64,000 bases of DNA from Sulfuriferula sp. (GTDB lineage Bacteria; Pseudomonadota; Gammaproteobacteria; Burkholderiales; Sulfuriferulaceae). A program made the translations under genes and the position numbers. The notes under the pieces were generated by a model that was not told the DNA's origin, did not search any database, and worked only from the letters and a program-made list of their open reading frames with translations. Numbering within the stretch: position 1 is the first letter of the stretch; the number at the start of each line of letters is the position of its first letter. Shown piece after piece: positions 1 through 64,000 of the stretch. The stretch covers positions 1-64,000 of the forward strand of contig JABFSE010000001.1 of NCBI GenBank assembly GCA_013140765.1, in the 5' to 3' direction.

Positions 1-2
1 CT

Positions 3-491
3 GGCGGCGCGGCAAGCGCGGCGGGTAGCGTGACGCAAGCAGTTGGTAAAGGCACTCAAGCGGCGGCGGATGCGGTTGGCAAAGGCATATCGGCGGCAAG
101 CGGGGCAGCCGCAGCAATACCTGGTGTAGGTAAAGCCGTTGCCGCCGCTGGCAAGGTGGCGGGTGCTGGGGTTGAGGCAGTCGGCAAGGTGGCAGGCAAG
201 GGCACAGAAGCGGTCGGTGCGGCTTTGAAAGACGGCGGTGATTCGCTGAGTAAATCAGCCAGTTCAGCCAGTAGCGCAGGTGGCAATGGCTTTGCAAGTT
301 CGCTAGGCGGTGGTTCGAGCGCAGCGACTGGCGGAGGTGCTGAACAAAAAGGCGGCGATAAAAAATCAATGTCACAAAAACTGTCAGACACATCAAAAGA
401 CTTGCAAAATTCCGCAGATCGTAAAAAGCCCAATTTGGTCAGTGATGGCGGGCATGGTAGCGGGATTAACATACGATTTAACCACGAATAA
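3..491 (+). CDS. C-terminal part of Ala/Gly-rich protein, possibly TrbL/VirB6-like (cut by window start)
   Basis: The reading frame is open from base 3, with no stop before 491, so the gene most likely begins left of the window; the GTG at 30 is only the first in-frame start-like codon. The visible 163 residues are extremely rich in Ala, Gly, Ser and Lys with repeated V-G-K-G/A-V-G-K units, then a charged, polar tail ending in FNHE. Such low-complexity tails are seen on TrbL/VirB6-type inner-membrane proteins of conjugation systems. The neighbouring EexN-like lipoprotein and the integrase next to a tRNA make a conjugative element plausible. The membrane part that would prove it lies outside the window, so other Ala/Gly-rich proteins are not excluded. 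Confidence 0.5.
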   Translation, partial: GGAASAAGSVTQAVGKGTQAAADAVGKGISAASGAAAAIPGVGKAVAAAGKVAGAGVEAVGKVAGKGTEAVGAALKDGGDSLSKSASSASSAGGNGFASSLGGGSSAATGGGAEQKGGDKKSMSQKLSDTSKDLQNSADRKKPNLVSDGGHGSGINIRFNHE

Positions 492-502
492 GGAGTGCAA
501 AA

Positions 503-736
503 ATGAAAATGCGTGATGCGGTTTACAGTTTTATTTTCGAGCCAGAAAAAGCTGAAAAATTACTTCCTGAAGTGAGTAAAACTAACAAGTTTTACGAATA
601 TTTGCAGCGAATGGACGATTTGCGGATTTCGTTCGTTGATTTTTCCAATTGGTTATTAGCCAAAGCCGCCTTGATTTTGATTTTTGGCTTTGGTTTAGTG
701 CTGATTTTGTTTGGGCTTAAAGCGTTAATCGCTTAG
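503..736 (+). CDS. Small single-pass membrane protein, unknown function
   Basis: This 77-residue ORF starts 11 bases after the upstream stop with a good ribosome binding site (ATAAGGAG at 488-495, 7 bases from the ATG). Residues 1-50 are soluble and charged; residues about 50-75 form one strongly hydrophobic helix (LLAKAALILIFGFGLVLIL), so it is probably an inner-membrane protein with a cytoplasmic N-terminus. The tight spacing suggests co-expression with the preceding gene. I do not recognise the family. A perfect 12-bp hairpin follows the stop. The RBS and spacing make it a likely real gene. Confidence 0.6.
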   Translation: MKMRDAVYSFIFEPEKAEKLLPEVSKTNKFYEYLQRMDDLRISFVDFSNWLLAKAALILIFGFGLVLILFGLKALIA

Positions 737-746
737 TAAAATGCAC

Positions 747-779
747 AATCTACAGCCGCATATTTAACGGCTGTAGATT
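747..779. terminator. Convergent hairpin terminator
   Basis: A perfect 12-bp inverted repeat (AATCTACAGCCG, 747-758, and CGGCTGTAGATT, 768-779) with a 9-base loop lies between two convergent genes. The T tract is short on both strands, so it is a probable but not ideal bidirectional intrinsic terminator. Confidence 0.6.
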
Positions 780-788
780 TCCTTACGA

Positions 789-1154
789 TTAGTAATGTCC
801 TTGCGCGGGCTTAAAGAAATTGTTGTTGTCCACTGCGCTTTTTGCGTAGCCGCAATAAGCTGGTAATTTTTTTCTCACTTCGTCGGTTATGTCTGGTGTT
901 AAATTACTTACTAGCTCTTGTTCACTCATTCCTTGTGTTTTTATGCCGCGTGCATTTAGTTGCGCAGTAAATGAGGCAAGCACTTGTTTTGTGCAAAAAT
1001 CCCATTCTGCTTTCGCTTCTGGCGCATGCGACTTGTACCACTGATAATCGTGCCCATCAGCAGGGCCACCAGAAAAACTAACTTCCTTGGCATCATGAGA
1101 TCCGCAACCACCCAACAAAACTAATGCCATTGCTACTGAAATTCCTAAACGCAT
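789..1154 (-). CDS. EexN-like entry-exclusion lipoprotein (putative)
   Basis: The start at 1154 (MRLGISVAM) is preferred over a longer ORF start at 1175 because an AAGGGGG ribosome binding site stands 5-6 bases before it. Residues 1-16 form a lipoprotein signal peptide with lipobox L-L-G-G-C, so the mature protein should be a lipid-anchored periplasmic protein of about 105 residues. The mature part has a Y-x-x-H-x-x-E-x-x-A-x-x-x-x-C pattern (YKSHAPEAKAEWDFC), similar to the short EexN family of conjugative entry-exclusion lipoproteins, with a second Cys near the end. That would prevent redundant transfer into a cell already carrying the element. The family match is from memory of a weak pattern; lipoprotein nature is certain, the role is inferred. 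Confidence 0.6.
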   Translation of the reverse strand: MRLGISVAMALVLLGGCGSHDAKEVSFSGGPADGHDYQWYKSHAPEAKAEWDFCTKQVLASFTAQLNARGIKTQGMSEQELVSNLTPDITDEVRKKLPAYCGYAKSAVDNNNFFKPAQGHY

Positions 1155-1241
1155 TTCAACCCCCTTTATCGTCAAATTTAAAAAAAATTGTGATTAATTC
1201 GATAACTAACCTAGTCGAATGAGGTTAATTATACAACTATT

Positions 1242-1301
1242 TAATGTGATTGTCACGTTAATTAGGTGTATAATAATGTGATTGTCACGTTAATTAGGTG
1301 T
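1242..1301. promoter_or_regulatory. Tandem 28-bp repeat with palindromic core; probable operator of the gene at 1307
   Basis: Two identical 28-bp copies lie at 1242-1269 and 1274-1301, offset by 32 bp (about three helical turns, same face of the helix). Each contains the palindrome GTGA-TTG-TCAC (1246-1256 and 1278-1288). A consensus -10 box TATAAT sits at 1269-1274 across the junction, and the second copy ends in AGGTG (1296-1300), which acts as the ribosome binding site of the ATG at 1307. A protein bound here would cover both promoter and RBS, which suggests autoregulation. An iteron-like role in element replication is the alternative. Confidence 0.6.
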
Positions 1302-1306
1302 TAAAA

Positions 1307-1663
1307 ATGGGTCAGGATGAAATCAAAAAAGTTAAAATTAAAGGTCGCCCTAGATTGACAAATCCAAAGACAGCCGCTGACCGCAAACGCGAGCAGATCG
1401 CACGCATCAAAGCCGAGTACGAAAACGTTAGTCCGCGAGCATGGTCTAAAAATGTGTGCCTTATGATCTTGAGTAACGGAAAATACAACGATGCGCTGAA
1501 AAAATTCGCTTATCGTCGCTTGGGAGTCATAAATAATTGGGTTAGCGACAATGATATGAGGTTTTTGCTGGATGAGGATAAGCCAGCCGCACTAACGGAT
1601 GAGAAAACCCACAAACCTAATATAAGCATACGCCTAAACTCGCCGCCAGAAATCCTATGTTGA
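1307..1663 (+). CDS. Small basic protein, possible DNA-binding regulator of the mobile element
   Basis: The ATG at 1307 is chosen over the GTG at 1298 because AGGTG lies 6 bases before it. The 118-residue product starts with a very basic segment containing an AT-hook-like K-G-R-P-R motif followed by KTAADRKREQIARIKAEY, which is likely helical. The middle (residues 50-85) could be a compact helical domain (CLMILSNGKYNDALKKFAYRR). No family is recognised. Its position behind two palindromic repeats that overlap its promoter and RBS suggests that it, or a partner, is an autoregulator. Its last codons overlap by 7 bases the start of a truncated exonuclease gene, indicating former translational coupling. 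Function is unknown. Confidence 0.55.
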   Translation: MGQDEIKKVKIKGRPRLTNPKTAADRKREQIARIKAEYENVSPRAWSKNVCLMILSNGKYNDALKKFAYRRLGVINNWVSDNDMRFLLDEDKPAALTDEKTHKPNISIRLNSPPEILC

Positions 1664-1809
1664 TTTTCTTCGACACCGAATTCACGGGGCTGGAAGTAGA
1701 ACCAAGTCTTATCAGCATCGGTCTGATTAGTTTACCAGCTTCACAAATCGGGGTCTTGTTTACTGGAAATAAACAAGATTCCCGTACTCACTCAAACAGC
1801 TACATATAG
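1657..1809 (+). pseudogene. 5' fragment of a DnaQ-like 3'-5' exonuclease gene
   Basis: The reading frame opens with MLIFFDTEFTGL and continues VEPSLISIGLIS. This is the Exo I motif (D-x-E) and first strands of the DEDD exonuclease fold; such proteins are normally about 170-200 residues. Here the similarity stops after about 28 codons (near 1740), the rest is unrelated, and a stop comes after 50 codons. ExoII and ExoIII motifs are absent. The ATG overlaps the stop of the upstream gene (ATGTTGA), so the two were an operon before the truncation. The break lies between that gene and the integrase, so a deletion inside the mobile element is the likely cause. Confidence 0.6.
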
Positions 1810-1940
1810 TTAATTTGTTTAACTCTTTAACTAGCCGTAGCGGTATCAGCTTGTTTTAATTATACCGTCGAGTTGCTCGCAGGGATTACCGAATATCAAA
1901 TTATTTTCAAACTATTTTTTACCCCAATCTAATCAATCAC

Positions 1941-3296
1941 TTACGCACGCTTAAACGTCACAATATCCGCACCTTGCTTTAATGCGTACAGGTAATCACT
2001 CCACGACTGCATCATGGTTGTGCGCTGCGTTATATATTGAGCATGGTTATAAGAGCCCCGTACTTGATTACCAACTTTGTGGCCTAGCTGCGATTCTATA
2101 TGGTCGCTGGGGAATTCCATTTCATTAAGCAACGTCGAAGCCAGCCCACGAAAACCATGCGGGGTTATGTCTGTTTGTGTGCTGTACCCCATCGAACGTA
2201 GAGCCTTGCCAAGTGTTGCATCAGACATCACCCGATCATTGCCGTGCCTGTCCGCGCCCATTGAAAATACGTATTTTTGCCCGCCTGTGAGCGTGTACAG
2301 CTCCCGCAGTATCTCAACAGCCTGATTACTTAGCGGTACTAAAAAAGGTGTACCTGTAGCCTTTTTATCGGCTGTATTTTTCATCTTTTCCGCTGGTATC
2401 ATCCAAAGTGCTTTATCAAAGTCAATCTCGCACCATTCCGCAAAACGCACATTAGCGGGTCGAGTAGCCACTAAAGGCAAAAAACATAATGCCGCCCTGA
2501 CAACGTACCCGCCTTGGTAAGCGTGGGCTTTACGCATGAACTCACCCACTCGCACAGTGTTAATAATGTTTGTCTTCGGGTCTCTAAAACATGGGTAGTG
2601 CGTAGGCTGTTTGGTGGATAACCCGCCGCGCATAATCAACGTAGGCGAGGTTAAAACCAGTTTGCGTTTTACTGCAAAGGTAAACACCTGATTAAGCTCT
2701 GTAAGCACACGGTGCGCGGTTTCTATTTTGCCAGCGTCTTCAATCGGTGAAACAATATCCCATAGCATGTGAGTATCTACCGACTCAATCGCCATGTGTC
2801 CAATCACAGGAAAAATATACTTAGTGAACTTCTGCATAACGCCTTTTGCATGAGTAGCTGACCAACATTTTGGTTTGCTGGGGTCTGTCCTGCTTGCGTG
2901 CCACGTTAAGGCTACTGTATCAAAACGGCGGGCTTCATCAACAGCGATCTTTTCGGCTACTTGCGATTTCTCAGCAACTTTGACGGCTTTTTTTGCTTTC
3001 TTGGTAACGTGCTCGCTAGGGTCTTGTCCATTGGATAATAATGCTTTTGCTTCATCACGTTTAACACGGGCTTGTGCCAATGTGGTATTTGGGTATGTGC
3101 CAAGGGCAAGAGTTTTCTGTTTTCCGTCGAATCTGTACGCAAGTTTCCATTCCTTACCGCCGCCTAATGGCTTCTTAGTATCTTTGGGGTTGTCACTCGT
3201 AGGCTTTACCAGTAAGTACAGGCCAGCACCATCTGACAGTTTTTGTTGGTTCTTTATAGGTTTGATATTTTTAATCTGGAGTTCAGTTAAAGCCAT
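1941..3296 (-). CDS. Tyrosine recombinase/integrase, P4 type (DUF4102 N-terminal domain)
   Basis: This 451-residue integrase has an N-terminal arm-binding domain of the DUF4102 type (LSDGAGLYLLV at 20-30; LALGTYPNTTLAQAR at 63-77), a core-binding region around residues 125-220 and a C-terminal catalytic domain. Catalytic residues visible are R279 (ATRPANVR), H380 and R383 (PHGFRG), H406 (QLGHK) and Y416 (GSYNHAQY). A Lys-rich linker at 98-120 makes it slightly longer than typical members. It lies just downstream of, and reads away from, a tRNA-Ser gene, the normal arrangement for an integrase that uses the tRNA 3' end as attachment site. It should catalyse integration and excision of the element that extends left of the window. 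Confidence 0.93.
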   Translation of the reverse strand: MALTELQIKNIKPIKNQQKLSDGAGLYLLVKPTSDNPKDTKKPLGGGKEWKLAYRFDGKQKTLALGTYPNTTLAQARVKRDEAKALLSNGQDPSEHVTKKAKKAVKVAEKSQVAEKIAVDEARRFDTVALTWHASRTDPSKPKCWSATHAKGVMQKFTKYIFPVIGHMAIESVDTHMLWDIVSPIEDAGKIETAHRVLTELNQVFTFAVKRKLVLTSPTLIMRGGLSTKQPTHYPCFRDPKTNIINTVRVGEFMRKAHAYQGGYVVRAALCFLPLVATRPANVRFAEWCEIDFDKALWMIPAEKMKNTADKKATGTPFLVPLSNQAVEILRELYTLTGGQKYVFSMGADRHGNDRVMSDATLGKALRSMGYSTQTDITPHGFRGLASTLLNEMEFPSDHIESQLGHKVGNQVRGSYNHAQYITQRTTMMQSWSDYLYALKQGADIVTFKRA

Positions 3297-3380
3297 ATCC
3301 TGCCTACCTTTCGATAATTTTGTTGGTTCTTTTTGTGCTGAATTTGTGTAAATATAGCAAGAACCAACAAAAGAACCAAC
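3241..3380. repeat. Four copies of GTTGGTTCTT around the integrase start: putative arm-type sites
   Basis: The decamer GTTGGTTCTT occurs at 3245-3254 (inside the integrase 5' end) and 3322-3331 on the plus strand, and inverted at 3359-3368 and 3371-3380. The first two copies share 15 identical bases (TTTTGTTGGTTCTTT). Clustered direct and inverted short repeats beside an integrase gene and its attachment site are the expected form of arm-type binding sites for the integrase N-terminal domain, and can also repress the integrase promoter. Assignment is inferred from position and repetition. Confidence 0.5.
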
Positions 3381-3426
3381 AGATAAAGCGGGATTGTGTG
3401 AAACAGCTTGAGAACGCTTAGGACGT

Positions 3427-3472
3427 AAAAAAGCCCGTAAACCTTGTATTTATTGGGTTTAACGGGCTTTTT
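3427..3472 (-). terminator. Intrinsic terminator of the tRNA-Ser transcript
   Basis: An AAAAAGCCCG...CGGGCTTTTT hairpin, with stems extended by TAAACC/GGGTTTA and one bulged base, ends in a T run when read on the minus strand, directly downstream of the tRNA-Ser gene. It also has T residues on the plus strand and may act both ways. Confidence 0.7.
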
Positions 3473-3504
3473 GATACTGCTTGAGATTGCTTAAAACACT
3501 GTCT

Positions 3505-3592
3505 TGGCGGAGGCTGTGAGATTCGAACTCACGGAAGGTCACCCTTCGGCAGTTTTCAAGACTGCTGGTTTAAACCACTCACCCAAACCTCC
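3505..3592 (-). tRNA. tRNA-Ser (anticodon TGA)
   Basis: The minus strand reads as a class II tRNA of 88 bases: acceptor stem GGAGG...CCTCC followed by G-CCA, D-arm, anticodon arm with loop CTTGAAA (anticodon TGA), a long variable arm typical of tRNA-Ser, and a T-arm with GTTCGAATC. The CCA end is encoded. It decodes UCA (and other UCN) codons. The integrase gene lies immediately on its 3' side, so the tRNA 3' end is the likely attachment site and was regenerated on integration. Confidence 0.96.
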
Positions 3593-3616
3593 TTAAGTCA
3601 TTGCGACTAGGGCAAC

Positions 3617-3645
3617 ATTGTAACGTATGTGCTGGTTTTGAGCAA
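3617..3645 (-). promoter_or_regulatory. Sigma-70 promoter of tRNA-Ser
   Basis: On the minus strand TTGCTC (3645-3640) is followed after exactly 17 bases by TACAAT (3622-3617), with the tRNA 5' end 24 bases downstream. Both hexamers are close to the housekeeping consensus. Confidence 0.7.
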
Positions 3646-3791
3646 TGTACATTTGCAGGCACAGGCAATTTAGGGCACTTCGTTGCTTAATTGGGCAGGT
3701 GATATTTGTATGTGCGCTGTAACTAGCTGAATTACAGGCGGTTAATTGCTGGTATGATTTGTGCTGATTACTGCTTTATATATCAACAATA

Positions 3792-5360
3792 ATGATGGTC
3801 ATGCTGAATCATATTTTCAAAAAACTATTGCACACGCCTGACATAGCCGAGAAATCGCATTTAACGGATACGGCTACCATACAGAAATGGACGTTACAGC
3901 TAAGTAGTCTGCATGAATATGAAGCGCATCAAAAAATTATTGCGTTATTAAAAGAGTTTAATGAAGGTCATTCCCCATTCGAGCCGCAACGTTTGCATGT
4001 GCTGGGTATTATTGAGCAGGCCGGCTCTAAATTTCAGTATGGCTTAATCACGCAATTCCTCAGCAATCATGCCAACATGACGTACTCAGGCAAGTCATTA
4101 TGGAAGGAAATTATCAGTTTTTATTGGCAATTGGCTTTAGCCTACCAAGTATTAACCAATGCCGCACTGCATGGTGGTGAGCAGGGTAAGGCGGCATTGC
4201 CTAGTCTGGTGTTGCGGAGCATACATTATCAAGGCAAGCTCATGCAGTGGCGGTATTTGCATTATGAGTTGCCGACGGCGCAAATCTGGCACGCTATTCA
4301 CAAACTTTATCGTTTAGCCGAACAGCATGGGTTTGCACACGACAGTATGGTGTTGAAAGGTAGTGCGTATTGCACTTGCGAACAGGCTTACGCCCGCGTG
4401 CTGTTGTTGCATTTAATGAGTCCTGTGGGTTTGAATCCGAACGAGCTGGAATTAGCCGCTTATTGGGCGTGGAAATGGCGTGATGAAATTAAGCTATTGC
4501 CCGTTTATCACCCCGACCAGCATCAGTATTGCGTGGTACTGGCAGAGAGTTTGCCGCCACAACCTATCTATGGGCGTGCTTTGCCATTGGAATCGGTACG
4601 TTATTGGTCTATGCACGAGGTGCTGAATAAGCTCACGCAAACACGGCTTGCGTTGACGCAACGACAGCAGAACATCAAGCTCTATAATGTGCCTTTTGCG
4701 GACGATCCTAAGCTGTTATTGCTACACATACAATCTCAATTTGCTCAAATTGACGAACAACCTGCGCTTAACCGCATCAATTTACGCAATGAAATTGCCA
4801 TTACGTGTGGCAATCAGGATATTATCCACGCTTTGAATCACCCGCAGCAGGCTATTCATGTACGTGCTTTTCATCAAGCAACGGGGCATCCGATTGAGCA
4901 GTATTATCGTTTGAACTTACCTGCTAATACAGAAACTTGCCCTGTCAGTCAGCATGATTTATTGCTGGTTTATAATGAAGATGCCAGCCAAATCGCGAGC
5001 ATTGCGGCGGTGCGCTGGCTAGAAAATAGCGGAAGTAAGATAACCACATTAGGCTTGGCACAATTAGGCGCATTGCCTAAAACGGTGACGATATGCGCGG
5101 TTCATGATGCGCTTTGCGCGAGTCCATTTAACGATAAGCTCACGAGTGAGTTGATGACAGATGCCATTTATCTGACGCAATCAGCGCACTTAATCGCGCT
5201 ACACGCCATAGATAGTCAGTATTACGACATGTTGACGGCAGATTATGTTTATCGTATTCGGGTGCGTGCACACTTAGAACAACAATATGATTGGGTACGT
5301 GTTAAGTTTGATATATTAACGCGCACTCACTTAACGCGCTTGCCAACATCACCAATGTGA
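3792..5360 (+). CDS. Hypothetical protein, possibly of the PilZ-associated family
   Basis: This is a 522-residue soluble protein without signal peptide or clear membrane segment. Residues 30-300 look mostly helical. The C-terminal part (about residues 360-450: RLNLPANTETCPVSQ... AAVRWLENSGSKITTLGLAQLG) resembles the beta-barrel end of large betaproteobacterial PilZ-associated proteins, but I do not see the RxxxR and D/NxSxxG c-di-GMP binding motifs. Start choice is uncertain: ATG occurs at 3792, 3795 and 3801 and none has a clear ribosome binding site. It is the first chromosomal gene beyond the tRNA-Ser attachment site and overlaps the convergent Nudix gene by 34 bases. Function is unproven. 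Confidence 0.7.
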   Translation: MMVMLNHIFKKLLHTPDIAEKSHLTDTATIQKWTLQLSSLHEYEAHQKIIALLKEFNEGHSPFEPQRLHVLGIIEQAGSKFQYGLITQFLSNHANMTYSGKSLWKEIISFYWQLALAYQVLTNAALHGGEQGKAALPSLVLRSIHYQGKLMQWRYLHYELPTAQIWHAIHKLYRLAEQHGFAHDSMVLKGSAYCTCEQAYARVLLLHLMSPVGLNPNELELAAYWAWKWRDEIKLLPVYHPDQHQYCVVLAESLPPQPIYGRALPLESVRYWSMHEVLNKLTQTRLALTQRQQNIKLYNVPFADDPKLLLLHIQSQFAQIDEQPALNRINLRNEIAITCGNQDIIHALNHPQQAIHVRAFHQATGHPIEQYYRLNLPANTETCPVSQHDLLLVYNEDASQIASIAAVRWLENSGSKITTLGLAQLGALPKTVTICAVHDALCASPFNDKLTSELMTDAIYLTQSAHLIALHAIDSQYYDMLTADYVYRIRVRAHLEQQYDWVRVKFDILTRTHLTRLPTSPM

Positions 5361-5866
5361 AACTCGAATTTACCTGCGCGGCGGTCTGCAAAATACTGGC
5401 GCAAGGTTTTTTCTATGGTGAGGAATGCAATTTCATCCCAAGGAATTTCATCTTCGCTAAATAATTTTACTTCTAGGCTTTCTTCACCTGCGGCAAAATC
5501 CAAATCCATTAACCGCGCCCTAAACATTAAATAAACTTGGCTGATATGCGGTAAATTATACAGCGTAAATAAATGGGCTATTTCCACCCGTGCGCCCGCC
5601 TCTTCCCAAGTCTCACGCAATGCTCCCTGCTCGGTGCTTTCCGCGTTTTCCATAAAGCCTGCTGGTAGCGTCCATTTACCATATTGCGGCTCAATGGCGC
5701 GTTTGCACAATAGGACTTTGTCTTCCCATTCAGGTAAACAACCGACGACCATTTTTGGATTTTCATAATGTATGGTGTGACAACTGCCGCATACATAGCG
5801 CAGGCGGTTATCGCCGTTAGGAATACGTTGTTGCACCTCACTGCCACATGCACTACAAAATTTCAT
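5327..5866 (-). CDS. Nudix hydrolase with N-terminal zinc ribbon
   Basis: The 179-residue product starts with a zinc ribbon (C4-x2-C7 and C26-x2-C29) and carries a complete Nudix box: G70, E76, R84-E85, E88-E89, G91. Zinc-ribbon Nudix proteins hydrolyse nucleoside diphosphate derivatives such as NADH or ADP-ribose; the exact substrate cannot be told from sequence, and the length is shorter than classical NudC NADH pyrophosphatases. Its start overlaps the truB stop by 4 bases (ATGA), so it is the last gene of the rimP-nusA-infB-rbfA-truB operon. Its 3' end overlaps the convergent gene on the other strand by 34 bases. Confidence 0.88.
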   Translation of the reverse strand: MKFCSACGSEVQQRIPNGDNRLRYVCGSCHTIHYENPKMVVGCLPEWEDKVLLCKRAIEPQYGKWTLPAGFMENAESTEQGALRETWEEAGARVEIAHLFTLYNLPHISQVYLMFRARLMDLDFAAGEESLEVKLFSEDEIPWDEIAFLTIEKTLRQYFADRRAGKFEFHIGDVGKRVK

Positions 5867-6795
5867 ACACTCTCCAATAGTTCACGGCTTGCCATAAGGC
5901 GTTGTGGAATAAGTCGGTTATCTGCTTGCAACTGCACCAATCCTAAAAACTGTTGCTGGTAATAGGCACGTAATAAGCCAGTTTGTTCAATTTTTTCTGC
6001 TAATAAAGGCTGTTGCCCTTGCATCAATAGTCGCGCTTCTGCCGCCTCAATTTGCAAGGTCGGCAAGTAGCTTACTAAGCCATCCGCCGCCGCTAAACGT
6101 GTATCACGCATAGCGATACTATCTTGCTCCAAAGTCGCGATAGTCACTGCTTGTGCAAGCTCAAAACCGCCACTACCCAAGCGCGTTAGTTGCGTTAAAT
6201 GTGCGCCGCATCCGAGCTTAATACCAATATCTTCGGCTAAAGTGCGTATATAAGTGCCCGCACTCACCGTCACGGTGATGTCCACGACGGCATTGCTTAA
6301 ATCTATATTATTAACGCTAATACGACGTATGCTAACAGGGCGTGCGGGGCGTTCTATGGTGATGCCAGCGCGTGCATATTCATACAATGGCTTGCCTTGA
6401 TATTTGAGCGCGGAATACATAGGCGGTGTTTGCATGGTGTCACCCACGAAACCAGCCACCGTGCGCGTAATCATCTCCGCACTCACATTGACGGTCTGAC
6501 ATTGCAAGACTTCGCCTTCGGGGTCACCTGTAGTGGTGGTTACGCCCAGCTGCAATATGGCGCGATAGCATTTATCCGCCTCTAGCTGGTATTGTGAAAA
6601 TTTAGTTGCCTCGCCAAAGCACAACGGCAATAAGCCATCAGCAAACGGGTCTAATGTACCCGTATGCCCTGCTTTTTCAGCTTGGTATAGCCGCTTGGCG
6701 ATTTGTAATGCGGTGTTGGAGGTGATGCCGACTGGCTTGTTGAGGAGTAACACGCCATCAATGCGGCGTTTTATGCGTTTAACGGGTGCGTTCAA
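5863..6795 (-). CDS. truB: tRNA pseudouridine(55) synthase TruB
   Basis: TruB converts U55 in the T-loop of most tRNAs to pseudouridine. The 310-residue protein shows the family start (GVLLLNKPVGITSN), the catalytic motif GHTGTLDPFADG with nucleophile D49, and the conserved Y of YRAILQLGVTTTTGD. A typical PUA-like C-terminal part follows (about 245-310). It overlaps rbfA by 4 bases upstream and the Nudix gene by 4 bases downstream, consistent with translational coupling. Placement after infB and rbfA is the usual order in proteobacteria. Confidence 0.97.
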   Translation of the reverse strand: MNAPVKRIKRRIDGVLLLNKPVGITSNTALQIAKRLYQAEKAGHTGTLDPFADGLLPLCFGEATKFSQYQLEADKCYRAILQLGVTTTTGDPEGEVLQCQTVNVSAEMITRTVAGFVGDTMQTPPMYSALKYQGKPLYEYARAGITIERPARPVSIRRISVNNIDLSNAVVDITVTVSAGTYIRTLAEDIGIKLGCGAHLTQLTRLGSGGFELAQAVTIATLEQDSIAMRDTRLAAADGLVSYLPTLQIEAAEARLLMQGQQPLLAEKIEQTGLLRAYYQQQFLGLVQLQADNRLIPQRLMASRELLESV

Positions 6796-7175
6796 GATGC
6801 CGCATCGTCAGCTGGACGTTTGGCATCGGCGGCAACGGCTTCGTCTATAATGCGCGACAACTCTGCACCGCGAGAAATAGACGTATCGTAAACAAAGGTC
6901 AATTGCGGCACTATGCGTAAGCGCATACGTGGTCCTAATTGCGAGCGTATAAAACCAGACGCATGACCTAAAGCCTTAGCCGCTTCCAAACCACGGGCTT
7001 CGCTTTCAAATACCGTAAAATAGATTTTAGCGTGCTCTAAATCATGGGTGACGACGACTTCGGTAACCGTAATCATGCCCACACGCGGATCGTGTATTTC
7101 CTTGCGGATAATGTCCGCCATTTCGCGCTGAATTTGTTCAGCGACACGACGCGAGCGTGGATAGTCTTTTGCCAT
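6792..7175 (-). CDS. rbfA: 30S ribosome-binding factor RbfA
   Basis: RbfA is a small KH-fold factor needed for late maturation of the 16S rRNA 5' end and for cold growth. The 127-residue ORF begins MAKDYPRSRRVAEQIQREMADII and has the typical DPRVGMITVTEV and LRIVPQLTFVYD segments. The start lies 2 bases after the infB stop and the end overlaps truB by 4 bases, so it is inside one tightly packed operon. Confidence 0.96.
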   Translation of the reverse strand: MAKDYPRSRRVAEQIQREMADIIRKEIHDPRVGMITVTEVVVTHDLEHAKIYFTVFESEARGLEAAKALGHASGFIRSQLGPRMRLRIVPQLTFVYDTSISRGAELSRIIDEAVAADAKRPADDAAS

Positions 7176-7177
7176 AA

Positions 7178-9991
7178 TTACAAACTACGCGCGACTTGCA
7201 CGACTTCGTAGCCTTCTACTTTGTCGCCGACTTCCATGTCGTTAAAGTTCTTCACTGACAAACCGCAATCGTAGCCAAATTTGACTTCTTTTACGTCGTC
7301 TTTGAAGCGTTTCAACGAGTCTAATTCGCCATCATGTATCACATTACCCATACGCATAACACGCACGCGCTGACCACGTTTAATCACGCCGTCCAACACA
7401 TGACAACCTAACACCGTACCGATTTTAGAGATCACATAGACTTCACGCACCTCTACCGTACCCGTGATATTTTCTTTCAAGTCAGGTGTCAACATGCCTG
7501 ATAGCGCGGCTTTCACCAAGTCAACTACTTCATAAATAATCGCGTAGTAACGTATATCCACACCCAGCGTTTCAGCTAATTTACGCGCAGTCACATCAGC
7601 ACGCACGTTAAAGCCGATAATAACGGCCTTAGAGGCTGCCGCCAAATTCACGTCAGATTCGGAAATAGTACCCACTGCGTTGTGCAAAATATCCACTTTA
7701 ACTTCATCAGTCGAGATTTTTTGCAATGATACGGATAAGGCTTCAGCCGAACCTTGTACGTCTGCTTTCAATATCAACGGCAGACGCTTGGCTTCGCCTT
7801 CGCCCATTTGCTCCATGATGCTTTCAAGTTTAGCCGCTTGGCGTTTAGCCAATTGCACATCACGGAACTTACCTTGACGGAACAACGCGATTTCACGCGC
7901 TTTACGCTCGTCTTGCAATACCATCGCGTCTTCGCCCGCTTTAGGCACATCAGACAAACCTTGAATTTCAACAGGAATAGACGGACCTGCTTCTAATATC
8001 GTTTTGCCATCTTCGTCCAACATGGCGCGAACACGACCATAAACGCCCCCTGCCAGCACCACATCGCCACGTCTTAACGTACCTGATTGCACCAACAGCG
8101 TTGCCACAGGACCGCGACCTTTATCCAAACGCGCTTCAATAATCACGCCTTTAGCCGGTGCATCTTTAGCCGCTGTTAGTTCCAGCACTTCGGCTTCCAG
8201 CAATATCGCTTCTATCAAACCATTGATATTCGTGCCTTTTTTCGCTGACACCTCTACGAATTGCGTGTCGCCGCCCCAGTCTTCAGGCACCACACCTTGC
8301 GTCACTAATTCCTGACGTATGCGTTCGCCATTCGCTTCAGGTTTATCCATCTTATTAACAGCAACCACGATAGGCACGCCTGCCGCCTTGGCATGATGTA
8401 TCGCTTCTATGGTTTGCGGCATCACACCGTCATCCCCCGCTACCACCAGCACCACAATATCCGTCACCTGCGCACCACGAGCACGCATCGCGGTAAAGGC
8501 TTCGTGACCTGGCGTATCAAGGAAAGTCACCATACCGTGATCGGTTTCTACGTGATAAGCACCAATATGCTGAGTAATACCACCCGCTTCACCACTGGCA
8601 ACACGCGCACGGCGTATCGCATCGAGCAATGAGGTTTTACCGTGATCGACGTGACCCATCACAGTGACCACAGGCGCACGGTGAGTCATTTCGATTTCAT
8701 GCAGTTCAGAATCTTCGATAAAGGATTCAGGCGTATCCAACGGCGCAGGTTTAGCCACGTGCCCCATTTCTTCAACCAATATCATGGCTGTTTCTTGGTC
8801 TAGCACTTGGTTAATAGTCACCATGCTACCCATTTTCATCAGTATCTTGATAACCTCAGCGGCTTTCACTGACATTTTGTGCGATAACTCGGCAACGGTA
8901 ATGGTTTCTGGCACCATAACTTCTTGCACGATAGGCTCGGTAGGCGCGTTAAAGTTGCTGTTAGCATCGACTTCTTTATGATGCCTACCGCCGCCTTTAC
9001 GATTACGCCAAGCGTCACCGCCTGTATCGCCACGCGATTTAATACCACGTTTTTTTGCCTGCATATCATTCCAGGCCGTATCTTTACCCGCTGGAGCTTT
9101 CGCTTTTTTATCGACTGGTTTAGGTTTGTCACCTACTTTAGGCGCGGTTTTGTGTATTGTACCTTCCTTAGCTGCTGGCTTTACTTCAGCAACAGCAGGC
9201 GCAGGTGGGGGATTTTTTGCGGCAATGGCTGCGGCTTGTTGCACTTCCATTGCTTGCTTGCGCTTTTGTTCGCGCTCTTGCTTGACGCGAATTTCTTCGG
9301 CCTGATGCGCTTGCAAAGCTGATTTACGACGATCTTCATCAGCGCGTCGCGCTAATTCACGTTCGTCTAACACTGGTTTAACGATACGTTTACGTAAAAC
9401 AACAGGCTCAGTTGATGCAGGCACTTCCGCATCTGAAGGTTGTTCAGCTTGCATTTGCTCTACCTCCACAACAGGTGTAACCACCTCTGCTACTGTGACG
9501 ACAACTGGCTCGACCACGACTACTTCAATAACTTCTGGCACGACAGGTGCTATCACCTCCGCCACTTCCACGACTTCGGCAACGACTTCAACAACGGGGG
9601 CAACGATGACTTCAGCAACCGCCTCAATAGGCGCATCAATTTGCACCTCAGCCTCTACCGCAACATTAGTCACAGATTCATCTGCCGCAGGCGCAACACC
9701 AGGCTCACGCTTAACCAGCACACGTTTTTTGCGGACTTCTACTTGTATCGTCCGCGCACGCCCTGTGCTATCGGATTTTTTGATTTCGGTGGTTTCACGT
9801 CGGGTCAGCGTAATTTTGCTTTGCCCTTCACTCGCGCCGTGCTTTTTGCTTAAATAATCCAGCAAACGTGTCTTATCCTGCTCGGTCACGCTATCCACAG
9901 CCGCTGATTTCTCTACGCCAGCTGCACGCAACTGCTCCAACAGCTTATCGGTGGAGAGCTTTAGTTCTTGGGCAAATTGTTCTACATTCAT
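7178..9991 (-). CDS. infB: Translation initiation factor IF-2
   Basis: This is a full-length 937-residue IF-2. It carries an N-terminal IF2_N helix domain ([21 protein letters not shown]), a DUF-type second start domain, a central linker and the GTPase core with G1 [10 protein letters not shown]3 DTPGHEAF, G4 NKMDKP and G5 SAKKG, then domains II-IV ending [14 protein letters not shown]. Residues about 100-185 are a low-complexity stretch made almost only of Val, Glu, Ala, Pro and Ile, more valine-rich than the usual Ala/Glu/Lys linker. IF-2 brings fMet-tRNA to the 30S subunit and promotes subunit joining. It follows nusA by 30 bases. Confidence 0.97.
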
Positions 9992-10021
9992 ATCAGGGCT
10001 GTCGCAACTTTCTCTACAAAA

Positions 10022-11494
10022 TTATGCAAACCATGGCGCACGTGCGGCCATAATCAGTGTAGAAGCACGTTCAGCGTCCACACCTGTCATTTCTACTAAT
10101 TCATCTACACCTAATTCAGCCAAGGTTTCGGCATCAACGATGTTATGCGTCGCCAATTGACGTAGCATATCCGCATCCATACCTTCTAAACCCGCTAAAT
10201 CCAGTGTCACGTTTTCTACTTTTTCTTCACTAACAATCGCGTCTGTCAACAGCGCATTACGCGCACGCGCACGCAACTCGTTCACCGTTTCTTCATCAAA
10301 ACCTTCAATTTCCAGCATTTCACCTATAGGCACGTAGGCAACTTCTTCTAGGCTATTAAAACCTTCGGCAACGAGAATATCAGCAACTTCTTCATCTACA
10401 TCCAGCTTGTCAACAAACAAGGTACGTACTGCCAAGGCCTCGGTTTCGTTCTTTTTGCTGGCCTCCTCAACGGTCATGATGTTGAGCATCCAACCTGTCA
10501 ATTCTGAAGCCAAACGCACATTTTGACCGCTACGACCGATAGCTTGCGCCAGCTGGTCTTCCTCTAACACCACGTCCATGCTGTGCTTGTCTTCATCAAC
10601 AACGATACTGCTTACTTCAGCAGGTGCGAGTGCGTTAATCACAAACTGCGCCGCATCAGCCGACCACAGGATAATATCCACACGCTCGCCCGCCAACTCA
10701 CCCGTTACCGCTTGCACGCGTGAACCGCGCATACCGACGCAAGTGCCGATAGGATCTAAGCGTTGATCGTTGGATTTCACTGCTATTTTAGCACGCGCAC
10801 CAGGGTCACGCGCCGCGCCCATAATCTCGAGCAAACCTTCTTCGATTTCAGGCACTTCCAGCTCAAATAGTTTAGCAATAAATTCTGGCGCTGTACGCGA
10901 CAACATCAATTGCGGACCACGCCCACCGCGCTCTACACGCTGCAAGTAAGCACGCACTCTGTCGCCTACGCGCAAATTTTCTTTCGGTATCATCTGATCG
11001 CGTGGCAACAAACCCTCAACCCGACCTGATTCAATAATGGCATTACCGCGCTCCATACGCTTGACCGTGCCTGTGACCAAGTATTCTTTACGATCTAAGA
11101 AGTCAGTTAAAATTTGTTCGCGCTCTGCGTCACGTATGCGTTGCAATATCACTTGCTTGGCGGCTTGCGCACCGATACGCCCAAACTCAGCCGCTTGCAA
11201 TGGCTCCTCAACCACATCGCCCACCACTAAACCTGGGTGAGAGATTTGAGAGTCAGTCCACGCAATTTGGCGGCTAGGGTATTCATGATCGTTATCTTCA
11301 ACCACATCCCAATGACGACAAGCATGGTATTCACCGTTATCGCGGTTAATCGACACACGAATATCAGCGTCATCGTGGTAGGCTTTTTTAGTTGCCGACG
11401 CTAACGCCTGCTCCAACGCGCCAAACACGATTTCTTTGCTTACATTTTTTTCTCTGGCTAACGCGTCAACCAGCAATAAAATCTCGCGGCTCAT
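10022..11494 (-). CDS. nusA: Transcription termination/antitermination factor NusA
   Basis: The start at 11494 ([20 protein letters not shown]) is chosen over an upstream extension to 11539 because GGAGGTTG precedes it and the N-terminus then fits the family. The 490-residue protein has the N-terminal RNA polymerase-binding domain, an S1 domain (about 130-200), two KH domains ([32 protein letters not shown]) and two C-terminal acidic helix-hairpin repeats, as in proteobacteria. NusA controls pausing, termination and rRNA antitermination. It lies between rimP and infB, the standard order. Confidence 0.97.
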
Positions 11495-11522
11495 ACTCAA
11501 CAACCTCCGACCGTACTTATCA

Positions 11523-11951
11523 TTAAATGTTAGGAACAAGGCGCGTGATGTCTATATTGGCAACATCCAATTTAAGCACCTCGCCTTCGACTTCCAATTC
11601 GATTTGGGCATCGCTTGCACCACGCAACGCGCCTACAAAACGACGCTGCCCAGCCAATGCAACACGCAATTTAACTTGCACCTGCTCACCCATAAAACGT
11701 TGGTAAGCGGCTAAATTCCTTAAGGGTCTATCCATACCAGGCGAGGAAATTTCCAAACGCTCATAGTCTATGTTTTCAACCACCAACCAATTACTTAAAT
11801 GGTTACTGACGACCGTACAGTCTTCTATACTAATACCTGCGGGCTTATCAATAAAAACACGCAACAGTCCACTTTTAGCCGACATAGACATATCGACTAA
11901 TTCATAGCCCAAACCCGCCAACGTCGCGCTTATCAATGACTCTAACGACAT
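11523..11951 (-). CDS. rimP: Ribosome maturation factor RimP
   Basis: The start at 11951 ([20 protein letters not shown]) is preferred: a longer frame from 11996 would translate through an intrinsic terminator hairpin. The 142-residue protein has the RimP N-domain ([31 protein letters not shown]) and a C-terminal SH3-like domain. RimP assists 30S assembly. It is the first protein gene of the nusA-infB operon; the tRNA cluster and a terminator lie immediately upstream, so either rimP has its own promoter or some transcripts read through. Confidence 0.95.
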
Positions 11952-11967
11952 ACTCACGCCCACAAAT

Positions 11968-11989
11968 AAAAAATGGGCTATTAGCCCAT
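11968..11989 (-). terminator. Intrinsic terminator between tRNA-Leu and rimP
   Basis: On the minus strand ATGGGC-TAATA-GCCCAT is followed by six T residues, a standard intrinsic terminator. It lies about 57 bases after tRNA-Leu and 17 bases before the rimP start, so it ends the tRNA transcript and may also meter read-through into the rimP-nusA-infB operon. Confidence 0.7.
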
Positions 11990-12046
11990 AAAACATCTCG
12001 CGGCTATCAAACCCAAGACAAAAAATTTAATACTTAAAAATAAAAC

Positions 12047-12135
12047 TGGTGCCCGGAGCCGGAATCGAACCGGCACGCCGATTTCTCAGCGAGGGATTTT
12101 AAGTCCCTTGTGTCTACCTATTCCACCACCCGGGC
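12047..12135 (-). tRNA. tRNA-Leu (anticodon TAA)
   Basis: A class II tRNA with acceptor stem GCCCGGG/CTCCGGGC region, anticodon loop CTTAAAA (anticodon TAA), long variable arm, T-loop GTTCGATTC and encoded CCA. It reads UUA/UUG leucine codons and is the last of three tRNAs on this strand. Confidence 0.96.
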
Positions 12136-12139
12136 GGGT

Positions 12140-12213
12140 TGGAGGCGGGGGTCGGAATCGAACCGGCGTCCACGGCTTTGCAGGCCGCTGCATAACCACT
12201 CTGCCACCCCGCC
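12140..12213 (-). tRNA. tRNA-Cys (anticodon GCA)
   Basis: A 74-base tRNA with acceptor stem GGCGGGG/CCCCGCC, anticodon loop CTGCAAA (anticodon GCA), T-loop GTTCGATTC and encoded CCA. It lies 4 bases upstream of tRNA-Leu, so the two must be cut from a common precursor. Confidence 0.96.
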
Positions 12214-12243
12214 AAATTACAGCGTACAACTTCATTACCAACT

Positions 12244-12274
12244 AAAAAGGGAAAGCGCCATGCTTTCCCTTTTT
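12244..12274. terminator. Strong hairpin between tRNA-Gly and tRNA-Cys
   Basis: A perfect 13-bp stem (AAAAAGGGAAAGC, 12244-12256, with GCTTTCCCTTTTT, 12262-12274) with a 5-base loop has a T run on both strands. It would terminate transcription between tRNA-Gly and tRNA-Cys. No convincing separate promoter for Cys-Leu is visible, so partial read-through or RNA processing is likely. Confidence 0.6.
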
Positions 12275-12309
12275 ATTAAACGCGCCTCCAAAAAGACGCG
12301 CTTTTAATT

Positions 12310-12385
12310 TGGAGCGGGAAACGAGATTCGAACTCGCGACCTATACCTTGGCAAGGTATCGCTCTACCAGCTGAGCTATTCCCGC
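12310..12385 (-). tRNA. tRNA-Gly (anticodon GCC)
   Basis: A 76-base tRNA with acceptor stem GCGGGAA/TTCCCGC, D-arm AGCTCAGCTGGTAGAGC, anticodon loop TTGCCAA (anticodon GCC), T-loop GTTCGAATC and encoded CCA. It is the first tRNA of a Gly-Cys-Leu set, the same order as glyW-cysT-leuZ of Escherichia coli. Confidence 0.97.
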
Positions 12386-12400
12386 GTTAATGAGGTGCTC

Positions 12401-12428
12401 ATTATAAGGATATATTGCACACTGTCAA
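12401..12428 (-). promoter_or_regulatory. Consensus sigma-70 promoter of the Gly-Cys-Leu tRNA cluster
   Basis: On the minus strand TTGACA (12428-12423) and TATAAT (12406-12401) both match the consensus perfectly, with a 16-base spacer. tRNA-Gly starts 16 bases further on. The bases after the -10 box (GAGCACC) may form a discriminator. Confidence 0.85.
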
Positions 12429-12449
12429 CACTTTCCTTACATTTTAATT

Positions 12450-13271
12450 CTAGTGAGGAGTCGTGAAACGCCCCGCTAACGCCGTTAAACCGAACATAAT
12501 CAATAACTCATGCAAGCGTTGTGCTGCTTTTTTGCCTGGTAAATTTTTTTGACTGGCAATAATCAATTCATTCTTCATTGAATGCTCCCAGCCCACTAAT
12601 TCCGTCACTGTCACTTGATAGCCATGCGCTTCCAGCTGTAAGCAACGCAACACATTCGTCAAATGACTACCCATCTCCCGTGTGTGGATAGGATGCCGCC
12701 ACATTTCCGCCAATGCGCCAGCCGCTAACGCTTGCGCCTTACCCTTACGCAACTCGGTCGCCACTTCCGCCTGACAGCACGGCACCAATACTAAATGTTT
12801 AGCCTGTTTTTCTAAACCAAACCGTATCGCATCATCCGTTGCCGTATCGCAAGCGTGGAGTGCCGTCACGATATCGACTTGCGCGGGTAATAATGGCGAA
12901 GTAATCGAGTCTGCTACCGACAAATTCAAGAACGACATGCTCGCAAACGCTAATTCCTGCGCCAACACCTGCGACTTACTTACCAGCTCCGCCCGCGTTT
13001 CTATGCCATAAACATGGGCGTTATCAGTGCGTTGCTTAAAAAACAAATCATACAAAATAAAACCTAAATAAGACTTGCCTGCGCCATGATCAACCAGACT
13101 AACGTTATCGCCCACACTAGCAAGCAATGGCTCAATGAATTGATATAAGTGGTAAACCTGCTTGAGCTTGCGCCGACTGTCCTGATTGAGCTTGCCGTCA
13201 CGCGTCAGTATGTGCAAGGCTTTGAGCAGGTCTATGGATTGATTCGGCTTGATTTCGGGAATGACTAACAT
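12450..13271 (-). CDS. Class I SAM-dependent methyltransferase (Methyltransf_32-like)
   Basis: The 273-residue protein has a class I SAM-binding motif (VDHGAGKSYLGF, about residues 60-71), an acidic ribose-binding position (YGIETRAEL), motif ALHACDTATDDAI and a following P-C-C-Q (about 164-167). The HACD...PCC combination is characteristic of the Methyltransf_32 family, which includes RRNAD1/METTL25-type and glutathione S-transferase C-terminal-domain relatives. The substrate is unknown; RNA or protein is possible. It is a single gene between the tRNA promoter and folB, which is transcribed divergently. Confidence 0.8.
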   Translation of the reverse strand: MLVIPEIKPNQSIDLLKALHILTRDGKLNQDSRRKLKQVYHLYQFIEPLLASVGDNVSLVDHGAGKSYLGFILYDLFFKQRTDNAHVYGIETRAELVSKSQVLAQELAFASMSFLNLSVADSITSPLLPAQVDIVTALHACDTATDDAIRFGLEKQAKHLVLVPCCQAEVATELRKGKAQALAAGALAEMWRHPIHTREMGSHLTNVLRCLQLEAHGYQVTVTELVGWEHSMKNELIIASQKNLPGKKAAQRLHELLIMFGLTALAGRFTTPH

Positions 13272-13366
13272 AGCGGCTCAGTGTAATTAAATTAAAGCTA
13301 TTGTAACCGCAAAGCAAAAGGGCTTAATGTTAGAATAACGTCTTTATAGTGACTAGGCATTATTTT

Positions 13367-13723
13367 ATGGACAAGCTGTTTTTACGTGATTTCCGATTGC
13401 AAATGGTCATAGGCATTTACGAATGGGAGCGCAAACTGCCACAAACCGTACAACTCGATATTGAAATAGGGCTTGCCAACAACCGCGCTTACCTCACTGA
13501 CAACGTCAATGACTCCATCAACTACGCCGAAGTCGCGCAACGCATCAAAGACACCGTATTACAACGCGAATTTCAATTAGTCGAAACACTGGCAGAACAT
13601 ATCGCCCAACTGATTTTGACCGAATTTCAAGCACCTTGGACACAAGTATCCGTCACCAAAATCGCCGTCGTGCCTGGCATACAGCAACTAGGCATTTGCA
13701 TAGAACGCAGTGCCGCCGCTTGA
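13367..13723 (+). CDS. folB: Dihydroneopterin aldolase FolB
   Basis: FolB cleaves 7,8-dihydroneopterin to 6-hydroxymethyl-dihydropterin and glycolaldehyde in folate synthesis. The ORF begins MDKLFLRDFRLQMVIGIYEWER with the conserved GIYEWE, has INYAEVAQRI, the conserved LVETLAEHIA, and a C-terminal VTKIAVVPGI. The ATG at 13367 fits the family start; a GTG at 13349 would add six residues. Its stop overlaps the TTG start of the downstream transporter gene (TTGA). Confidence 0.94.
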   Translation: MDKLFLRDFRLQMVIGIYEWERKLPQTVQLDIEIGLANNRAYLTDNVNDSINYAEVAQRIKDTVLQREFQLVETLAEHIAQLILTEFQAPWTQVSVTKIAVVPGIQQLGICIERSAAA

Positions 13724-14454
13724 GCACTGAACACATCATCTTTGCTAGCATTACCTTAATTATCGCCTATTTAATACGCGGCATTTCTGGCTTTGGGTCT
13801 GGCTTAATTGCCATCCCCATACTCGCATTATGGCTACCACTAACTTTTGTCGTGCCGTTGATGCTATTGCTGGATTTTTCTGCATCCATATTGTTGAGCG
13901 GTGTTAATTTGCGCCAGGTCAACTGGCGTGAAGTGCGCACGCTCATCCCATTAAGCATCATAGGCATCACTTTAGGCACGCATTTACTCACCAGCCTGCC
14001 ACTGCAACCCATGCTGATTACACTGTCGATATTTGTTGCTATATTTGGCATACGCTCCTTGCTTAACCTACACGGCGAAAAAATCATCTCACACTGGTGG
14101 GCAATACCCGCAGGTCTAAGCGGCGGCACGATAGGCGCACTATTCGGCACAGGCGGCCCACCTTACATCATTTACCTTGGCCATCGTATCAGTGACAAAA
14201 CCGCCCTACGCGCCACATTTTCAGGGCTGATATTAGTAGAAGGCACACTGCGTATCAGCAGTTTCGCTTACGCAGGCTTGTTTTCTGACACCCGTCTGCT
14301 CTGGTCCTACCTCGCCGCCATGCCCATCGTCGCACTAGGGCTAACCATAGGCAACCGTTTACACATCGGCCTTACCCGCGAGCAAATGATGCGGATCATA
14401 GGCGTGCTGCTATTAGTCAGCAGTGCCAGTTTACTTTTCAAAGCGCTACACTAA
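13720..14454 (+). CDS. TauE/SafE family sulfite/anion exporter-like membrane protein
   Basis: The likely start is the TTG at 13720, which overlaps the folB stop as TTGA; a longer frame from 13636 lies inside folB and adds a hydrophilic, Arg-rich stretch not expected here. The 244-residue product has about eight hydrophobic helices in two similar halves, with the glycine-rich signatures IRGISGFGSGLIAIP (half 1) and GLSGGTIGALFGTGGPPYIIYL (half 2) of the TauE/SafE family. Members export sulfite, sulfoacetate or other small organic anions; the substrate here is unknown. It converges on xerD, with 4 bases between. Confidence 0.85.
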   Translation: MSTEHIIFASITLIIAYLIRGISGFGSGLIAIPILALWLPLTFVVPLMLLLDFSASILLSGVNLRQVNWREVRTLIPLSIIGITLGTHLLTSLPLQPMLITLSIFVAIFGIRSLLNLHGEKIISHWWAIPAGLSGGTIGALFGTGGPPYIIYLGHRISDKTALRATFSGLILVEGTLRISSFAYAGLFSDTRLLWSYLAAMPIVALGLTIGNRLHIGLTREQMMRIIGVLLLVSSASLLFKALH

Positions 14455-14458
14455 GCAC

Positions 14459-15364
14459 TTAGCCACGCGGATGATGCTTAACATGTAATTGCTTCAATCG
14501 CGCCCGCGCAACATGCGTGTAAATTTGCGTAGTGACAATATCAGCGTGCCCTAACAGCAACTGCACCACACGCAAATCCGCGCCGTGATTCAACAAATGC
14601 GTGGCAAAAGCATGACGCAACACATGCGGCGACGGCGGCTTTGCCATCCCAATTTGGTTAGCACGGCGTTTAATCAAATACCAGAATCCCTGTCGCGTCA
14701 TCGCGCTACCGCGCTCAGTTACAAATAAATCATCCGTCACCCGCCCATGCAATAACGACGGACGCGCCGTTTGCAAATACAGCACCAACGCATCCACCGC
14801 CATTTCGCCCAACGGCACGATACGCTCCTTACTGCCTTTACCGACGATTTGCACCACGCCCGCATCCAGATTCACTTGCCGTAACGACATCCCCACCAGC
14901 TCCGACACCCGCAAACCTGTTGCATACAAAGTTTCCAGCATCGCCCTATCCCGCACCGCCATCGCCTCATCACCCACAGGCGCGGCCAGCAATGCCTCAA
15001 CCTCCGCCTCGCTCATACTTTTAGGCAAACTACGCGGCAATTTAGGCGCATCGATTTTCAGCGTAGGATCAACCGCAATCCGCCCATCGCGCAAAGCCAA
15101 CCGATAAAACCGCTTTAACGCCGACAACTGCCGCGCCGTGCTACGCGGACTAGCCCGCAGCGCATAACGCGCCGACAAATAAGCCTGCATATCCACCTGC
15201 ACCACAGCCAACAAAGACTTCCCCGCCAACCAAAGCGCAAACTGCGTTAAATCCCGCCGATAACTCTGCAAAGTATTAGCAGACAAACCATCTTCCAGCC
15301 AGATTAAATCGCAGAAAGTATCGATTAGCGTTGTGTTTACCTCCCCTTCAGCAACATTAGTCAT
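14459..15364 (-). CDS. xerD: Site-specific tyrosine recombinase XerD
   Basis: XerD works with XerC and FtsK to resolve chromosome dimers at dif. The 301-residue protein has the SAM-like core-binding domain (residues 11-95) and catalytic residues R152 (ATGLRVSEL), K176 (VGKGSKER), H247 and R250 (SPHVLRHAFATHLL), H273 (LLGHADIVTTQIYTH) and Y282. Length and these motifs separate it from the mobile integrase in this window. In related bacteria it usually follows ogt; here a broken DNA methyltransferase gene lies between the two. Confidence 0.95.
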   Translation of the reverse strand: MTNVAEGEVNTTLIDTFCDLIWLEDGLSANTLQSYRRDLTQFALWLAGKSLLAVVQVDMQAYLSARYALRASPRSTARQLSALKRFYRLALRDGRIAVDPTLKIDAPKLPRSLPKSMSEAEVEALLAAPVGDEAMAVRDRAMLETLYATGLRVSELVGMSLRQVNLDAGVVQIVGKGSKERIVPLGEMAVDALVLYLQTARPSLLHGRVTDDLFVTERGSAMTRQGFWYLIKRRANQIGMAKPPSPHVLRHAFATHLLNHGADLRVVQLLLGHADIVTTQIYTHVARARLKQLHVKHHPRG

Positions 15365-15441
15365 CTGGCATCAGCGTGCTTCTTGTGCCTAACACCTGCA
15401 CCCAGTTGGGGTTAAAATTCAACCCAGCTAACACCGTCTCC

Positions 15442-16312
15442 CTAGACAAAGCAGGCGGCTGTTTCAAAATCAACGCCAATGACACATCGCTCGGAAAGCT
15501 GTTCAAAGGGTAAGGTGGCTTGTATTTTTCCACTGTTCGTAATTTTGGTGTTCGCACCTAAGTGCTCCTTTTGCGACTGTAATAAAGACTGTATTACATG
15601 AGTAGCGACATTGACGGGTAATGAATTACCTACTTGTTTTCTAATTTGACTAGTATTAACAACCACTTTGAACGACTCAGGAAACCCCTGTAAACGCAAC
15701 ATTTCACGCGGCGTGAGCCTGCGCTCACCATTCACTAATAAATAATTATAGGATGCTCCCGCTCGTAATGCACATGAATACGGATGTGCGCTAACATGCC
15801 CACTATCCATACACGCTCACGCTTTTGCGGCAAACCGAAATCTAACGCGTTGAGTACTTTATATTGCGCGTCATAGCCTAGCTCTTGCAACACTTGCATG
15901 ATCACTTTCAAGGTGCGCCCCTGATTATGTCCAACTAGCTGTTTTACATTTTCGAGCACGAAAAAACGAGGCTTTTTCTCAGCAAGAATACGCGCCAAAT
16001 CAAAAAACAACGTACCACGCGTATCATCGAAACCGTGCATATTCCCAATAATACTAAATGCTTGGCAGGGAAATCCAGCCAGTAGCAAATCAAAATCGGG
16101 GATGGACTCAGCCGCTACTTGCGTAATATCACCAACAGGATTTTCTGCGAAATTACCGTAATACGATTTTGGCATTCTGCGTCTATATCCGCACTAAATA
16201 CGCATTGCGTCGCGATACCGTGCCTTTGCGCTACATTTTCAAGCGCATATCGAAATCCGCCTATCCCACAAAAAATGTCCGCAAATCTAATTTTACTCAT
16301 CACCATATTCAC
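15442..16312 (-). pseudogene. Decayed DNA (cytosine-5) methyltransferase
   Basis: Three frames together spell a C5 methyltransferase. N-terminal piece: motif I FADIFCGIGGFR and SADIDAECQ. Then a frameshift at the A run at 16167-16170; restoring one A gives DAECQKSYYGNF, the expected sequence. Next come motif IV with the catalytic PCQ (GFPCQAFSI), motif VI ENV and motif VIII QKRERVWIVG. A second frame change near 15780-15810 leads into motif IX LTPREMLRLQGFPE and motif X QVGNSLPVNVATHV. Only about 28 codons separate motifs VIII and IX, where a target recognition domain of well over 100 residues is expected, so that domain has been deleted. It cannot be active. It starts 4 bases inside the ogt end. 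Confidence 0.9.
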
Positions 16313-16785
16313 ACCTTAATTGCGCATTCATGCGCCAACAGCCATTGTTTATAACCCAATGCCGCGTCGCCTGTGCTGTGCATAAAGCCGCCCATATTGC
16401 TTTTGCTGATAATACGGTGGCAGGGGATGAGTATGGGTAATGGGTTTGCACCGCAGGCTTGTCCAACGGCGCGGGGGCTGGAGCTGATTTGTTGTGCGAC
16501 TTCGCCATAATAACGCGTTTGTCCAACGGGAATATCACGCATCTTTTGCCACACTAGGGCTTGATGTGGTGTGGCGCGATAAGACACGGAGACATCGTTA
16601 AATGGCTGGTAATGCGCATCTTGCCAATACACGTTTAACGCCCGCGCTAATTGTTGAATGTGCGGATGCTCGTGCGCTATCAATGCCACATTGGTCGGCA
16701 AAAAATCGATACGCTGTATGCCCACCGCGTCAAATTGCACGCCTAAATGCGCGAACGGTGCGTTTAATATGGCGGCGTAAATCAT
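16309..16785 (-). CDS. ogt: Methylated-DNA-protein-cysteine methyltransferase (Ogt/MGMT)
   Basis: This suicide repair protein transfers alkyl groups from O6-alkylguanine or O4-alkylthymine to its own cysteine. The 158-residue ORF has the helix-turn-helix region (VAQQISSSPRAVGQACGANP) and the active-site motif P-C-H-R with C122, followed by the G-G-F loop (NMGGFMHSTG). No Ada-type regulatory domain is present. The methyltransferase relic begins at its stop codon, and the TPR protein gene ends 4 bases upstream of its start. Confidence 0.95.
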   Translation of the reverse strand: MIYAAILNAPFAHLGVQFDAVGIQRIDFLPTNVALIAHEHPHIQQLARALNVYWQDAHYQPFNDVSVSYRATPHQALVWQKMRDIPVGQTRYYGEVAQQISSSPRAVGQACGANPLPILIPCHRIISKSNMGGFMHSTGDAALGYKQWLLAHECAIKV

Positions 16786-16788
16786 AGA

Positions 16789-18408
16789 TTACAATCCGTC
16801 TAGCGCGTCATGCGCCAACGCCTGTTGCGCGGGGTTGGCACTATTACTTTGCACTATTTCATACAGCCGCTGCGCATCCATATCTAGCCCCGCTTTTTTC
16901 AACCGTACTGCCGCCGCTAAACGCGCTTGTTCTGCCATGCTGTCATTCGCATTTGCCGCGACTGCCAACAGCCACATCGCCGCTTTTTTATCATCGGTTT
17001 CTAGCGCACCTAAGCGCTGCATGGCAAGACGTTGTTGTGCGGCGTTGAGGCTAACCAACATGTTCTTTAATAAATCAGTGTGATCGGACGGCGCGGCTAA
17101 AACGATGTTAAGCATTTTCCAACGTGTATTCACAGTGGCATTTGCCGCGTCGGGCAACCACGTATTCACAGCGGCAATAGCTACCGACCATATACCTTGC
17201 TGGGCAAACAAACGTGCCCGCTGCACTGACCAATCAGCCTGCGTTACCGATGTAGGTAGCTCACTTGCATCACGCCACAAGTTAGCCGCTTCATCAAACC
17301 TACCTGCTTGGATAGCCAGCACACCTAGCTGATAGCGGGTTTCGGCGTTAAAAACGGCTGCAGGTAAATTCGGCCAAGCCGCCTCAAATAATCGCAACGC
17401 CGCCCCATCTAATTTAGCCGCACGTAGCTGTGTAAGTAATGCTTGTTGCGCGGTTTGTCGTAACGCCGCGTCTTTGGCTTCACGCGCCAAATAAGCCCAC
17501 ACCGCACGTGACATCATCGGCTCGGCAGGCATAGAAGCCCGCGCTAGTTCCGCCCAGCCTGCATCTGAGCCAAATAATAGCAAACGCACATTGCCCAATG
17601 TTTGCGTCATGCTACGATAGCTCGCCCAAATGTTATCTGCGCTGGCTGTTGATTTAGGCAAATTTAACAGACGTTCATCAATTTGCAACAATAATTCTGG
17701 CGCATTATATTCGCTGACTAATGTACGCAATACTGCCAATTTTGACACGTCAGCATTGGTGCTAATGGCCGTTTGCAAATACTGCTTGCTTTGCGCATCA
17801 GAAAACACGCCTGCACGCACGTCCAACAAAATAGCAACCGCATCTGTATTTGACAATTGCGCCCGCACCCAAGCCATCTCTGCTTGCCGCCCTGCTTGCA
17901 ACATTGTCCATGCGTAATCTTGCAATAGCGGCGTATCCTTGCCGAACTCTTGCTGGTAACGCAACATCATGCTTGCCGCGTCATCACTAATAGGCGCAAT
18001 TAAATAGCTACGCACCACCAACGCCCGCGCTATTCTATAGGTGCTCGCATCCAGATTATTACCCCATAGTAAGGTCGCCAGATACTGCCGCGCCAAGCTA
18101 GGATTGGCTAGTTTTAACGCCGCCTTTGCCGCTAGTAAATTACGCGCTTGTAACACATCAGCAGGGGCATTAGGTGGCAAACTATCTGCCGCTTTTAATA
18201 TATCCGCCGCCGAATTTGTTTGTGCCAGCAATTGCCATTGCAGGCGCAAGCCATCGTCACTCAAATTATCCGTGCGTAATTGTGACAACGCCAATTGCAC
18301 CGCACCCGCTTGCGCTAGTTGTTGCGCGTCCAAATAAACATCAGTCGCGGCGGCAGATAGGCTAGTGACTGTAAGGAAGAAACCAATTAAGCAATTAGAT
18401 ATTCGCAT
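16789..18408 (-). CDS. Exported TPR/alpha-solenoid repeat protein
   Basis: The 539-residue product starts with a Sec signal peptide (MRISNCLIGFFLTVTSLSAAATD, cleavage probably after SAAA) and the rest is almost entirely Ala- and Leu-rich helices, with tetratricopeptide-like pairs such as YQLGVLAIQAGRFDEAANLWRDA near residue 370. It is probably a periplasmic scaffold or adaptor protein; no enzymatic motif is visible. It is divergent from proA (about 45 bases between the starts) and ends 4 bases before ogt. The exact family is not recognised. Confidence 0.8.
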   Translation of the reverse strand: MRISNCLIGFFLTVTSLSAAATDVYLDAQQLAQAGAVQLALSQLRTDNLSDDGLRLQWQLLAQTNSAADILKAADSLPPNAPADVLQARNLLAAKAALKLANPSLARQYLATLLWGNNLDASTYRIARALVVRSYLIAPISDDAASMMLRYQQEFGKDTPLLQDYAWTMLQAGRQAEMAWVRAQLSNTDAVAILLDVRAGVFSDAQSKQYLQTAISTNADVSKLAVLRTLVSEYNAPELLLQIDERLLNLPKSTASADNIWASYRSMTQTLGNVRLLLFGSDAGWAELARASMPAEPMMSRAVWAYLAREAKDAALRQTAQQALLTQLRAAKLDGAALRLFEAAWPNLPAAVFNAETRYQLGVLAIQAGRFDEAANLWRDASELPTSVTQADWSVQRARLFAQQGIWSVAIAAVNTWLPDAANATVNTRWKMLNIVLAAPSDHTDLLKNMLVSLNAAQQRLAMQRLGALETDDKKAAMWLLAVAANANDSMAEQARLAAAVRLKKAGLDMDAQRLYEIVQSNSANPAQQALAHDALDGL

Positions 18409-18452
18409 TTTTGAGTTAAAATTAAAGTTTAGTTTTCAAGATGCTACTAGAG

Positions 18453-19709
18453 ATGGACATTAAAACCTATATGCACCAAGTAGGGCAAGCGGCACGCACC
18501 GCTTCCCGCGCGATTGCACGCGCTGACAGCAACCTCAAAAACCGCGCTTTATCAGCAATGGCGGATGCTGTAGAGCGAGACAGCGCAAAATTGCTGGCTG
18601 CCAATGAATTAGACATGAACGCCGCCCGCGCTAATGGTTTGGATGCGGCATTGTTAGATCGCTTGGCACTCACCGCCAAATCAGTTGCGGGCATGGCAGA
18701 AGGTTTGCGCCAAATCGCGGCACTGCCTGACCCTGTCGGCGAAATTACCGATTTGAAATACCGTCCGTCAGGCATACAGTTAGGCAAAATGCGCGTGCCA
18801 TTAGGCGTTATCGGCATCATTTACGAAGCGCGTCCTAACGTCACCGCCGATGCTGCTGGTTTGTGTTTGAAATCAGGCAATGCGGCGATATTGCGCGGCG
18901 GTTCCGAAGCCTTGCATAGCAATCTCGCCATTGCCGCATGTGTGCGTGAAGGCTTGATAAGTGCTGGCTTACCTGAAACCGCTGTGCAAGTCATTAACAC
19001 CACCGACCGCGCCGCTGTCGCCGAGCTAATTACCATGCGTGAATTCGTCGATGTCATCGTGCCACGCGGCGGCAAGGGTTTGATAGAACGGCTGATGAAC
19101 GATGCGCGCATTCCTGTCATCAAACATTTACACGGCGTATGTCATGTTTATGTCGATGACAAAGCCGATATGAACAAAGCCGTGCGCATTGCCGACAACG
19201 CCAAAACCAGCCGTTATGGCACGTGCAATACGACTGAAACGCTATTAGTCGCCAGTGCTGTCGCCGCTGAATTTTTGCCACAAATCGCTACCATTTACAC
19301 TGCTAAAAACGTAGAAATGCGCGGTTGTGAGCAGACTCGCATCATTCTCGCCGACATCAACACTGCCACCGAAGAAGATTGGCACACCGAGTACCTCGCA
19401 CCCATCATCTCTATCCGCGTGGTTGACGACATGGATGCCGCCATTACCCATATCAACCATTACGGCTCGCAACACACCGATGCCATTGTCACTGAGGACT
19501 ACACCCGTGCCCGCCGTTTCCTGCGCGAAGTGGATTCCAGCAGCGTGATGATTAACGCTTCCACGCGTTTTGCCGATGGCTTTGAATATGGCTTGGGTGC
19601 GGAAATCGGCATTTCCACTGACAAAATTCACGCCCGTGGACCCGTCGGTTTAGAAGGACTCACTTCACAAAAATGGATAGTATTAGGCGACGGGCACGTG
19701 CGTGGTTGA
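18453..19709 (+). CDS. proA: Gamma-glutamyl phosphate reductase ProA
   Basis: ProA reduces gamma-glutamyl phosphate to glutamate semialdehyde with NADPH in proline synthesis. The start at 18453 ([11 protein letters not shown]) fits the family better than an ATG four codons earlier; neither has a strong RBS. The 418-residue protein shows [37 protein letters not shown] and the catalytic cysteine in [12 protein letters not shown] (C258). proB is not in the window, but proC is encoded about 8 kb further on. It overlaps nadD by 8 bases. Confidence 0.96.
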
Positions 19710-20367
19710 AGCACCGATAGGCTTATTTGGCGGCACATTTGACCCGATACATTTTGGGCATTTGCGCTTGGCAGAAGAAATGGCGGAACAGATAGGACTA
19801 TCCCAAATTCGCTTTATTCCTGCAGGCACGCCACCGCATCGTAGCCGCCCGCGCACAGAGGCTAGGCATCGCTTAGCCATGGTCGAATTAGCCACTGCGA
19901 ACAATGCGCGTTTTGTCGTCGATAGCCGCGAAATGGCACAAACACAACTGTCTTATACAGTGGACACGTTACATGATTTACGGCGTTCATTTGGTTTAAC
20001 GCAACCGCTGTGTTTACTCTTGGGTGCAGATGCTTTTTTAGGCTTATCCAATTGGCATCGCTGGCGTGAGCTATTTGGTTTGGCCCATATCGCGGTGGCG
20101 CACCGCCCAGGTTACCCACAAAGCACGTGGAAAGACAACATGCCCGAAGTGCTACGTGACGAGCTGGAACAACGCTGGGCGCACCCTGACGACATCAAAA
20201 CCTGCGCCGCTGGACTCATCGTTATGCGCCCAATTACTGCATTGGACATATCAGCCACCTATATTCGTGATACCTTACGCGCTGGACATAATCCACGCTA
20301 CTTAATCCCCGATGTGGTTTTAGACTACATCCACACTCATCAACTTTACTTACCGAGCGCACCATGA
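19702..20367 (+). CDS. nadD: Nicotinate-nucleotide adenylyltransferase NadD
   Basis: NadD adenylates nicotinate mononucleotide in NAD synthesis. The GTG start at 19702 overlaps the proA end by 8 bases. The 221-residue protein begins with [20 protein letters not shown], which includes the nucleotidyltransferase T/HxGH motif, has FIPAGTPPH and ends with the [13 protein letters not shown] motif (ISSTxxR). It overlaps rsfS by 4 bases. Confidence 0.97.
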
Positions 20368-20726
20368 CCACAGAAATGAACATAGACCAAATCGCCGCCG
20401 CTGTTGTAACAGCTATCGAAAACATTAAAGGTGAAGATATAGTCGTCCTCGACGTATCAAAACAAAGTTCATTATTTGAACGCATGATTATTGCCAGTGC
20501 AGATTCCACCCGCCAAACTAAGGCTATCGCGCACAACGTACAAGTTGAGCTCAAAGCATTAGGTATCGCCGACCAAGGCATAGAAGGGCTGGCTTCGGGC
20601 GAATGGGTATTACTCGATTTAGGCGCTATCGTCGTCCACGTTATGCAGCCCGCAGTCCGTCAGTATTACGACCTCGAAGCATTATGGAGTGCCGCCGCTG
20701 ACCAACGCAATCGCCGCGCCAGCTAA
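20364..20726 (+). CDS. rsfS: Ribosomal silencing factor RsfS
   Basis: RsfS binds ribosomal protein uL14 and blocks subunit joining in slow growth. The 120-residue ORF carries [27 protein letters not shown] and the C-terminal [16 protein letters not shown] segment of the family. It lies between nadD and rlmH, the usual order, overlapping nadD by 4 bases. Confidence 0.95.
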
Positions 20727-20728
20727 AC

Positions 20729-21199
20729 ATGAAGCTGCATATCATCGCCGTTGGTCAAAAAATGCCCGTTTGGATAACGACAGGCTATGACGAATACGCC
20801 AAGCGTATGCCACGCGAGGCGATGATAAATTTAATTGAACTCAAACCAGAAAAACGCGCCACAGGCAAAACGGCAGACCAAATCAAAACTGCCGAACGTG
20901 ATCGCATCCTCGCCGCACTGCCCAAAGACAGCACCATCTGGGCACTGGACGAACACGGCGAACAACTCACGACCATGACGCTGGCACAACACTTTAATGA
21001 CTGGCAAAGTGCAGGGCGCGACACCTGTTTTATTATCGGTGGCGCGGATGGCCTGCACGATGAAATCAAACAACGCGGGCATAAATTATTCGCGCTCTCC
21101 AAGCTCACACTACCGCATGGTATGGTGCGCGTACTGTTGGCAGAACAACTTTACCGCGCCTGGAGCATCACCCAAAATCACCCCTACCATCGTGAGTAA
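20729..21199 (+). CDS. rlmH: 23S rRNA (pseudouridine1915-N3)-methyltransferase RlmH
   Basis: RlmH is a SPOUT methyltransferase acting on the helix 69 pseudouridine at 1915. The 156-residue ORF shows the family start [16 protein letters not shown], the conserved [10 protein letters not shown], the SAM-binding knot segment [13 protein letters not shown], and the C-terminal [20 protein letters not shown] and HPYHRE. It starts 2 bases after rsfS. Confidence 0.96.
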
Positions 21200-21202
21200 G
21201 CC

Positions 21203-21820
21203 ATGAGTCAAAAACGCATTTATCTCGCCTCACGCTCCCCTCGCCGCCGTGAACTACTCACACAAATGGGGGTGCGCTATGACATGCTACTCTTGCGTGA
21301 AGCGACTGGACGCAAACAAGACGTAGATGAAACGCCGATAGCAGGCGAAAAGCCAGCCGACTATATACAACGTATCGCTATTGCCAAAGCACAGCTAGGT
21401 TGGCAACACGTCATACAACGCAATTTACCGCGCAATGCCGTACTCGGCGCAGACACAACCGTCACACTAGCTGGCGAGATTTTTGGCAAACCTACCAGCC
21501 CACTTCATGCTCGCCAAATACTCACGCGGCTATCAGGGCAAACACACCAAGTCATGACCAGCGTCGCACTGTGCTACCAAGGTAAAATCACCCACGCCAT
21601 CAGCCTCTCCAGTGTACGTTTCAAAAAACTGACCGATGCGGAAATCAGTGCTTACATTGCCACAGGTGAATGTATGGATAAAGCGGGGGGCTACGCCATA
21701 CAAGGACGCGGCGCGGTATTTATTAGTCATTTAAGCGGTAGTTACTCAGGCGTAATGGGCTTGCCTATCTATGAAACAGCCACTTTATTACAACCTTACC
21801 TATATCCAACCACACCATGA
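21203..21820 (+). CDS. maf: Maf family nucleotide pyrophosphatase
   Basis: Maf proteins hydrolyse non-canonical or canonical nucleoside triphosphates to monophosphates. The 205-residue protein has the signature N-terminus LASRSPRRRELLTQMG, the catalytic ADTTVTLAGEIFGKP and the conserved GYAIQGRGAVFI. The subfamily (dTTP/UTP type or m7GTP type) is not certain, although the internal residues look most like the YhdE type that neighbours rng. It overlaps rng by 4 bases (ATGA). Confidence 0.93.
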   Translation: MSQKRIYLASRSPRRRELLTQMGVRYDMLLLREATGRKQDVDETPIAGEKPADYIQRIAIAKAQLGWQHVIQRNLPRNAVLGADTTVTLAGEIFGKPTSPLHARQILTRLSGQTHQVMTSVALCYQGKITHAISLSSVRFKKLTDAEISAYIATGECMDKAGGYAIQGRGAVFISHLSGSYSGVMGLPIYETATLLQPYLYPTTP

Positions 21821-23271
21821 GCGAAGAAATACTGATTAACGTCACCCCCCAAGAAACCCGTGTCGCCGTCATGCACTTGGGTGTGGTGCAAGATTTGCAT
21901 ATAGAGCGCAGTAACCAGCGCGGTTTAGTGAGTAACATTTATTTCGGCAAAGTCTGTCGCGTGTTACCTGGTATGCAATCCGCTTTTATCGACATTGGTT
22001 TAGAACGCGCGGCTTTTTTGCACGTTGCCGATATTTGGGAAGTGCGCCAGCATGGCAATGAAGAACGACCTATTGAACGCATATTGTTTGAAGGTCAAAG
22101 TATTATGGTACAGGTCATTAAAGACCCTATAGGCACTAAAGGTGCGCGATTATCCACACAAATCAGTTTTGCTGGTCGTTTTTTGGTGTTTTTACCGCAA
22201 GATTCTCACATTGGTGTTTCACAAAAAATAGAAGACGAAACTGAGCGTGAACAACTCAAGCTCGCAGTACAAAACATGATAGCCACCAATGAAACAGGTG
22301 GTTTTATTATCCGCACTATGGCCGAACAAGCCAGTACGACTGAACTGCAAGCCGACGTAGATTATCTGCGCCGTTTATGGACAGATATACAAAACCGTGC
22401 TCAAACTGCCGCGCCTAAAACCTTACTGTACCAAGATTTGAATCTGGCATTACGGGTATTACGCGATTTTGCTAATGAAAACACCAGCCGAATTTTAATA
22501 GACTCACGCGAAAACTTTCAAAAAATGCTGGAGTTCGCACAAAATTACACACAAGAAGTGGCACCAAAACTACATTTACATGCCGCCGACAGACCACTAT
22601 TTGAAATCTATGCGGTAGAAGCAGAAATAGAAAAAGCCCTTGCCCGCCGTGTTGACTTAAAATCAGGCGGCTATTTGATTATGGATCAAACTGAAGCACT
22701 GACCACCATAGACGTAAATACAGGCGGCTTTGTCGGTGTGCGCAACTTTGATGACACCATTTTCAAAACTAACTTGGAAGCCGCTCAAGCCATCGCCCGC
22801 CAGCTACGCTTGCGTAATTTAGGCGGGATTATCATTGTTGACTTTATCGACATGGATAACCGAGGACACCAGCAAGAAGTCTTTACAGAATTCAAAAAAG
22901 CCCTATCACGCGACTATACCCGCATGACGGTACATGACTTTTCGCCACTAGGCTTAGTCGAAATGACGCGCAAACGCACGCGTGAAAGCCTAGCACACAC
23001 GCTCTGCGAACCCTGCCCGATGTGCCAAGGTCGTGGCGAAATAAAAACCGCGCAAACAATATGCTATCAAATACTACGTGAAATAGTGCGGGAAGCGCGG
23101 CAATTTAACGCCAAAGAATTTCGCATTTTGGCATCACAAACGGTGATAGATTTACTGCTTGATGAAGAGTCGCAAAATTTAGCACAACTCGCTGATTTTA
23201 TTGATAAACCTATCTCGCTACAGGTAGAGACCTGCTACACGCAGGAACAATACGATATTATTCTGATTTAA
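21817..23271 (+). CDS. rng: Ribonuclease G
   Basis: RNase G is the RNase E paralogue that trims the 16S rRNA 5' end and degrades some mRNAs. The 484-residue protein has an N-terminal S1 domain (about residues 35-125), the catalytic DNase I-like domain with TTIDVNTGGFVG and IIIVDFIDMD, and the zinc-link cysteines CEPCPMC. It lacks the long C-terminal degradosome scaffold of RNase E. It is the last gene of the proA-nadD-rsfS-rlmH-maf-rng run and is followed by a perfect hairpin. Confidence 0.96.
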   Translation: MSEEILINVTPQETRVAVMHLGVVQDLHIERSNQRGLVSNIYFGKVCRVLPGMQSAFIDIGLERAAFLHVADIWEVRQHGNEERPIERILFEGQSIMVQVIKDPIGTKGARLSTQISFAGRFLVFLPQDSHIGVSQKIEDETEREQLKLAVQNMIATNETGGFIIRTMAEQASTTELQADVDYLRRLWTDIQNRAQTAAPKTLLYQDLNLALRVLRDFANENTSRILIDSRENFQKMLEFAQNYTQEVAPKLHLHAADRPLFEIYAVEAEIEKALARRVDLKSGGYLIMDQTEALTTIDVNTGGFVGVRNFDDTIFKTNLEAAQAIARQLRLRNLGGIIIVDFIDMDNRGHQQEVFTEFKKALSRDYTRMTVHDFSPLGLVEMTRKRTRESLAHTLCEPCPMCQGRGEIKTAQTICYQILREIVREARQFNAKEFRILASQTVIDLLLDEESQNLAQLADFIDKPISLQVETCYTQEQYDIILI

Positions 23272-23279
23272 CGTTGCCC

Positions 23280-23314
23280 CCGCTTTGCTGGCATCACCTG
23301 TGCCAGCAAAGCGG
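23280..23314. terminator. Hairpin between convergent rng and the FimV-like gene
   Basis: A perfect 13-bp stem (CCGCTTTGCTGGC / GCCAGCAAAGCGG) with a 9-base loop lies between two convergent genes. T tracts are weak on both sides, so termination may be only partly intrinsic. Confidence 0.55.
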
Positions 23315-23320
23315 CTTATA

Positions 23321-24928
23321 TTAAAAATTCAAATCAAAATCCAAATCATTACCTCTCTGTACATCTTCTGCAATCGCGAGCTCAGTGCGCGTCATCATAC
23401 ATAGCACCTCTTTTAGCCACGCAATATGCTGATACACATCTAAACTAAAGCCCATCCGCGTACCTTGCCTATCATCATATAGCAACTCACTCAGATAATC
23501 TTGGCACTCAGGTCTGGGCCACAACGATACCACTTTTGCCAGCACATGCGGTACGGCTAACAAGCCTTCGCCTTCTAGCATGGGCTTGGATATGCTATCC
23601 CAAGTAGGCGGAATGAGGTTAAAACGCATACTAAAAGCAGCAACCGCCTCATCAAACGCCGCACGGTTATCTTGCTGATGATAAATATTCAATAACAATA
23701 ACCATACCGCTGGTGGGTTTCTTGGGTGAGCGGCAATGTCATCAGTCAGCACTTTAATGGCGCGATCTACATAGCCTAGCTCAAGAAAGACTTCAGCCTC
23801 CTCGGTTGCGCGCAGCACATTAGGCACAGCCAAATCAGATTGCGCTGTGTTCAAGTTATATGTCTTAGCAATAGTAGATGATGGCGACACCACCACACTG
23901 CTAGGCAGTTCGTCTATCGTATCCTCCATCACATCTGCGCTTAGAGGCATACTAGGCATCATTGGCTCTACACTAGGTACGACAGGCGTATGAACGACGC
24001 TAACGCTATACTCACGCATTAAATCAGGTAGTTTACGCCGCCGCGTCAGCAAATAGACCAAGCCCGCCAGTAGCAAACCTATCCCTAACGACCAAGCCAA
24101 CACACTATATGAAAACCATGTAGCTTGAGATACAGGCATCACGCGCGCGCTGTTATTTACTGTTGCCGTTTTAATTGCTGTCACCCGTTGTTGCGCATGC
24201 AGTGCGACCAACTCCTGCTTTGCTTGTGCTAACTGCTTTTGTGTGGACACAATATCGTCTTGTAATTTGTCCACCTCAGCTTCATTACCGCCAGCATCTA
24301 TAGATAATCGGCTACGTAAATGTTTAAGTGCCGCATCTTGCTCTGCCGTTAATACGTGCTCACCTGGTAGCCATAACAAATCGGTACTTAAACGCAAGCC
24401 TGATGCCCTAGCCATTTTAGGCGTAGCAATAGGCTGTTTAGTTGTTCGCACACGACGCGGTACAGGTGGTATTGGTGCTGGCGTAGCAGGTTTAGGTGCG
24501 ACAGTAGCAACGCTTGCAGGCGGCGTAACCGCGACAGCAGTCGGGGCGGCATCATTTGCCATATCCACTAACGCGACATACTCCCGCTTCACCGTCCCTG
24601 GACAATGCGATTCAATTGCAAAAGCAATGACGGGCTCATTCACTAATGTTGCCGTGGTCAATCGCAAAAATGCCGTATTATCGCGGTATTGCACGGTTAA
24701 TTTTGCTTTAGTAATAGCAGGTATGCCCGTATCACGCGCAGGTGCAACCAATGCAAAACAATCCACATCCACGGTCGCTACTGATTCAGTAATGATAGGA
24801 ATAAGCACATTTAAGGGCTGACCTAAAGCTGACCTAACCTGCGCACTACCCAAGCCCATCGCCAGTGCGGGTGGTGTCGCTACCAGCACCAATAGCCCGC
24901 TAAAAAACTTGAAAAAATTTATCTGCAT
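23321..24928 (-). CDS. FimV-like inner-membrane protein
   Basis: The start at 24928 (MQINFFKFFSGLLVLV) has GGTGAG 7 bases upstream; a TTG at 24943 would overlap the upstream gene further. The 535-residue protein has a signal segment ending at ALAMGLG, the FimV N-terminal domain (LGSAQVRSALGQPLNVLIPI), a Pro/Ala-rich region, a short coiled coil (about 215-245), one transmembrane helix near 270-290 and a C-terminal cytoplasmic part with TPR-like helices. It is shorter than FimV of Pseudomonas. FimV-type hubs organise type IV pili and polar proteins; pilT/pilU and pilM-Q in this window give it partners. Role inferred. Confidence 0.75.
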   Translation of the reverse strand: MQINFFKFFSGLLVLVATPPALAMGLGSAQVRSALGQPLNVLIPIITESVATVDVDCFALVAPARDTGIPAITKAKLTVQYRDNTAFLRLTTATLVNEPVIAFAIESHCPGTVKREYVALVDMANDAAPTAVAVTPPASVATVAPKPATPAPIPPVPRRVRTTKQPIATPKMARASGLRLSTDLLWLPGEHVLTAEQDAALKHLRSRLSIDAGGNEAEVDKLQDDIVSTQKQLAQAKQELVALHAQQRVTAIKTATVNNSARVMPVSQATWFSYSVLAWSLGIGLLLAGLVYLLTRRRKLPDLMREYSVSVVHTPVVPSVEPMMPSMPLSADVMEDTIDELPSSVVVSPSSTIAKTYNLNTAQSDLAVPNVLRATEEAEVFLELGYVDRAIKVLTDDIAAHPRNPPAVWLLLLNIYHQQDNRAAFDEAVAAFSMRFNLIPPTWDSISKPMLEGEGLLAVPHVLAKVVSLWPRPECQDYLSELLYDDRQGTRMGFSLDVYQHIAWLKEVLCMMTRTELAIAEDVQRGNDLDFDLNF

Positions 24929-24935
24929 GCTCTGC

Positions 24936-26858
24936 TCACCCAACTAAAGCAGGCACTTCAGACAGGCGACCATTTAATCGTTTGACGACCACTTGTATAT
25001 CGCGCAATTGCAATTCCAATGCGGTTTGTTGCCCTTTTAATGCGATGGTTCGCACCTGTAGATTATCCAAATTGCTATGCACTTGTTTAATGTTTTCTAT
25101 TCGAGTTTCTAGCAGTTTTTTGTGCTCACGAATACGCATGACCACGGGATCCAAACTACGTCGTAGCCAAGCATCCGCCTCGGTCCGCGCCAGCACAAAT
25201 ACACCTTGCGCCTCAGCCACCAGACTCAAATAAAACTTTTTGACCATGAAACGTTTTTCTAAAATCAAATTGGCTGGATCAGTACCAAATTTCTCTACTT
25301 GATGTAGCAACACACCGAGTTTTTGACGACAAATATCGAGATTTAATTGTGGTGGATTTAATAAAGGGAAGCCATGCTCTTGATGAAAGCGCAAGTAAGC
25401 CGCATCCAGCAAAGCGACTATTTTGCCAGAACTTGCTTCAACGTCATGAAAACGTAAAGTAACCTGCTCAAACAGTGATTCCATACCGCGCACTAAGCCT
25501 GGTGTCGTCCAGCGATCTTCCAAATCCGCACGTCCAGCCACCAGCATTTTTTCCAGCACATCTTCAGACAATTGATCCAACAAACCACGACCTTGATCCT
25601 GTATTACGCTACGCGTCACTTTGAAATTCATCGTAGTCGCATCGTAAGCTGATTTTTCCTTAATCAACTTATCCCGCAAACTAGTCACGATGTCACGGTT
25701 TTTACCTGAAAAGCTATTCAGTTGCTCCAAATCCTGACGCACGGCATCCACTTGCATCGCCACACTTTGCATAGAAGCGCTCACCATAGATTGAATTTCG
25801 CCGCACACGGACTTATATAAAATCGCCTGACGCGCAGGAATAATTTCATCAGCCAACAAACTCTCTAATGCCACGATACCAGAACGCGCAACCAATTCAG
25901 CATCACCACGTATTTTACCAAGCAACGCCTTTTGTGCGGATAGTGCCACTACTTGATTAGGCAGTAGATGCAACTCATGCGCAGTGTGAGTCACTTGTTT
26001 GTGGATGCTCGCCGCAATGTCGTCAGCCGATTTCAAATCATCCCACAGCATATCTACTTTGTTCAAAATAGCCACATGGTGGTTGGCGTGGCGACGCACG
26101 CTACTTTCCCAAATCTCTAAATCAGAACGTGTCACACCTGTATCGGTCGCCAACAAAAACAGCACCCCATGCGCATTCGGTATGGTATTCAATGTCAACT
26201 CAGGCTCAGTCCCCAACGCATTCAAGCCTGGCGTATCTAAAATTGCCAAACCACTTTTGAGCAAAGGATGAGGGAAGTTAATCATGGCATAACGCCAAGC
26301 AGGTATTTCTATCATACCGTCGCCAGAACGCACAGCATCGTTCGCATCGCACAAACCCAAAGCCTGCGCTTCAGCTATAGTCACGCGCTTTACATCCGCT
26401 AAGGCACTCATCGCCTTACTAATTTGCGCCGTATCAGTAGGGTCCAGCCGCAACATGCTCCATTCTATCGGCATACGTTTTAGCGTTGAGATCGTATCAT
26501 CGCGCAACCGTGTTTCTATGGGTAACAAACGCAAATAAGGCTCGCTATCCGCATCAAAAAACAATTCTGTCGGACACATAGTGGTGCGCCCCACGTCTGA
26601 CGGCAACAAGCGTTGCTTGAAATCAGCAAAAAACAATGCGTTAATCAGCTCTGATTTTCCCCGTGAAAACTCAGCCACAAATGCCAACATCAATTTATCG
26701 CGCTTCAAACTTTCAGCCAACTCATATAAACGTAAAGTTTGCTCTGCCGCAGCGTCACTGTATTTATCCAGCCACAGCCGATATAACTCCACGGTGGCTA
26801 GAACATGGTCACGTCGTTGCTGGTACTGAGCCACGCCTATATTTAGTTTATTACTCAT
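24936..26858 (-). CDS. Bacterial dynamin-like GTPase
   Basis: The start at 26858 (MSNKLNIGVAQ) is chosen because AAGGA lies at usable distance, whereas it touches the earlier ATG at 26867. The 640-residue protein has a dynamin-type GTPase domain: G1 AEFSRGKSELINAL, a switch with TTMCPTEL, G3 LDTPGLNALG and G4 LNKVDMLW. Long helical, coiled-coil-rich regions follow (about 350-640). No clear membrane segment is visible, so it may act as a peripheral membrane remodeller or as a chromosome/division-linked GTPase. It is probably co-transcribed with the FimV-like gene downstream. Function is not known. Confidence 0.82.
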   Translation of the reverse strand: MSNKLNIGVAQYQQRRDHVLATVELYRLWLDKYSDAAAEQTLRLYELAESLKRDKLMLAFVAEFSRGKSELINALFFADFKQRLLPSDVGRTTMCPTELFFDADSEPYLRLLPIETRLRDDTISTLKRMPIEWSMLRLDPTDTAQISKAMSALADVKRVTIAEAQALGLCDANDAVRSGDGMIEIPAWRYAMINFPHPLLKSGLAILDTPGLNALGTEPELTLNTIPNAHGVLFLLATDTGVTRSDLEIWESSVRRHANHHVAILNKVDMLWDDLKSADDIAASIHKQVTHTAHELHLLPNQVVALSAQKALLGKIRGDAELVARSGIVALESLLADEIIPARQAILYKSVCGEIQSMVSASMQSVAMQVDAVRQDLEQLNSFSGKNRDIVTSLRDKLIKEKSAYDATTMNFKVTRSVIQDQGRGLLDQLSEDVLEKMLVAGRADLEDRWTTPGLVRGMESLFEQVTLRFHDVEASSGKIVALLDAAYLRFHQEHGFPLLNPPQLNLDICRQKLGVLLHQVEKFGTDPANLILEKRFMVKKFYLSLVAEAQGVFVLARTEADAWLRRSLDPVVMRIREHKKLLETRIENIKQVHSNLDNLQVRTIALKGQQTALELQLRDIQVVVKRLNGRLSEVPALVG

Positions 26859-26894
26859 CACTACCATCCTTAAATTATTTTTATTAAACCCACA

Positions 26895-27470
26895 TCACAC
26901 ACTACGTTGCGCCCACACCCCCAACGCGGCCACAGGAAAGTTCACGATAAACTGCATCATCAGCAAAAATACCATAGGCGATATATCCACATTACCTATC
27001 AACGGAACCCAGCGTCGAAACGGTCGCAATAACGGCTGCGTCAACGAATCAAACACTACCATATAAGGTGAATACGGGTTCACCAATGACAAAACGGCCA
27101 CTGCAAAAACCAAACCCATCAACACATAACAACTTAAACTCAACAATGCCACCAGCGCAATCAGCAAAAACCCCAACCACACCCCCGTACCTGCCACGGC
27201 AAAAGGAAAACCTGCCAGCCATGCCAGACTCAAACTCAACAGCCACTGTAACAACACAGCCAGCACCAAAGTCGCCATATCCAAGCCAAACAAGCTAGGC
27301 ACAACGCGACGCGCAGGACGCACCACGACATCAGTCAACTTAATCACAAACTGCGCGAATGGGTTCTGAAACGGCACACGCGCCCACTGCATATAAACAC
27401 GTAATAATAATGCAATCAAGAATAAGTTTGTAAAGTTTTGTAAGATGAACGCCAACGCTTGATTCAACAT
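26895..27470 (-). CDS. yggT: YggT family integral membrane protein
   Basis: The 191-residue protein contains two copies of the YggT unit, each with two helices: L-x-x-R-V-Y-x-x-W...PFAQFVIKLTDVVVRPARRVVP and YSPYMVVFDSLTQPLLRPFRRWVPLIGNVDISPMVFLL. YggT proteins are inner-membrane proteins implicated in osmotic balance and division-site organisation, but the biochemical role is unclear. It follows proC by 14 bases, the usual proC-yggT pairing. Confidence 0.9.
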   Translation of the reverse strand: MLNQALAFILQNFTNLFLIALLLRVYMQWARVPFQNPFAQFVIKLTDVVVRPARRVVPSLFGLDMATLVLAVLLQWLLSLSLAWLAGFPFAVAGTGVWLGFLLIALVALLSLSCYVLMGLVFAVAVLSLVNPYSPYMVVFDSLTQPLLRPFRRWVPLIGNVDISPMVFLLMMQFIVNFPVAALGVWAQRSV

Positions 27471-27484
27471 ATATTTAACACGGC

Positions 27485-28288
27485 CTAAGCCTCTCCCAAT
27501 GTTTTAGAACGTTGTGCCGCCGCGTTCACTGCCGCTACGATAGCCTCAGGCACGGCTTGCGCCTGCATGGTTAAAATAGCTTGCTCGGTTGTACCACCTT
27601 TAGAAGTCACCCGCGCACGCAATTGTGTGACATCTTCAGTGCTACTGGCAGCTAATTTCGCCGCGCCTAAGAATGTCTCTAAAGTTAATTGTCGCGCAAT
27701 ATCAGCAGTTAACCCCAAGCCTACGCCCGCTTGTTGCATAGCTTCCATAAATAAGAATACATAGGCGGGACCGCTCCCAGATACCGCCGTCACCGCATCC
27801 ATGAGTGCCTCATCATCCAACCACACCACGCTACCCGCCGCCGCCAACACCGCACTGGCTTGCTCACGCTGATGCGCAACCACCGCCGCAGGTGCAAACA
27901 ATGCCGTCACCCCAGCACCTACCATCGCTGGCGTATTCGGCATTGCTCGAACAACCGTAGCATAACCACCCAGCCAAGCTGATAATTTATCCAGCTTAAC
28001 GCCAGCGGCAATCGACACTACCACTTGCGTGGTCAGCAGGGACGACAATATCGCCGCCACCTCAGGTATTTGCTGTGGCTTTACCGCCAAAACAATCACA
28101 TCAACAGCCAGTATTACCGCATCCATCACTGCACTCACTTGCACGCCAAATTCACGCTGTAAGCGTGCACGTGCAACTTCATTATGCTCAATCACCGTGA
28201 TATTAGTAGCCGCTACATCTTGCCGTAACAAGCCCGCTATCATGGCACTTGCCATATTCCCACCACCTACAAATGCAACTCGCATCAT
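27485..28288 (-). CDS. proC: Pyrroline-5-carboxylate reductase ProC
   Basis: ProC makes L-proline from pyrroline-5-carboxylate with NAD(P)H. The ATG at 28288 overlaps the yggS stop (TGATG). The 267-residue protein has the Rossmann motif VAFVGGGNMASAMIAGL, VLAVKPQ, the substrate-binding MPNTPAMVGAGVTAL and the C-terminal signature TAVSGSGPAYVFLFMEAM. Order yggS-proC-yggT is the standard proteobacterial arrangement next to pilT. Confidence 0.96.
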   Translation of the reverse strand: MMRVAFVGGGNMASAMIAGLLRQDVAATNITVIEHNEVARARLQREFGVQVSAVMDAVILAVDVIVLAVKPQQIPEVAAILSSLLTTQVVVSIAAGVKLDKLSAWLGGYATVVRAMPNTPAMVGAGVTALFAPAAVVAHQREQASAVLAAAGSVVWLDDEALMDAVTAVSGSGPAYVFLFMEAMQQAGVGLGLTADIARQLTLETFLGAAKLAASSTEDVTQLRARVTSKGGTTEQAILTMQAQAVPEAIVAAVNAAAQRSKTLGEA

Positions 28289-28980
28289 CAATTGTCTCTC
28301 TTTCCAAATAAAGCCGTACCCACCCGTACTATCGTTGCGCCTTCAGCTATTGCGGCTTCCAAATCCGCCGACATGCCCATAGATAAAGTGTCTAACTGTA
28401 AACCCATGCTATTTAAGTGCTCAAAACATTGCCGCACCAAAGCAAATTGCGCCCGTTGCTGTTGCGCATCCTCAGTTGCACGCGGTATCGCCATCAGCCC
28501 ACGCAAACGTAGATTGGGCAAATCACGCACTGCCAACGCTAACGCCGCCACCTCATTAAGTGCCACCCCACTTTTAGTTGCCTCATCATCCACATTCACC
28601 TGCAAACACACGTTCAATGGCGTAAGCCGTTCAGCAGACAAACGCTGCTCAGATAAACGTTGCGCAATGATAAGCCTGTCAACGCTATGCACCCAATTAA
28701 AATGCGTCGCAATCTGCGTGGTTTTATTGCGCTGTATCGGACCTATGAAATGCCAATCCAAATTCAAGCCCGCTAATGCCTGAATTTTAGCCACCCCTTC
28801 TTGCACATAATTCTCACCGTAAGCAAATTGCCCCTGCATGACCAAGCCACGAACAGCATCGGCGGGCTGCCGCTTACTCACCGCCAACAGACTGATTTCA
28901 CTAGGCTCACGACCCGCTTTTTGCGCTGCTACGTGAATTCTTGACTGAACTACTTGCAATGTCGTTTTTACTATGTCCAT
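28288..28980 (-). CDS. yggS: YggS family PLP-homeostasis protein
   Basis: The 230-residue protein is a single-domain PLP-binding TIM barrel (COG0325). K in LLAVSKRQPADAV is the PLP Schiff-base lysine; FAYGENYVQEG, WHFIGPIQRNK, HSVDRL and the C-terminal SMGMSADLEAAIAEGATIVRVGTALFG are diagnostic. It buffers free PLP and influences amino acid pools. The start at 28980 is taken over a TTG at 28989; no strong RBS is visible. It is divergent from pilT. Confidence 0.95.
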   Translation of the reverse strand: MDIVKTTLQVVQSRIHVAAQKAGREPSEISLLAVSKRQPADAVRGLVMQGQFAYGENYVQEGVAKIQALAGLNLDWHFIGPIQRNKTTQIATHFNWVHSVDRLIIAQRLSEQRLSAERLTPLNVCLQVNVDDEATKSGVALNEVAALALAVRDLPNLRLRGLMAIPRATEDAQQQRAQFALVRQCFEHLNSMGLQLDTLSMGMSADLEAAIAEGATIVRVGTALFGKRDN

Positions 28981-29035
28981 AATAACCAAAATTCACAACA
29001 AAATTGACCACTAAGGTAGAGGAATATACAACAAA

Positions 29036-30079
29036 ATGGAAATCTCTGAACTACTCGCTTTCGCTGTTAAAAACAAAGCCTCTGACTTACATCTTTCTGC
29101 GGGACTACCGCCTATGATACGCGTACACGGCGATATTAGACGCATCAATCTACCAGACATGAGCCACCAAACCGTGCATGACATGGTATATGACATCATG
29201 AATGACGGACAACGTAAAATTTACGAAGAAACCTTAGAAGTTGATTTTTCCTTTGAAGTCCCCACGTTAGCACGCTTCCGTGTCAACGCATTTAACCAAA
29301 ATCGGGGTGCGGGCGCGGTGTTTCGTACCATTCCTAGCAAAGTATTAACGCTGGAAGAGCTTAACGCCCCCAAAATTTTCAAAGACATCGCCGACACCCC
29401 ACGCGGCATCGTCTTAGTCACAGGGCCGACAGGTTCAGGTAAATCCACCACCCTAGCGGCGATGGTCGATTACGTCAACGAAAATGAATACGGGCACATA
29501 CTCACCGTCGAAGACCCAATAGAATTTGTACACCAAAGTAAAAAATGCGTGATTAACCAACGTGAAGTGGGGCCGCATACACAATCATTCTCTAACGCGC
29601 TGCGTTCTGCACTACGTGAAGATCCCGATGTCATTCTCGTTGGCGAAATGCGCGATTTAGAAACCATACGCCTAGCACTCACCGCCGCAGAAACAGGGCA
29701 CTTAGTATTCGGCACCTTGCACACCAGCTCGGCGGCAAAGACTATCGACCGTATTGTCGATGTATTCCCCGCTGCTGAAAAAGAAATGGTGCGCTCTATG
29801 CTCTCAGAATCCATACGCGCCGTTATTTCGCAGACCCTACTCAAAACCAAAGATGGCACAGGTCGTGTCGCCGCGCATGAAATTATGATAGGCACGCCTG
29901 CGATTCGCAATTTAATACGCGAAAACAAAGTCGCACAAATGTACTCATCTATACAAACAGGGCAAAACGTCGGTATGCAAACGCTAGATCAATGCCTGCA
30001 AGACATGGTCAAACGCAATATCATTTCCGTCGGCGAAGCCCGTTCCCGCGCCGCTAATAAAGACATGTTTTTAGGATAA
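29036..30079 (+). CDS. pilT: Type IV pilus retraction ATPase PilT
   Basis: PilT powers pilus retraction and twitching motility. The 347-residue protein begins MEISELLAFAVKNKASDLHLSAGLPP, has Walker A GPTGSGKST (130-138), the Asp box, Walker B DVILVGEMRD, His box and the C-terminal AIRNLIRE motif required for retraction. It is followed after 6 bases by pilU. Confidence 0.97.
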   Translation: MEISELLAFAVKNKASDLHLSAGLPPMIRVHGDIRRINLPDMSHQTVHDMVYDIMNDGQRKIYEETLEVDFSFEVPTLARFRVNAFNQNRGAGAVFRTIPSKVLTLEELNAPKIFKDIADTPRGIVLVTGPTGSGKSTTLAAMVDYVNENEYGHILTVEDPIEFVHQSKKCVINQREVGPHTQSFSNALRSALREDPDVILVGEMRDLETIRLALTAAETGHLVFGTLHTSSAAKTIDRIVDVFPAAEKEMVRSMLSESIRAVISQTLLKTKDGTGRVAAHEIMIGTPAIRNLIRENKVAQMYSSIQTGQNVGMQTLDQCLQDMVKRNIISVGEARSRAANKDMFLG

Positions 30080-30085
30080 AGCACT

Positions 30086-31213
30086 ATGGACGCACTCAAC
30101 ACCATGCACGACTTGCTCAAACTCATGTTAAGCAAACGCGGCTCTGATTTATTTATTACTGCGGGCTTTCCGCCTGCGATTAAAGTTGACGGCAAAATTG
30201 CCCCTGTTTCCAATCAAACGCTCACCCCATCGCACACCCGCGAGTTAGCGCGTAGCATTATGAACGACAAGCTATGGCATGATTTTGAAACCACGCGTGA
30301 AGCCAATTTCGCTATTTCCCCAGTAGAAATAGGCCGTTTTCGTGTCAACGCCTTTGTACAGCAAGGTCGCATCGGGTTGGTGTTGCGCACCATTACCACG
30401 CAAATCCCCAAACTAGAGCAGCTCAATTTACCGCCTGTCCTCAAAGATGTCGCGATGGTAAAACGTGGGCTAGTCGTTTTTGTTGGCGGCACAGGCTCAG
30501 GTAAATCCACTTCATTGGCGGCGATGATAGGACACCGCAATGAAAACGCGCAAGATCACATCATCACCATCGAAGACCCTGTTGAGTACGTGCATGAGCA
30601 CAAAAAATCCATCATCACCCAGCGTGAAGTCGGCATAGATACTGACAACTGGTTTGCCGCGCTTAAAAACACCTTGCGCCAAGCACCCGACGTTATCCTC
30701 ATCGGCGAGGTACGTGACCGCGAAACCATGGAGTACGCCATCGCCTTCGCAGAAACAGGGCATTTATGCTTTACCACCCTGCACGCCAACTCTGCCAACC
30801 AAGCCTTGGATCGCATCATTAACTTTTTCCCCGAAGAGCGTCGTCAGCAATTACTGATGGACTTATCGCTCAACTTAAAAGCCTTTGTATCGCAACGCCT
30901 CATCGCCCGCAAAGGTACGACAGGGCGTGTTGCTTCGGTTGAAGTGTTACTTAATTCACCCTTGATTTCCGAGCTTATTTTCAAAGGCGAAGTACATGAA
31001 ATAAAATCCATCATGGCTAAATCGCGTGAAATGGGGATGCAAACCTTTGACCAATCACTATTTGATTTATATGAAGCCGGCCTTATCACCTACGAAGACG
31101 CACTACGCAATGCCGACTCGCTCAATGACCTGCGCCTGAAAATAAAACTAGAGGGTCAAGAAGCCAAAGGACGCGATGTCATGGATGGCATACAAAGCCT
31201 GAGCATTATGTAG
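30086..31213 (+). CDS. pilU: Type IV pilus retraction ATPase PilU
   Basis: PilU assists PilT in retraction. The 375-residue protein shows SKRGSDLFITAGFPPAIKVDG, Walker A GGTGSGKST, Walker B DVILIGEVRDRET and CFTTLHANSANQALDRI, and ends with the PilU-type extension VMDGIQSLSIM. The last base of its TAG stop (31213) is the first base of a MITE. The duplicated ATGTA target shows that the stop was originally TAA, so the protein sequence is unchanged. Confidence 0.97.
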   Translation: MDALNTMHDLLKLMLSKRGSDLFITAGFPPAIKVDGKIAPVSNQTLTPSHTRELARSIMNDKLWHDFETTREANFAISPVEIGRFRVNAFVQQGRIGLVLRTITTQIPKLEQLNLPPVLKDVAMVKRGLVVFVGGTGSGKSTSLAAMIGHRNENAQDHIITIEDPVEYVHEHKKSIITQREVGIDTDNWFAALKNTLRQAPDVILIGEVRDRETMEYAIAFAETGHLCFTTLHANSANQALDRIINFFPEERRQQLLMDLSLNLKAFVSQRLIARKGTTGRVASVEVLLNSPLISELIFKGEVHEIKSIMAKSREMGMQTFDQSLFDLYEAGLITYEDALRNADSLNDLRLKIKLEGQEAKGRDVMDGIQSLSIM

Positions 31214-31352
31214 AGACCTTTGCACGATGTGGCGAGCGCAGTTCAGATAAGGCGGGAATCAGCGAAAAAGCGGAGTGTACAAGTAGTACATGAGCATTTT
31301 GAGCTGATTCCCAACGAAATATGAACAAACGCAGTAATCGTGCAAAGGTCTC
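31213..31352. mobile_element. 140-bp MITE with perfect 16-bp terminal inverted repeats
   Basis: GAGACCTTTGCACGAT (31213-31228) and its exact reverse complement (31337-31352) bound the element, and the 5-bp target duplication ATGTA lies on both sides (31208-31212, 31353-31357). There is no coding capacity. The interior is a near palindrome: GGGAATCAGC at 31254-31263 pairs with GCTGATTCCC at 31303-31312, and TGTAC/GTACA pair at the centre. Ends of this kind are, as I recall, found on IS5-group elements of betaproteobacteria, so a transposase may act in trans. It sits between convergent pilU and the RlmL-like gene and its transcript would fold into a long hairpin, possibly serving as a two-way terminator. 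Confidence 0.88.
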
Positions 31353-31358
31353 ATGTAA

Positions 31359-32510
31359 TCACTTACGCGCTGACCCTGCCACTATTTTGTACTCAAACAA
31401 TCGACACTCCAGCGCACCGTTAAACAACGGTGTGCGTTTGGTGGCATTCAAGCGGATTAGCTTGGGTAAATTCATATCTGCCGACAAAATATAAGCATTC
31501 CAGCCTGTACATTTCTGCTTTAGCCAATTACCTAATTCTGGATAAAATTCCGCCAGTTCAGATTGCTCACCAATGCGTATGCCGTAGGGCGGATTCGTCA
31601 CAATAACGCCGTGGTCAGCAGGTGCTGGGACTTCAATCACGTTACCTTGCTTGAGCTGTATCACGTCTGCCAACCCTGCCGCTTCGAGATTAACCAGCGC
31701 ATCACGCAAGGAGTCACCAAACATATCACGCCCAAAAATGGGTAGTTGCGTCGCAGGTAATTGCGCATCCAGCGCGGCTTGTTTAATCGGCAACCAAACT
31801 TTAGCATCAAATCGCGTCAGCTTTTCAAAGCCAAAATCTCTATGACTGCCAGGCGCGATATTAAGTGCGACTAACGCGGCTTCCATCAATATCGTGCCAC
31901 TCCCGCACATAGGGTCAAAAAATGGTTCGCCTACTTGCCAACCTGATAGCTTGACCATCCCCGCCGCCAGATTTTCGTTCAACGGCGCAGCACCTGCTTG
32001 TTTGCGCAAGCCGCGTTTGAATAGCGATTGACCTGAAGTATCCAAATACAGCGTACATTCTGTGGCAGTCAAAAACACATGTATGCGCACATCAGGCTCA
32101 CGAATATCAACGTTAGGACGCTCACCAGTTGCTTCACGGAAACGATCGCAAATAGCATCTTTAATCCGTAAAGTGGTAAATTCCAAGCTCTTCAGCGGTG
32201 CTTTTTGCGCCGTCATTTTCACCACGATAGTCTTGTCCACGCTAAACATCGTCGGCCAGTCAAACGACAATGCGCCTTGATAAATATCTTCCTCGTCACC
32301 GTATTCACCGCCACCCACGCGCAACAGCACACGACTTGCCAAGCGCGAATGTAAATTAGCACGGTAGCACAATTCATATTCGCCCGAAAACGCCACCCCA
32401 CCATAGGTAGGTGCGATGCTTTGCGCACCCAGTTCGCGCAACTCTTCCCCTAGCATAGCCTCCAAGCCACGCGGGCAAGTTGCGAAAAACTGCTCTATTT
32501 TTTTGCTCAT
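31359..32510 (-). CDS. THUMP-domain class I rRNA methyltransferase, RlmL-like (single methyltransferase domain)
   Basis: The 383-residue protein begins with FFATCPRGLEAMLGEELRELG, a THUMP domain (about 45-160), then a Rossmann methyltransferase domain with FFDPMCGSGTILMEAALVALNIAPG and the catalytic motif VTNPPYGIRIG typical of N2-guanine methylation. This equals the N-terminal half of E. coli RlmL, which modifies G2445 of 23S rRNA; the RlmK half is missing, as in many bacteria. It is read toward pilU and overlaps hemJ by 4 bases at its start. Confidence 0.92.
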   Translation of the reverse strand: MSKKIEQFFATCPRGLEAMLGEELRELGAQSIAPTYGGVAFSGEYELCYRANLHSRLASRVLLRVGGGEYGDEEDIYQGALSFDWPTMFSVDKTIVVKMTAQKAPLKSLEFTTLRIKDAICDRFREATGERPNVDIREPDVRIHVFLTATECTLYLDTSGQSLFKRGLRKQAGAAPLNENLAAGMVKLSGWQVGEPFFDPMCGSGTILMEAALVALNIAPGSHRDFGFEKLTRFDAKVWLPIKQAALDAQLPATQLPIFGRDMFGDSLRDALVNLEAAGLADVIQLKQGNVIEVPAPADHGVIVTNPPYGIRIGEQSELAEFYPELGNWLKQKCTGWNAYILSADMNLPKLIRLNATKRTPLFNGALECRLFEYKIVAGSARK

Positions 32511-32938
32511 GCAAACTCCGGTTTCAATATCACTAAAAATACCACTACAAATAAAATCAACACGGGCAACTCATTAAACCAGCGATAAAACACATGGCTA
32601 CGCACATTCTCATCACGCGCAAATACCTGCACCAAATGCCCGCAATACAAGTGATAAGCAACTAACACGCCTACCAACAATAACTTAATATCCAACCAAG
32701 TACCCGCATAACCATAGCCCAACCATAACCAAGTACCGAAGACCAATGCCAACACGCCTAGCGGGGTCATGAATTTATATAATTTACGCTCCATCAACTT
32801 AAATTGCGCAATGCTTGCCGCATCGTTTACCATGGCATGATTGACGAACAGGCGCGGCAAATAAAACAGCCCCGCAAACCAACTGGTCACAAAAACAATG
32901 TGTAATGCTTTAATCCACAACACTGAATAGACTCCCAT
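32507..32938 (-). CDS. hemJ: Protoporphyrinogen IX oxidase HemJ (CopD/UPF0093 family)
   Basis: The start at 32938 gives MGVYSVLWIKALHIVFVTSWFAG, the canonical HemJ N-terminus with the haem-ligand-type H13; the longer frame to 33034 would run through the divergent gene. The 143-residue protein has four membrane helices, LFYLPRLFVNHAM and the C-terminal WFNELPVLILFVVVFLVILKP. HemJ oxidises protoporphyrinogen IX to protoporphyrin in haem synthesis. Its ATG overlaps the ATG of the divergent thioredoxin-like gene by two bases (CATG). It overlaps the downstream methyltransferase gene by 4 bases. Confidence 0.92.
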   Translation of the reverse strand: MGVYSVLWIKALHIVFVTSWFAGLFYLPRLFVNHAMVNDAASIAQFKLMERKLYKFMTPLGVLALVFGTWLWLGYGYAGTWLDIKLLLVGVLVAYHLYCGHLVQVFARDENVRSHVFYRWFNELPVLILFVVVFLVILKPEFA

Positions 32939-33488
32939 GCTTAAAAATTTAACTAACCACCCATGGCTCAACAAACCTTGGGTAAAAAAATTGACCCCCA
33001 GCCCATTTACCTTGGTATTGCTGGTACTTATCACTTACTTTTGGTTCAGACCGCCTGCCTGGGTCAGCGACGAGCATCAAGCGGTGAGCAATATCAGCAT
33101 CACTACCACTGACAATCGCGTTATCAGCATGGCTGATTTGCGCGGTAAAGTCGTTATCGTCAGCTTCTGGGCAACTTGGTGTCCTTATTGCCGTCATGAA
33201 ATGCCCGCTATACAAGCATTTTACCGTGATTGGCACAGCAAGGGCGTGGAAGTTTTGGCACTTTCAATCGAAGATGACCCCGCGCTCGTTGCGCAATTCA
33301 TGCGCCAAGAAAATTACAACTTTCCTGCCGCCATTGCCGACGGCGCAACGCAACAGGCTTTTGGCAAAATAGACAAAGTGCCGATGTCATTTATTGTCGA
33401 TAAAAAAGGCATCATACGGCATAAAATTGACGGCCAAGTTTACTATGGACGACTGCAAGATCTGGTTACGCCACTGTTGCAGGAATAG
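32937..33488 (+). CDS. TlpA-like membrane-anchored thioredoxin (CPYC)
   Basis: The 183-residue protein has one N-terminal membrane anchor (about residues 22-38) and a periplasmic thioredoxin fold with active site W-C-P-Y-C (C82, C85), the cis-Pro loop KVPMSFIVDKKG and VEVLALSIEDDP. TlpA/ResA-type proteins reduce periplasmic disulfides, often for cytochrome maturation. The assigned ATG overlaps the divergent hemJ start codon; no RBS is visible. The 3' end overlaps the convergent DinB gene by 23 bases. Confidence 0.85.
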   Translation: MLKNLTNHPWLNKPWVKKLTPSPFTLVLLVLITYFWFRPPAWVSDEHQAVSNISITTTDNRVISMADLRGKVVIVSFWATWCPYCRHEMPAIQAFYRDWHSKGVEVLALSIEDDPALVAQFMRQENYNFPAAIADGATQQAFGKIDKVPMSFIVDKKGIIRHKIDGQVYYGRLQDLVTPLLQE

Positions 33489-34017
33489 CAGCTAATTGGT
33501 GGCGATAAGTCTCAATTTCGCGCTTATAATAAAGGTAATCCATCTCCAGCGCGGGCTGCCCTAAACGTGTTACCACCGCTGAAATTTGCCCGCGATGATG
33601 GACATTATGGCTCATGACATGCGTCAGCAAATCACGCACCCACATCGTTTCTGAGCTACCTTTACTGGTGGTATAAGCCAGCTCACTATCAAAAAACGCA
33701 TCGTCGCACGCTTCCAACCAGAATTGCAATTCACGCAAATTAGCTTGTGTCACTTCTATCAACTGATTCCAGTCGGTATAAGCTATTTGCGTAAAATCCA
33801 CATACGAATTTTGTCCGCGCAAACGACCAAACCACAAGCGATTCACCAATAATAAATGATCGACCGTATGATGAATACTGCTAAATGGCAGACCTGCATC
33901 CTGCGCTAACGACGCATAATCTATGCGTCCTAATGCGGCAAACATCCTGTCGTTCGCCCATAGCTGATAATCCACCTGGATGATGAAATAGCTTTTCCAA
34001 GCATAGTGTGCGTTCAT
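33466..34017 (-). CDS. DinB family protein
   Basis: The 183-residue protein has the four-helix DinB/YfiT-like fold signature: YQLWANDRMFAALG near the N-terminus, SSIHHTVDHLLLVNRLWFGRL with one metal-ligand His, and VMSHNVHHRGQIS with the second His pair. DinB proteins are metal-binding; some are thiol-dependent transferases, others are DNA damage-induced with unknown role. It overlaps the upstream thioredoxin-like gene by 4 bases, so the pair is an operon. Confidence 0.85.
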   Translation of the reverse strand: MNAHYAWKSYFIIQVDYQLWANDRMFAALGRIDYASLAQDAGLPFSSIHHTVDHLLLVNRLWFGRLRGQNSYVDFTQIAYTDWNQLIEVTQANLRELQFWLEACDDAFFDSELAYTTSKGSSETMWVRDLLTHVMSHNVHHRGQISAVVTRLGQPALEMDYLYYKREIETYRHQLAAIPATVA

Positions 34018-34520
34018 GATTTTTTTGCTCCATCCAGGCGTTGCCGTAATTTAGCGAAATCCACATCGCCTATTGTTTGTTCGGCGATATTACCGTCCGC
34101 ATCAATGACGAACGTAGTCGGCGTTAATTTCACTTCACCGAATGCGCGTGCAATATCGCCTTGCGTGTCCAGCACCACAGGAAACGGCAGTTTATTTTCA
34201 GTCGCGTAACGTTGTACATTATCAGCAGGATCATAGCTCATTGCCACAGCCACGATTTCTAAACCCTGTTGACGATAACGCTGATACACATCAACCAATT
34301 GCGGCATTTCCTTGATACAGCCTGGGCAACTGGTCGCCCAAAAATTCACCAGCACGGTTTTACCACGTAAATCAGCCAAATTGATAGATTGCCCTGACAA
34401 TGTAGTCATCGTCAGCGACGGTGCGCTATTTTTTTGCGTCAAACCCACATAAATCAACCCCGCCAATACCGCGCCGAGTACAGCATAAATCACCAACTTA
34501 TGATATTGTTTACTACCCAT
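34014..34520 (-). CDS. TlpA-like membrane-anchored thioredoxin (CPGC)
   Basis: The 168-residue protein has an N-terminal membrane helix (residues 8-27), a linker, and a TlpA/ResA-type thioredoxin domain with active site S-C-P-G-C (C65, C68), LADLRGKTVLVNFWA, and the cis-Pro loop LTPTTFVIDADGNI. It should act in the periplasm as a thiol-disulfide reductase. It is a second, divergent relative of the CPYC protein 1 kb away, separated from it by the DinB gene. The final four bases overlap the DinB start. Confidence 0.88.
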   Translation of the reverse strand: MGSKQYHKLVIYAVLGAVLAGLIYVGLTQKNSAPSLTMTTLSGQSINLADLRGKTVLVNFWATSCPGCIKEMPQLVDVYQRYRQQGLEIVAVAMSYDPADNVQRYATENKLPFPVVLDTQGDIARAFGEVKLTPTTFVIDADGNIAEQTIGDVDFAKLRQRLDGAKKS

Positions 34521-34545
34521 TTACGACCTCACCAGGTAAAGCATC

Positions 34546-35250
34546 ATGACTAAAACTATCGGATTTTTGATGGCGTGCCTCATCAGCACCCCAGTGCTTG
34601 CCAGCAACTTAGACAGCATCACCGACACACAAGCGAATAGTGGCTTAAAACAGGCATTAGAACAAGGTGCAATTAAAGCCGTTAGTCAACTTGGTCGCAC
34701 TGATGGTTTCATGAACAATCCGCAAATCAAAATCCCGTTACCGCCCGCAATGCAAAAAGTAGAAAGCATAATGCGCACATTGGGACAAGGGCAAGCATTT
34801 GAGCAACTCGACCTCACCATTAACCGCGCCGCCGAAGCGTCTGTGCCCGCCGCTAAAAACTTACTCGTGGGTGCGGTCAAAAAAATGACGCTCACCGATG
34901 CCAAAAACATACTCACAGGCGGCGATACCGCAGGCACTGATTATTTTCGCAAAAACTCAGAAACACAATTACAGCAAACTTTTTTACCCATCGTCACCCG
35001 CTACACACAAAAGCTAGGCTTGGCACAACAGTACAACCAACTGGCTGGGCAAGCAGCACAATTTGGATTGGTTAAACAGGAAGATGCCAGCATAGAACGT
35101 TATGTTACCCAAAAAGCCCTGGATGGCTTATACCTCACCATTGCCAACGAAGAAAAAGCCCTACGCGCCAATCCTATCCAATACACCGCAGGCATGGCCA
35201 GCAAATACGGTAGCAGCCTACTCAAAACCGTATTTGGCGCACTACAATAA
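34546..35250 (+). CDS. DUF4197 family exported protein
   Basis: The 234-residue product has a Sec signal peptide (MTKTIGFLMACLISTPVLASN) and the DUF4197 pattern: ALEQGAIKAVSQLGRTDGFMNNPQIKIPLPPAMQ, then LVGAVKKMTLTDAKNILTGGDTAGTDYFR, and KALDGLYLTIANEEKALRANP near the C-terminus. The family is common in proteobacteria; function is unknown, and it is probably periplasmic. RBS AGGTAAAG precedes the ATG. The stop overlaps the start of the next gene by one base (TAATG). Confidence 0.9.
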   Translation: MTKTIGFLMACLISTPVLASNLDSITDTQANSGLKQALEQGAIKAVSQLGRTDGFMNNPQIKIPLPPAMQKVESIMRTLGQGQAFEQLDLTINRAAEASVPAAKNLLVGAVKKMTLTDAKNILTGGDTAGTDYFRKNSETQLQQTFLPIVTRYTQKLGLAQQYNQLAGQAAQFGLVKQEDASIERYVTQKALDGLYLTIANEEKALRANPIQYTAGMASKYGSSLLKTVFGALQ

Positions 35251-35996
35251 TGGCGCACGTTTTGTTCATACTCACCGCCGCAGAGCAGCTCCCCTTGCTT
35301 GACGGCAATCATATTGCCACAGGTTTTTGGGCGCAAGAATTTGTGCCTGCGCATCATTTATTCCTGGAGCACGGGCATCAAATCAGCATAGCCACCCCCA
35401 AAGGCAAGCCCGCCGTGCTTGATGAGCATTGCTTTGCGCCGGAATTTCACCACCATGATATGGGGCGCATCGCCAATTTACGTGAACAGCTCAACGAAAT
35501 CGAAGCATGGCGCACGCCATTATCATTAGAGCGTCTAGCCCTCACTGGGGCTAAATTTGATGCTGTTTTTTTCCCTGGCGGGCATGGCCCCATGGTTGAT
35601 TTAATTGCTTCAGAAGCCGCAGGTACGCTAGTCAAACGCACGCTCGCTAATCAAGGTTTAATCGGCGCAATCTGCCACGGACCCGCAGGCTTAATCTGCG
35701 CCCAGCATGACGGCAAGTGGTTATTAGCTGATTATCAACTCACCTGCTTTAGTCCTGCAGAAGAGCAACTGGCAGGATTAGCAACGCAATTACCCGAATT
35801 ACTCGCTGACCGCTTGGCGCAATTAGGCGGACAGCTCAGCTTTGCCGACGCAGGACAAGAAAACGTAGTCATAGATCGTCAGCTCTACACAGGACAAAAC
35901 CCCGCCTCCGTCGATAAGCTCGCCTATCATCTGGCACGTAAACTTAAAAAAATGGGATCACTCGATAAAGATGCCTGTGTCACGCCATGCGATTAA
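35250..35996 (+). CDS. DJ-1/PfpI superfamily protein (Hsp31-like glyoxalase III type)
   Basis: The 248-residue protein has the class I glutamine amidotransferase-like fold with nucleophile elbow GAICHGPAGLIC (C142, H143), the upstream acidic residue E30 in GFWAQEF, and AVFFPGGHGPM. These features place it with Hsp31/glyoxalase III-like proteins that detoxify methylglyoxal or repair glycation. It is coupled to the DUF4197 gene by a TAATG overlap. Confidence 0.85.
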   Translation: MAHVLFILTAAEQLPLLDGNHIATGFWAQEFVPAHHLFLEHGHQISIATPKGKPAVLDEHCFAPEFHHHDMGRIANLREQLNEIEAWRTPLSLERLALTGAKFDAVFFPGGHGPMVDLIASEAAGTLVKRTLANQGLIGAICHGPAGLICAQHDGKWLLADYQLTCFSPAEEQLAGLATQLPELLADRLAQLGGQLSFADAGQENVVIDRQLYTGQNPASVDKLAYHLARKLKKMGSLDKDACVTPCD

Positions 35997-36133
35997 GCCA
36001 GCACGTCATTAAAGTGACGCACCAATATCAGGCAACCTAGCGCATTAACGCACCGTAACGTCGCAATTTTGCTTTGCAATCGTGCTGACACAAACAAAAC
36101 ATATAATAAACATAAAGATAAACAACCGAACAA

Positions 36134-36150
36134 TTGGCACAGTCTTTGCG
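36134..36150 (+). promoter_or_regulatory. Sigma-54 (-24/-12) promoter of the ATP-grasp/Anbu operon
   Basis: TTGGCACAGTCTTTGCG contains the invariant GG (36136-36137) and GC (36148-36149) with exactly 10 bases between and matches TGGCAC-N5-TTGC. The predicted start is near 36161, 27 bases before the ATG at 36188. Sigma-54 promoters need an enhancer-binding activator such as NtrC; I could not identify a certain upstream activator site in 35997-36130, although two short inverted repeats are present (36004-36019, 36069-36079). Confidence 0.8.
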
Positions 36151-36187
36151 ATAACTTAAATCACATACTAAAGAAAGTGCTTTAATC

Positions 36188-37627
36188 ATGGATGAAATAA
36201 CATCTTCAGCAACGCCGACTTTAATTTTTGATGAGATGCACACCACAGAAGGTGAAGTACGACATCAATACGAGGCGGTTGCCAGACAACTTTTTAACCT
36301 ACCTCACGAAGCCTTGGTACAAAAACAGCGCGAAGCCGAAATGCTGTTTCGCCGCCTCGGCATTACCTTTGCCGTCTATGGTGAAGCAGCTGGGGCGGAA
36401 CGACTCATCCCGTTCGACATCGTGCCGCGCATCTTTGGCGCACAGGAGTGGGCGCGATTAGAACAAGGTTTGAAACAACGCGTAACCGCGCTCAATGCCT
36501 TTTTACATGATATTTATCATGAACAAAACATTATCAAAGCAGGCATTATCCCTGCCCATCAAGTGTTGAATAACAAACTCTATTGCAAGCAAATGCAAGG
36601 TATAGATTTACCTAATCAAGTCTATGCCCACGTTGCAGGAATAGACTTAGTACGTGTTGATGCTAATGATTTTTATGTACTAGAAGACAATCTACGCACG
36701 CCGTCAGGTGTTTCATACATGATGGAAAACCGCAAAACCATGATGCGTTTATTCCCTGACTTATTTGCCGCGCATTCTGTCGCACCTGTCGAACATTACC
36801 CGCAAATGTTGTTAGACAGCTTACGTGAGTCCGCCCCGCCCTATATCCTCAACCCCACCATTGTGGTGATGACCCCAGGTGCTTATAACAGCGCCTATTT
36901 TGAACACGCCTTTCTCGCCAGCCAAATGGGCGTGGAGCTGGTCGAGGGCAAGGATTTGTTTGTCCACGATGACAAAGTGTATATGCACACCACCGAAGGT
37001 CCACAGCAAGTCCACGTTATTTATCGTCGTGTTGATGATGATTTTCTTGACCCTACTGTGTTTAATCCTAATTCCACACTGGGCGTGCCTGGCTTGATGA
37101 ACGCCTACCGTAAAGGTAATGTTGCGCTGGCAAATGCCGTAGGTACAGGGGTCGCTGACGATAAATCAACCTATCTCTATGTGCCCGCAATGATAGAGTT
37201 TTACTTGGGCGAAAAACCAATACTCTCCAATGTGCCCACTTGGCGGCTAGAACTAGAAGATGATATGCGCCATGTATTAGCGCACCTGCCTGAATTAGTC
37301 GTGAAAGAAGTGCAAGGTTCGGGTGGCTATGGCATGTTAATCGGGCCGACCAGCACCAAACAAGAAATCGCCGATTACCGTGAACGTATTTTAGCTGACC
37401 CAGCTAATTTTATCGCCCAGCCTACATTAGCACTCTCAACTTGCCCAACTTTGGTAGAGGCGGGCATCGCGCCGCGCCATGTTGATTTACGACCCTTTGT
37501 GCTGTCGGGTAAAGAAGTACGCCTAGCACCAGGCGGGCTCACTCGCGTCGCACTGGCTGAAGGTTCGCTCGTAGTCAATTCATCACAAGGCGGCGGCACT
37601 AAAGACACTTGGGTATTGGAGGATTAA
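36188..37627 (+). CDS. Circularly permuted ATP-grasp type 2 protein (DUF404/DUF407)
   Basis: The 479-residue protein shows LIPFDIVPRIFGAQEWARLEQGLKQRV and ALNAFLHDIYHEQ of the N-terminal part, DFYVLEDNLRTPSGVSYMMENR (ATP-grasp core), and VVKEVQGSGGYGMLIGP and LRPFVLSGKEV of the C-terminal part. The family is predicted to form amide or peptide bonds with ATP. In known gene neighbourhoods it occurs with alpha-E, transglutaminase and Anbu proteins, thought to make and break small peptide conjugates. Here it is first in the sigma-54-driven operon, with RBS AAGAAAG at a distance. The stop is 2 bases before the alpha-E start. Confidence 0.93.
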   Translation: MDEITSSATPTLIFDEMHTTEGEVRHQYEAVARQLFNLPHEALVQKQREAEMLFRRLGITFAVYGEAAGAERLIPFDIVPRIFGAQEWARLEQGLKQRVTALNAFLHDIYHEQNIIKAGIIPAHQVLNNKLYCKQMQGIDLPNQVYAHVAGIDLVRVDANDFYVLEDNLRTPSGVSYMMENRKTMMRLFPDLFAAHSVAPVEHYPQMLLDSLRESAPPYILNPTIVVMTPGAYNSAYFEHAFLASQMGVELVEGKDLFVHDDKVYMHTTEGPQQVHVIYRRVDDDFLDPTVFNPNSTLGVPGLMNAYRKGNVALANAVGTGVADDKSTYLYVPAMIEFYLGEKPILSNVPTWRLELEDDMRHVLAHLPELVVKEVQGSGGYGMLIGPTSTKQEIADYRERILADPANFIAQPTLALSTCPTLVEAGIAPRHVDLRPFVLSGKEVRLAPGGLTRVALAEGSLVVNSSQGGGTKDTWVLED

Positions 37628-37629
37628 AC

Positions 37630-38619
37630 ATGTTATCACGCACAGCAGAACACTTATTTTGGATGGCGCGTTATATAGAACGTGCCGAAAACACCGCACG
37701 CGTGCTTGATGTCGCGCATAGAACCTCACTTTTGCCCGACGACACCGAAGGGGCAGAAACGCACTTATGGTACGCACCACTTAATATCTCAGGTTGCGCA
37801 GAAAGCTATTTAGCTAAACATACACTGGTCGAAGCGAGCCTAGTCAACCGCTACATCGCGCTAGATCCAGACAATCCAGCCAGCATTTATACCAGCCTCA
37901 TGCTGGCACGCGAAAACGCACGCTCAGTACGCGGCGCAATCACCTCAGAAATGTGGGAAAGCATTAACGCGACTTGGTTAGAAATGAACCGTATGATGCC
38001 GACCATGGGACAAGATTGCCCAACTTGCTTCTTTGATTGGGTCAAGGAACGCTCACACTTATTTCGTGGCGTTACCTTAGGCACGATGCTCAAAGACGAT
38101 GCGCTCAACTTTATCCGCTTAGGTACTTTTCTGGAGCGAGCTGACAACACAGCGCGAATTCTGGATGTGAAATATCACATACTCTTGCCTAGCGTCCAAG
38201 ATGTAGGTGGCGCGGCAGATTACTATCAATGGGGCGCATTGCTCAAATCCGTCAGCGCGTTTGAAGCCTATCGCAAAGTTTATCGTGACGTGATTACACC
38301 GCAACGCGTCGCTGAATTATTGATACTGCGTTCTGATATGCCGCGTTCACTGCACGCCTGTTTGAATGAAGTAGAAACCACATTGGAAATCATTAACGGC
38401 AGTAGCGGCAGAGAATCACGCCGTCGTGCTGGTGAGCTTCACGCGGCATTGCACTTTGCCCGTATAGAAGATATTTCTAATCAAGGTTTACATGAGTATC
38501 TCACTGAATTCTTGGAAAAAATAGAAGCATTAGGGCAAGAAATACGGCTAGGGTATCTGGCAAGACGTGAAGAATTTGCACCATTACCCATGCAAAAACT
38601 GACGATGCAAGTACAATAG
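37630..38619 (+). CDS. Alpha-E domain protein (DUF403)
   Basis: The start at 37630 (MLSRTAEHLFWMARYIERAENTAR) has GGAGG 7 bases upstream and gives the canonical N-terminus; a GTG-like upstream frame lies in the preceding gene. The 329-residue protein is all-helical with the RYIERAENTAR signature and a second LERADNTARILD repeat around residue 175. Alpha-E proteins always travel with the permuted ATP-grasp protein and probably form a complex with it. Confidence 0.93.
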   Translation: MLSRTAEHLFWMARYIERAENTARVLDVAHRTSLLPDDTEGAETHLWYAPLNISGCAESYLAKHTLVEASLVNRYIALDPDNPASIYTSLMLARENARSVRGAITSEMWESINATWLEMNRMMPTMGQDCPTCFFDWVKERSHLFRGVTLGTMLKDDALNFIRLGTFLERADNTARILDVKYHILLPSVQDVGGAADYYQWGALLKSVSAFEAYRKVYRDVITPQRVAELLILRSDMPRSLHACLNEVETTLEIINGSSGRESRRRAGELHAALHFARIEDISNQGLHEYLTEFLEKIEALGQEIRLGYLARREEFAPLPMQKLTMQVQ

Positions 38620-38652
38620 ACTAATGTTTAACCCTTAGATATGAAACCAAAT

Positions 38653-39414
38653 ATGACCTATTGTGTAGCGCTAAAACTCAATGCAGGCCTAGTATTTGCC
38701 TCCGATTCACGCACCAACGCGGGTGTTGACCAAATCGCCAGTTTCAAAAAAATGCGTACTTTTGTAAGTGAAGGAAGCCGCTCTATTGTCATCCTCAGTT
38801 CGGGTAATTTATCCATTACCCAAAGTGCGGTTAATTTACTAGAGCAACGTGGTCGCCATAGCGAACTGGAGAACATCTGGAACGCCGAAACCATGTTTGA
38901 CGTAGCCATGTTACTCGGCGAGTGTATGCGCGAAGTGCGCGAACGTGATGGTCCTTTTTTATCGCAAAGCAATGTTGATATAGGGGCAAATTTTATACTC
39001 GGTGGGCAAGTGCGCGGTGAACCGCCTCGCCTTTTTCTGGTTTACGCAGAAGGTAATTTTATCGAAGCCACCGAGGCAACACCGTTTTTCCAGATAGGCG
39101 AAACCAAGTACGGCAAGCCCATTATAGACCGCGTCATCCACGCTCAAACATCGCTGATGGAAGCGATTAAGTGCGTGCTGGTGTCGTTTGACTCAACCAT
39201 GCGCAGTAATGTATCAGTGGGTATGCCGATAGATTTAGCCTGCTACAGTGCCGATAGCTTTTGTTTAGATCGACAATACAACATCACCCAAGGTGATGCG
39301 TATTTCAATAGCATTAGCCAACGTTGGAGCGAAGGTTTACGAGGCGTATTTGCCTCACTACCCGATCCAGAATGGGGATGTCCCCTTAGCCAACCTTTGT
39401 TCACTACACCATGA
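38653..39414 (+). CDS. Anbu, proteasome-like peptidase
   Basis: The start at 38653 (M-T-Y-C-V-A) is preferred to the ATG at 38641 because it puts the catalytic Thr directly after the initiator Met, so normal Met removal would free the N-terminal nucleophile; neither start has a clear RBS. The 253-residue protein has the Ntn-hydrolase pattern GLVFASDSRTNAGVDQI, with D and K of FKKM matching proteasome beta subunits. Anbu forms open ring or helical assemblies, and its substrates are unknown. It lies between the alpha-E and transglutaminase genes and overlaps the latter by 4 bases. Confidence 0.92.
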   Translation: MTYCVALKLNAGLVFASDSRTNAGVDQIASFKKMRTFVSEGSRSIVILSSGNLSITQSAVNLLEQRGRHSELENIWNAETMFDVAMLLGECMREVRERDGPFLSQSNVDIGANFILGGQVRGEPPRLFLVYAEGNFIEATEATPFFQIGETKYGKPIIDRVIHAQTSLMEAIKCVLVSFDSTMRSNVSVGMPIDLACYSADSFCLDRQYNITQGDAYFNSISQRWSEGLRGVFASLPDPEWGCPLSQPLFTTP

Positions 39415-42400
39415 CTATACGTGCCGCGCTTCATCACCAAACACATTACAAGTTTGATCGCCCTGTCGTCCTCTCTCCGCACGAGATACGACTGAGACCA
39501 GCGGCACACGCACGCACACCAGTGAGTGCGTACTCACTCAATATCGAGCCCAAGGAACATTTCATTCATTGGCAACAGGACGCTTACGGTAATTTTGTCG
39601 CACGCGTTAGCTTTCCAGAGCCGACTAAAGAGCTCAAAGTGACCGTTGATTTGGTCGCCGACTTAACTGTCATCAATCCATTTGATTACTTTGTAGAACC
39701 CAGTGCAGAGCATTTTCCCTTTGCCTATTCAGATCAATTAGCCACAGAACTAGCCCCTTTTTTAGGCATAGACGATTGCGGCAAAAATTTTGACAACTGG
39801 CTAGAAAAATTTCATGCAGATTTGCCCGCTAAACTTGAGATTAACAATTTTTTAGTTGCCATCAATCAATCAGTACAACACAGCGTATCTTATTTGATAC
39901 GCATGGAGCCTGGCGTACAAACACCAGAAGAAACGCTGACGATAGGCTCAGGATCATGCCGTGATAGCGCATGGTTGCTGGTGCAAGCCTTACGCCATTT
40001 AGGGTTGGCCGCGCGCTTCGTGTCAGGTTATTTAATCCAACTCACCGCTGATGAGATGCCTTTAGAAGGGCCTGCTGGCACGACAGTTGACTTTACCGAC
40101 TTACACGCTTGGTGCGAGGTTTATCTGCCTGGTGCAGGCTGGATAGGGCTGGATGCAACGTCGGGCTTGCTCACAGGCGAAGGGCATATTCCATTAGCAT
40201 CGACTGCCATGCCCAGCTCTGCCGCCCCTGTCAGCGGCATGACTAGCCCTTGTGAATCCGAACTAGACGTAGTGATGACCATCACCCGCGTATTTGAAGA
40301 TCCCCGTGTCACCAAGCCTTACACTGAGCCACAATGGGAAGCAATTAACGCATTAGGCAAGCAAATTGACGCTGAACTCCTCGCTCATGACGTGCGACTA
40401 ACGCAAGGTGGCGAGCCTACTTTTGTGTCCATAGACGACATGGAAAGTGCGCAATGGAATATCGCCGCACTCGGTGACGACAAACTTAAACTCGCTCATC
40501 AACTCATGAGCCGCTTGCATAAACGCTTTGCGCAAGGTGGTGCGCAACATTTTGGACAAGGTAAGTGGTATCCAGGTGAGCCTTTGCCGCGCTGGGCGTT
40601 GACTACTTTTTGGCGCACTGATGGCGTGCCAGTCTGGCAAGATGACAACTTAGTCGCACACCAATCACAAAACGTATCCGCTTTGCAGTTATTTGCGTTC
40701 GCCAAGCAACTTTGTCAGCAATTAGGATTGAGCCATAAATACCTCATCCCTGCGTATGAAGATCCTTGGTTAGCACTCGATGCCGAAACCCGCTTGCCGC
40801 CTAACATTGACCCGCACGATGCTGACCTAACTAAGCCTGACGAACGCAGTCGCTTGGCACAACAACTACGCGCAGGTATTAGCACCATAGTTGGCTATGT
40901 GCTCCCTATCAAAGCCAAAGAAACCGCTAAATCTGGCTGGCGTTCCAGTCGCTGGCCGTTGCGTCACCTGCGTTTACATCTCACGCCAGGTGACTCGCCT
41001 ATGGGTTATCGTTTACCCTTAAGCAGCCTACCTTGGGTTCACCCTAAAAAACGCCCAATCACGCCTGATATAGATCCATTTGCCCCGCGTGATCCATTAG
41101 ATAAAGAACAGGCTGTGCAAGTAAAACTGCACGTTGCGCCAGCACCTGAAATACAGCAACAAATTATCGCTGAAGTCATCCATACCGCGCTCACGCTACA
41201 AGTACGTGACGGCATGTTATATATCTTTTTGCCTCCCTTACCTAAGCTGGAAGATTACTTAGCGCTGGTTAGCGCAGTAGAAAGCAGTGCTAAAAAACGC
41301 AACTTGCCTGTGCGTTTAGAGGGCTACTTACCGCCCCGCGACCCACGTTTACAATCTTTATCCGTCACCCCCGACCCTGGCGTAATCGAAGTCAATATCC
41401 ACCCGACTACCGATTGGGGTACATTAGTTAAAAACACCGAATTACTGTACGAAGATGCACGCCAAACACGTCTAGGCACTGAAAAATTCATGCTTGACGG
41501 TCGCCACACAGGCACGGGCGGCGGCAATCACGTTACCTTAGGCGGCGCGTCGGCGGCTGATAGTCCATTTTTACGTCGCCCTGATGTATTGCAAAGTTTG
41601 ATTACCTATTGGCAACATCACCCTGCGCTGTCCTATTTATTTTCAGGGCAATTCTTAGGGCCAACCAGCCAAGCCCCGCGTGTTGACGAAGCCCGTGATG
41701 ACAACTTATATGAACTGGGTATCGCTTTTGAACAACTGAGCAAACATCTACCGCCAGGCGAAGAAAGCCAACAACCTTGGTTAGTTGACAGATTACTCCG
41801 TAACTTATTAGTCGATTTAACGGGTAATACGCATCGGTCAGAATTTTGCATAGATAAACTCTATTCACCCGACTCTGCCACAGGACGTTTAGGCATCGTC
41901 GAATTGCGCGGCTTTGAAATGCCACCGCACTACCGCATGAGCTTAGTGCAATCCTTACTCATCCGCTCGCTGGTGGCCAAGTTCTGGCAAACACCGTACC
42001 AAGGCAAATTAGTCTATTGGGATACCAGCCTGCATGATAAATTCATGTTGCCGCACTTTATCGCCCATGACATCCATGATGTATGCCGCGATTTGCGTGC
42101 ATCAGGTTATGCTTTCGATGATGCTTGGTTAGCCCCGTTCTTGGAGTTCCGTTTCCCACGTTATGGCGAATTGCAAGTCGATAACATACACCTAGAACTC
42201 CGCCTAGCTATCGAACCTTGGCACGTTTTAGGCGAAGAAATGGCAGGCGGCGGCACTGCGCGTTATGTTGATTCGTCGGTCGAACGGGTACAAGTCAAAA
42301 TACGCGGCATGACGGGTGACCGCCATCAAATCGTCTGCAACGGTCGCCTTATTCCATTACACGCTACAGGCGTACCTGGCGAATTTGTTGCCGCCGTGCG

Positions 42401-42698
42401 TTATAAAGCATGGGCTCCGCACTCGGCCTTGCACCCCACTATAGGCACGCATGTACCGCTGATATTTGACATCGTTGATAGCTGGAACAAACGCTCGATA
42501 GGTGGCTGTACCTACCACATCAGCCACCCTGGTGGACGCAGTTACGATGTTTTCCCTGTCAATGCCAATGAAGCCGAAGCACGTCGCCGTAGCCGTTTTT
42601 GGGATCATGGGCACACGCCAGGCACAATGACGGTATTGGCAGAAAACATCAACCCGCGCTTCCCTATGACGCTAGATTTGCGTCGTCAACCTCAATAA
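39411..42698 (+). CDS. Transglutaminase-like protein fused to DUF2126
   Basis: The 1095-residue protein has an N-terminal bacterial transglutaminase-like domain with the predicted catalytic triad C183 (GSGSCRDSAWLL), H232 (DLHAWCEVY) and D248 (WIGLDATSG), and a long C-terminal DUF2126 region (about 330-1090) beginning LTQGGEPTFVSIDD. DUF2126 is thought to be related to the amidoligase side of the glutamine synthetase fold. In the usual gene set a second, short transglutaminase also occurs; none is seen here. It overlaps Anbu by 4 bases, so the peptidase and this protein are translationally coupled. Confidence 0.92.
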   Translation: MTIRAALHHQTHYKFDRPVVLSPHEIRLRPAAHARTPVSAYSLNIEPKEHFIHWQQDAYGNFVARVSFPEPTKELKVTVDLVADLTVINPFDYFVEPSAEHFPFAYSDQLATELAPFLGIDDCGKNFDNWLEKFHADLPAKLEINNFLVAINQSVQHSVSYLIRMEPGVQTPEETLTIGSGSCRDSAWLLVQALRHLGLAARFVSGYLIQLTADEMPLEGPAGTTVDFTDLHAWCEVYLPGAGWIGLDATSGLLTGEGHIPLASTAMPSSAAPVSGMTSPCESELDVVMTITRVFEDPRVTKPYTEPQWEAINALGKQIDAELLAHDVRLTQGGEPTFVSIDDMESAQWNIAALGDDKLKLAHQLMSRLHKRFAQGGAQHFGQGKWYPGEPLPRWALTTFWRTDGVPVWQDDNLVAHQSQNVSALQLFAFAKQLCQQLGLSHKYLIPAYEDPWLALDAETRLPPNIDPHDADLTKPDERSRLAQQLRAGISTIVGYVLPIKAKETAKSGWRSSRWPLRHLRLHLTPGDSPMGYRLPLSSLPWVHPKKRPITPDIDPFAPRDPLDKEQAVQVKLHVAPAPEIQQQIIAEVIHTALTLQVRDGMLYIFLPPLPKLEDYLALVSAVESSAKKRNLPVRLEGYLPPRDPRLQSLSVTPDPGVIEVNIHPTTDWGTLVKNTELLYEDARQTRLGTEKFMLDGRHTGTGGGNHVTLGGASAADSPFLRRPDVLQSLITYWQHHPALSYLFSGQFLGPTSQAPRVDEARDDNLYELGIAFEQLSKHLPPGEESQQPWLVDRLLRNLLVDLTGNTHRSEFCIDKLYSPDSATGRLGIVELRGFEMPPHYRMSLVQSLLIRSLVAKFWQTPYQGKLVYWDTSLHDKFMLPHFIAHDIHDVCRDLRASGYAFDDAWLAPFLEFRFPRYGELQVDNIHLELRLAIEPWHVLGEEMAGGGTARYVDSSVERVQVKIRGMTGDRHQIVCNGRLIPLHATGVPGEFVAAVRYKAWAPHSALHPTIGTHVPLIFDIVDSWNKRSIGGCTYHISHPGGRSYDVFPVNANEAEARRRSRFWDHGHTPGTMTVLAENINPRFPMTLDLRRQPQ

Positions 42699-42711
42699 AT
42701 TATAAGGTTTT

Positions 42712-43932
42712 ATGTTTAATTCCACATTATTTCCCCGTTTTGGCGATAAACAAAATTCGCCATTTTTTGAAGAGTACTTACAACGCGTACTCGCAGAGCG
42801 TGACCGTAGCGGGCTCACCGAAATGATAGGCGGTATCGAGGCCTTAATGCTGACGGTAGAGCCTGGCAACTCGGTTGAGTACATTACTGAACTATCGCTC
42901 ATGACCCCGTATCACTATTTGGTCACGCTAGATAGCCCTAAACATTTAACCCACGTGTTGCGCATAGACATGAATTCGCCTGACATTCTATTGCGCGAAG
43001 TCAAAGATCCCGACTATCACGACATTTTCCGTAGCCTGAATGATATTTACCCTATCGGCTCACGTCGCCATCACAGCCGCTATCTAGGCGAAATTTTACT
43101 AACCACTAATCGCCACGAAGTAGTCGCCCAGCAACAATCACGTGAATTCCGCTTTTTCCCCATAGGGCAATTAGCAGAGCTGGATTTACCCGTCAACGTC
43201 AGTATTTCCAAACCTTCGCCTTATACCCAAAACGTAGTTGGCTACATGGAACGCCCCGCTGACGGCATCCGTGTTTATCAGCACGGTGAATGCGTGGTAC
43301 TCAGCAACATCCAAGCTGCCTACGAGCGCGGCAAAGAAATGCAAGAACGCATCGGCATCAAAGACATGATACAACCCATAGACCACCTCGCCGCCCGCGT
43401 TTACAGCCAAAATCGCGAATCAGCTATTTTGGAATACCTAGCCCTATCCAGCTACTACTACTGGGGTAGTTATGACATTAAAGAGCAAAACTCTTCAACT
43501 AATGTCACCAAAAACACCAAAAACATGCTCGAGTCCATGAGCCCAGCCAAGGTGTTTACGGCAAATAACATCCCCTATTGTGTTAATCACTTGGATAAAC
43601 TGCCCAGCCCGACCGAAACCTTTGTACGCAACTACGGCCCGCGCCTGCACCATATCGCACTCACCGTTAAAGACGGCAGCTACAATGGCGTAGAAAACAT
43701 AGACTATGTGGTGAATGCCATTTCGGCACAAGGCAAAGGATTTTTACTCGATACCGTAGGTTCACGTGAAGAAGGCCTCAAACAAATTTTCTCATCGGCA
43801 TCTGAGTTTTCATCGTTAATTATTGAATATGTGCAACGTTTTGGCGATTTTCAGGGCTTTTTTGCCAAAGATAACGTTGCCCAACTCACTTTTGCCGCAG
43901 GCTTAGAAGAGGGCGTACAAGAACAGCATTAA
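42712..43932 (+). CDS. Uncharacterised protein with HPPD-like vicinal-oxygen-chelate fold
   Basis: This 406-residue protein follows the transglutaminase gene by 13 bases with RBS AAGG. I do not recognise a named family, but the C-terminal half has the metal facial triad pattern of 4-hydroxyphenylpyruvate dioxygenase: H225 in PIDHLAARV, H314 in LHHIALTV and E372 in LIIEYVQRFGDFQGFF, with the fitting GKGFLLDTVGSREEGLKQIFSS between. Residues 1-200 have no recognised domain. It is therefore predicted to bind Fe(II) and act on a small carboxylic acid, but it lacks general similarity to HPPD upstream. Its operon position suggests a link to the Anbu peptide pathway. Confidence 0.75.
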   Translation: MFNSTLFPRFGDKQNSPFFEEYLQRVLAERDRSGLTEMIGGIEALMLTVEPGNSVEYITELSLMTPYHYLVTLDSPKHLTHVLRIDMNSPDILLREVKDPDYHDIFRSLNDIYPIGSRRHHSRYLGEILLTTNRHEVVAQQQSREFRFFPIGQLAELDLPVNVSISKPSPYTQNVVGYMERPADGIRVYQHGECVVLSNIQAAYERGKEMQERIGIKDMIQPIDHLAARVYSQNRESAILEYLALSSYYYWGSYDIKEQNSSTNVTKNTKNMLESMSPAKVFTANNIPYCVNHLDKLPSPTETFVRNYGPRLHHIALTVKDGSYNGVENIDYVVNAISAQGKGFLLDTVGSREEGLKQIFSSASEFSSLIIEYVQRFGDFQGFFAKDNVAQLTFAAGLEEGVQEQH

Positions 43933-44007
43933 CCAGTAGTATGAAGTGGTTATAAATCGGCTGACTTACTGTTAAAATAGCCCTTTGGTAACCACTCCGT
44001 TGTCTAT

Positions 44008-47000
44008 ATGAACAGCCCACGTTTGCGCGAAATCCCTTATAACTACACCTCGTTTTCCGACCGCGAAATTGTTATCCGCTTGTTGGGTGACGAGGCATGG
44101 GCTATTCTCAACCAACTCCGTGATGAGCGTCGCACTGGGCGTTCAGCACGTATGCTGTTTGAAGTGCTGGGCGACATCTGGGTGGTATCACGCAACCCAT
44201 ACTTACAAGACGATTTACTCGCTAACCCCAAGCGACTCACCGCGCTCACCGATGCCCTGCACCACAGACTCAACGAAATCGAATCACGCAAGCAAGACAA
44301 CACATTAGTCGAACCTGTACTCGCCGCCGCACGCCTGGCTATCGTTGATTTTGAAGCTGAATTTGCACTCACCAAACAATTACGCCTCGATGTCATCAAA
44401 AAACTTACCCGCCATACCCGCCGCGACAACATCCAGTTTGATGGTTTAGCACGCGTATCCCACGTCACCGACGCAACTGACTGGCGCGTAGAATACCCGT
44501 TTGTCGTCCTCAACCCCGATACCGAAGCCGAAATAGCCCACCTCGTCAAAGGCTGTATAGAGCTAGGCTTAACCATCATCCCACGTGGCGGTGGCACGGG
44601 CTATACGGGCGGCGCGATTCCCTTGCATAAACACACGGCGATTATCAACACCGAAAAACTAGAAAGCATCTCCGCCATACAAACTTTGCGCCTACCCGAG
44701 GCGGATCGTGAATACGCCACCATACATTGCGGTGCAGGTGTCGTCACCCGCCGCGTCATGGAAGCCGCCGATAGCGCAGGCCTGGTGTTCGCCGTTGACC
44801 CCACATCAGCAGACGCATCGTGCATAGGCGGCAACGTCGCGATGAATGCGGGGGGTAAAAAAGCCGTGCTGTGGGGTACTGCGCTGGATAATTTAGTCTC
44901 ATGGCGCATGGTCACGCCAGATGCCGAATGGCTGGAAATCACCCGCATTGGGCATAATTTCGGCAAAATTCACGATGCGGCGATGGCACGTTTTGAACTA
45001 CGCCGCTACGCGATAGACGGCACTACCCCTTTGGGCGAACCTGAAATGTTGGCTATCCCAGGACAACACTTCCGCAAAGTGGGCTTAGGTAAAGACGTTA
45101 CTGATAAATTTTTAGCGGGATTGCCTGGCATACAAAAAGAAGGTTGCGACGGCATTATCACCTCAGCGCGTTTTATTTTGCACCGTTTGCCTGCTTACAC
45201 GCGCACTGTTTGTCTGGAATTTTTTGGGCAAGTGCGCGATGCCGTGCCTGCGATTGTTGAGATTAAAGATTATCTGGATGCCCACCCAGATGCCATCCTC
45301 GCAGGCTTAGAGCACTTGGATGCGCGTTATTTGAAAGCCGTCGGTTACGCCACTAAGGCTAACCGCACACACAGACCCAACATGGTGCTGATAGCCGACA
45401 TCGTCTCCGACAACGAAATTGCCTGCGGTGAAGCCGCCGCGCACATAGTGCAATTAGCTAACCGCCGTGGCGGTGAAGGTTTTGTCGCGGTGACGGCCGA
45501 AGCGCGTAAAAAATTCTGGCTGGATCGCGCCCGCACTGCCGCTATTGCCGCGCACACTAATGCGTTCAAAATCAACGAAGACGTCGTCATACCGTTACCA
45601 CGATTAGCTGACTATTCAGACGGCATAGAGCGCATTAACATTGAGCTATCGACTCAAAACAAACTAGCTTTGGTAGATGAGCTCATTACTTTCTTCCAGG
45701 GCGATTTACCGTTATTCAGCGACGACGACACCGTTGCCGATCCAGAAATGACCGCGCAACGGCAACAACGCGCCCTCGCCATGTTACAAAAAACCCGCGC
45801 CCGTTGGGACTGGATGCTTAGTAACCTAGATGCCGCCCCATCAAGCGCAGAGCTAGGCATGGCGACCACAGAAATGGTCGCCGCTAACACCCATGCCAGC
45901 CTGTTTGACGCGCTACAAGATCACACCATACGCATCAGCTGGAAACGTGAAGTGCGGCGTGAATTACAGCAAATTTTTGTCGGCCGCGAGTACCAACTCA
46001 TACTCACTAAATGTGACGAGATTCATCAAGAAACCCGCAAAAGTCGCGTATTTGTCGCACTCCATATGCACGCGGGCGACGGTAATGTGCACACTAATTT
46101 ACCTGTTAATTCAGATAATTACGCCATGTTGCAAACGGCCAATGCGGCAGTTGCGCGAATTATGCGCTTGGCGCAAAATTTAGGCGGTGTAATTTCGGGC
46201 GAGCACGGTATCGGTTTGACCAAAATGGAGTTTTTAGAGCCTGCCGCTATCCAGAGTTTTGTTGATTACAAAAACAAAGTTGACCCTGATGGTCGATTTA
46301 ACAAAGGCAAGCTCATGCCAGGTGCTGATTTGCGGAATGCTTACACGCCTAGTTTTTCATTACTAGAAACCGAATCGTTGATTATGGAAAAATCCGAAAT
46401 CGGCGAAATTGCGGATTCTATCAAAGACTGCCTGCGTTGCGGCAAGTGCAAACCTGTCTGCAATACGCATATTCCACGCGCTAATTTAATGTATTCTCCG
46501 CGCAACAAAATACTTGCGACCTCGTTGTTAATAGAGGCTTTCTTATACGAGGAACAAACGCGGCGCGGGGTATCCATACAGCACTTTGACGAATTTGGTG
46601 ATGTCGCCGACCACTGCACGGTATGCCATAAATGCGCCAACCCTTGCCCTGTCGATATTGATTTTGGTGATGTTTCGATTGCTATGCGTAATTTTTTACG
46701 CAAACAGGGCAAAAAGAAATTCAATATAGGCACGACTGCCAGCATGTTTTTCCTCAACGCCACCGACCCTGCGACCATCAAAATGACGCGCAAGGTGATG
46801 ATAGAATGGGGCTATAAAGCCCAGCGTTTAGGCTATCAACTAGGTAAAAAAATCGGCTTGATTAAAGGTCAAACCGCACACCCGCCGAGCACGCTAGGCA
46901 CTGCGCCGATTAAAGCGCAAGTCATCCACTTCATCAACAAACCCATGCCTGGTGGTCTGCCCAAGAAAACCAGCCGTGCTTTACTGGGACTAGAAGATGC

Positions 47001-47838
47001 AAAAATCGTCCCCGTTATACGCAACCCCGCTAAAGTCACTGAAGACTCCGATGCGGTATTTTATTTCCCAGGCTGTGGCTCTGAACGCTTATTTTCACAA
47101 GTCGGACTCGCTACCCAAGCCATGCTATACGAGTTAGGCACGCAAACGGTATTACCACCAGGCTATTTATGCTGTGGCTATCCGCAAACTGCGGGTGGGC
47201 AAGCCGATAAAGGTGACGCGATTACGACAGAAAACCGTGTGTTATTCCACCGCGTCGCCAACACACTCAATTACCTCGACATCAAAACGGTGATAGTGTC
47301 GTGCGGTACGTGCATGGATCAATTACTCAAATACCAATTTGAAAAAATATTTCCAGGCTGTCGCTTGTTAGACATCCACGAGTATTTGATGGAAAAAGGG
47401 GTAAAACTAGACGGTGTGTCAGGCACGAAATACATGTACCACGACCCCTGCCACACGCCTATGAAAACGCACCAACCGATGAAAGTTGTCAACCAGTTAA
47501 TGGGCGAACCTGTCGCATTATCAGAGCGTTGCTGTGGCGAGTCTGGCACTTTAGCGGTATCGCGCCCTGACATCTCGACGCAAATACGCTTCCGCAAAGA
47601 AGAAGAGATACGCAAAGTCAGTACCCAGTTACGCGCCGATAGCACAGCATCAACGCCTGTAAAAATACTCACTTCGTGCCCATCGTGCCTGCAAGGATTA
47701 GCGCGTTACGATAACGATGCCGATACTAGCGCAGACTATATTGTGGTAGAAATGGCGAAAAAGATACTGGGCGACAACTGGATGGAAGACTATATTGCAC
47801 TAGCCAGCAATGGCGGTATCGAGCGGGTATTGCTGTAG
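44008..47838 (+). CDS. Large FAD/Fe-S D-2-hydroxyacid dehydrogenase-like protein (DUF3683)
   Basis: The 1276-residue protein has a DUF3683 N-terminus ([24 protein letters not shown]), an FAD-binding PCMH domain ([28 protein letters not shown]), an FAD-oxidase C-terminal domain ([28 protein letters not shown]), a 4Fe-4S pair ([25 protein letters not shown]) and two CCG domains ([33 protein letters not shown]). It thus joins GlcD- and GlcF-type subunits in one chain and should oxidise a D-2-hydroxyacid and pass electrons to the quinone or another carrier. It stands 75 bases after the VOC-fold gene and may have its own promoter. Confidence 0.9.
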
Positions 47839-47844
47839 AGGGTA

Positions 47845-49470
47845 TTACACGTAGCCATCTTGCTCCAGCTTCAACACGATGCGCTGTAACGCTTGTGCAA
47901 TATCCATGATACTGGTGTCTATGAGTAATTCAATTTGCTCCGACACTTCATAGTCTGAGGCTTCCACTACGCTACGCCCTTTACGCGCCAATCGCCCTGC
48001 ACACACACTGGCAGGCGCGGTGAGTGCTATCTCAAAATAGCCACCTTCAAGTTGAGTGGCATTTCTGATACTACGCCGCGTCGCCAACGTAGCTATTTCT
48101 AACGCACAGATGACAATACCGCCCTGCCTGACCAAGGCACTGACCAACAAAGCGATAATATCTAGATTATTTACCAGCCCAGGATAGCCGCTCAAAGTTT
48201 GATTATCCAACACCGTTACTTTACGCGCCCCTGCCGCCCCCAAAACCTCAGATAAAGCCAATGCCAAACTTGTTTTCCCTACGCCCGCAACACCACTCAT
48301 CAACACTGCAAAGCCACTGGCTATGCGTGGTGGGTAAGCAATGCGCATTTCTTGTAGCACTTCAGGAAAAGTGTACCAATCGGGAATAGGCAAATCCGCC
48401 TGCAAACGACGCTTCACCTCATCAGCAGTCAATACCAGCTTATAAGCATCTTTAGGGGCTTCTTCCAGCGGTAAATGCTGTGCTTTATCCTCCACATAAA
48501 CCATGCGGGGGTAAGGAATAAGTTTTACGCCTATTTCTTGTATATGCTGTTCAACTTGATGAAACGCATCCCCCTCCAACACATCTCGACCACGGCGATT
48601 TGCACCGCTGGCACACGCTTCACCACCGACTATCAAATGCGAACAACCCTCATTACGACTAATAATAGCGCGATGTAATATCTCACGCACCCCACCGCGC
48701 CGAGGGTAATTAGGCGACAAACTCATTACTGTAGTCAAAGGCGACAATCGCGCCATTAAAGCATGATAACTACGTATCGTCGGATAATACGCGCTTTGAG
48801 TAGATAGCTTACCGCCCGTCATCGGCTGCATCAATAAACCAGCTTGATTTTGCGCCGCCGCTCGTAACATAAACGCTAACGCCCCACGATGTACAGGCTG
48901 TGCTGTTTGAAATGCCAGCACATTACCCCACCCTCTCGCCGTGAAATGTGCTCGTAATTGCGCTGGGTAACGGTAATCGTCGATGAAGTCATAATGATGT
49001 TGGGTATGAATGCCCACCACTGTACCCGCTACATACCAATCCACCTCGTGTCCAAATACCAGTGCCGCCCCTAACGCCTGCGCTTCCAATGCAGGCTGTG
49101 CTCGATATATTTCCGTCACAGTGAGGATAGCAAGGACTTCATCATGACCATTTTTTAAGGCGACGCTCTGCCCTAAGTTTAGCGTCTGCGCCAAGCGTAT
49201 AGGCACTGGCAAGGTAAGTGGATACATCCACGCATCGCCATTACTAAGCCGCATTTGCGCTAATACGCTGACATAATCAGCCTGCCCCATATAGCCTGTT
49301 AAAGGCGTATATGCACCAGTCAGCAGCAACATCAAATCACTATGCTGTAGTGGATTTAGGGTGATGGCGGGCAATCTGGGTACACGCTGGTAAAAATCAG
49401 CCGCATCTTCCTCAGTCGCCATCAGATTCACTAATGAATCGCGTATATAAGGTTTAATTAAGCTGCTCAT
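47845..49470 (-). CDS. ATP sulfurylase/APS kinase-like protein with degenerate active sites
   Basis: GGGAGGT precedes the ATG at 49470. The product (541 residues) matches bifunctional sulfate adenylyltransferase-APS kinase over its length (QHSDLMLLLTGAYTPLTGYM, YPRRGGVREILHRAIISRNEG, PEVLQEMRIAYPPR), but key motifs are altered. The ATP sulfurylase QxRNPxHRxH motif reads QTAQPVHRGA (188-197; Arg, Asn and last His lost) and the RDHAG motif reads GEACA. The kinase P-loop is GVAGVGKT, but the DGDN and following substrate motifs are replaced by DNQTL. The ORF is intact, so it may have another role. It lies upstream of nothing sulfur-related and ends 7 bases from the convergent dehydrogenase gene. 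Confidence 0.8.
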   Translation of the reverse strand: MSSLIKPYIRDSLVNLMATEEDAADFYQRVPRLPAITLNPLQHSDLMLLLTGAYTPLTGYMGQADYVSVLAQMRLSNGDAWMYPLTLPVPIRLAQTLNLGQSVALKNGHDEVLAILTVTEIYRAQPALEAQALGAALVFGHEVDWYVAGTVVGIHTQHHYDFIDDYRYPAQLRAHFTARGWGNVLAFQTAQPVHRGALAFMLRAAAQNQAGLLMQPMTGGKLSTQSAYYPTIRSYHALMARLSPLTTVMSLSPNYPRRGGVREILHRAIISRNEGCSHLIVGGEACASGANRRGRDVLEGDAFHQVEQHIQEIGVKLIPYPRMVYVEDKAQHLPLEEAPKDAYKLVLTADEVKRRLQADLPIPDWYTFPEVLQEMRIAYPPRIASGFAVLMSGVAGVGKTSLALALSEVLGAAGARKVTVLDNQTLSGYPGLVNNLDIIALLVSALVRQGGIVICALEIATLATRRSIRNATQLEGGYFEIALTAPASVCAGRLARKGRSVVEASDYEVSEQIELLIDTSIMDIAQALQRIVLKLEQDGYV

Positions 49471-49481
49471 CACTACCTCCC

Positions 49482-50003
49482 TCAGACAGATTTCGCGTTA
49501 AGATATTGCACTAACTGCTGAACTAGGATATTCACATTTTGCCGCCCCGTGTCGATAATAATATCTGCCACTTCACGATAATAGGGATCGCGTTGCGTAT
49601 AAAGCTCGCGTAATTTAGCTTTCGGGTCTTCGGTTTGCAGTAGTGGGCGATTTCTGTCATGACGAGTACGCTGAAATAACTCATCGACTGAGCCGCGCAA
49701 ATAAATCACTGTACCACGCTGTTTCAGCAACGCCCGTGTCGCCATACTTAACACCGCGCCACCACCCGTGGCTAAAATAATGTCATCTAATTGTGTTAAA
49801 TCAGCTATCACCTGCTCTTCGCGCTTACGAAACCCATCCTCACCCTCTACTTCAAAAATCATGGGAATAGCCACGCCAGTGCGTCGCACAATTTCGTGAT
49901 CGGCATCAAAAAATTGACGACGTAAATGCTTGGAAAGTAGTTTACCCACGGTCGTTTTTCCCGACCCCATCAAACCCACTAAATAGATATTTTTAGTATT
50001 CAT
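49482..50003 (-). CDS. aroK: Shikimate kinase AroK
   Basis: AroK phosphorylates shikimate in aromatic amino acid synthesis. The 173-residue protein has P-loop GLMGSGKTT (10-18), the D-A-D substrate motif (FFDADHEIVRRTG), EGEDGFRKREEQV, LATGGGAVL and the R-H-D-R-N-R-P-L lid. It normally heads an aroK-aroB pair behind pilQ; here aroB is absent and the sulfurylase-like gene lies downstream. A terminator separates it from pilQ. Confidence 0.96.
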   Translation of the reverse strand: MNTKNIYLVGLMGSGKTTVGKLLSKHLRRQFFDADHEIVRRTGVAIPMIFEVEGEDGFRKREEQVIADLTQLDDIILATGGGAVLSMATRALLKQRGTVIYLRGSVDELFQRTRHDRNRPLLQTEDPKAKLRELYTQRDPYYREVADIIIDTGRQNVNILVQQLVQYLNAKSV

Positions 50004-50038
50004 TTTATAATTGTAACGTAAGCTGGTTGCTGTTCAAT

Positions 50039-50067
50039 AAAAAAGGCAGGATATACCTGCCTTTTTT
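50039..50067. terminator. Bidirectional intrinsic terminator after pilQ
   Basis: AAAAAAGGCAGG (50039-50050) pairs perfectly with CCTGCCTTTTTT (50056-50067) around a 5-base loop, with T runs on both strands. It ends the pilMNOPQ transcript 28 bases after the pilQ stop and lies 36 bases before aroK, which therefore probably has its own promoter. Confidence 0.8.
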
Positions 50068-50094
50068 ATTGATGCCATGACTTATTTACATGGC

Positions 50095-52335
50095 TTATTT
50101 GAAACTTAAATCCTCTTTAACTATGCGTGGTGTCAAGAACACCAGCAGCTCTGTTTTAGTGATGTTTTTCGATGAGTTTTTGAATAAGTTACCCAATAAT
50201 GGCAAGTCGCCAAAGAACGGTACTTTATTCACCGTGCTATTGGTATTGTCTTCATAAATACCGCCTATCACAGCTGTTTCACCGTTATTGATACGTATCT
50301 GTGTTTTCACACGCTTGGTTTCAATTGGGAACGCTTGATAACCACCACCCAGATCAAACGCAGCACCAGGTGCATCTTTTTGCACTTCCACATTCAAAAT
50401 AATTGAATCGTTATTCAAAATTTGCGGATTAACTAACAAACATAAGAAAGCATCCTTAAATGTCACCGTAGGTGCAACCCCAGGTGTTGTAGAAGGTGTT
50501 ATGTTCGGTATTTGGATACCTTGCAATATCACAGCAGGCTTTTGGTTAGCTGTAATAATACGTGGACTAGAGATGATTTTTCCCAGTCCGTCTGACTCCA
50601 ATGCAGACAATTCCAAGCTCAACAATGCGCCACCGCCTAAGTTAAAGAGTGACAAACCTAACGTGCCCGCTGTTAAACCAGAGTTCACCACTGCTGGCAA
50701 ATTAACGTTAGGTGTTGTTGGGATACCGACATTGCCTGCAGTGGTTGGTGCAGTCGAACCTGTCGTACCAACAGCACCACCATAACCAACACGATTACCC
50801 GCCAGCGCACCTTGTTGCACGCCGAATTTCACCCCTAACGACTTGCTAAAGGTATCGCTTGCCACCACTACCCGCGCTTCTATCATCACTTGACGCGCTG
50901 GCATATCTATCAACTTCATCATTTCAGCTACTTCAGCTTGCTTGCTGGCAATGTCATTGACTATCAAGGTGTTGGTTTGCGCCTCTGAATTAGCACTACC
51001 ACGTGGTGATAACACGCGATTATTGTTCGTTGAACTGGTTGCCGCAGCAGTTGCCGCAGTAGTCGCGACCACTTTATCCGCTTTCACGCCTTGCGCTTGC
51101 GACGAGCAATCCACATCTTGCCCTGTGTCACCAGGTAGTGGCGGTTGTCCCAGTAAGAAACGCACAGCTTGATCTGCTTTTTTATAATTCAATTGATATT
51201 GACGAACAATCAAAGGTTCTAAACTTTCCAAACTTTGCTTAGACTCCAGCTCCGATTTTTCTTTTGCTAACAATTCGTCTTTAGGCGCGACCCAAATCAC
51301 GTTACCGTTTTCGCGCTTATCCAAACCTTTGCTTTGCAAAATAATGTCCAGTGCTTGATCCCAAGGCACATCTTTCAAACGTAAGGTTAAATTACCCGTA
51401 ACGGTATCGCTGGTAATAATGTTCTTACCCGTAAAGTCTGCAATCACTTGCAATACTGAACGCACTTCTACGTTTTGGAAGTTAAGCGATAGTTTTTCAC
51501 CTACGTATTTTGCTTTACCACCCGCAGATTTACCCGTACTTTCTTCAGCTTTAGCGCGAACTTCAATAATCAATTGATTATCGGCCTGATAAGCTGAGTA
51601 TTCATAATCGGCTTTAGGCTCTATGGTCATTTTAACATTACCGCCACGGCCTTCAGTTTCGACGAACTGCACTATCGTGCCAAAATCAGTGACATCTAAA
51701 CGGCGTTGCAAGCTACGCGCAACATCGGTACTCATAAAATCAATTGCCAGTTTTTTACCTTGTTTGCGTATATCTATACCCGTCGTACTGTCTGACAGGG
51801 TGGCGATAACGCGAGCTTCACCCGCTGCGCCACGACGAAAATCTATATCTTTAATGCTGTGTTTACTAGTACTAGCACCCGCCTCGGCAAAACGCGGCGT
51901 GACGTTAGTAGTGGATGCGCCGTCTGCTTCTTGCAAGGTAATAAACAATACATTACCGTCTATACGTGTTTCATACTGAGCTGGCTTGCTTAGGTTTAAC
52001 ACCAATCGAGTACGCTCACCCGCTTGCACAACGTTGACTGAACGTAATGCGCCTTGGTTGACATTGACCGTATTTTTACCTAAGCCATTCGCAGTACCTG
52101 CCAAGTCTAGTGCAATACGTGGTGGGTTGTTAATGGCAAAACCTGCTGGCGAATTTTGCAAGTTTTGCTTCAAGCCTATTTTCACCAGTGTTTTTCCACC
52201 GTCCAGGGTGGAGTAATCTAGTGTTTCTATGCTATTAGTATCGGCTTGCGCTTGTTGTACGGTCAACGCCATGGCGAGCATCACTAGGATGCTCATGACG
52301 ATACGTTGGCTGATTTGTGCTATGGTGGCTTTCAT
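50095..52335 (-). CDS. pilQ: Type IV pilus secretin PilQ
   Basis: PilQ forms the outer-membrane pore for type IV pili. The 746-residue protein has a signal peptide (cleavage after QQAQA), two AMIN-type domains (about 35-260), an STN/N0 domain (LSLNFQNVEVRSVLQVIADFTGKN), an N1 repeat (LEPLIVRQYQLNYKKADQAVRFLL) and a secretin core with IEARVVVA, ISSPRIITANQKPAVILQG and GGIYEDN. A Ser/Ala/Thr-rich loop lies near 430-450. It is the last gene of pilMNOPQ. Confidence 0.96.
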   Translation of the reverse strand: MKATIAQISQRIVMSILVMLAMALTVQQAQADTNSIETLDYSTLDGGKTLVKIGLKQNLQNSPAGFAINNPPRIALDLAGTANGLGKNTVNVNQGALRSVNVVQAGERTRLVLNLSKPAQYETRIDGNVLFITLQEADGASTTNVTPRFAEAGASTSKHSIKDIDFRRGAAGEARVIATLSDSTTGIDIRKQGKKLAIDFMSTDVARSLQRRLDVTDFGTIVQFVETEGRGGNVKMTIEPKADYEYSAYQADNQLIIEVRAKAEESTGKSAGGKAKYVGEKLSLNFQNVEVRSVLQVIADFTGKNIITSDTVTGNLTLRLKDVPWDQALDIILQSKGLDKRENGNVIWVAPKDELLAKEKSELESKQSLESLEPLIVRQYQLNYKKADQAVRFLLGQPPLPGDTGQDVDCSSQAQGVKADKVVATTAATAAATSSTNNNRVLSPRGSANSEAQTNTLIVNDIASKQAEVAEMMKLIDMPARQVMIEARVVVASDTFSKSLGVKFGVQQGALAGNRVGYGGAVGTTGSTAPTTAGNVGIPTTPNVNLPAVVNSGLTAGTLGLSLFNLGGGALLSLELSALESDGLGKIISSPRIITANQKPAVILQGIQIPNITPSTTPGVAPTVTFKDAFLCLLVNPQILNNDSIILNVEVQKDAPGAAFDLGGGYQAFPIETKRVKTQIRINNGETAVIGGIYEDNTNSTVNKVPFFGDLPLLGNLFKNSSKNITKTELLVFLTPRIVKEDLSFK

Positions 52336-52349
52336 TTATTTTCAACTCC

Positions 52350-52853
52350 TCATTGTTCTTGCAATGTCAACGTGCTATCGCGCTCAACCCAGTCACCTGT
52401 CGTGTCTTGCACTGTTTCTTTTATTTTCACTTCGGTATCATTTACGGCTATCACTTTACCGAAATTCTGCCCTACGTAATTACCGGGCCTGACCCGATAA
52501 ATAGTGTTGTCTGGTGTTTTAATCACCGCAAAAATCTCACCTTTTTGCTTGAGCAAACCCACCATTTTTAAGCTATCCAAGGCAAATCCTTCCAATGGCT
52601 CTTTGGCACGATTCAAATCAGGCTGATAAGCCCCACCGCCACCGCTAGGCTTTAACTTGCGTTCCTTAAACGGATCGGGCAAATCAAAAGCGTTATAAAC
52701 GAAAGCTTGATACGGCTGGATTTCTGGCAACGGCTCAACTTTTCCGCGTAAATTTTTACCAGAATCTTGCACGAACTGCGTTAAATCATTAGGTACGTCG
52801 TTGCCACAACCTGCCAAGCTCAAGAGTGCTAATAAGAGTGCTATTTTTTTCAT
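52350..52853 (-). CDS. pilP: Type IV pilus lipoprotein PilP
   Basis: The 167-residue protein has a lipoprotein signal (LLSLAGC, acylated Cys near residue 16), the typical QPYQAFVYNAFDLPDPFKERK segment and a C-terminal beta domain with KVIAVNDTEVKIKETVQD. PilP links PilNO in the inner membrane to the PilQ secretin. It overlaps pilO by 4 bases. Confidence 0.95.
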   Translation of the reverse strand: MKKIALLLALLSLAGCGNDVPNDLTQFVQDSGKNLRGKVEPLPEIQPYQAFVYNAFDLPDPFKERKLKPSGGGGAYQPDLNRAKEPLEGFALDSLKMVGLLKQKGEIFAVIKTPDNTIYRVRPGNYVGQNFGKVIAVNDTEVKIKETVQDTTGDWVERDSTLTLQEQ

Positions 52854-53491
52854 TTTTTATCACCCTTCTTTTTGTCTTTACTGGCTTTAACTGCTTTTTC
52901 TTGTGCCGCCAGCTCATCATCATCGAGATAACGATAGGTTTTAATGGTGGCATTCATGAGTAGCTTACCGTCTTTATCTGGGCTAATCTCCATATCATGC
53001 AACGTGACGATACGAGATAGTTGTGCAACATCGCTAGTGAACGCACCAAAATCATGATATGCACCCGTCACTTTAATCGCTATCGGCAACTCGGCATAAA
53101 AGTCTTTCGGCGTTTCAACACCAGGCTTAAATAACTCAAACTGCAAACCACGCCCTAAACCTGCTTGGTTAATATCACTTAACAAAGCATCCATTTGTGA
53201 CTTATTAGGTAATTGCTTGAGCAGTGCGCCAAACGAATTATCAATATCGCTCAATTGCTGTTTGTAAATATCTAAATTAACGGCTTGTCGTTTTTTACTG
53301 AGGAAGCTCTCACGCAAAGTCATTTCTTCTTGCTTGGCGGTATCCAGCGCAGTCACTTGCGCACCCCAAACGAACCAATAACCCAAAAACACCAAAACCA
53401 CAAACACAATAGCCAATATGGCTAATTTGATTTGCATCGGTGCATTGGCTATGTCTTTAAGCGTGAGGTTATTCAAATCATTCAAATTCAT
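52850..53491 (-). CDS. pilO: Type IV pilus inner-membrane assembly protein PilO
   Basis: The 213-residue protein has one N-terminal membrane helix (about 22-42), a periplasmic coiled coil and a ferredoxin-like domain (LQFELFKPGVETPKDFYAELPIAIKVTGAYHDFGAF). It pairs with PilN. It overlaps pilN and pilP by 4 bases each. The C-terminus is a Lys-rich tail. Confidence 0.95.
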   Translation of the reverse strand: MNLNDLNNLTLKDIANAPMQIKLAILAIVFVVLVFLGYWFVWGAQVTALDTAKQEEMTLRESFLSKKRQAVNLDIYKQQLSDIDNSFGALLKQLPNKSQMDALLSDINQAGLGRGLQFELFKPGVETPKDFYAELPIAIKVTGAYHDFGAFTSDVAQLSRIVTLHDMEISPDKDGKLLMNATIKTYRYLDDDELAAQEKAVKASKDKKKGDKK

Positions 53492-54081
53492 GATTTTGCC
53501 TCCTTTTTATTATTCGTGTCTTTGTGCGTAGGCTCGGCGTTAGGCTGAACTAAATTTACCGTCAAGCTAAACTCTTGCGCAGGATTACCTTTCAGCATCG
53601 CGGATTTAATTTCAATCAGCTGTGAGCCTTCCAGCCAAGGCGACGCATCCAAAGCCCGCATCAACGTAGAAACACGCGCACTGGATTGAGCGTATCCTTG
53701 CAAGCTAATCACCGTGCCTGCTTGTTTAATCGACCTCAAATAAACACCGTCTGGCAAATCGCGCACCAATTCATCGAGTAAATGCACAACACTAGCGCGA
53801 TTAGTTTGTAAAGATTCAACCACTTGCTTACGTGATAGCAATGCAGCGGTTTGCTCTTTGAGCTCTTTAATGACGGCGATGTCTTTATCTAGTTTGGCAA
53901 TCTCCGTTTTCAGATAATCATTGCTGTGCGCCTGTATTTGAATACGGGCATCCCATGAGAGATAACCAACCACTATCACCCCGATAGCAGCTAATGCGAC
54001 AAAACCTAATAAAACGCTAAACTGCCGCAAACGTGCGGCGCGTTGCATCTCGCGATAAGGAAGTAAGTTAATGCGTATCAT
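53488..54081 (-). CDS. pilN: Type IV pilus assembly protein PilN
   Basis: The 197-residue protein starts MIRINLLPYREMQRAARLRQF, which carries the INLLPYRE motif that binds PilM, followed by one membrane helix and a periplasmic coiled coil and small domain. It overlaps pilM and pilO by 4 bases each. Confidence 0.96.
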   Translation of the reverse strand: MIRINLLPYREMQRAARLRQFSVLLGFVALAAIGVIVVGYLSWDARIQIQAHSNDYLKTEIAKLDKDIAVIKELKEQTAALLSRKQVVESLQTNRASVVHLLDELVRDLPDGVYLRSIKQAGTVISLQGYAQSSARVSTLMRALDASPWLEGSQLIEIKSAMLKGNPAQEFSLTVNLVQPNAEPTHKDTNNKKEAKS

Positions 54082-55154
54082 GCTGGATCAAACCTCCGCA
54101 TCGCTAAACCACACGCAACCATCAGCGCAGGTGCATTCATTGCCAGCTTGCTGGATGAAACGCGTGATGACAAGGTCATGCCCACAAAAGGATTAGCAAC
54201 CAAGGTGCTCGCCTCGGTTCTATTAGCAACCGCTTCATCCAAACCTGGGATAACCGCACTACCGCCTGCCAACACGATGTGATCTACTTTGGCATACGAG
54301 GTGGAAGAGAAAAACAACTGTAAAGCGCGACTGATTTCTAATGCCATGGTTTCAGTAAAAGGCTGTAATACTTCCAAACTGTAGTTTTCTGGCAAGCCAC
54401 CCTTGCATTTCGCTTTTTCTGCCTCTTCAAATGACATGCCAAAGCGACGCTGTATTTCTTGCGTCAGCTGAATACCGCCAAAATTTTGCTCACGCGAATA
54501 GACCATGACGGTATTGGCAAATACTTGTATGTGCATGGTTGTTGCACCTATATCGACCAACGCCACCGTTTGGTCTCTACCCGCATCAGGTAAAATTTGC
54601 GCCATGCTTTCATAGACTGTTTGACTGGCATTGAATTCGGCATCCATCACCAACACTTTTAATCCAGCGGCTTGCGCCACTGCTACTCTGTCTTCTACTT
54701 TTTCTTTACGACTGGCGACCAGTAGCACCTCTACGTCTTCCGCTGAATTTGCTGAAGCACCTAGCACCTGAAAATCCAAGTTGACTTCGTCCAGTGCAAA
54801 CGGTATCGCCTGATTGGCTTCTGCCTCTACTTGAATTTCCATATCCATCTCGGACAGGTTTTTAGGTAGTACGATTTTTTTGGTAATCACGGCTGACGCA
54901 GGCAGTGCTAAAGCAACATGCTTGGTGCGCGTTCCCATTGCCGCCCAAGCGCGTTTCATCGCCTCAACGACTTCATCCACTTTAGCGATATTGCCCTCTA
55001 CTACCGCGTCTCTGGATAAAGGTTCTATGACATAACGGTCTATCATGTACCGACCATTACCTGCTTCGCTCAGTTCCACTAACTTGATAGCTGACGAACT
55101 AATGTCAGCACCTATTAGGGGCGGCGATTTAATTTTTAGGAAGTCGAACTGCAA
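54078..55154 (-). CDS. pilM: Type IV pilus actin-like ATPase PilM
   Basis: The 358-residue protein has the FtsA/actin-like fold: LIGADISSSAIKLVELSE, ALALPASAVITKKI, VALVDIGATTMHIQV and IVLAGGSAVIPGLDEAV. It binds the PilN N-terminus on the cytoplasmic side. The start codon is TTG at 55154; AAGGGG lies 6 bases upstream and no ATG fits, so the rare start seems real. The promoter region is shared with the divergent mrcA. Confidence 0.95.
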   Translation of the reverse strand: MQFDFLKIKSPPLIGADISSSAIKLVELSEAGNGRYMIDRYVIEPLSRDAVVEGNIAKVDEVVEAMKRAWAAMGTRTKHVALALPASAVITKKIVLPKNLSEMDMEIQVEAEANQAIPFALDEVNLDFQVLGASANSAEDVEVLLVASRKEKVEDRVAVAQAAGLKVLVMDAEFNASQTVYESMAQILPDAGRDQTVALVDIGATTMHIQVFANTVMVYSREQNFGGIQLTQEIQRRFGMSFEEAEKAKCKGGLPENYSLEVLQPFTETMALEISRALQLFFSSTSYAKVDHIVLAGGSAVIPGLDEAVANRTEASTLVANPFVGMTLSSRVSSSKLAMNAPALMVACGLAMRRFDPA

Positions 55155-55209
55155 AAGAAACCCCTTTATTTATTTTATGGTTAGGAAACAAATCAACAAT
55201 TCACGTTAA

Positions 55210-55326
55210 AGACTATCAGTAACACGATAAAGTGTAAACTATTTTTATTTAACACGGTTTTATTCTAGCGTTATTATTATCACTTTTGATGAATTTAATA
55301 AACTAAAGCTTATTCACCTCTATAAT
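55210..55326. promoter_or_regulatory. Divergent promoter region of pilM and mrcA
   Basis: On the minus strand TTTACA (55238-55233) with a 17-base spacer precedes TAGTCT (55215-55210), with an extended -10 TG two bases before; this could drive pilMNOPQ. On the plus strand a consensus -10 box TATAAT lies at 55321-55326, 40 bases before the mrcA ATG, but no good -35 box is seen. The rest of 55155-55359 is AT-rich with no other element recognised. Confidence 0.35.
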
Positions 55327-55365
55327 GCCTAACAACGCACTTTTTATTATATTTTTAGGTTGGTT

Positions 55366-57693
55366 ATGCTCAAATTTTACTGGCGTTATATTTTAGCAAT
55401 TATGGTTGGTTTTTCTGTTCTTGCTGGCGCATTAGTTGTGCTGGCAATGTTACTAATTTACCCCAAATTACCGAGTTTAGATAGCCTGACAAATTACCAA
55501 CCCAAAATACCCATGCGCGTATTTACGGCTGATGGCGCACTTATTGCTGAATTTGGTGCAGAACATCGCGCCGTCACCACGCTGGCAAAAACCCCTAAAG
55601 TTTTACAACAAGCTATTCTTGCCGCTGAAGATGATAGGTTCTATGAACATGGCGGCATTGACACTATGGGCGTATTACGCGCCGCTATCAGTAACCTGAC
55701 TTCGGGTGGCGCAAAAGAGGGCGCGTCAACTATCACGATGCAGGTTGCACGTAACTTTTTCCTCTCTAGCGAAAAAACCTTAACGCGTAAGCTAAACGAA
55801 GCATTGCTTGCCATCAAAATTGAGCACTCACTCAGCAAAGATGAAATTCTAACGCTCTATATCAATCAAATTTATTTAGGTCAACGCGCTTACGGTTTTG
55901 GCGCGGCGGCACGCACCTATTTTGGCAAACCGATAGAGCAAATTAACTTGGCTGAAGCCGCTATGTTGGCAGGTCTGCCCAAAGCGCCATCACGCTACAA
56001 TCCCGTGGTTAATTTTCCCCGTGCACAAACACGGCAACACTATATTCTCCAGCGCATGTTGCACCTGCATTATATTACTGAGGATGAATACAATAACGCC
56101 ATCGCGCAACAACTCGTGATTCGCAATACCAAAGACTCTGCCACAGGCGAGGTAGAGGCTGATTACGTAGCCGAAATGGTGCGCCAGGCAATGTACGAAC
56201 GCTATCAGGATGACATTTACAGTAACGGTCTAAAAGTTTATACCACGCTGCGTAAAACCGACCAAGATGCCGCTAATCAAGCACTGTGGAAAGGCGTAGA
56301 AGAATACGACGAACGCCATGGTTATCGTGGTGCAGAAGGCAATATCGCGCTGCCTGCCGATACGCAAAATCTAGCTAACGATCTCGATAACGCCATGCAG
56401 GAACTCACCGCTGTCCACGACCTTATCCCTGCTGTCGTGCTCGCCAACAATACAAAATCAGTGCGGGTTTATATTAAAGACATAGGCACTACCGAGATTT
56501 CAGGCGCGGGTATCAAATTTGCCCAACGCTATTTAACGGGTGCGAATAAAAACGCACTGCACGCTGGCGCACTGATCCGTGTGCAAAAAATAAATAATAC
56601 TGAGCAATGGCGGATTACACAGCTACCGCAAGTTGCCGCCGCTTTTGTCGCGCTAGACCCGCACACAGGGGCGATAAAAGCCTTGGTCGGTGGCGTAGAT
56701 TATAATTACAATAAATTCAACCACGTCACGCAGGCTTGGCGACAACCTGGCTCGACGATTAAACCGTTCATCTATTCTGCCGCACTCGAAAAAGGCTTTA
56801 CTGCCGCTACCTTGGTAGAGGATGCCCCTATCCACATTAGCGCAGATGAAACAGGCGGCGTATTGTGGGAGCCTAAAAATTATGAAGGTGATTATGCGGG
56901 TATCGTCAGTTTTAGAACTGCACTCACTAAATCGCTCAATTTGCCAACTATCCGCATACTACAAAGCATCACGCCCAGCTATGCGCAGAATTACCTAACC
57001 CGCTTCGGATTCGATGCCGCACGCCAACCACCTTACTTAACTTTAGCACTAGGCGCTGGCTCTGTCACACCACTGCAACTGGCAACAGGTTACGCCGTGT
57101 TTGCCAATAAAGGCATGGCAGTTAAGCCTTATATCATAGACCACATCACCGATGCACAAGGCAAAACTCTATTACAAACACAGCCCGAAGCGGCTAAACC
57201 TGCAATCGATCCACGCAACGCTTTCATCATCACCAGCCTCATGCAAGACGTGGTACGCCGTGGCACTGCCGCCCGCGTCAATCAACTAGGGCGCAATGAT
57301 TTAGCGGGAAAAACGGGCACAACGAATGATCAAGTGGATGCGTGGTTTGCAGGTTTTCAGCCGAATCTGGTCGCTGTAGCATGGGTAGGCTTTGACCAAC
57401 CCCGCACCTTAGGGCGCGGTGAAACAGGTGCACAAGCAGCGTTGCCGATATGGATGAAATACATGAGTGCCGCCCTCAAAGGCGTACCTCAAGCGGCCAT
57501 AACGCCACCTGACGGCATTACTAAAATACAAATCAACCCATTAACAGGTCTGCCTGTCAGTAATGGCGATACAGGCGTGTATGAGTATTTTTATCAGGAA
57601 GCTGTGCCTGTGGCAAAAACGCAAGCAGATGCCAACAATGCTGACGCAACCGACGCATCGACAAATGCAAACACCGCCGTGCCACTGCCATAG
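55366..57693 (+). CDS. mrcA: Penicillin-binding protein 1A (class A transglycosylase/transpeptidase)
   Basis: The start at 55366 (MLKFYWRYILAIMVGF) is taken over a TTG two codons earlier. The 775-residue protein has an N-terminal membrane anchor, a GT51 glycosyltransferase domain (ILAAEDDRFYEHGGID with catalytic Glu, GASTITMQVARNFFL, KIEHSLSKDEILTLYINQIYLG), an OB-like insert and the transpeptidase domain with SxxK in RQPGSTIKPFIY, SxN in TKSLN and KTG in LAGKTGTT. It polymerises and cross-links peptidoglycan. Placement divergent from pilM is conserved in proteobacteria. Confidence 0.95.
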   Translation: MLKFYWRYILAIMVGFSVLAGALVVLAMLLIYPKLPSLDSLTNYQPKIPMRVFTADGALIAEFGAEHRAVTTLAKTPKVLQQAILAAEDDRFYEHGGIDTMGVLRAAISNLTSGGAKEGASTITMQVARNFFLSSEKTLTRKLNEALLAIKIEHSLSKDEILTLYINQIYLGQRAYGFGAAARTYFGKPIEQINLAEAAMLAGLPKAPSRYNPVVNFPRAQTRQHYILQRMLHLHYITEDEYNNAIAQQLVIRNTKDSATGEVEADYVAEMVRQAMYERYQDDIYSNGLKVYTTLRKTDQDAANQALWKGVEEYDERHGYRGAEGNIALPADTQNLANDLDNAMQELTAVHDLIPAVVLANNTKSVRVYIKDIGTTEISGAGIKFAQRYLTGANKNALHAGALIRVQKINNTEQWRITQLPQVAAAFVALDPHTGAIKALVGGVDYNYNKFNHVTQAWRQPGSTIKPFIYSAALEKGFTAATLVEDAPIHISADETGGVLWEPKNYEGDYAGIVSFRTALTKSLNLPTIRILQSITPSYAQNYLTRFGFDAARQPPYLTLALGAGSVTPLQLATGYAVFANKGMAVKPYIIDHITDAQGKTLLQTQPEAAKPAIDPRNAFIITSLMQDVVRRGTAARVNQLGRNDLAGKTGTTNDQVDAWFAGFQPNLVAVAWVGFDQPRTLGRGETGAQAALPIWMKYMSAALKGVPQAAITPPDGITKIQINPLTGLPVSNGDTGVYEYFYQEAVPVAKTQADANNADATDASTNANTAVPLP

Positions 57694-57705
57694 CCAGCAG
57701 CATAT

Positions 57706-59276
<1,571 letters not shown>

Positions 59277-59327
59277 TTATCTTACTCACTCACTGAACTT
59301 TTAATCAATCGCACACTCTTATCTTGC

Positions 59328-59433
59328 AGATGGCGGTTATGCCGTCTCCCGCTTCTCCTCCCTGAGCGGGTACTCTGACACTAGTCAGGGTATTTTGACC
59401 TCGGTTATCCTCCCCTTTAACCGAGGTTTTTTT
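59328..59433 (+). ncRNA. Candidate small RNA with two anti-Shine-Dalgarno (CCUCC) hairpin loops
   Basis: The plus strand between hemB and engB folds into four consecutive hairpins. SL1: GATGGC 59329-59334 with GCCGTC 59341-59346. SL2: CCCGCT 59348-59353 with AGCGGG 59365-59370, loop UCUCCUCCCUG. SL3: a 9-bp stem 59371-59379/59384-59392. SL4: a perfect 10-bp stem 59398-59407/59418-59427, loop UCCUCCCCUU, then seven Ts: a classic terminator. No protein gene on this strand needs that terminator. Two C/U-rich loops complementary to Shine-Dalgarno sequences recall the CCUCCUCCC-type (cuckoo) sRNAs of Rhodobacter and the RcoF/NmsR sRNAs of Neisseria. A TGAACTT-N16-TCTTA promoter (59294-59321) would fit a sigma-E-like factor. 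The 5' end is estimated. Confidence 0.65.
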
Positions 59434-60040
59434 CGGCCTGCGATAACGCATCATCAAACCAACGCGCCGCGACTTGCTCGACTTCTTCTGTACCCGTTTT
59501 TTTCAAGCTGGAAAATAACTGCACCGTATAATTAGTGGCTATTTGCGTCAGTGCTTGCGTCACTTCACGTAGCACCGCCGCCGCCTCGCTACGATTTAAT
59601 TTATCCGATTTCGTCAGCAAACAATGTACAGGTTTACCCGTAGGTAAAAACCACTGCAACATATTCAAATCTAAGTCAGTTAATGGGTGACGTGCATCCA
59701 TAATCAATATCAGACCACATAATTGTGGACGCTCCGCCAAATACTGCGCCAATAACTCACGCCAATGATCTTTTACTGCATTAGGCACCTTCGCATAGCC
59801 ATAACCAGGTAAATCGACTAAATAACGCGTGCCGCCCAAAGAAAAATAATTGATATGCTGAGTCCGACCTGGTGTTTTACTCACAAAAGCCAACCGAGTA
59901 CGGTTAGCTAACGTATTGATTGCGCTAGACTTACCCGCATTAGAGCGACCAGCAAAAGCAATCTCCGCCGCACTCTCTACAGGCAGGTCGCATAGATGAT
60001 TAACGGTAGTATAAAACACCGCTGGTTGAAAAAAGTTCAT
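59417..60040 (-). CDS. engB: Ribosome biogenesis GTP-binding protein EngB (YihA/YsxC)
   Basis: The 207-residue GTPase has G1 [15 protein letters not shown]3 [10 protein letters not shown] and G4 TKSDKLNR, and acts in 50S subunit assembly. Start [20 protein letters not shown] is typical. It is divergent from the cytochrome c4 gene, the conserved betaproteobacterial arrangement. Its stop codon lies inside hairpin SL4 of the sRNA on the opposite strand. Confidence 0.95.
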
Positions 60041-60102
60041 AAATTTGTACCAAAAAACGCGCCCAATTGATTTTCGGGGTAGCGTGAAAAATAAAACAAG
60101 GA

Positions 60103-60118
60103 TAAAATAATTATTTTA
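60103..60118. promoter_or_regulatory. 16-bp perfect AT palindrome upstream of cytochrome c4
   Basis: TAAAATAATTATTTTA is a perfect palindrome centred 35 bases before the cytochrome c4 ATG. It could be an operator for a dimeric regulator, or an AT-rich promoter region; I cannot name a binding protein. Confidence 0.3.
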
Positions 60119-60145
60119 CTATCTTACCAGTATGAGGGCTTCACG

Positions 60146-60781
60146 ATGAAAAATACTATAGCACTTGCCGCATTTGCTGCTTTAACTGCATTTTCGACTG
60201 CCCAAGCAGAAGAAACAGTAGCGACCACGAAAGCAGATCCTGCACGTGCACAACAATTAGTGACCACTGTTTGTGCGGCATGTCATGGTGCGGATGGTAA
60301 TAGCACATCACCAACTTACCCAAAATTAGCGGGTCAAGGTGCAGAATACATCACCAAGCAACTCACTAACTTCAAATCTGGCGATCGTAAAAACCCTATC
60401 ATGTACGGCATTGTTACCAGCAACAACCTGACACCAGCGGATATGAAAGACTTAGGTCAATATTTTGCCAGCCAAACTGAAAAACCAGGCATGGCTAAAG
60501 ACAAAGAATTAGTCGAAGCTGGCGCAAAAATATTCAAAGGCGGTAATGCAGCTAGCGGCGTACCCGCATGTCAAGCCTGCCACGGTCCAGCAGGGGCAGG
60601 CATACCTGTGCAGTTCCCACGTCTGGCCAGCCAACATAAAGATTACATCTACGCACAATTAAACGCTTTCCGTTTAGGTGAACGCGCCAACGACGGCGGC
60701 AAAATGATGCGTACTATCGCTGCTAAAATGACTGACCAAGAAATGAAGGCCGCTGCTGAATATATCTCTGGCTTACATTGA
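60146..60781 (+). CDS. Dihaem cytochrome c4
   Basis: The 211-residue protein has a signal peptide (cleaved after STAQA), two class I cytochrome c domains with haem motifs C43-A-A-C46-H47 and C142-Q-A-C145-H146, and axial-ligand-type Met residues (NPIMYG and the MRTIAAKM region). Cytochrome c4 shuttles electrons in the periplasm to terminal oxidases. GAGGG lies before the ATG. The gene is followed by the System II maturation genes resB and ccsB, as in many betaproteobacteria. Confidence 0.94.
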   Translation: MKNTIALAAFAALTAFSTAQAEETVATTKADPARAQQLVTTVCAACHGADGNSTSPTYPKLAGQGAEYITKQLTNFKSGDRKNPIMYGIVTSNNLTPADMKDLGQYFASQTEKPGMAKDKELVEAGAKIFKGGNAASGVPACQACHGPAGAGIPVQFPRLASQHKDYIYAQLNAFRLGERANDGGKMMRTIAAKMTDQEMKAAAEYISGLH

Positions 60782-60824
60782 TTAGCCTTAGCGTCGGAAC
60801 CTGACGACGTTTTAACAGTCTGTT

Positions 60825-60857
60825 AAAAGGGTGGCTTTCCAGTCACCCTTTTATTTT
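60825..60857 (+). terminator. Intrinsic terminator after cytochrome c4
   Basis: AAAAGGGTG (60825-60833) pairs with CACCCTTTT (60844-60852), extended inside by GGCT/AGTC with one wobble, followed by ATTTTT. It separates the abundant cytochrome c4 message from resB, which starts 35 bases later. Confidence 0.75.
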
Positions 60858-60886
60858 TCAGGACGTACTTACCTTGCATTTAACCC

Positions 60887-62893
60887 ATGAATAAACAAAC
60901 AGCCACACTATCCCGTTCGATTTATGAGCTCTTAAGCTCCATGCGTTTTGCAATTAGCTTGCTCACGATTTTGGCTATCGCATCCATTATTGGCACAGTA
61001 CTCAAGCAAAATGAGCCTTACGCTAATTACATTATCGAATTCGGGCAATACTGGTTTACGGTATTTCAATGGTTAGGCTTATATGACGTTTATCGTACTC
61101 ATTGGTTTGTTGTTATTCTCAGCGTATTAGTTGCTTCCACCAGCACCTGCATTTATCGCAATTTACCCATGATGTTGCGTGAAATGCGTAGCTATCGTGA
61201 AAATGCAACCGAACAATCTTTACGCCACTTTCAACACGTGGCAGAAATCTCAGGCAACCAGGTCAACGCCCACATCCTGACACAATATCTAGATGTACAA
61301 GGCTATCGCTACAAACAAAAACAAACAGGCGAACACCTGCTCATCGCCGCTAAACGTGGTAGTGCCAACCGTCTCGGCTATATTTTTACCCACAGTGCCA
61401 TCGTATTGATTTGTATAGGCGGCTTAATTGACAGCAACATCCCGCTCAAAATAGAGCAAGCGTTCGGCTGGAAGAAAATAGAAACACGCGATATTGCCGA
61501 AAGCCAAGTGCCTGCTATCAGTCGTTTATCCCCTAGCAATTTATCATTTCGCGGTAATGTCACTATTCCCGAAGGATCGAGTGCCGACGTGGTGTTCTTG
61601 AATATCGCTGACGGTTACATGGTGCAGGACTTGCCTTTCAAAATTGGTCTGACTAAATTTCACATTGAACACTATTCAACAGGTCAGCCTAAATCATTTG
61701 CCAGCGATATTACGATAATTGATAAAAAAACTAATCGCCCTATACTCAGCCATACTGTCACTGTAAACCACCCGTTAATTTATGATGGCGTTGCCATTTT
61801 TCAAGCCAGCTTTGGCGATGGCGGCACACGATTGAACTTAAACGGCTGGAACTTGTTTGACCACGCAGGCACACCTTTCCCAGTCAAAGGCGCAATACAC
61901 GACACCGCTAAACTTGCCGCTGACGATAGACAATACACGATAGAGTTCATGGATTTTCGCCCGTTTAATATCGAAAGTTTAGGCGATGCCAAAAACACCA
62001 TGCACGACACGCGTGCCGTTTTGGGCGGCAGTGCGGTAGCCGACAAAAAAGATTTACATAACGTCGGCCCTAGCTTCCAATACAAACTACGTGATGCTGA
62101 TGGACAGGCCAAGGAATACAGCAATTACATGCTCCCGCTCTTTATCGACAAACGCTGGTATATGATGTCGGGGATGCGTGACGCGCCGAATCAACCTTTC
62201 CAATATATACGCTTCCCACTCGACCCCGAACGCACGCTATCAGGCTTCATGCGCTTACGCGGCATCATGCTCGACCGCACCCGCCACCCAGAAATCGCCC
62301 AACGCTTTGTTGCCTATGCAATTCCTGACGCACCTGCTGATGTTAAAGCCAAGCTCATCGACAGCACGATTAAAGTGTTAGATATTTTTGCACAAGGCGG
62401 CTATAAATCGCTGTCTGCGTTTATAGAAGCTAAAATACCCGCCGCCGACCGTGACCAAGCGGCACAAACCTATCTAAAGATACTAGAGCTATCCACTTAC
62501 CAAGCCTATATACTCACGCAGGCACAAGCTCAACAGCCTGTACCTAAGATGGATGATGAAACAGGCTGGTTTATCCGTGATAGCTTAAATAGCATCAGCG
62601 ATATTTTCTTTTACGGCGCACCTGTTTATTTGCAACTTGCCAATTATGATGAAGTCCAAGCAACGGGATTACAATTAACCCGTTCGCCAGGCAAAAACAT
62701 TGTGTTTGGCGGTTCTGCATTATTAGTGCTAGGCGTGTTCGCCATGTTCTATGTACGCGAACGCCGACTTTGGCTATTAGTTAAACAAAATAGCGTATTA
62801 TTCGCCATGTCCAGCAATCGTAAAACGCTGGATTTTGAAAATGAATTTGCACAACATCAGCAAGACATTGCTGAACTTGTAAAAGGAACATAA
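60887..62893 (+). CDS. resB: Cytochrome c biogenesis protein ResB (CcsB/Ccs1 type)
   Basis: ResB is the large partner of the System II haem lyase. The 668-residue protein begins with the family pattern SIYELLSSMRFAISLLTILAIASIIGTVLKQNEPY, has three N-terminal membrane helices (about 20-40, 65-85, 165-185), a large periplasmic domain with VNHPLIYDGVAIFQASFGDGG, and a fourth helix near 610-630 (NIVFGGSALLVLGVFAMFYVRERR). It works with the protein encoded directly downstream. No strong RBS is seen. Confidence 0.94.
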   Translation: MNKQTATLSRSIYELLSSMRFAISLLTILAIASIIGTVLKQNEPYANYIIEFGQYWFTVFQWLGLYDVYRTHWFVVILSVLVASTSTCIYRNLPMMLREMRSYRENATEQSLRHFQHVAEISGNQVNAHILTQYLDVQGYRYKQKQTGEHLLIAAKRGSANRLGYIFTHSAIVLICIGGLIDSNIPLKIEQAFGWKKIETRDIAESQVPAISRLSPSNLSFRGNVTIPEGSSADVVFLNIADGYMVQDLPFKIGLTKFHIEHYSTGQPKSFASDITIIDKKTNRPILSHTVTVNHPLIYDGVAIFQASFGDGGTRLNLNGWNLFDHAGTPFPVKGAIHDTAKLAADDRQYTIEFMDFRPFNIESLGDAKNTMHDTRAVLGGSAVADKKDLHNVGPSFQYKLRDADGQAKEYSNYMLPLFIDKRWYMMSGMRDAPNQPFQYIRFPLDPERTLSGFMRLRGIMLDRTRHPEIAQRFVAYAIPDAPADVKAKLIDSTIKVLDIFAQGGYKSLSAFIEAKIPAADRDQAAQTYLKILELSTYQAYILTQAQAQQPVPKMDDETGWFIRDSLNSISDIFFYGAPVYLQLANYDEVQATGLQLTRSPGKNIVFGGSALLVLGVFAMFYVRERRLWLLVKQNSVLFAMSSNRKTLDFENEFAQHQQDIAELVKGT

Positions 62894-64000
62894 ATGCAAG
62901 CCACACTCACCATGCCCAGAACACCACTGTTCAAACAATTAACCCCATTTGACTGGCTCTACGCCGTCGCACTCTGTGTCGGTGCAGGTTACGCTTTCAG
63001 CTTATATGGCAATAACATGGACAGCTACGAAAAAGGCTTTCTACTCGGTGCTGCCGTCGTATTTTCTGGACTAGGTTGGCTGTGGAAACCGATACGCACC
63101 CTGCTTATCGTCGTTGCTACCCTGAGTTTATTCGGCATCAACGATTATCACGCTGATTTAGCTCGCGCTAATCAAGCCTTCTTTTTGAAATACATACTTG
63201 CCAGTCAATCTGCCATTATGTGGATGAGCGTGCTATTCGTACTCGCCACCGTGACTTACTGGATTAGCCTAGCCGCCCGTTCCGACTTCACCGCCAAAGT
63301 CGCCAGCGCATTGACTTGGAGTGGGCTCACCATGGGCTTGGTGGGTTTACTAGTACGTTGGTACGAGTCTTACTTAATCAGCCCCGATGTAGGTCATATT
63401 CCTGTCTCTAACTTGTACGAAGTCTTTATTTTATTCTCTATCATTACCGCGTTACTGTACCTGCATTATGAAAACCGTTACCAAAACCGCCAAATGGGCG
63501 CATTTGTATTGCCTGTTATCAGCGCGGCAGTCGGCTTTTTATTGTGGTACACCTTTGACCGTCAAGCACAAAACATACAACCGCTCGTTCCCGCCTTACA
63601 ATCGTACTGGATGAAAATACATGTGCCTGCAAACTTTATCGGTTACGGTTCATTTTCCTTAGCCGCGATGATAGGCGTGGCTTATTTATTAGCATCTAAA
63701 GGCATATTAGCCAGCCGCTTACCTAAGCTGGAAATACTCGACGATGTCATGTACAAATCAATTGCCGTCGGCTTTGGTTTCTTCACCATCGCCACTATCT
63801 TAGGTGCGATGTGGGCGGCCGAGGCTTGGGGTGGCTACTGGTCGTGGGATCCCAAAGAAACATGGGCACTGATAGTATGGCTCAATTACGCGGCATGGTT
63901 ACACATACGCTTAGTGAAAGGCTTGCGCGGTCCGCTACTGGCTTGGTGGGCAGTGGTGGGTTTATTTGTTACTGTCTTTGCCTTCTTAGGCGTAAACATG
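62894..64000 (+). CDS. Cytochrome c biogenesis protein CcsA/CcsB (haem handling protein), cut by window end
   Basis: An open frame starts with the ATG at 62894, one base after the resB stop, with AAAAGGAA upstream, and runs without a stop to the window end (369 codons). It encodes a multi-helix membrane protein with the Trp-rich haem-binding motif WGGYWSWDPKETWALIVW (from about 63823), LNYAAWLHIRL and the final FAFLGVNM. It forms the System II cytochrome c synthetase with ResB. About 20 further residues are expected beyond the window. Confidence 0.93.
   Translation, partial: MQATLTMPRTPLFKQLTPFDWLYAVALCVGAGYAFSLYGNNMDSYEKGFLLGAAVVFSGLGWLWKPIRTLLIVVATLSLFGINDYHADLARANQAFFLKYILASQSAIMWMSVLFVLATVTYWISLAARSDFTAKVASALTWSGLTMGLVGLLVRWYESYLISPDVGHIPVSNLYEVFILFSIITALLYLHYENRYQNRQMGAFVLPVISAAVGFLLWYTFDRQAQNIQPLVPALQSYWMKIHVPANFIGYGSFSLAAMIGVAYLLASKGILASRLPKLEILDDVMYKSIAVGFGFFTIATILGAMWAAEAWGGYWSWDPKETWALIVWLNYAAWLHIRLVKGLRGPLLAWWAVVGLFVTVFAFLGVNM

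Follow-up and report, generated by a model that had tools for sequence, protein, structure and literature searches.

The junction between hemB and engB in Sulfuriferula sp. raises the question of whether an RNA is made there and, if so, what would start it and on what it would act. In the window, the whole 64,000-nucleotide stretch of DNA analyzed here, hemB (58278–59276; PF00490, 457.3 bits) and engB/yihA (59417–60040; TIGR03598, 231.9 bits) both lie on the minus strand and were identified where the initial annotation had placed them. Between them, a small RNA (sRNA) gene is predicted on the plus strand at 59328–59433, with a transcript of ∼106 nt whose two ends we infer; hemB is its divergent and engB its convergent neighbor. 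The plus strand upstream carries no protein gene for ∼1 kb, as had been remarked, the last ORF of note before the RNA ending at 58314; the ORF list also holds two mechanical 94-aa ORFs antisense to hemB on this strand.

Folding of 59328–59433 gave four consecutive hairpins with a minimum free energy of −48.8 kcal/mol, as against −26.2 ± 3.3 kcal/mol for shuffled sequences (z = −6.9; 0 of 200 as low), which bears out the earlier description of four hairpins ending in a terminator. Hairpin 1 spans 59328–59347, hairpin 2 (CCCGCUUCUCCUCCCUGAGCGGG) 59348–59370, hairpin 3 59371–59392, and hairpin 4 59397–59428, the last forming with a T/U run to 59433 an intrinsic terminator (59397–59433). Both loops that had been described as anti-Shine-Dalgarno sequences are present: UCUCCUCCCUG at 59354–59364 in hairpin 2, the proposed mRNA-pairing site, and UCCUCCCCUU at 59408–59417, a second C-rich loop in hairpin 4. 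A sigma-70 scan of 59100–59600 returned 0 sites, and the same scan, which allows terminator loops of up to 8 nt, listed no terminator, hairpin 4 having a longer loop.

The initial annotation had presented the RNA as unannotated. A scan against all Rfam families led to rejection of an unannotated or unique sRNA, since 59345–59434 matches anti-hemB (RF02837) with 70 bits, above the gathering cut-off of 49.5; the RNA is therefore real but already catalogued. Its position between hemB and engB and the pairing of hairpins 2–4, which is kept in relatives, agree with membership of this family. The Rfam model, unlike the present description, includes neither hairpin 1 nor a promoter. A broader covariance model described below, R2, matched 59326–59433 with 103.3 bits, the window copy being inside its training set.

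The same RNA is known in Burkholderia cenocepacia as ncS04, which resembles the window RNA in sequence and structure (above the cut-off), in its hemB-engB place, and in its length of ∼105 nt. In the excerpts available, ncS04 appears in Table 1 as a 105-nt RNA with strong biofilm expression and is named in a Northern blot legend, where Hfq binding is cited from earlier work (PMC5688073). Excerpts of a second study give the 105-nt length, a terminator, the gene order ← → ←, and co-purification with Hfq (PMC4603805), and the anti-hemB RNA of B. pseudomallei is listed as trans-acting in those of a third (PMC3521395). Quantitative PCR of ncS04 in B. cenocepacia, as excerpted, gave no significant change in the seven tabulated conditions (PMC5688073). 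Neither rpoE nor engB is mentioned in PMC5688073, nor rpoE in PMC4603805. What is new here is the covariation of hairpin 1, the sigma-E-type promoter in the order, the class-wide tie to engB and polA, and the link to the sRNAs ErsA and sX13.

Conservation of the structure was assessed in the genus and order, where RF02837 matched in 53 of 61 genomes (own genome included), 48 of these above the cut-off. Alignment A1 comprised 30 loci, namely the window's own and the best-scoring ones of those 61 genomes, two of which (L010 and L011) are nearly identical. With the 5′ hairpin included, the alignment contains 28 pairs, 17 of them with two-sided changes, and 96.3% of cells are paired. Two-sided cells numbered 95, compared with 30.3 ± 5.8 in 500 shuffles, none of which reached 95; kinship among the sequences inflates such shuffle tests, but slid controls nevertheless also fell far below the observed value. 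Two-sided changes were found at 4 of 4 modeled pairs in hairpin 1, 8 of 8 in hairpin 3, and 5 of 9 in hairpin 4, and the paired cells in hairpins 2, 3, and 4 amounted to 98.5, 97.4, and 96.5%, respectively. Hairpin 2 has no two-sided changes, its letters, including the loop, being almost fixed in the 30 loci. Covariation therefore cannot test this hairpin, and a near-fixed loop is as expected if it pairs with a fixed partner. The check that had been put forward, a covariance search of related genomes at the hemB-engB junction, was thus positive, with a conserved, covarying RNA and a near-fixed anti-Shine-Dalgarno loop. The word CUCCCU occurs anywhere in the RNA in 52 of the 55 copies of a further alignment, A3, and CCUCC in 72 of the 94 copies of the engB survey described below. 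A looser C-rich word count in survey copies was dropped because G+C-rich stems satisfy it too.

Upstream of the RNA, on the plus strand, lie a −35 element of the sigma-E (RpoE) type, TGAACTT (59294–59300), and, after a 16-nt spacer, a −10 element, TCTTA (59317–59321). This sequence had been read as suggestive of a stress sigma factor, and its conservation supports a sigma-E-like promoter. The entire 2.18-Mb genome contains the strict pattern GAACTTN{16,17}TCTNA 4 times, compared with once for the reversed pattern, the 4 sites being those at the window RNA, at rpoH, and within two ORFs. At rpoH (TIGR02392, 399.3 bits), the −35 box of the strict motif lies 58 nt before the predicted start; this gene, with its sigma-E-type promoter (L370; G000:C1:88516), is situated behind an ORF pair that resembles ftsE/ftsX by eye. 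The genome also encodes RpoE itself (328.8 bits), followed by RseA and MucB/RseB, and TGAACTT-N17-TCTTT is found upstream of its rpoE. Inspection of the 30 A1 loci revealed a (G/T)GAAC(T/C) box followed 15–17 nt later by a TC(T/A) box in 30 of 30, with 10 or 11 of the 12 consensus letters matched and the −35 box 48–56 nt before hairpin 2; the count is not that of a random sample because these are the best-scoring loci of the order.

A promoter weight matrix trained on the 30 A1 loci was applied to the engB-survey copies. Judged against 3760 control windows, 72 of 94 copies scored above the 99% level, 52 of them also above the 99.9% level, and the remaining 22 fell below the 99% level. In the Burkholderiales family f45, 6 of 6 copies fell below the 99% level, as did 4 more from a single genome of this family, and in family f32, where the promoter is weakened, 3 of 5 passed; by contrast, 8 of 8 further copies from other families of the order passed, the windows used for all of these copies being wider than the control windows, which favors passing. 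The f45 copies that are without the sigma-E motif include L428–L430 of G636, L413 of G167, and L410, L412, L414, L416, and L420, and G636 carries five anti-hemB copies in one genome. The promoter switch and the multiplication of anti-hemB look lineage-specific. Overall, genome comparison suggests that the envelope-stress sigma factor activates anti-hemB, and the constancy of ncS04 in B. cenocepacia may reflect a putatively weakened promoter in that group.

To establish the genomic place of the RNA beyond the order, RF02837 was run on the class, where 94 of 369 genomes matched at E ≤ 1e-6 and 21 exceeded the cut-off. Among 29 loci taken from these matches (L031–L059), two of which belong to the window's order, engB was convergent in 16 and polA lay upstream on the same strand in 15, a sixteenth polA candidate (L058) being a 36-residue match only; hemB was within the examined stretch in 1 of 29, in the window's order. 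Model R1, built from 30 Burkholderiales loci, found 29 of 29 (E 7e-19 to 8e-10), as expected because RF02837 had chosen those loci.

Model R2, built from 55 copies with no ErsA or sX13 among them, was applied to 178 loci centered on engB. This survey is non-random: it combines 30 loci from the top of the list, 79 among the matches listed, with families already taken mostly skipped, and 29 + 40 loci from 76 chosen genomes, some of them known RF02837 or sX13 carriers; six places from the chosen-genome set were left out, and four loci with <200 nt beyond engB were kept in the count. The search gave 100 matches at E ≤ 1, of which 94 are convergent with the engB 3′ end. Four of the other six lie on engB's own strand beside its 3′ end; the remaining two are the outermost member of a four-copy array and a match on the far side of engB. 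Counted by locus, anti-hemB is convergent with engB in 85 of 178 (76 with a match of at least 29 bits), 9 of the 85 being in genomes whose copy also trained R2. In 58 loci polA lies upstream of the junction, and 49 of these carry the RNA. The 85 positive loci divide into 49 with polA, 2 with hemB (both in the order), and 34 with neither in the examined stretch. A pattern scan of named genomes with the promoter box and the hairpin-2 letters, used without gene information, yielded at least 120 stretches, which are not population counts; among these, engB was convergent in 91, hemB divergent in 81, polA present in 12, and at least one of the three present in 105, and 61 had the strict −10 pattern at spacings of 13–16 after GAACTT. 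Nitrosospira, Thiobacillus, Azoarcus, Zoogloea, Ectothiorhodospira, and Thioalkalivibrio are among the matches listed. The anti-hemB family extends across the class, and its association is closer with engB and polA than with hemB; in much of the Gammaproteobacteria, the same gene occupies the gap between engB and either polA or hemB.

A search of 378 genomes of the phylum with R2 at E ≤ 0.001 matched 30, of which 20 belong to the order (own genome included), 6 to other parts of the class, and 4 to lineages outside it. In the stretches fetched from the 4 genomes outside the class, tblastn with the proteins of the window's genome found no polA, engB, or hemB, and the same was true of G581 and G334 inside the class; R2 matches without those neighbors were counted as unproven, paralogous, or convergent. 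One such match outside the class, L422 (G764:C1:675547–675657), scored 44.2 bits (E 2.7e-7). Two to four copies occur close together, beside engB or elsewhere, at L217/L065 (G231), L141 (G166), L086 (G382), L114, L070, L101, L134, L432 (G050), L036, and L041, several of them with a sigma-E-like promoter of their own, like sibling sRNAs. Two copies at L036 (1500–1770) weakly match mmgR (28.8 bits) and the betaproteobacterial toxic sRNA RF02278 (28.7 bits), and a c-di-GMP-I riboswitch (77.9 bits) was found at L047 (2037–2121), near the engB-sRNA locus of a gammaproteobacterium.

The Rfam name points to a cis-antisense RNA that regulates the 5′ leader of hemB or the 3′ end of engB. At the window locus, a hemB leader would overlap the −35 box, which begins 18 nt from the hemB start codon, and 17 nt of the engB 3′ end are overlapped by the RNA. 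This overlap had been pointed out and stands as a feature of the window, but antisense action on engB is disfavored, as the RNA end passes the aligned engB C terminus in 8 of 85 loci and overlap is thus not a family feature. A haem-related cis-antisense role is likewise disfavored because hemB is not a conserved neighbor, being seldom found outside the Burkholderiales (1 of 29 and 2 of 85 loci, all in the order). The proposed connection of the locus to haem and cytochromes is not supported, hemB being the neighbor mainly in the Burkholderiales and polA often taking its place elsewhere; the ORFs past engB that by eye resemble a two-haem cytochrome c (60146–60781) and ResB/Ccs1 (60887–62893) make up a cytochrome neighborhood that seems incidental. 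Given also that copies exist with neither hemB nor engB in the examined stretch and that the hairpin 2 loop is near-fixed, regulation of the neighbors in cis is very improbable.

Transcription by sigma-70 as a housekeeping sRNA without stress control would account for the unchanged ncS04 level in the tabulated conditions excerpted and for the absence of the promoter in f45 and its weakening in f32. Set against this are the empty sigma-70 scan at the window locus, the sigma-E motif kept in the 30 best-scoring loci and in all 8 other-family copies, and the occurrence of the same motif before the genome's own rpoE and rpoH, which make a housekeeping role unlikely, if less so than cis-antisense action. 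Anti-hemB is most likely a trans-acting repressor of translation that is under sigma-E control in this lineage; the global scope proposed for it earlier is not supported.

A working model in which anti-hemB (RF02837) is an independent ∼105-nt transcript that is started by RpoE, acts in trans, and blocks mRNA translation through its C-rich loops is held with good, although not high, confidence. Envelope stress would free RpoE from RseA, and RpoE would then start transcription at TGAACTT-N16-TCTTA, the transcript ending at hairpin 4. The C-rich loops (CUCCUCCC in hairpin 2 and CCUCCCC in hairpin 4) would base-pair with selected mRNAs at G-rich sequences in or near the Shine-Dalgarno site and so block their translation, probably with the help of Hfq, which is suggested because ncS04 co-purifies with it. 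The design is shared with sX13, and the loops of anti-hemB mimic the anti-Shine-Dalgarno sequence of 16S rRNA. In the excerpts available on sX13, repression of target fusions required both the C-rich loops and G-rich motifs close to the start codon, compensatory changes in loop and target failed to restore action, and Hfq was dispensable (PMC3771888).

Candidate targets were sought in the genome with the pattern GGGAGGN{4,12}ATG, which gave 28 sites compared with 3 for the reversed pattern, 13 of them with an ORF of at least 50 aa. This crude list of GGGAGG sites had no functional or envelope theme and was set aside because it mostly mirrors strong Shine-Dalgarno sites. Candidates by eye with GGGAGG before the start codon include a sulfate adenylyltransferase-like ORF inside the window (L386; G000:C14:49468) and, elsewhere in the genome, HflC-like and MurE-like ORFs (L397 and L374).

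In enterics, MicA and RybB constitute the sRNA arm of the sigma-E response. Anti-hemB is a candidate for such an arm outside the enterics, and a little-studied Burkholderiales sRNA gains a promoter, a genomic setting, and a mechanism that can be tested. The 2013 study of sX13, in the part available, asked whether the polA locus elsewhere encodes sRNAs that act like sX13 (PMC3771888). In the class loci examined, the polA locus often does encode an sRNA, which answers the first half of that question.

The relation of anti-hemB to ErsA and sX13 was examined next to these results. In the excerpts available, ErsA lies in the polA-engB gap and is linked to sigma-22 (PMC8575079), and sX13 is an sRNA of the polA locus, behind polA (PMC3771888). 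R2 matched the ErsA gene where it is known to lie (E 0.0014), and likewise three sX13 genes of the Xanthomonad type (E 0.002, 0.0047, and 0.016). R1 matched ErsA (E 0.0014) but, at E ≤ 0.01, missed all three of these sX13 genes, and a genome-wide R2 search with stricter filters at E ≤ 0.001 reported neither the ErsA genome (G222) nor an sX13 genome (G072). The window copy itself scored 21.4 bits against ErsA (RF01719; E 0.033) and 19.9 bits against sX13 (RF02232; E 0.074), each below the cut-off of 50. The link is statistically modest.

Further cross-matches were found at particular loci. The tandem array beside engB in G231 comprises four copies, all matched by RF02837 (35.9–41.8 bits); one copy matches sX13 with 48.3 bits and the other three weakly (28.4–29.8 bits, E 0.1–0.22), and one matches ErsA (37.1 bits, E 0.0014). 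Family f224 has, behind polA, a locus near sX13 (L064; 49.5 bits) and another, L426, for which sX13 scores 40.1 bits (E 1e-4), R2 42.3 bits (E 5e-7), and RF02837 a faint 24.1 bits (E 0.057). A second sX13-like RNA was seen at L431 (G334:C128:10118–10205; RF02232 32.8 bits, R2 32.4), the sX13 gene of that genome being on another contig.

Unrelated origins, with ErsA and sX13 converging on C-rich loops in a favored place and anti-hemB standing alone, would fit the weak covariance scores: those of R2 for ErsA and sX13 (20–24 bits) lie below the 29–44 bits of scattered matches outside the class, and since the latter are not flanked by polA, engB, or hemB, such scores can arise from C-rich hairpin likeness. 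The alphaproteobacterial RNA ar14 (RF02344) cross-matches too, with up to 38.0 bits elsewhere and 27.8 bits on the window copy (59336–59433; E 0.0013), the latter below its cut-off of 58.8. However, all 6 sX13/ErsA loci have polA directly upstream (engB was identified at one of them), GAACC or GAACTT lies upstream of 5 of 6, the G231 array is matched by both RF02837 and RF02232, and both f224 loci, one nearer sX13 and the other matched by R2 and sX13, lie behind polA. Convergence is consequently considered doubtful, although a more serious contender than either alternative weighed above, and ErsA and sX13 are, on balance, probably diverged orthologs of anti-hemB. In the open-access papers searched, no two of the three RNAs were found named together.

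ErsA (Pseudomon-1, RF01719, of Pseudomonas) shares with anti-hemB the place behind polA, C-rich loops, and a terminator hairpin, and carries upstream GAACTT-N16-TCATA, comparable to the anti-hemB promoter. sX13 (RF02232, of the Xanthomonadaceae) shares the place behind polA, stable hairpins, and C-rich loops but differs in its independence of Hfq and in a −10 region that by eye is unlike sigma-E. Another RNA of similar look is ar14 (NfeR1), which carries anti-Shine-Dalgarno loops; weak matches to it (28–38 bits) recur at window 59336–59433, L217, L061, L118, and L431. The initial annotation had likened the loops, which would pair with Shine-Dalgarno sequences, to those of the cuckoo (CCUCCUCCC-motif) and RcoF/NmsR sRNAs; the families that matched the window copy after RF02837 were ar14, ErsA, and sX13, all below their cut-offs. 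Spot 42 (spf) of E. coli is alike in arrangement, polA(+) spf(+) yihA/engB(−). It was rejected as a sequence relative, since searches at E ≤ 1 gave no match of R2, the class model, to L245, the E. coli region, and none of RF00021 to the window region. Spot 42 is controlled by CRP and is not known to have C-rich loops.

These likenesses permit a wider reading, which is tentative and falls a little short of an even chance: anti-hemB, sX13, and ErsA would be one orthologous, class-wide sRNA, present beside engB/polA since the early Gammaproteobacteria (including the Burkholderiales), ancestrally driven by sigma-E as a silencer of mRNAs through C-rich loops, and later rewired. Three separate Rfam families may then be one, and this one orthologous RNA would be the original envelope-stress sRNA of the class. 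In the course of its rewiring, some Burkholderiales families would have lost the sigma-E promoter and others would have multiplied the RNA in tandem, and in enterics Spot 42 would have taken its place at the same position.
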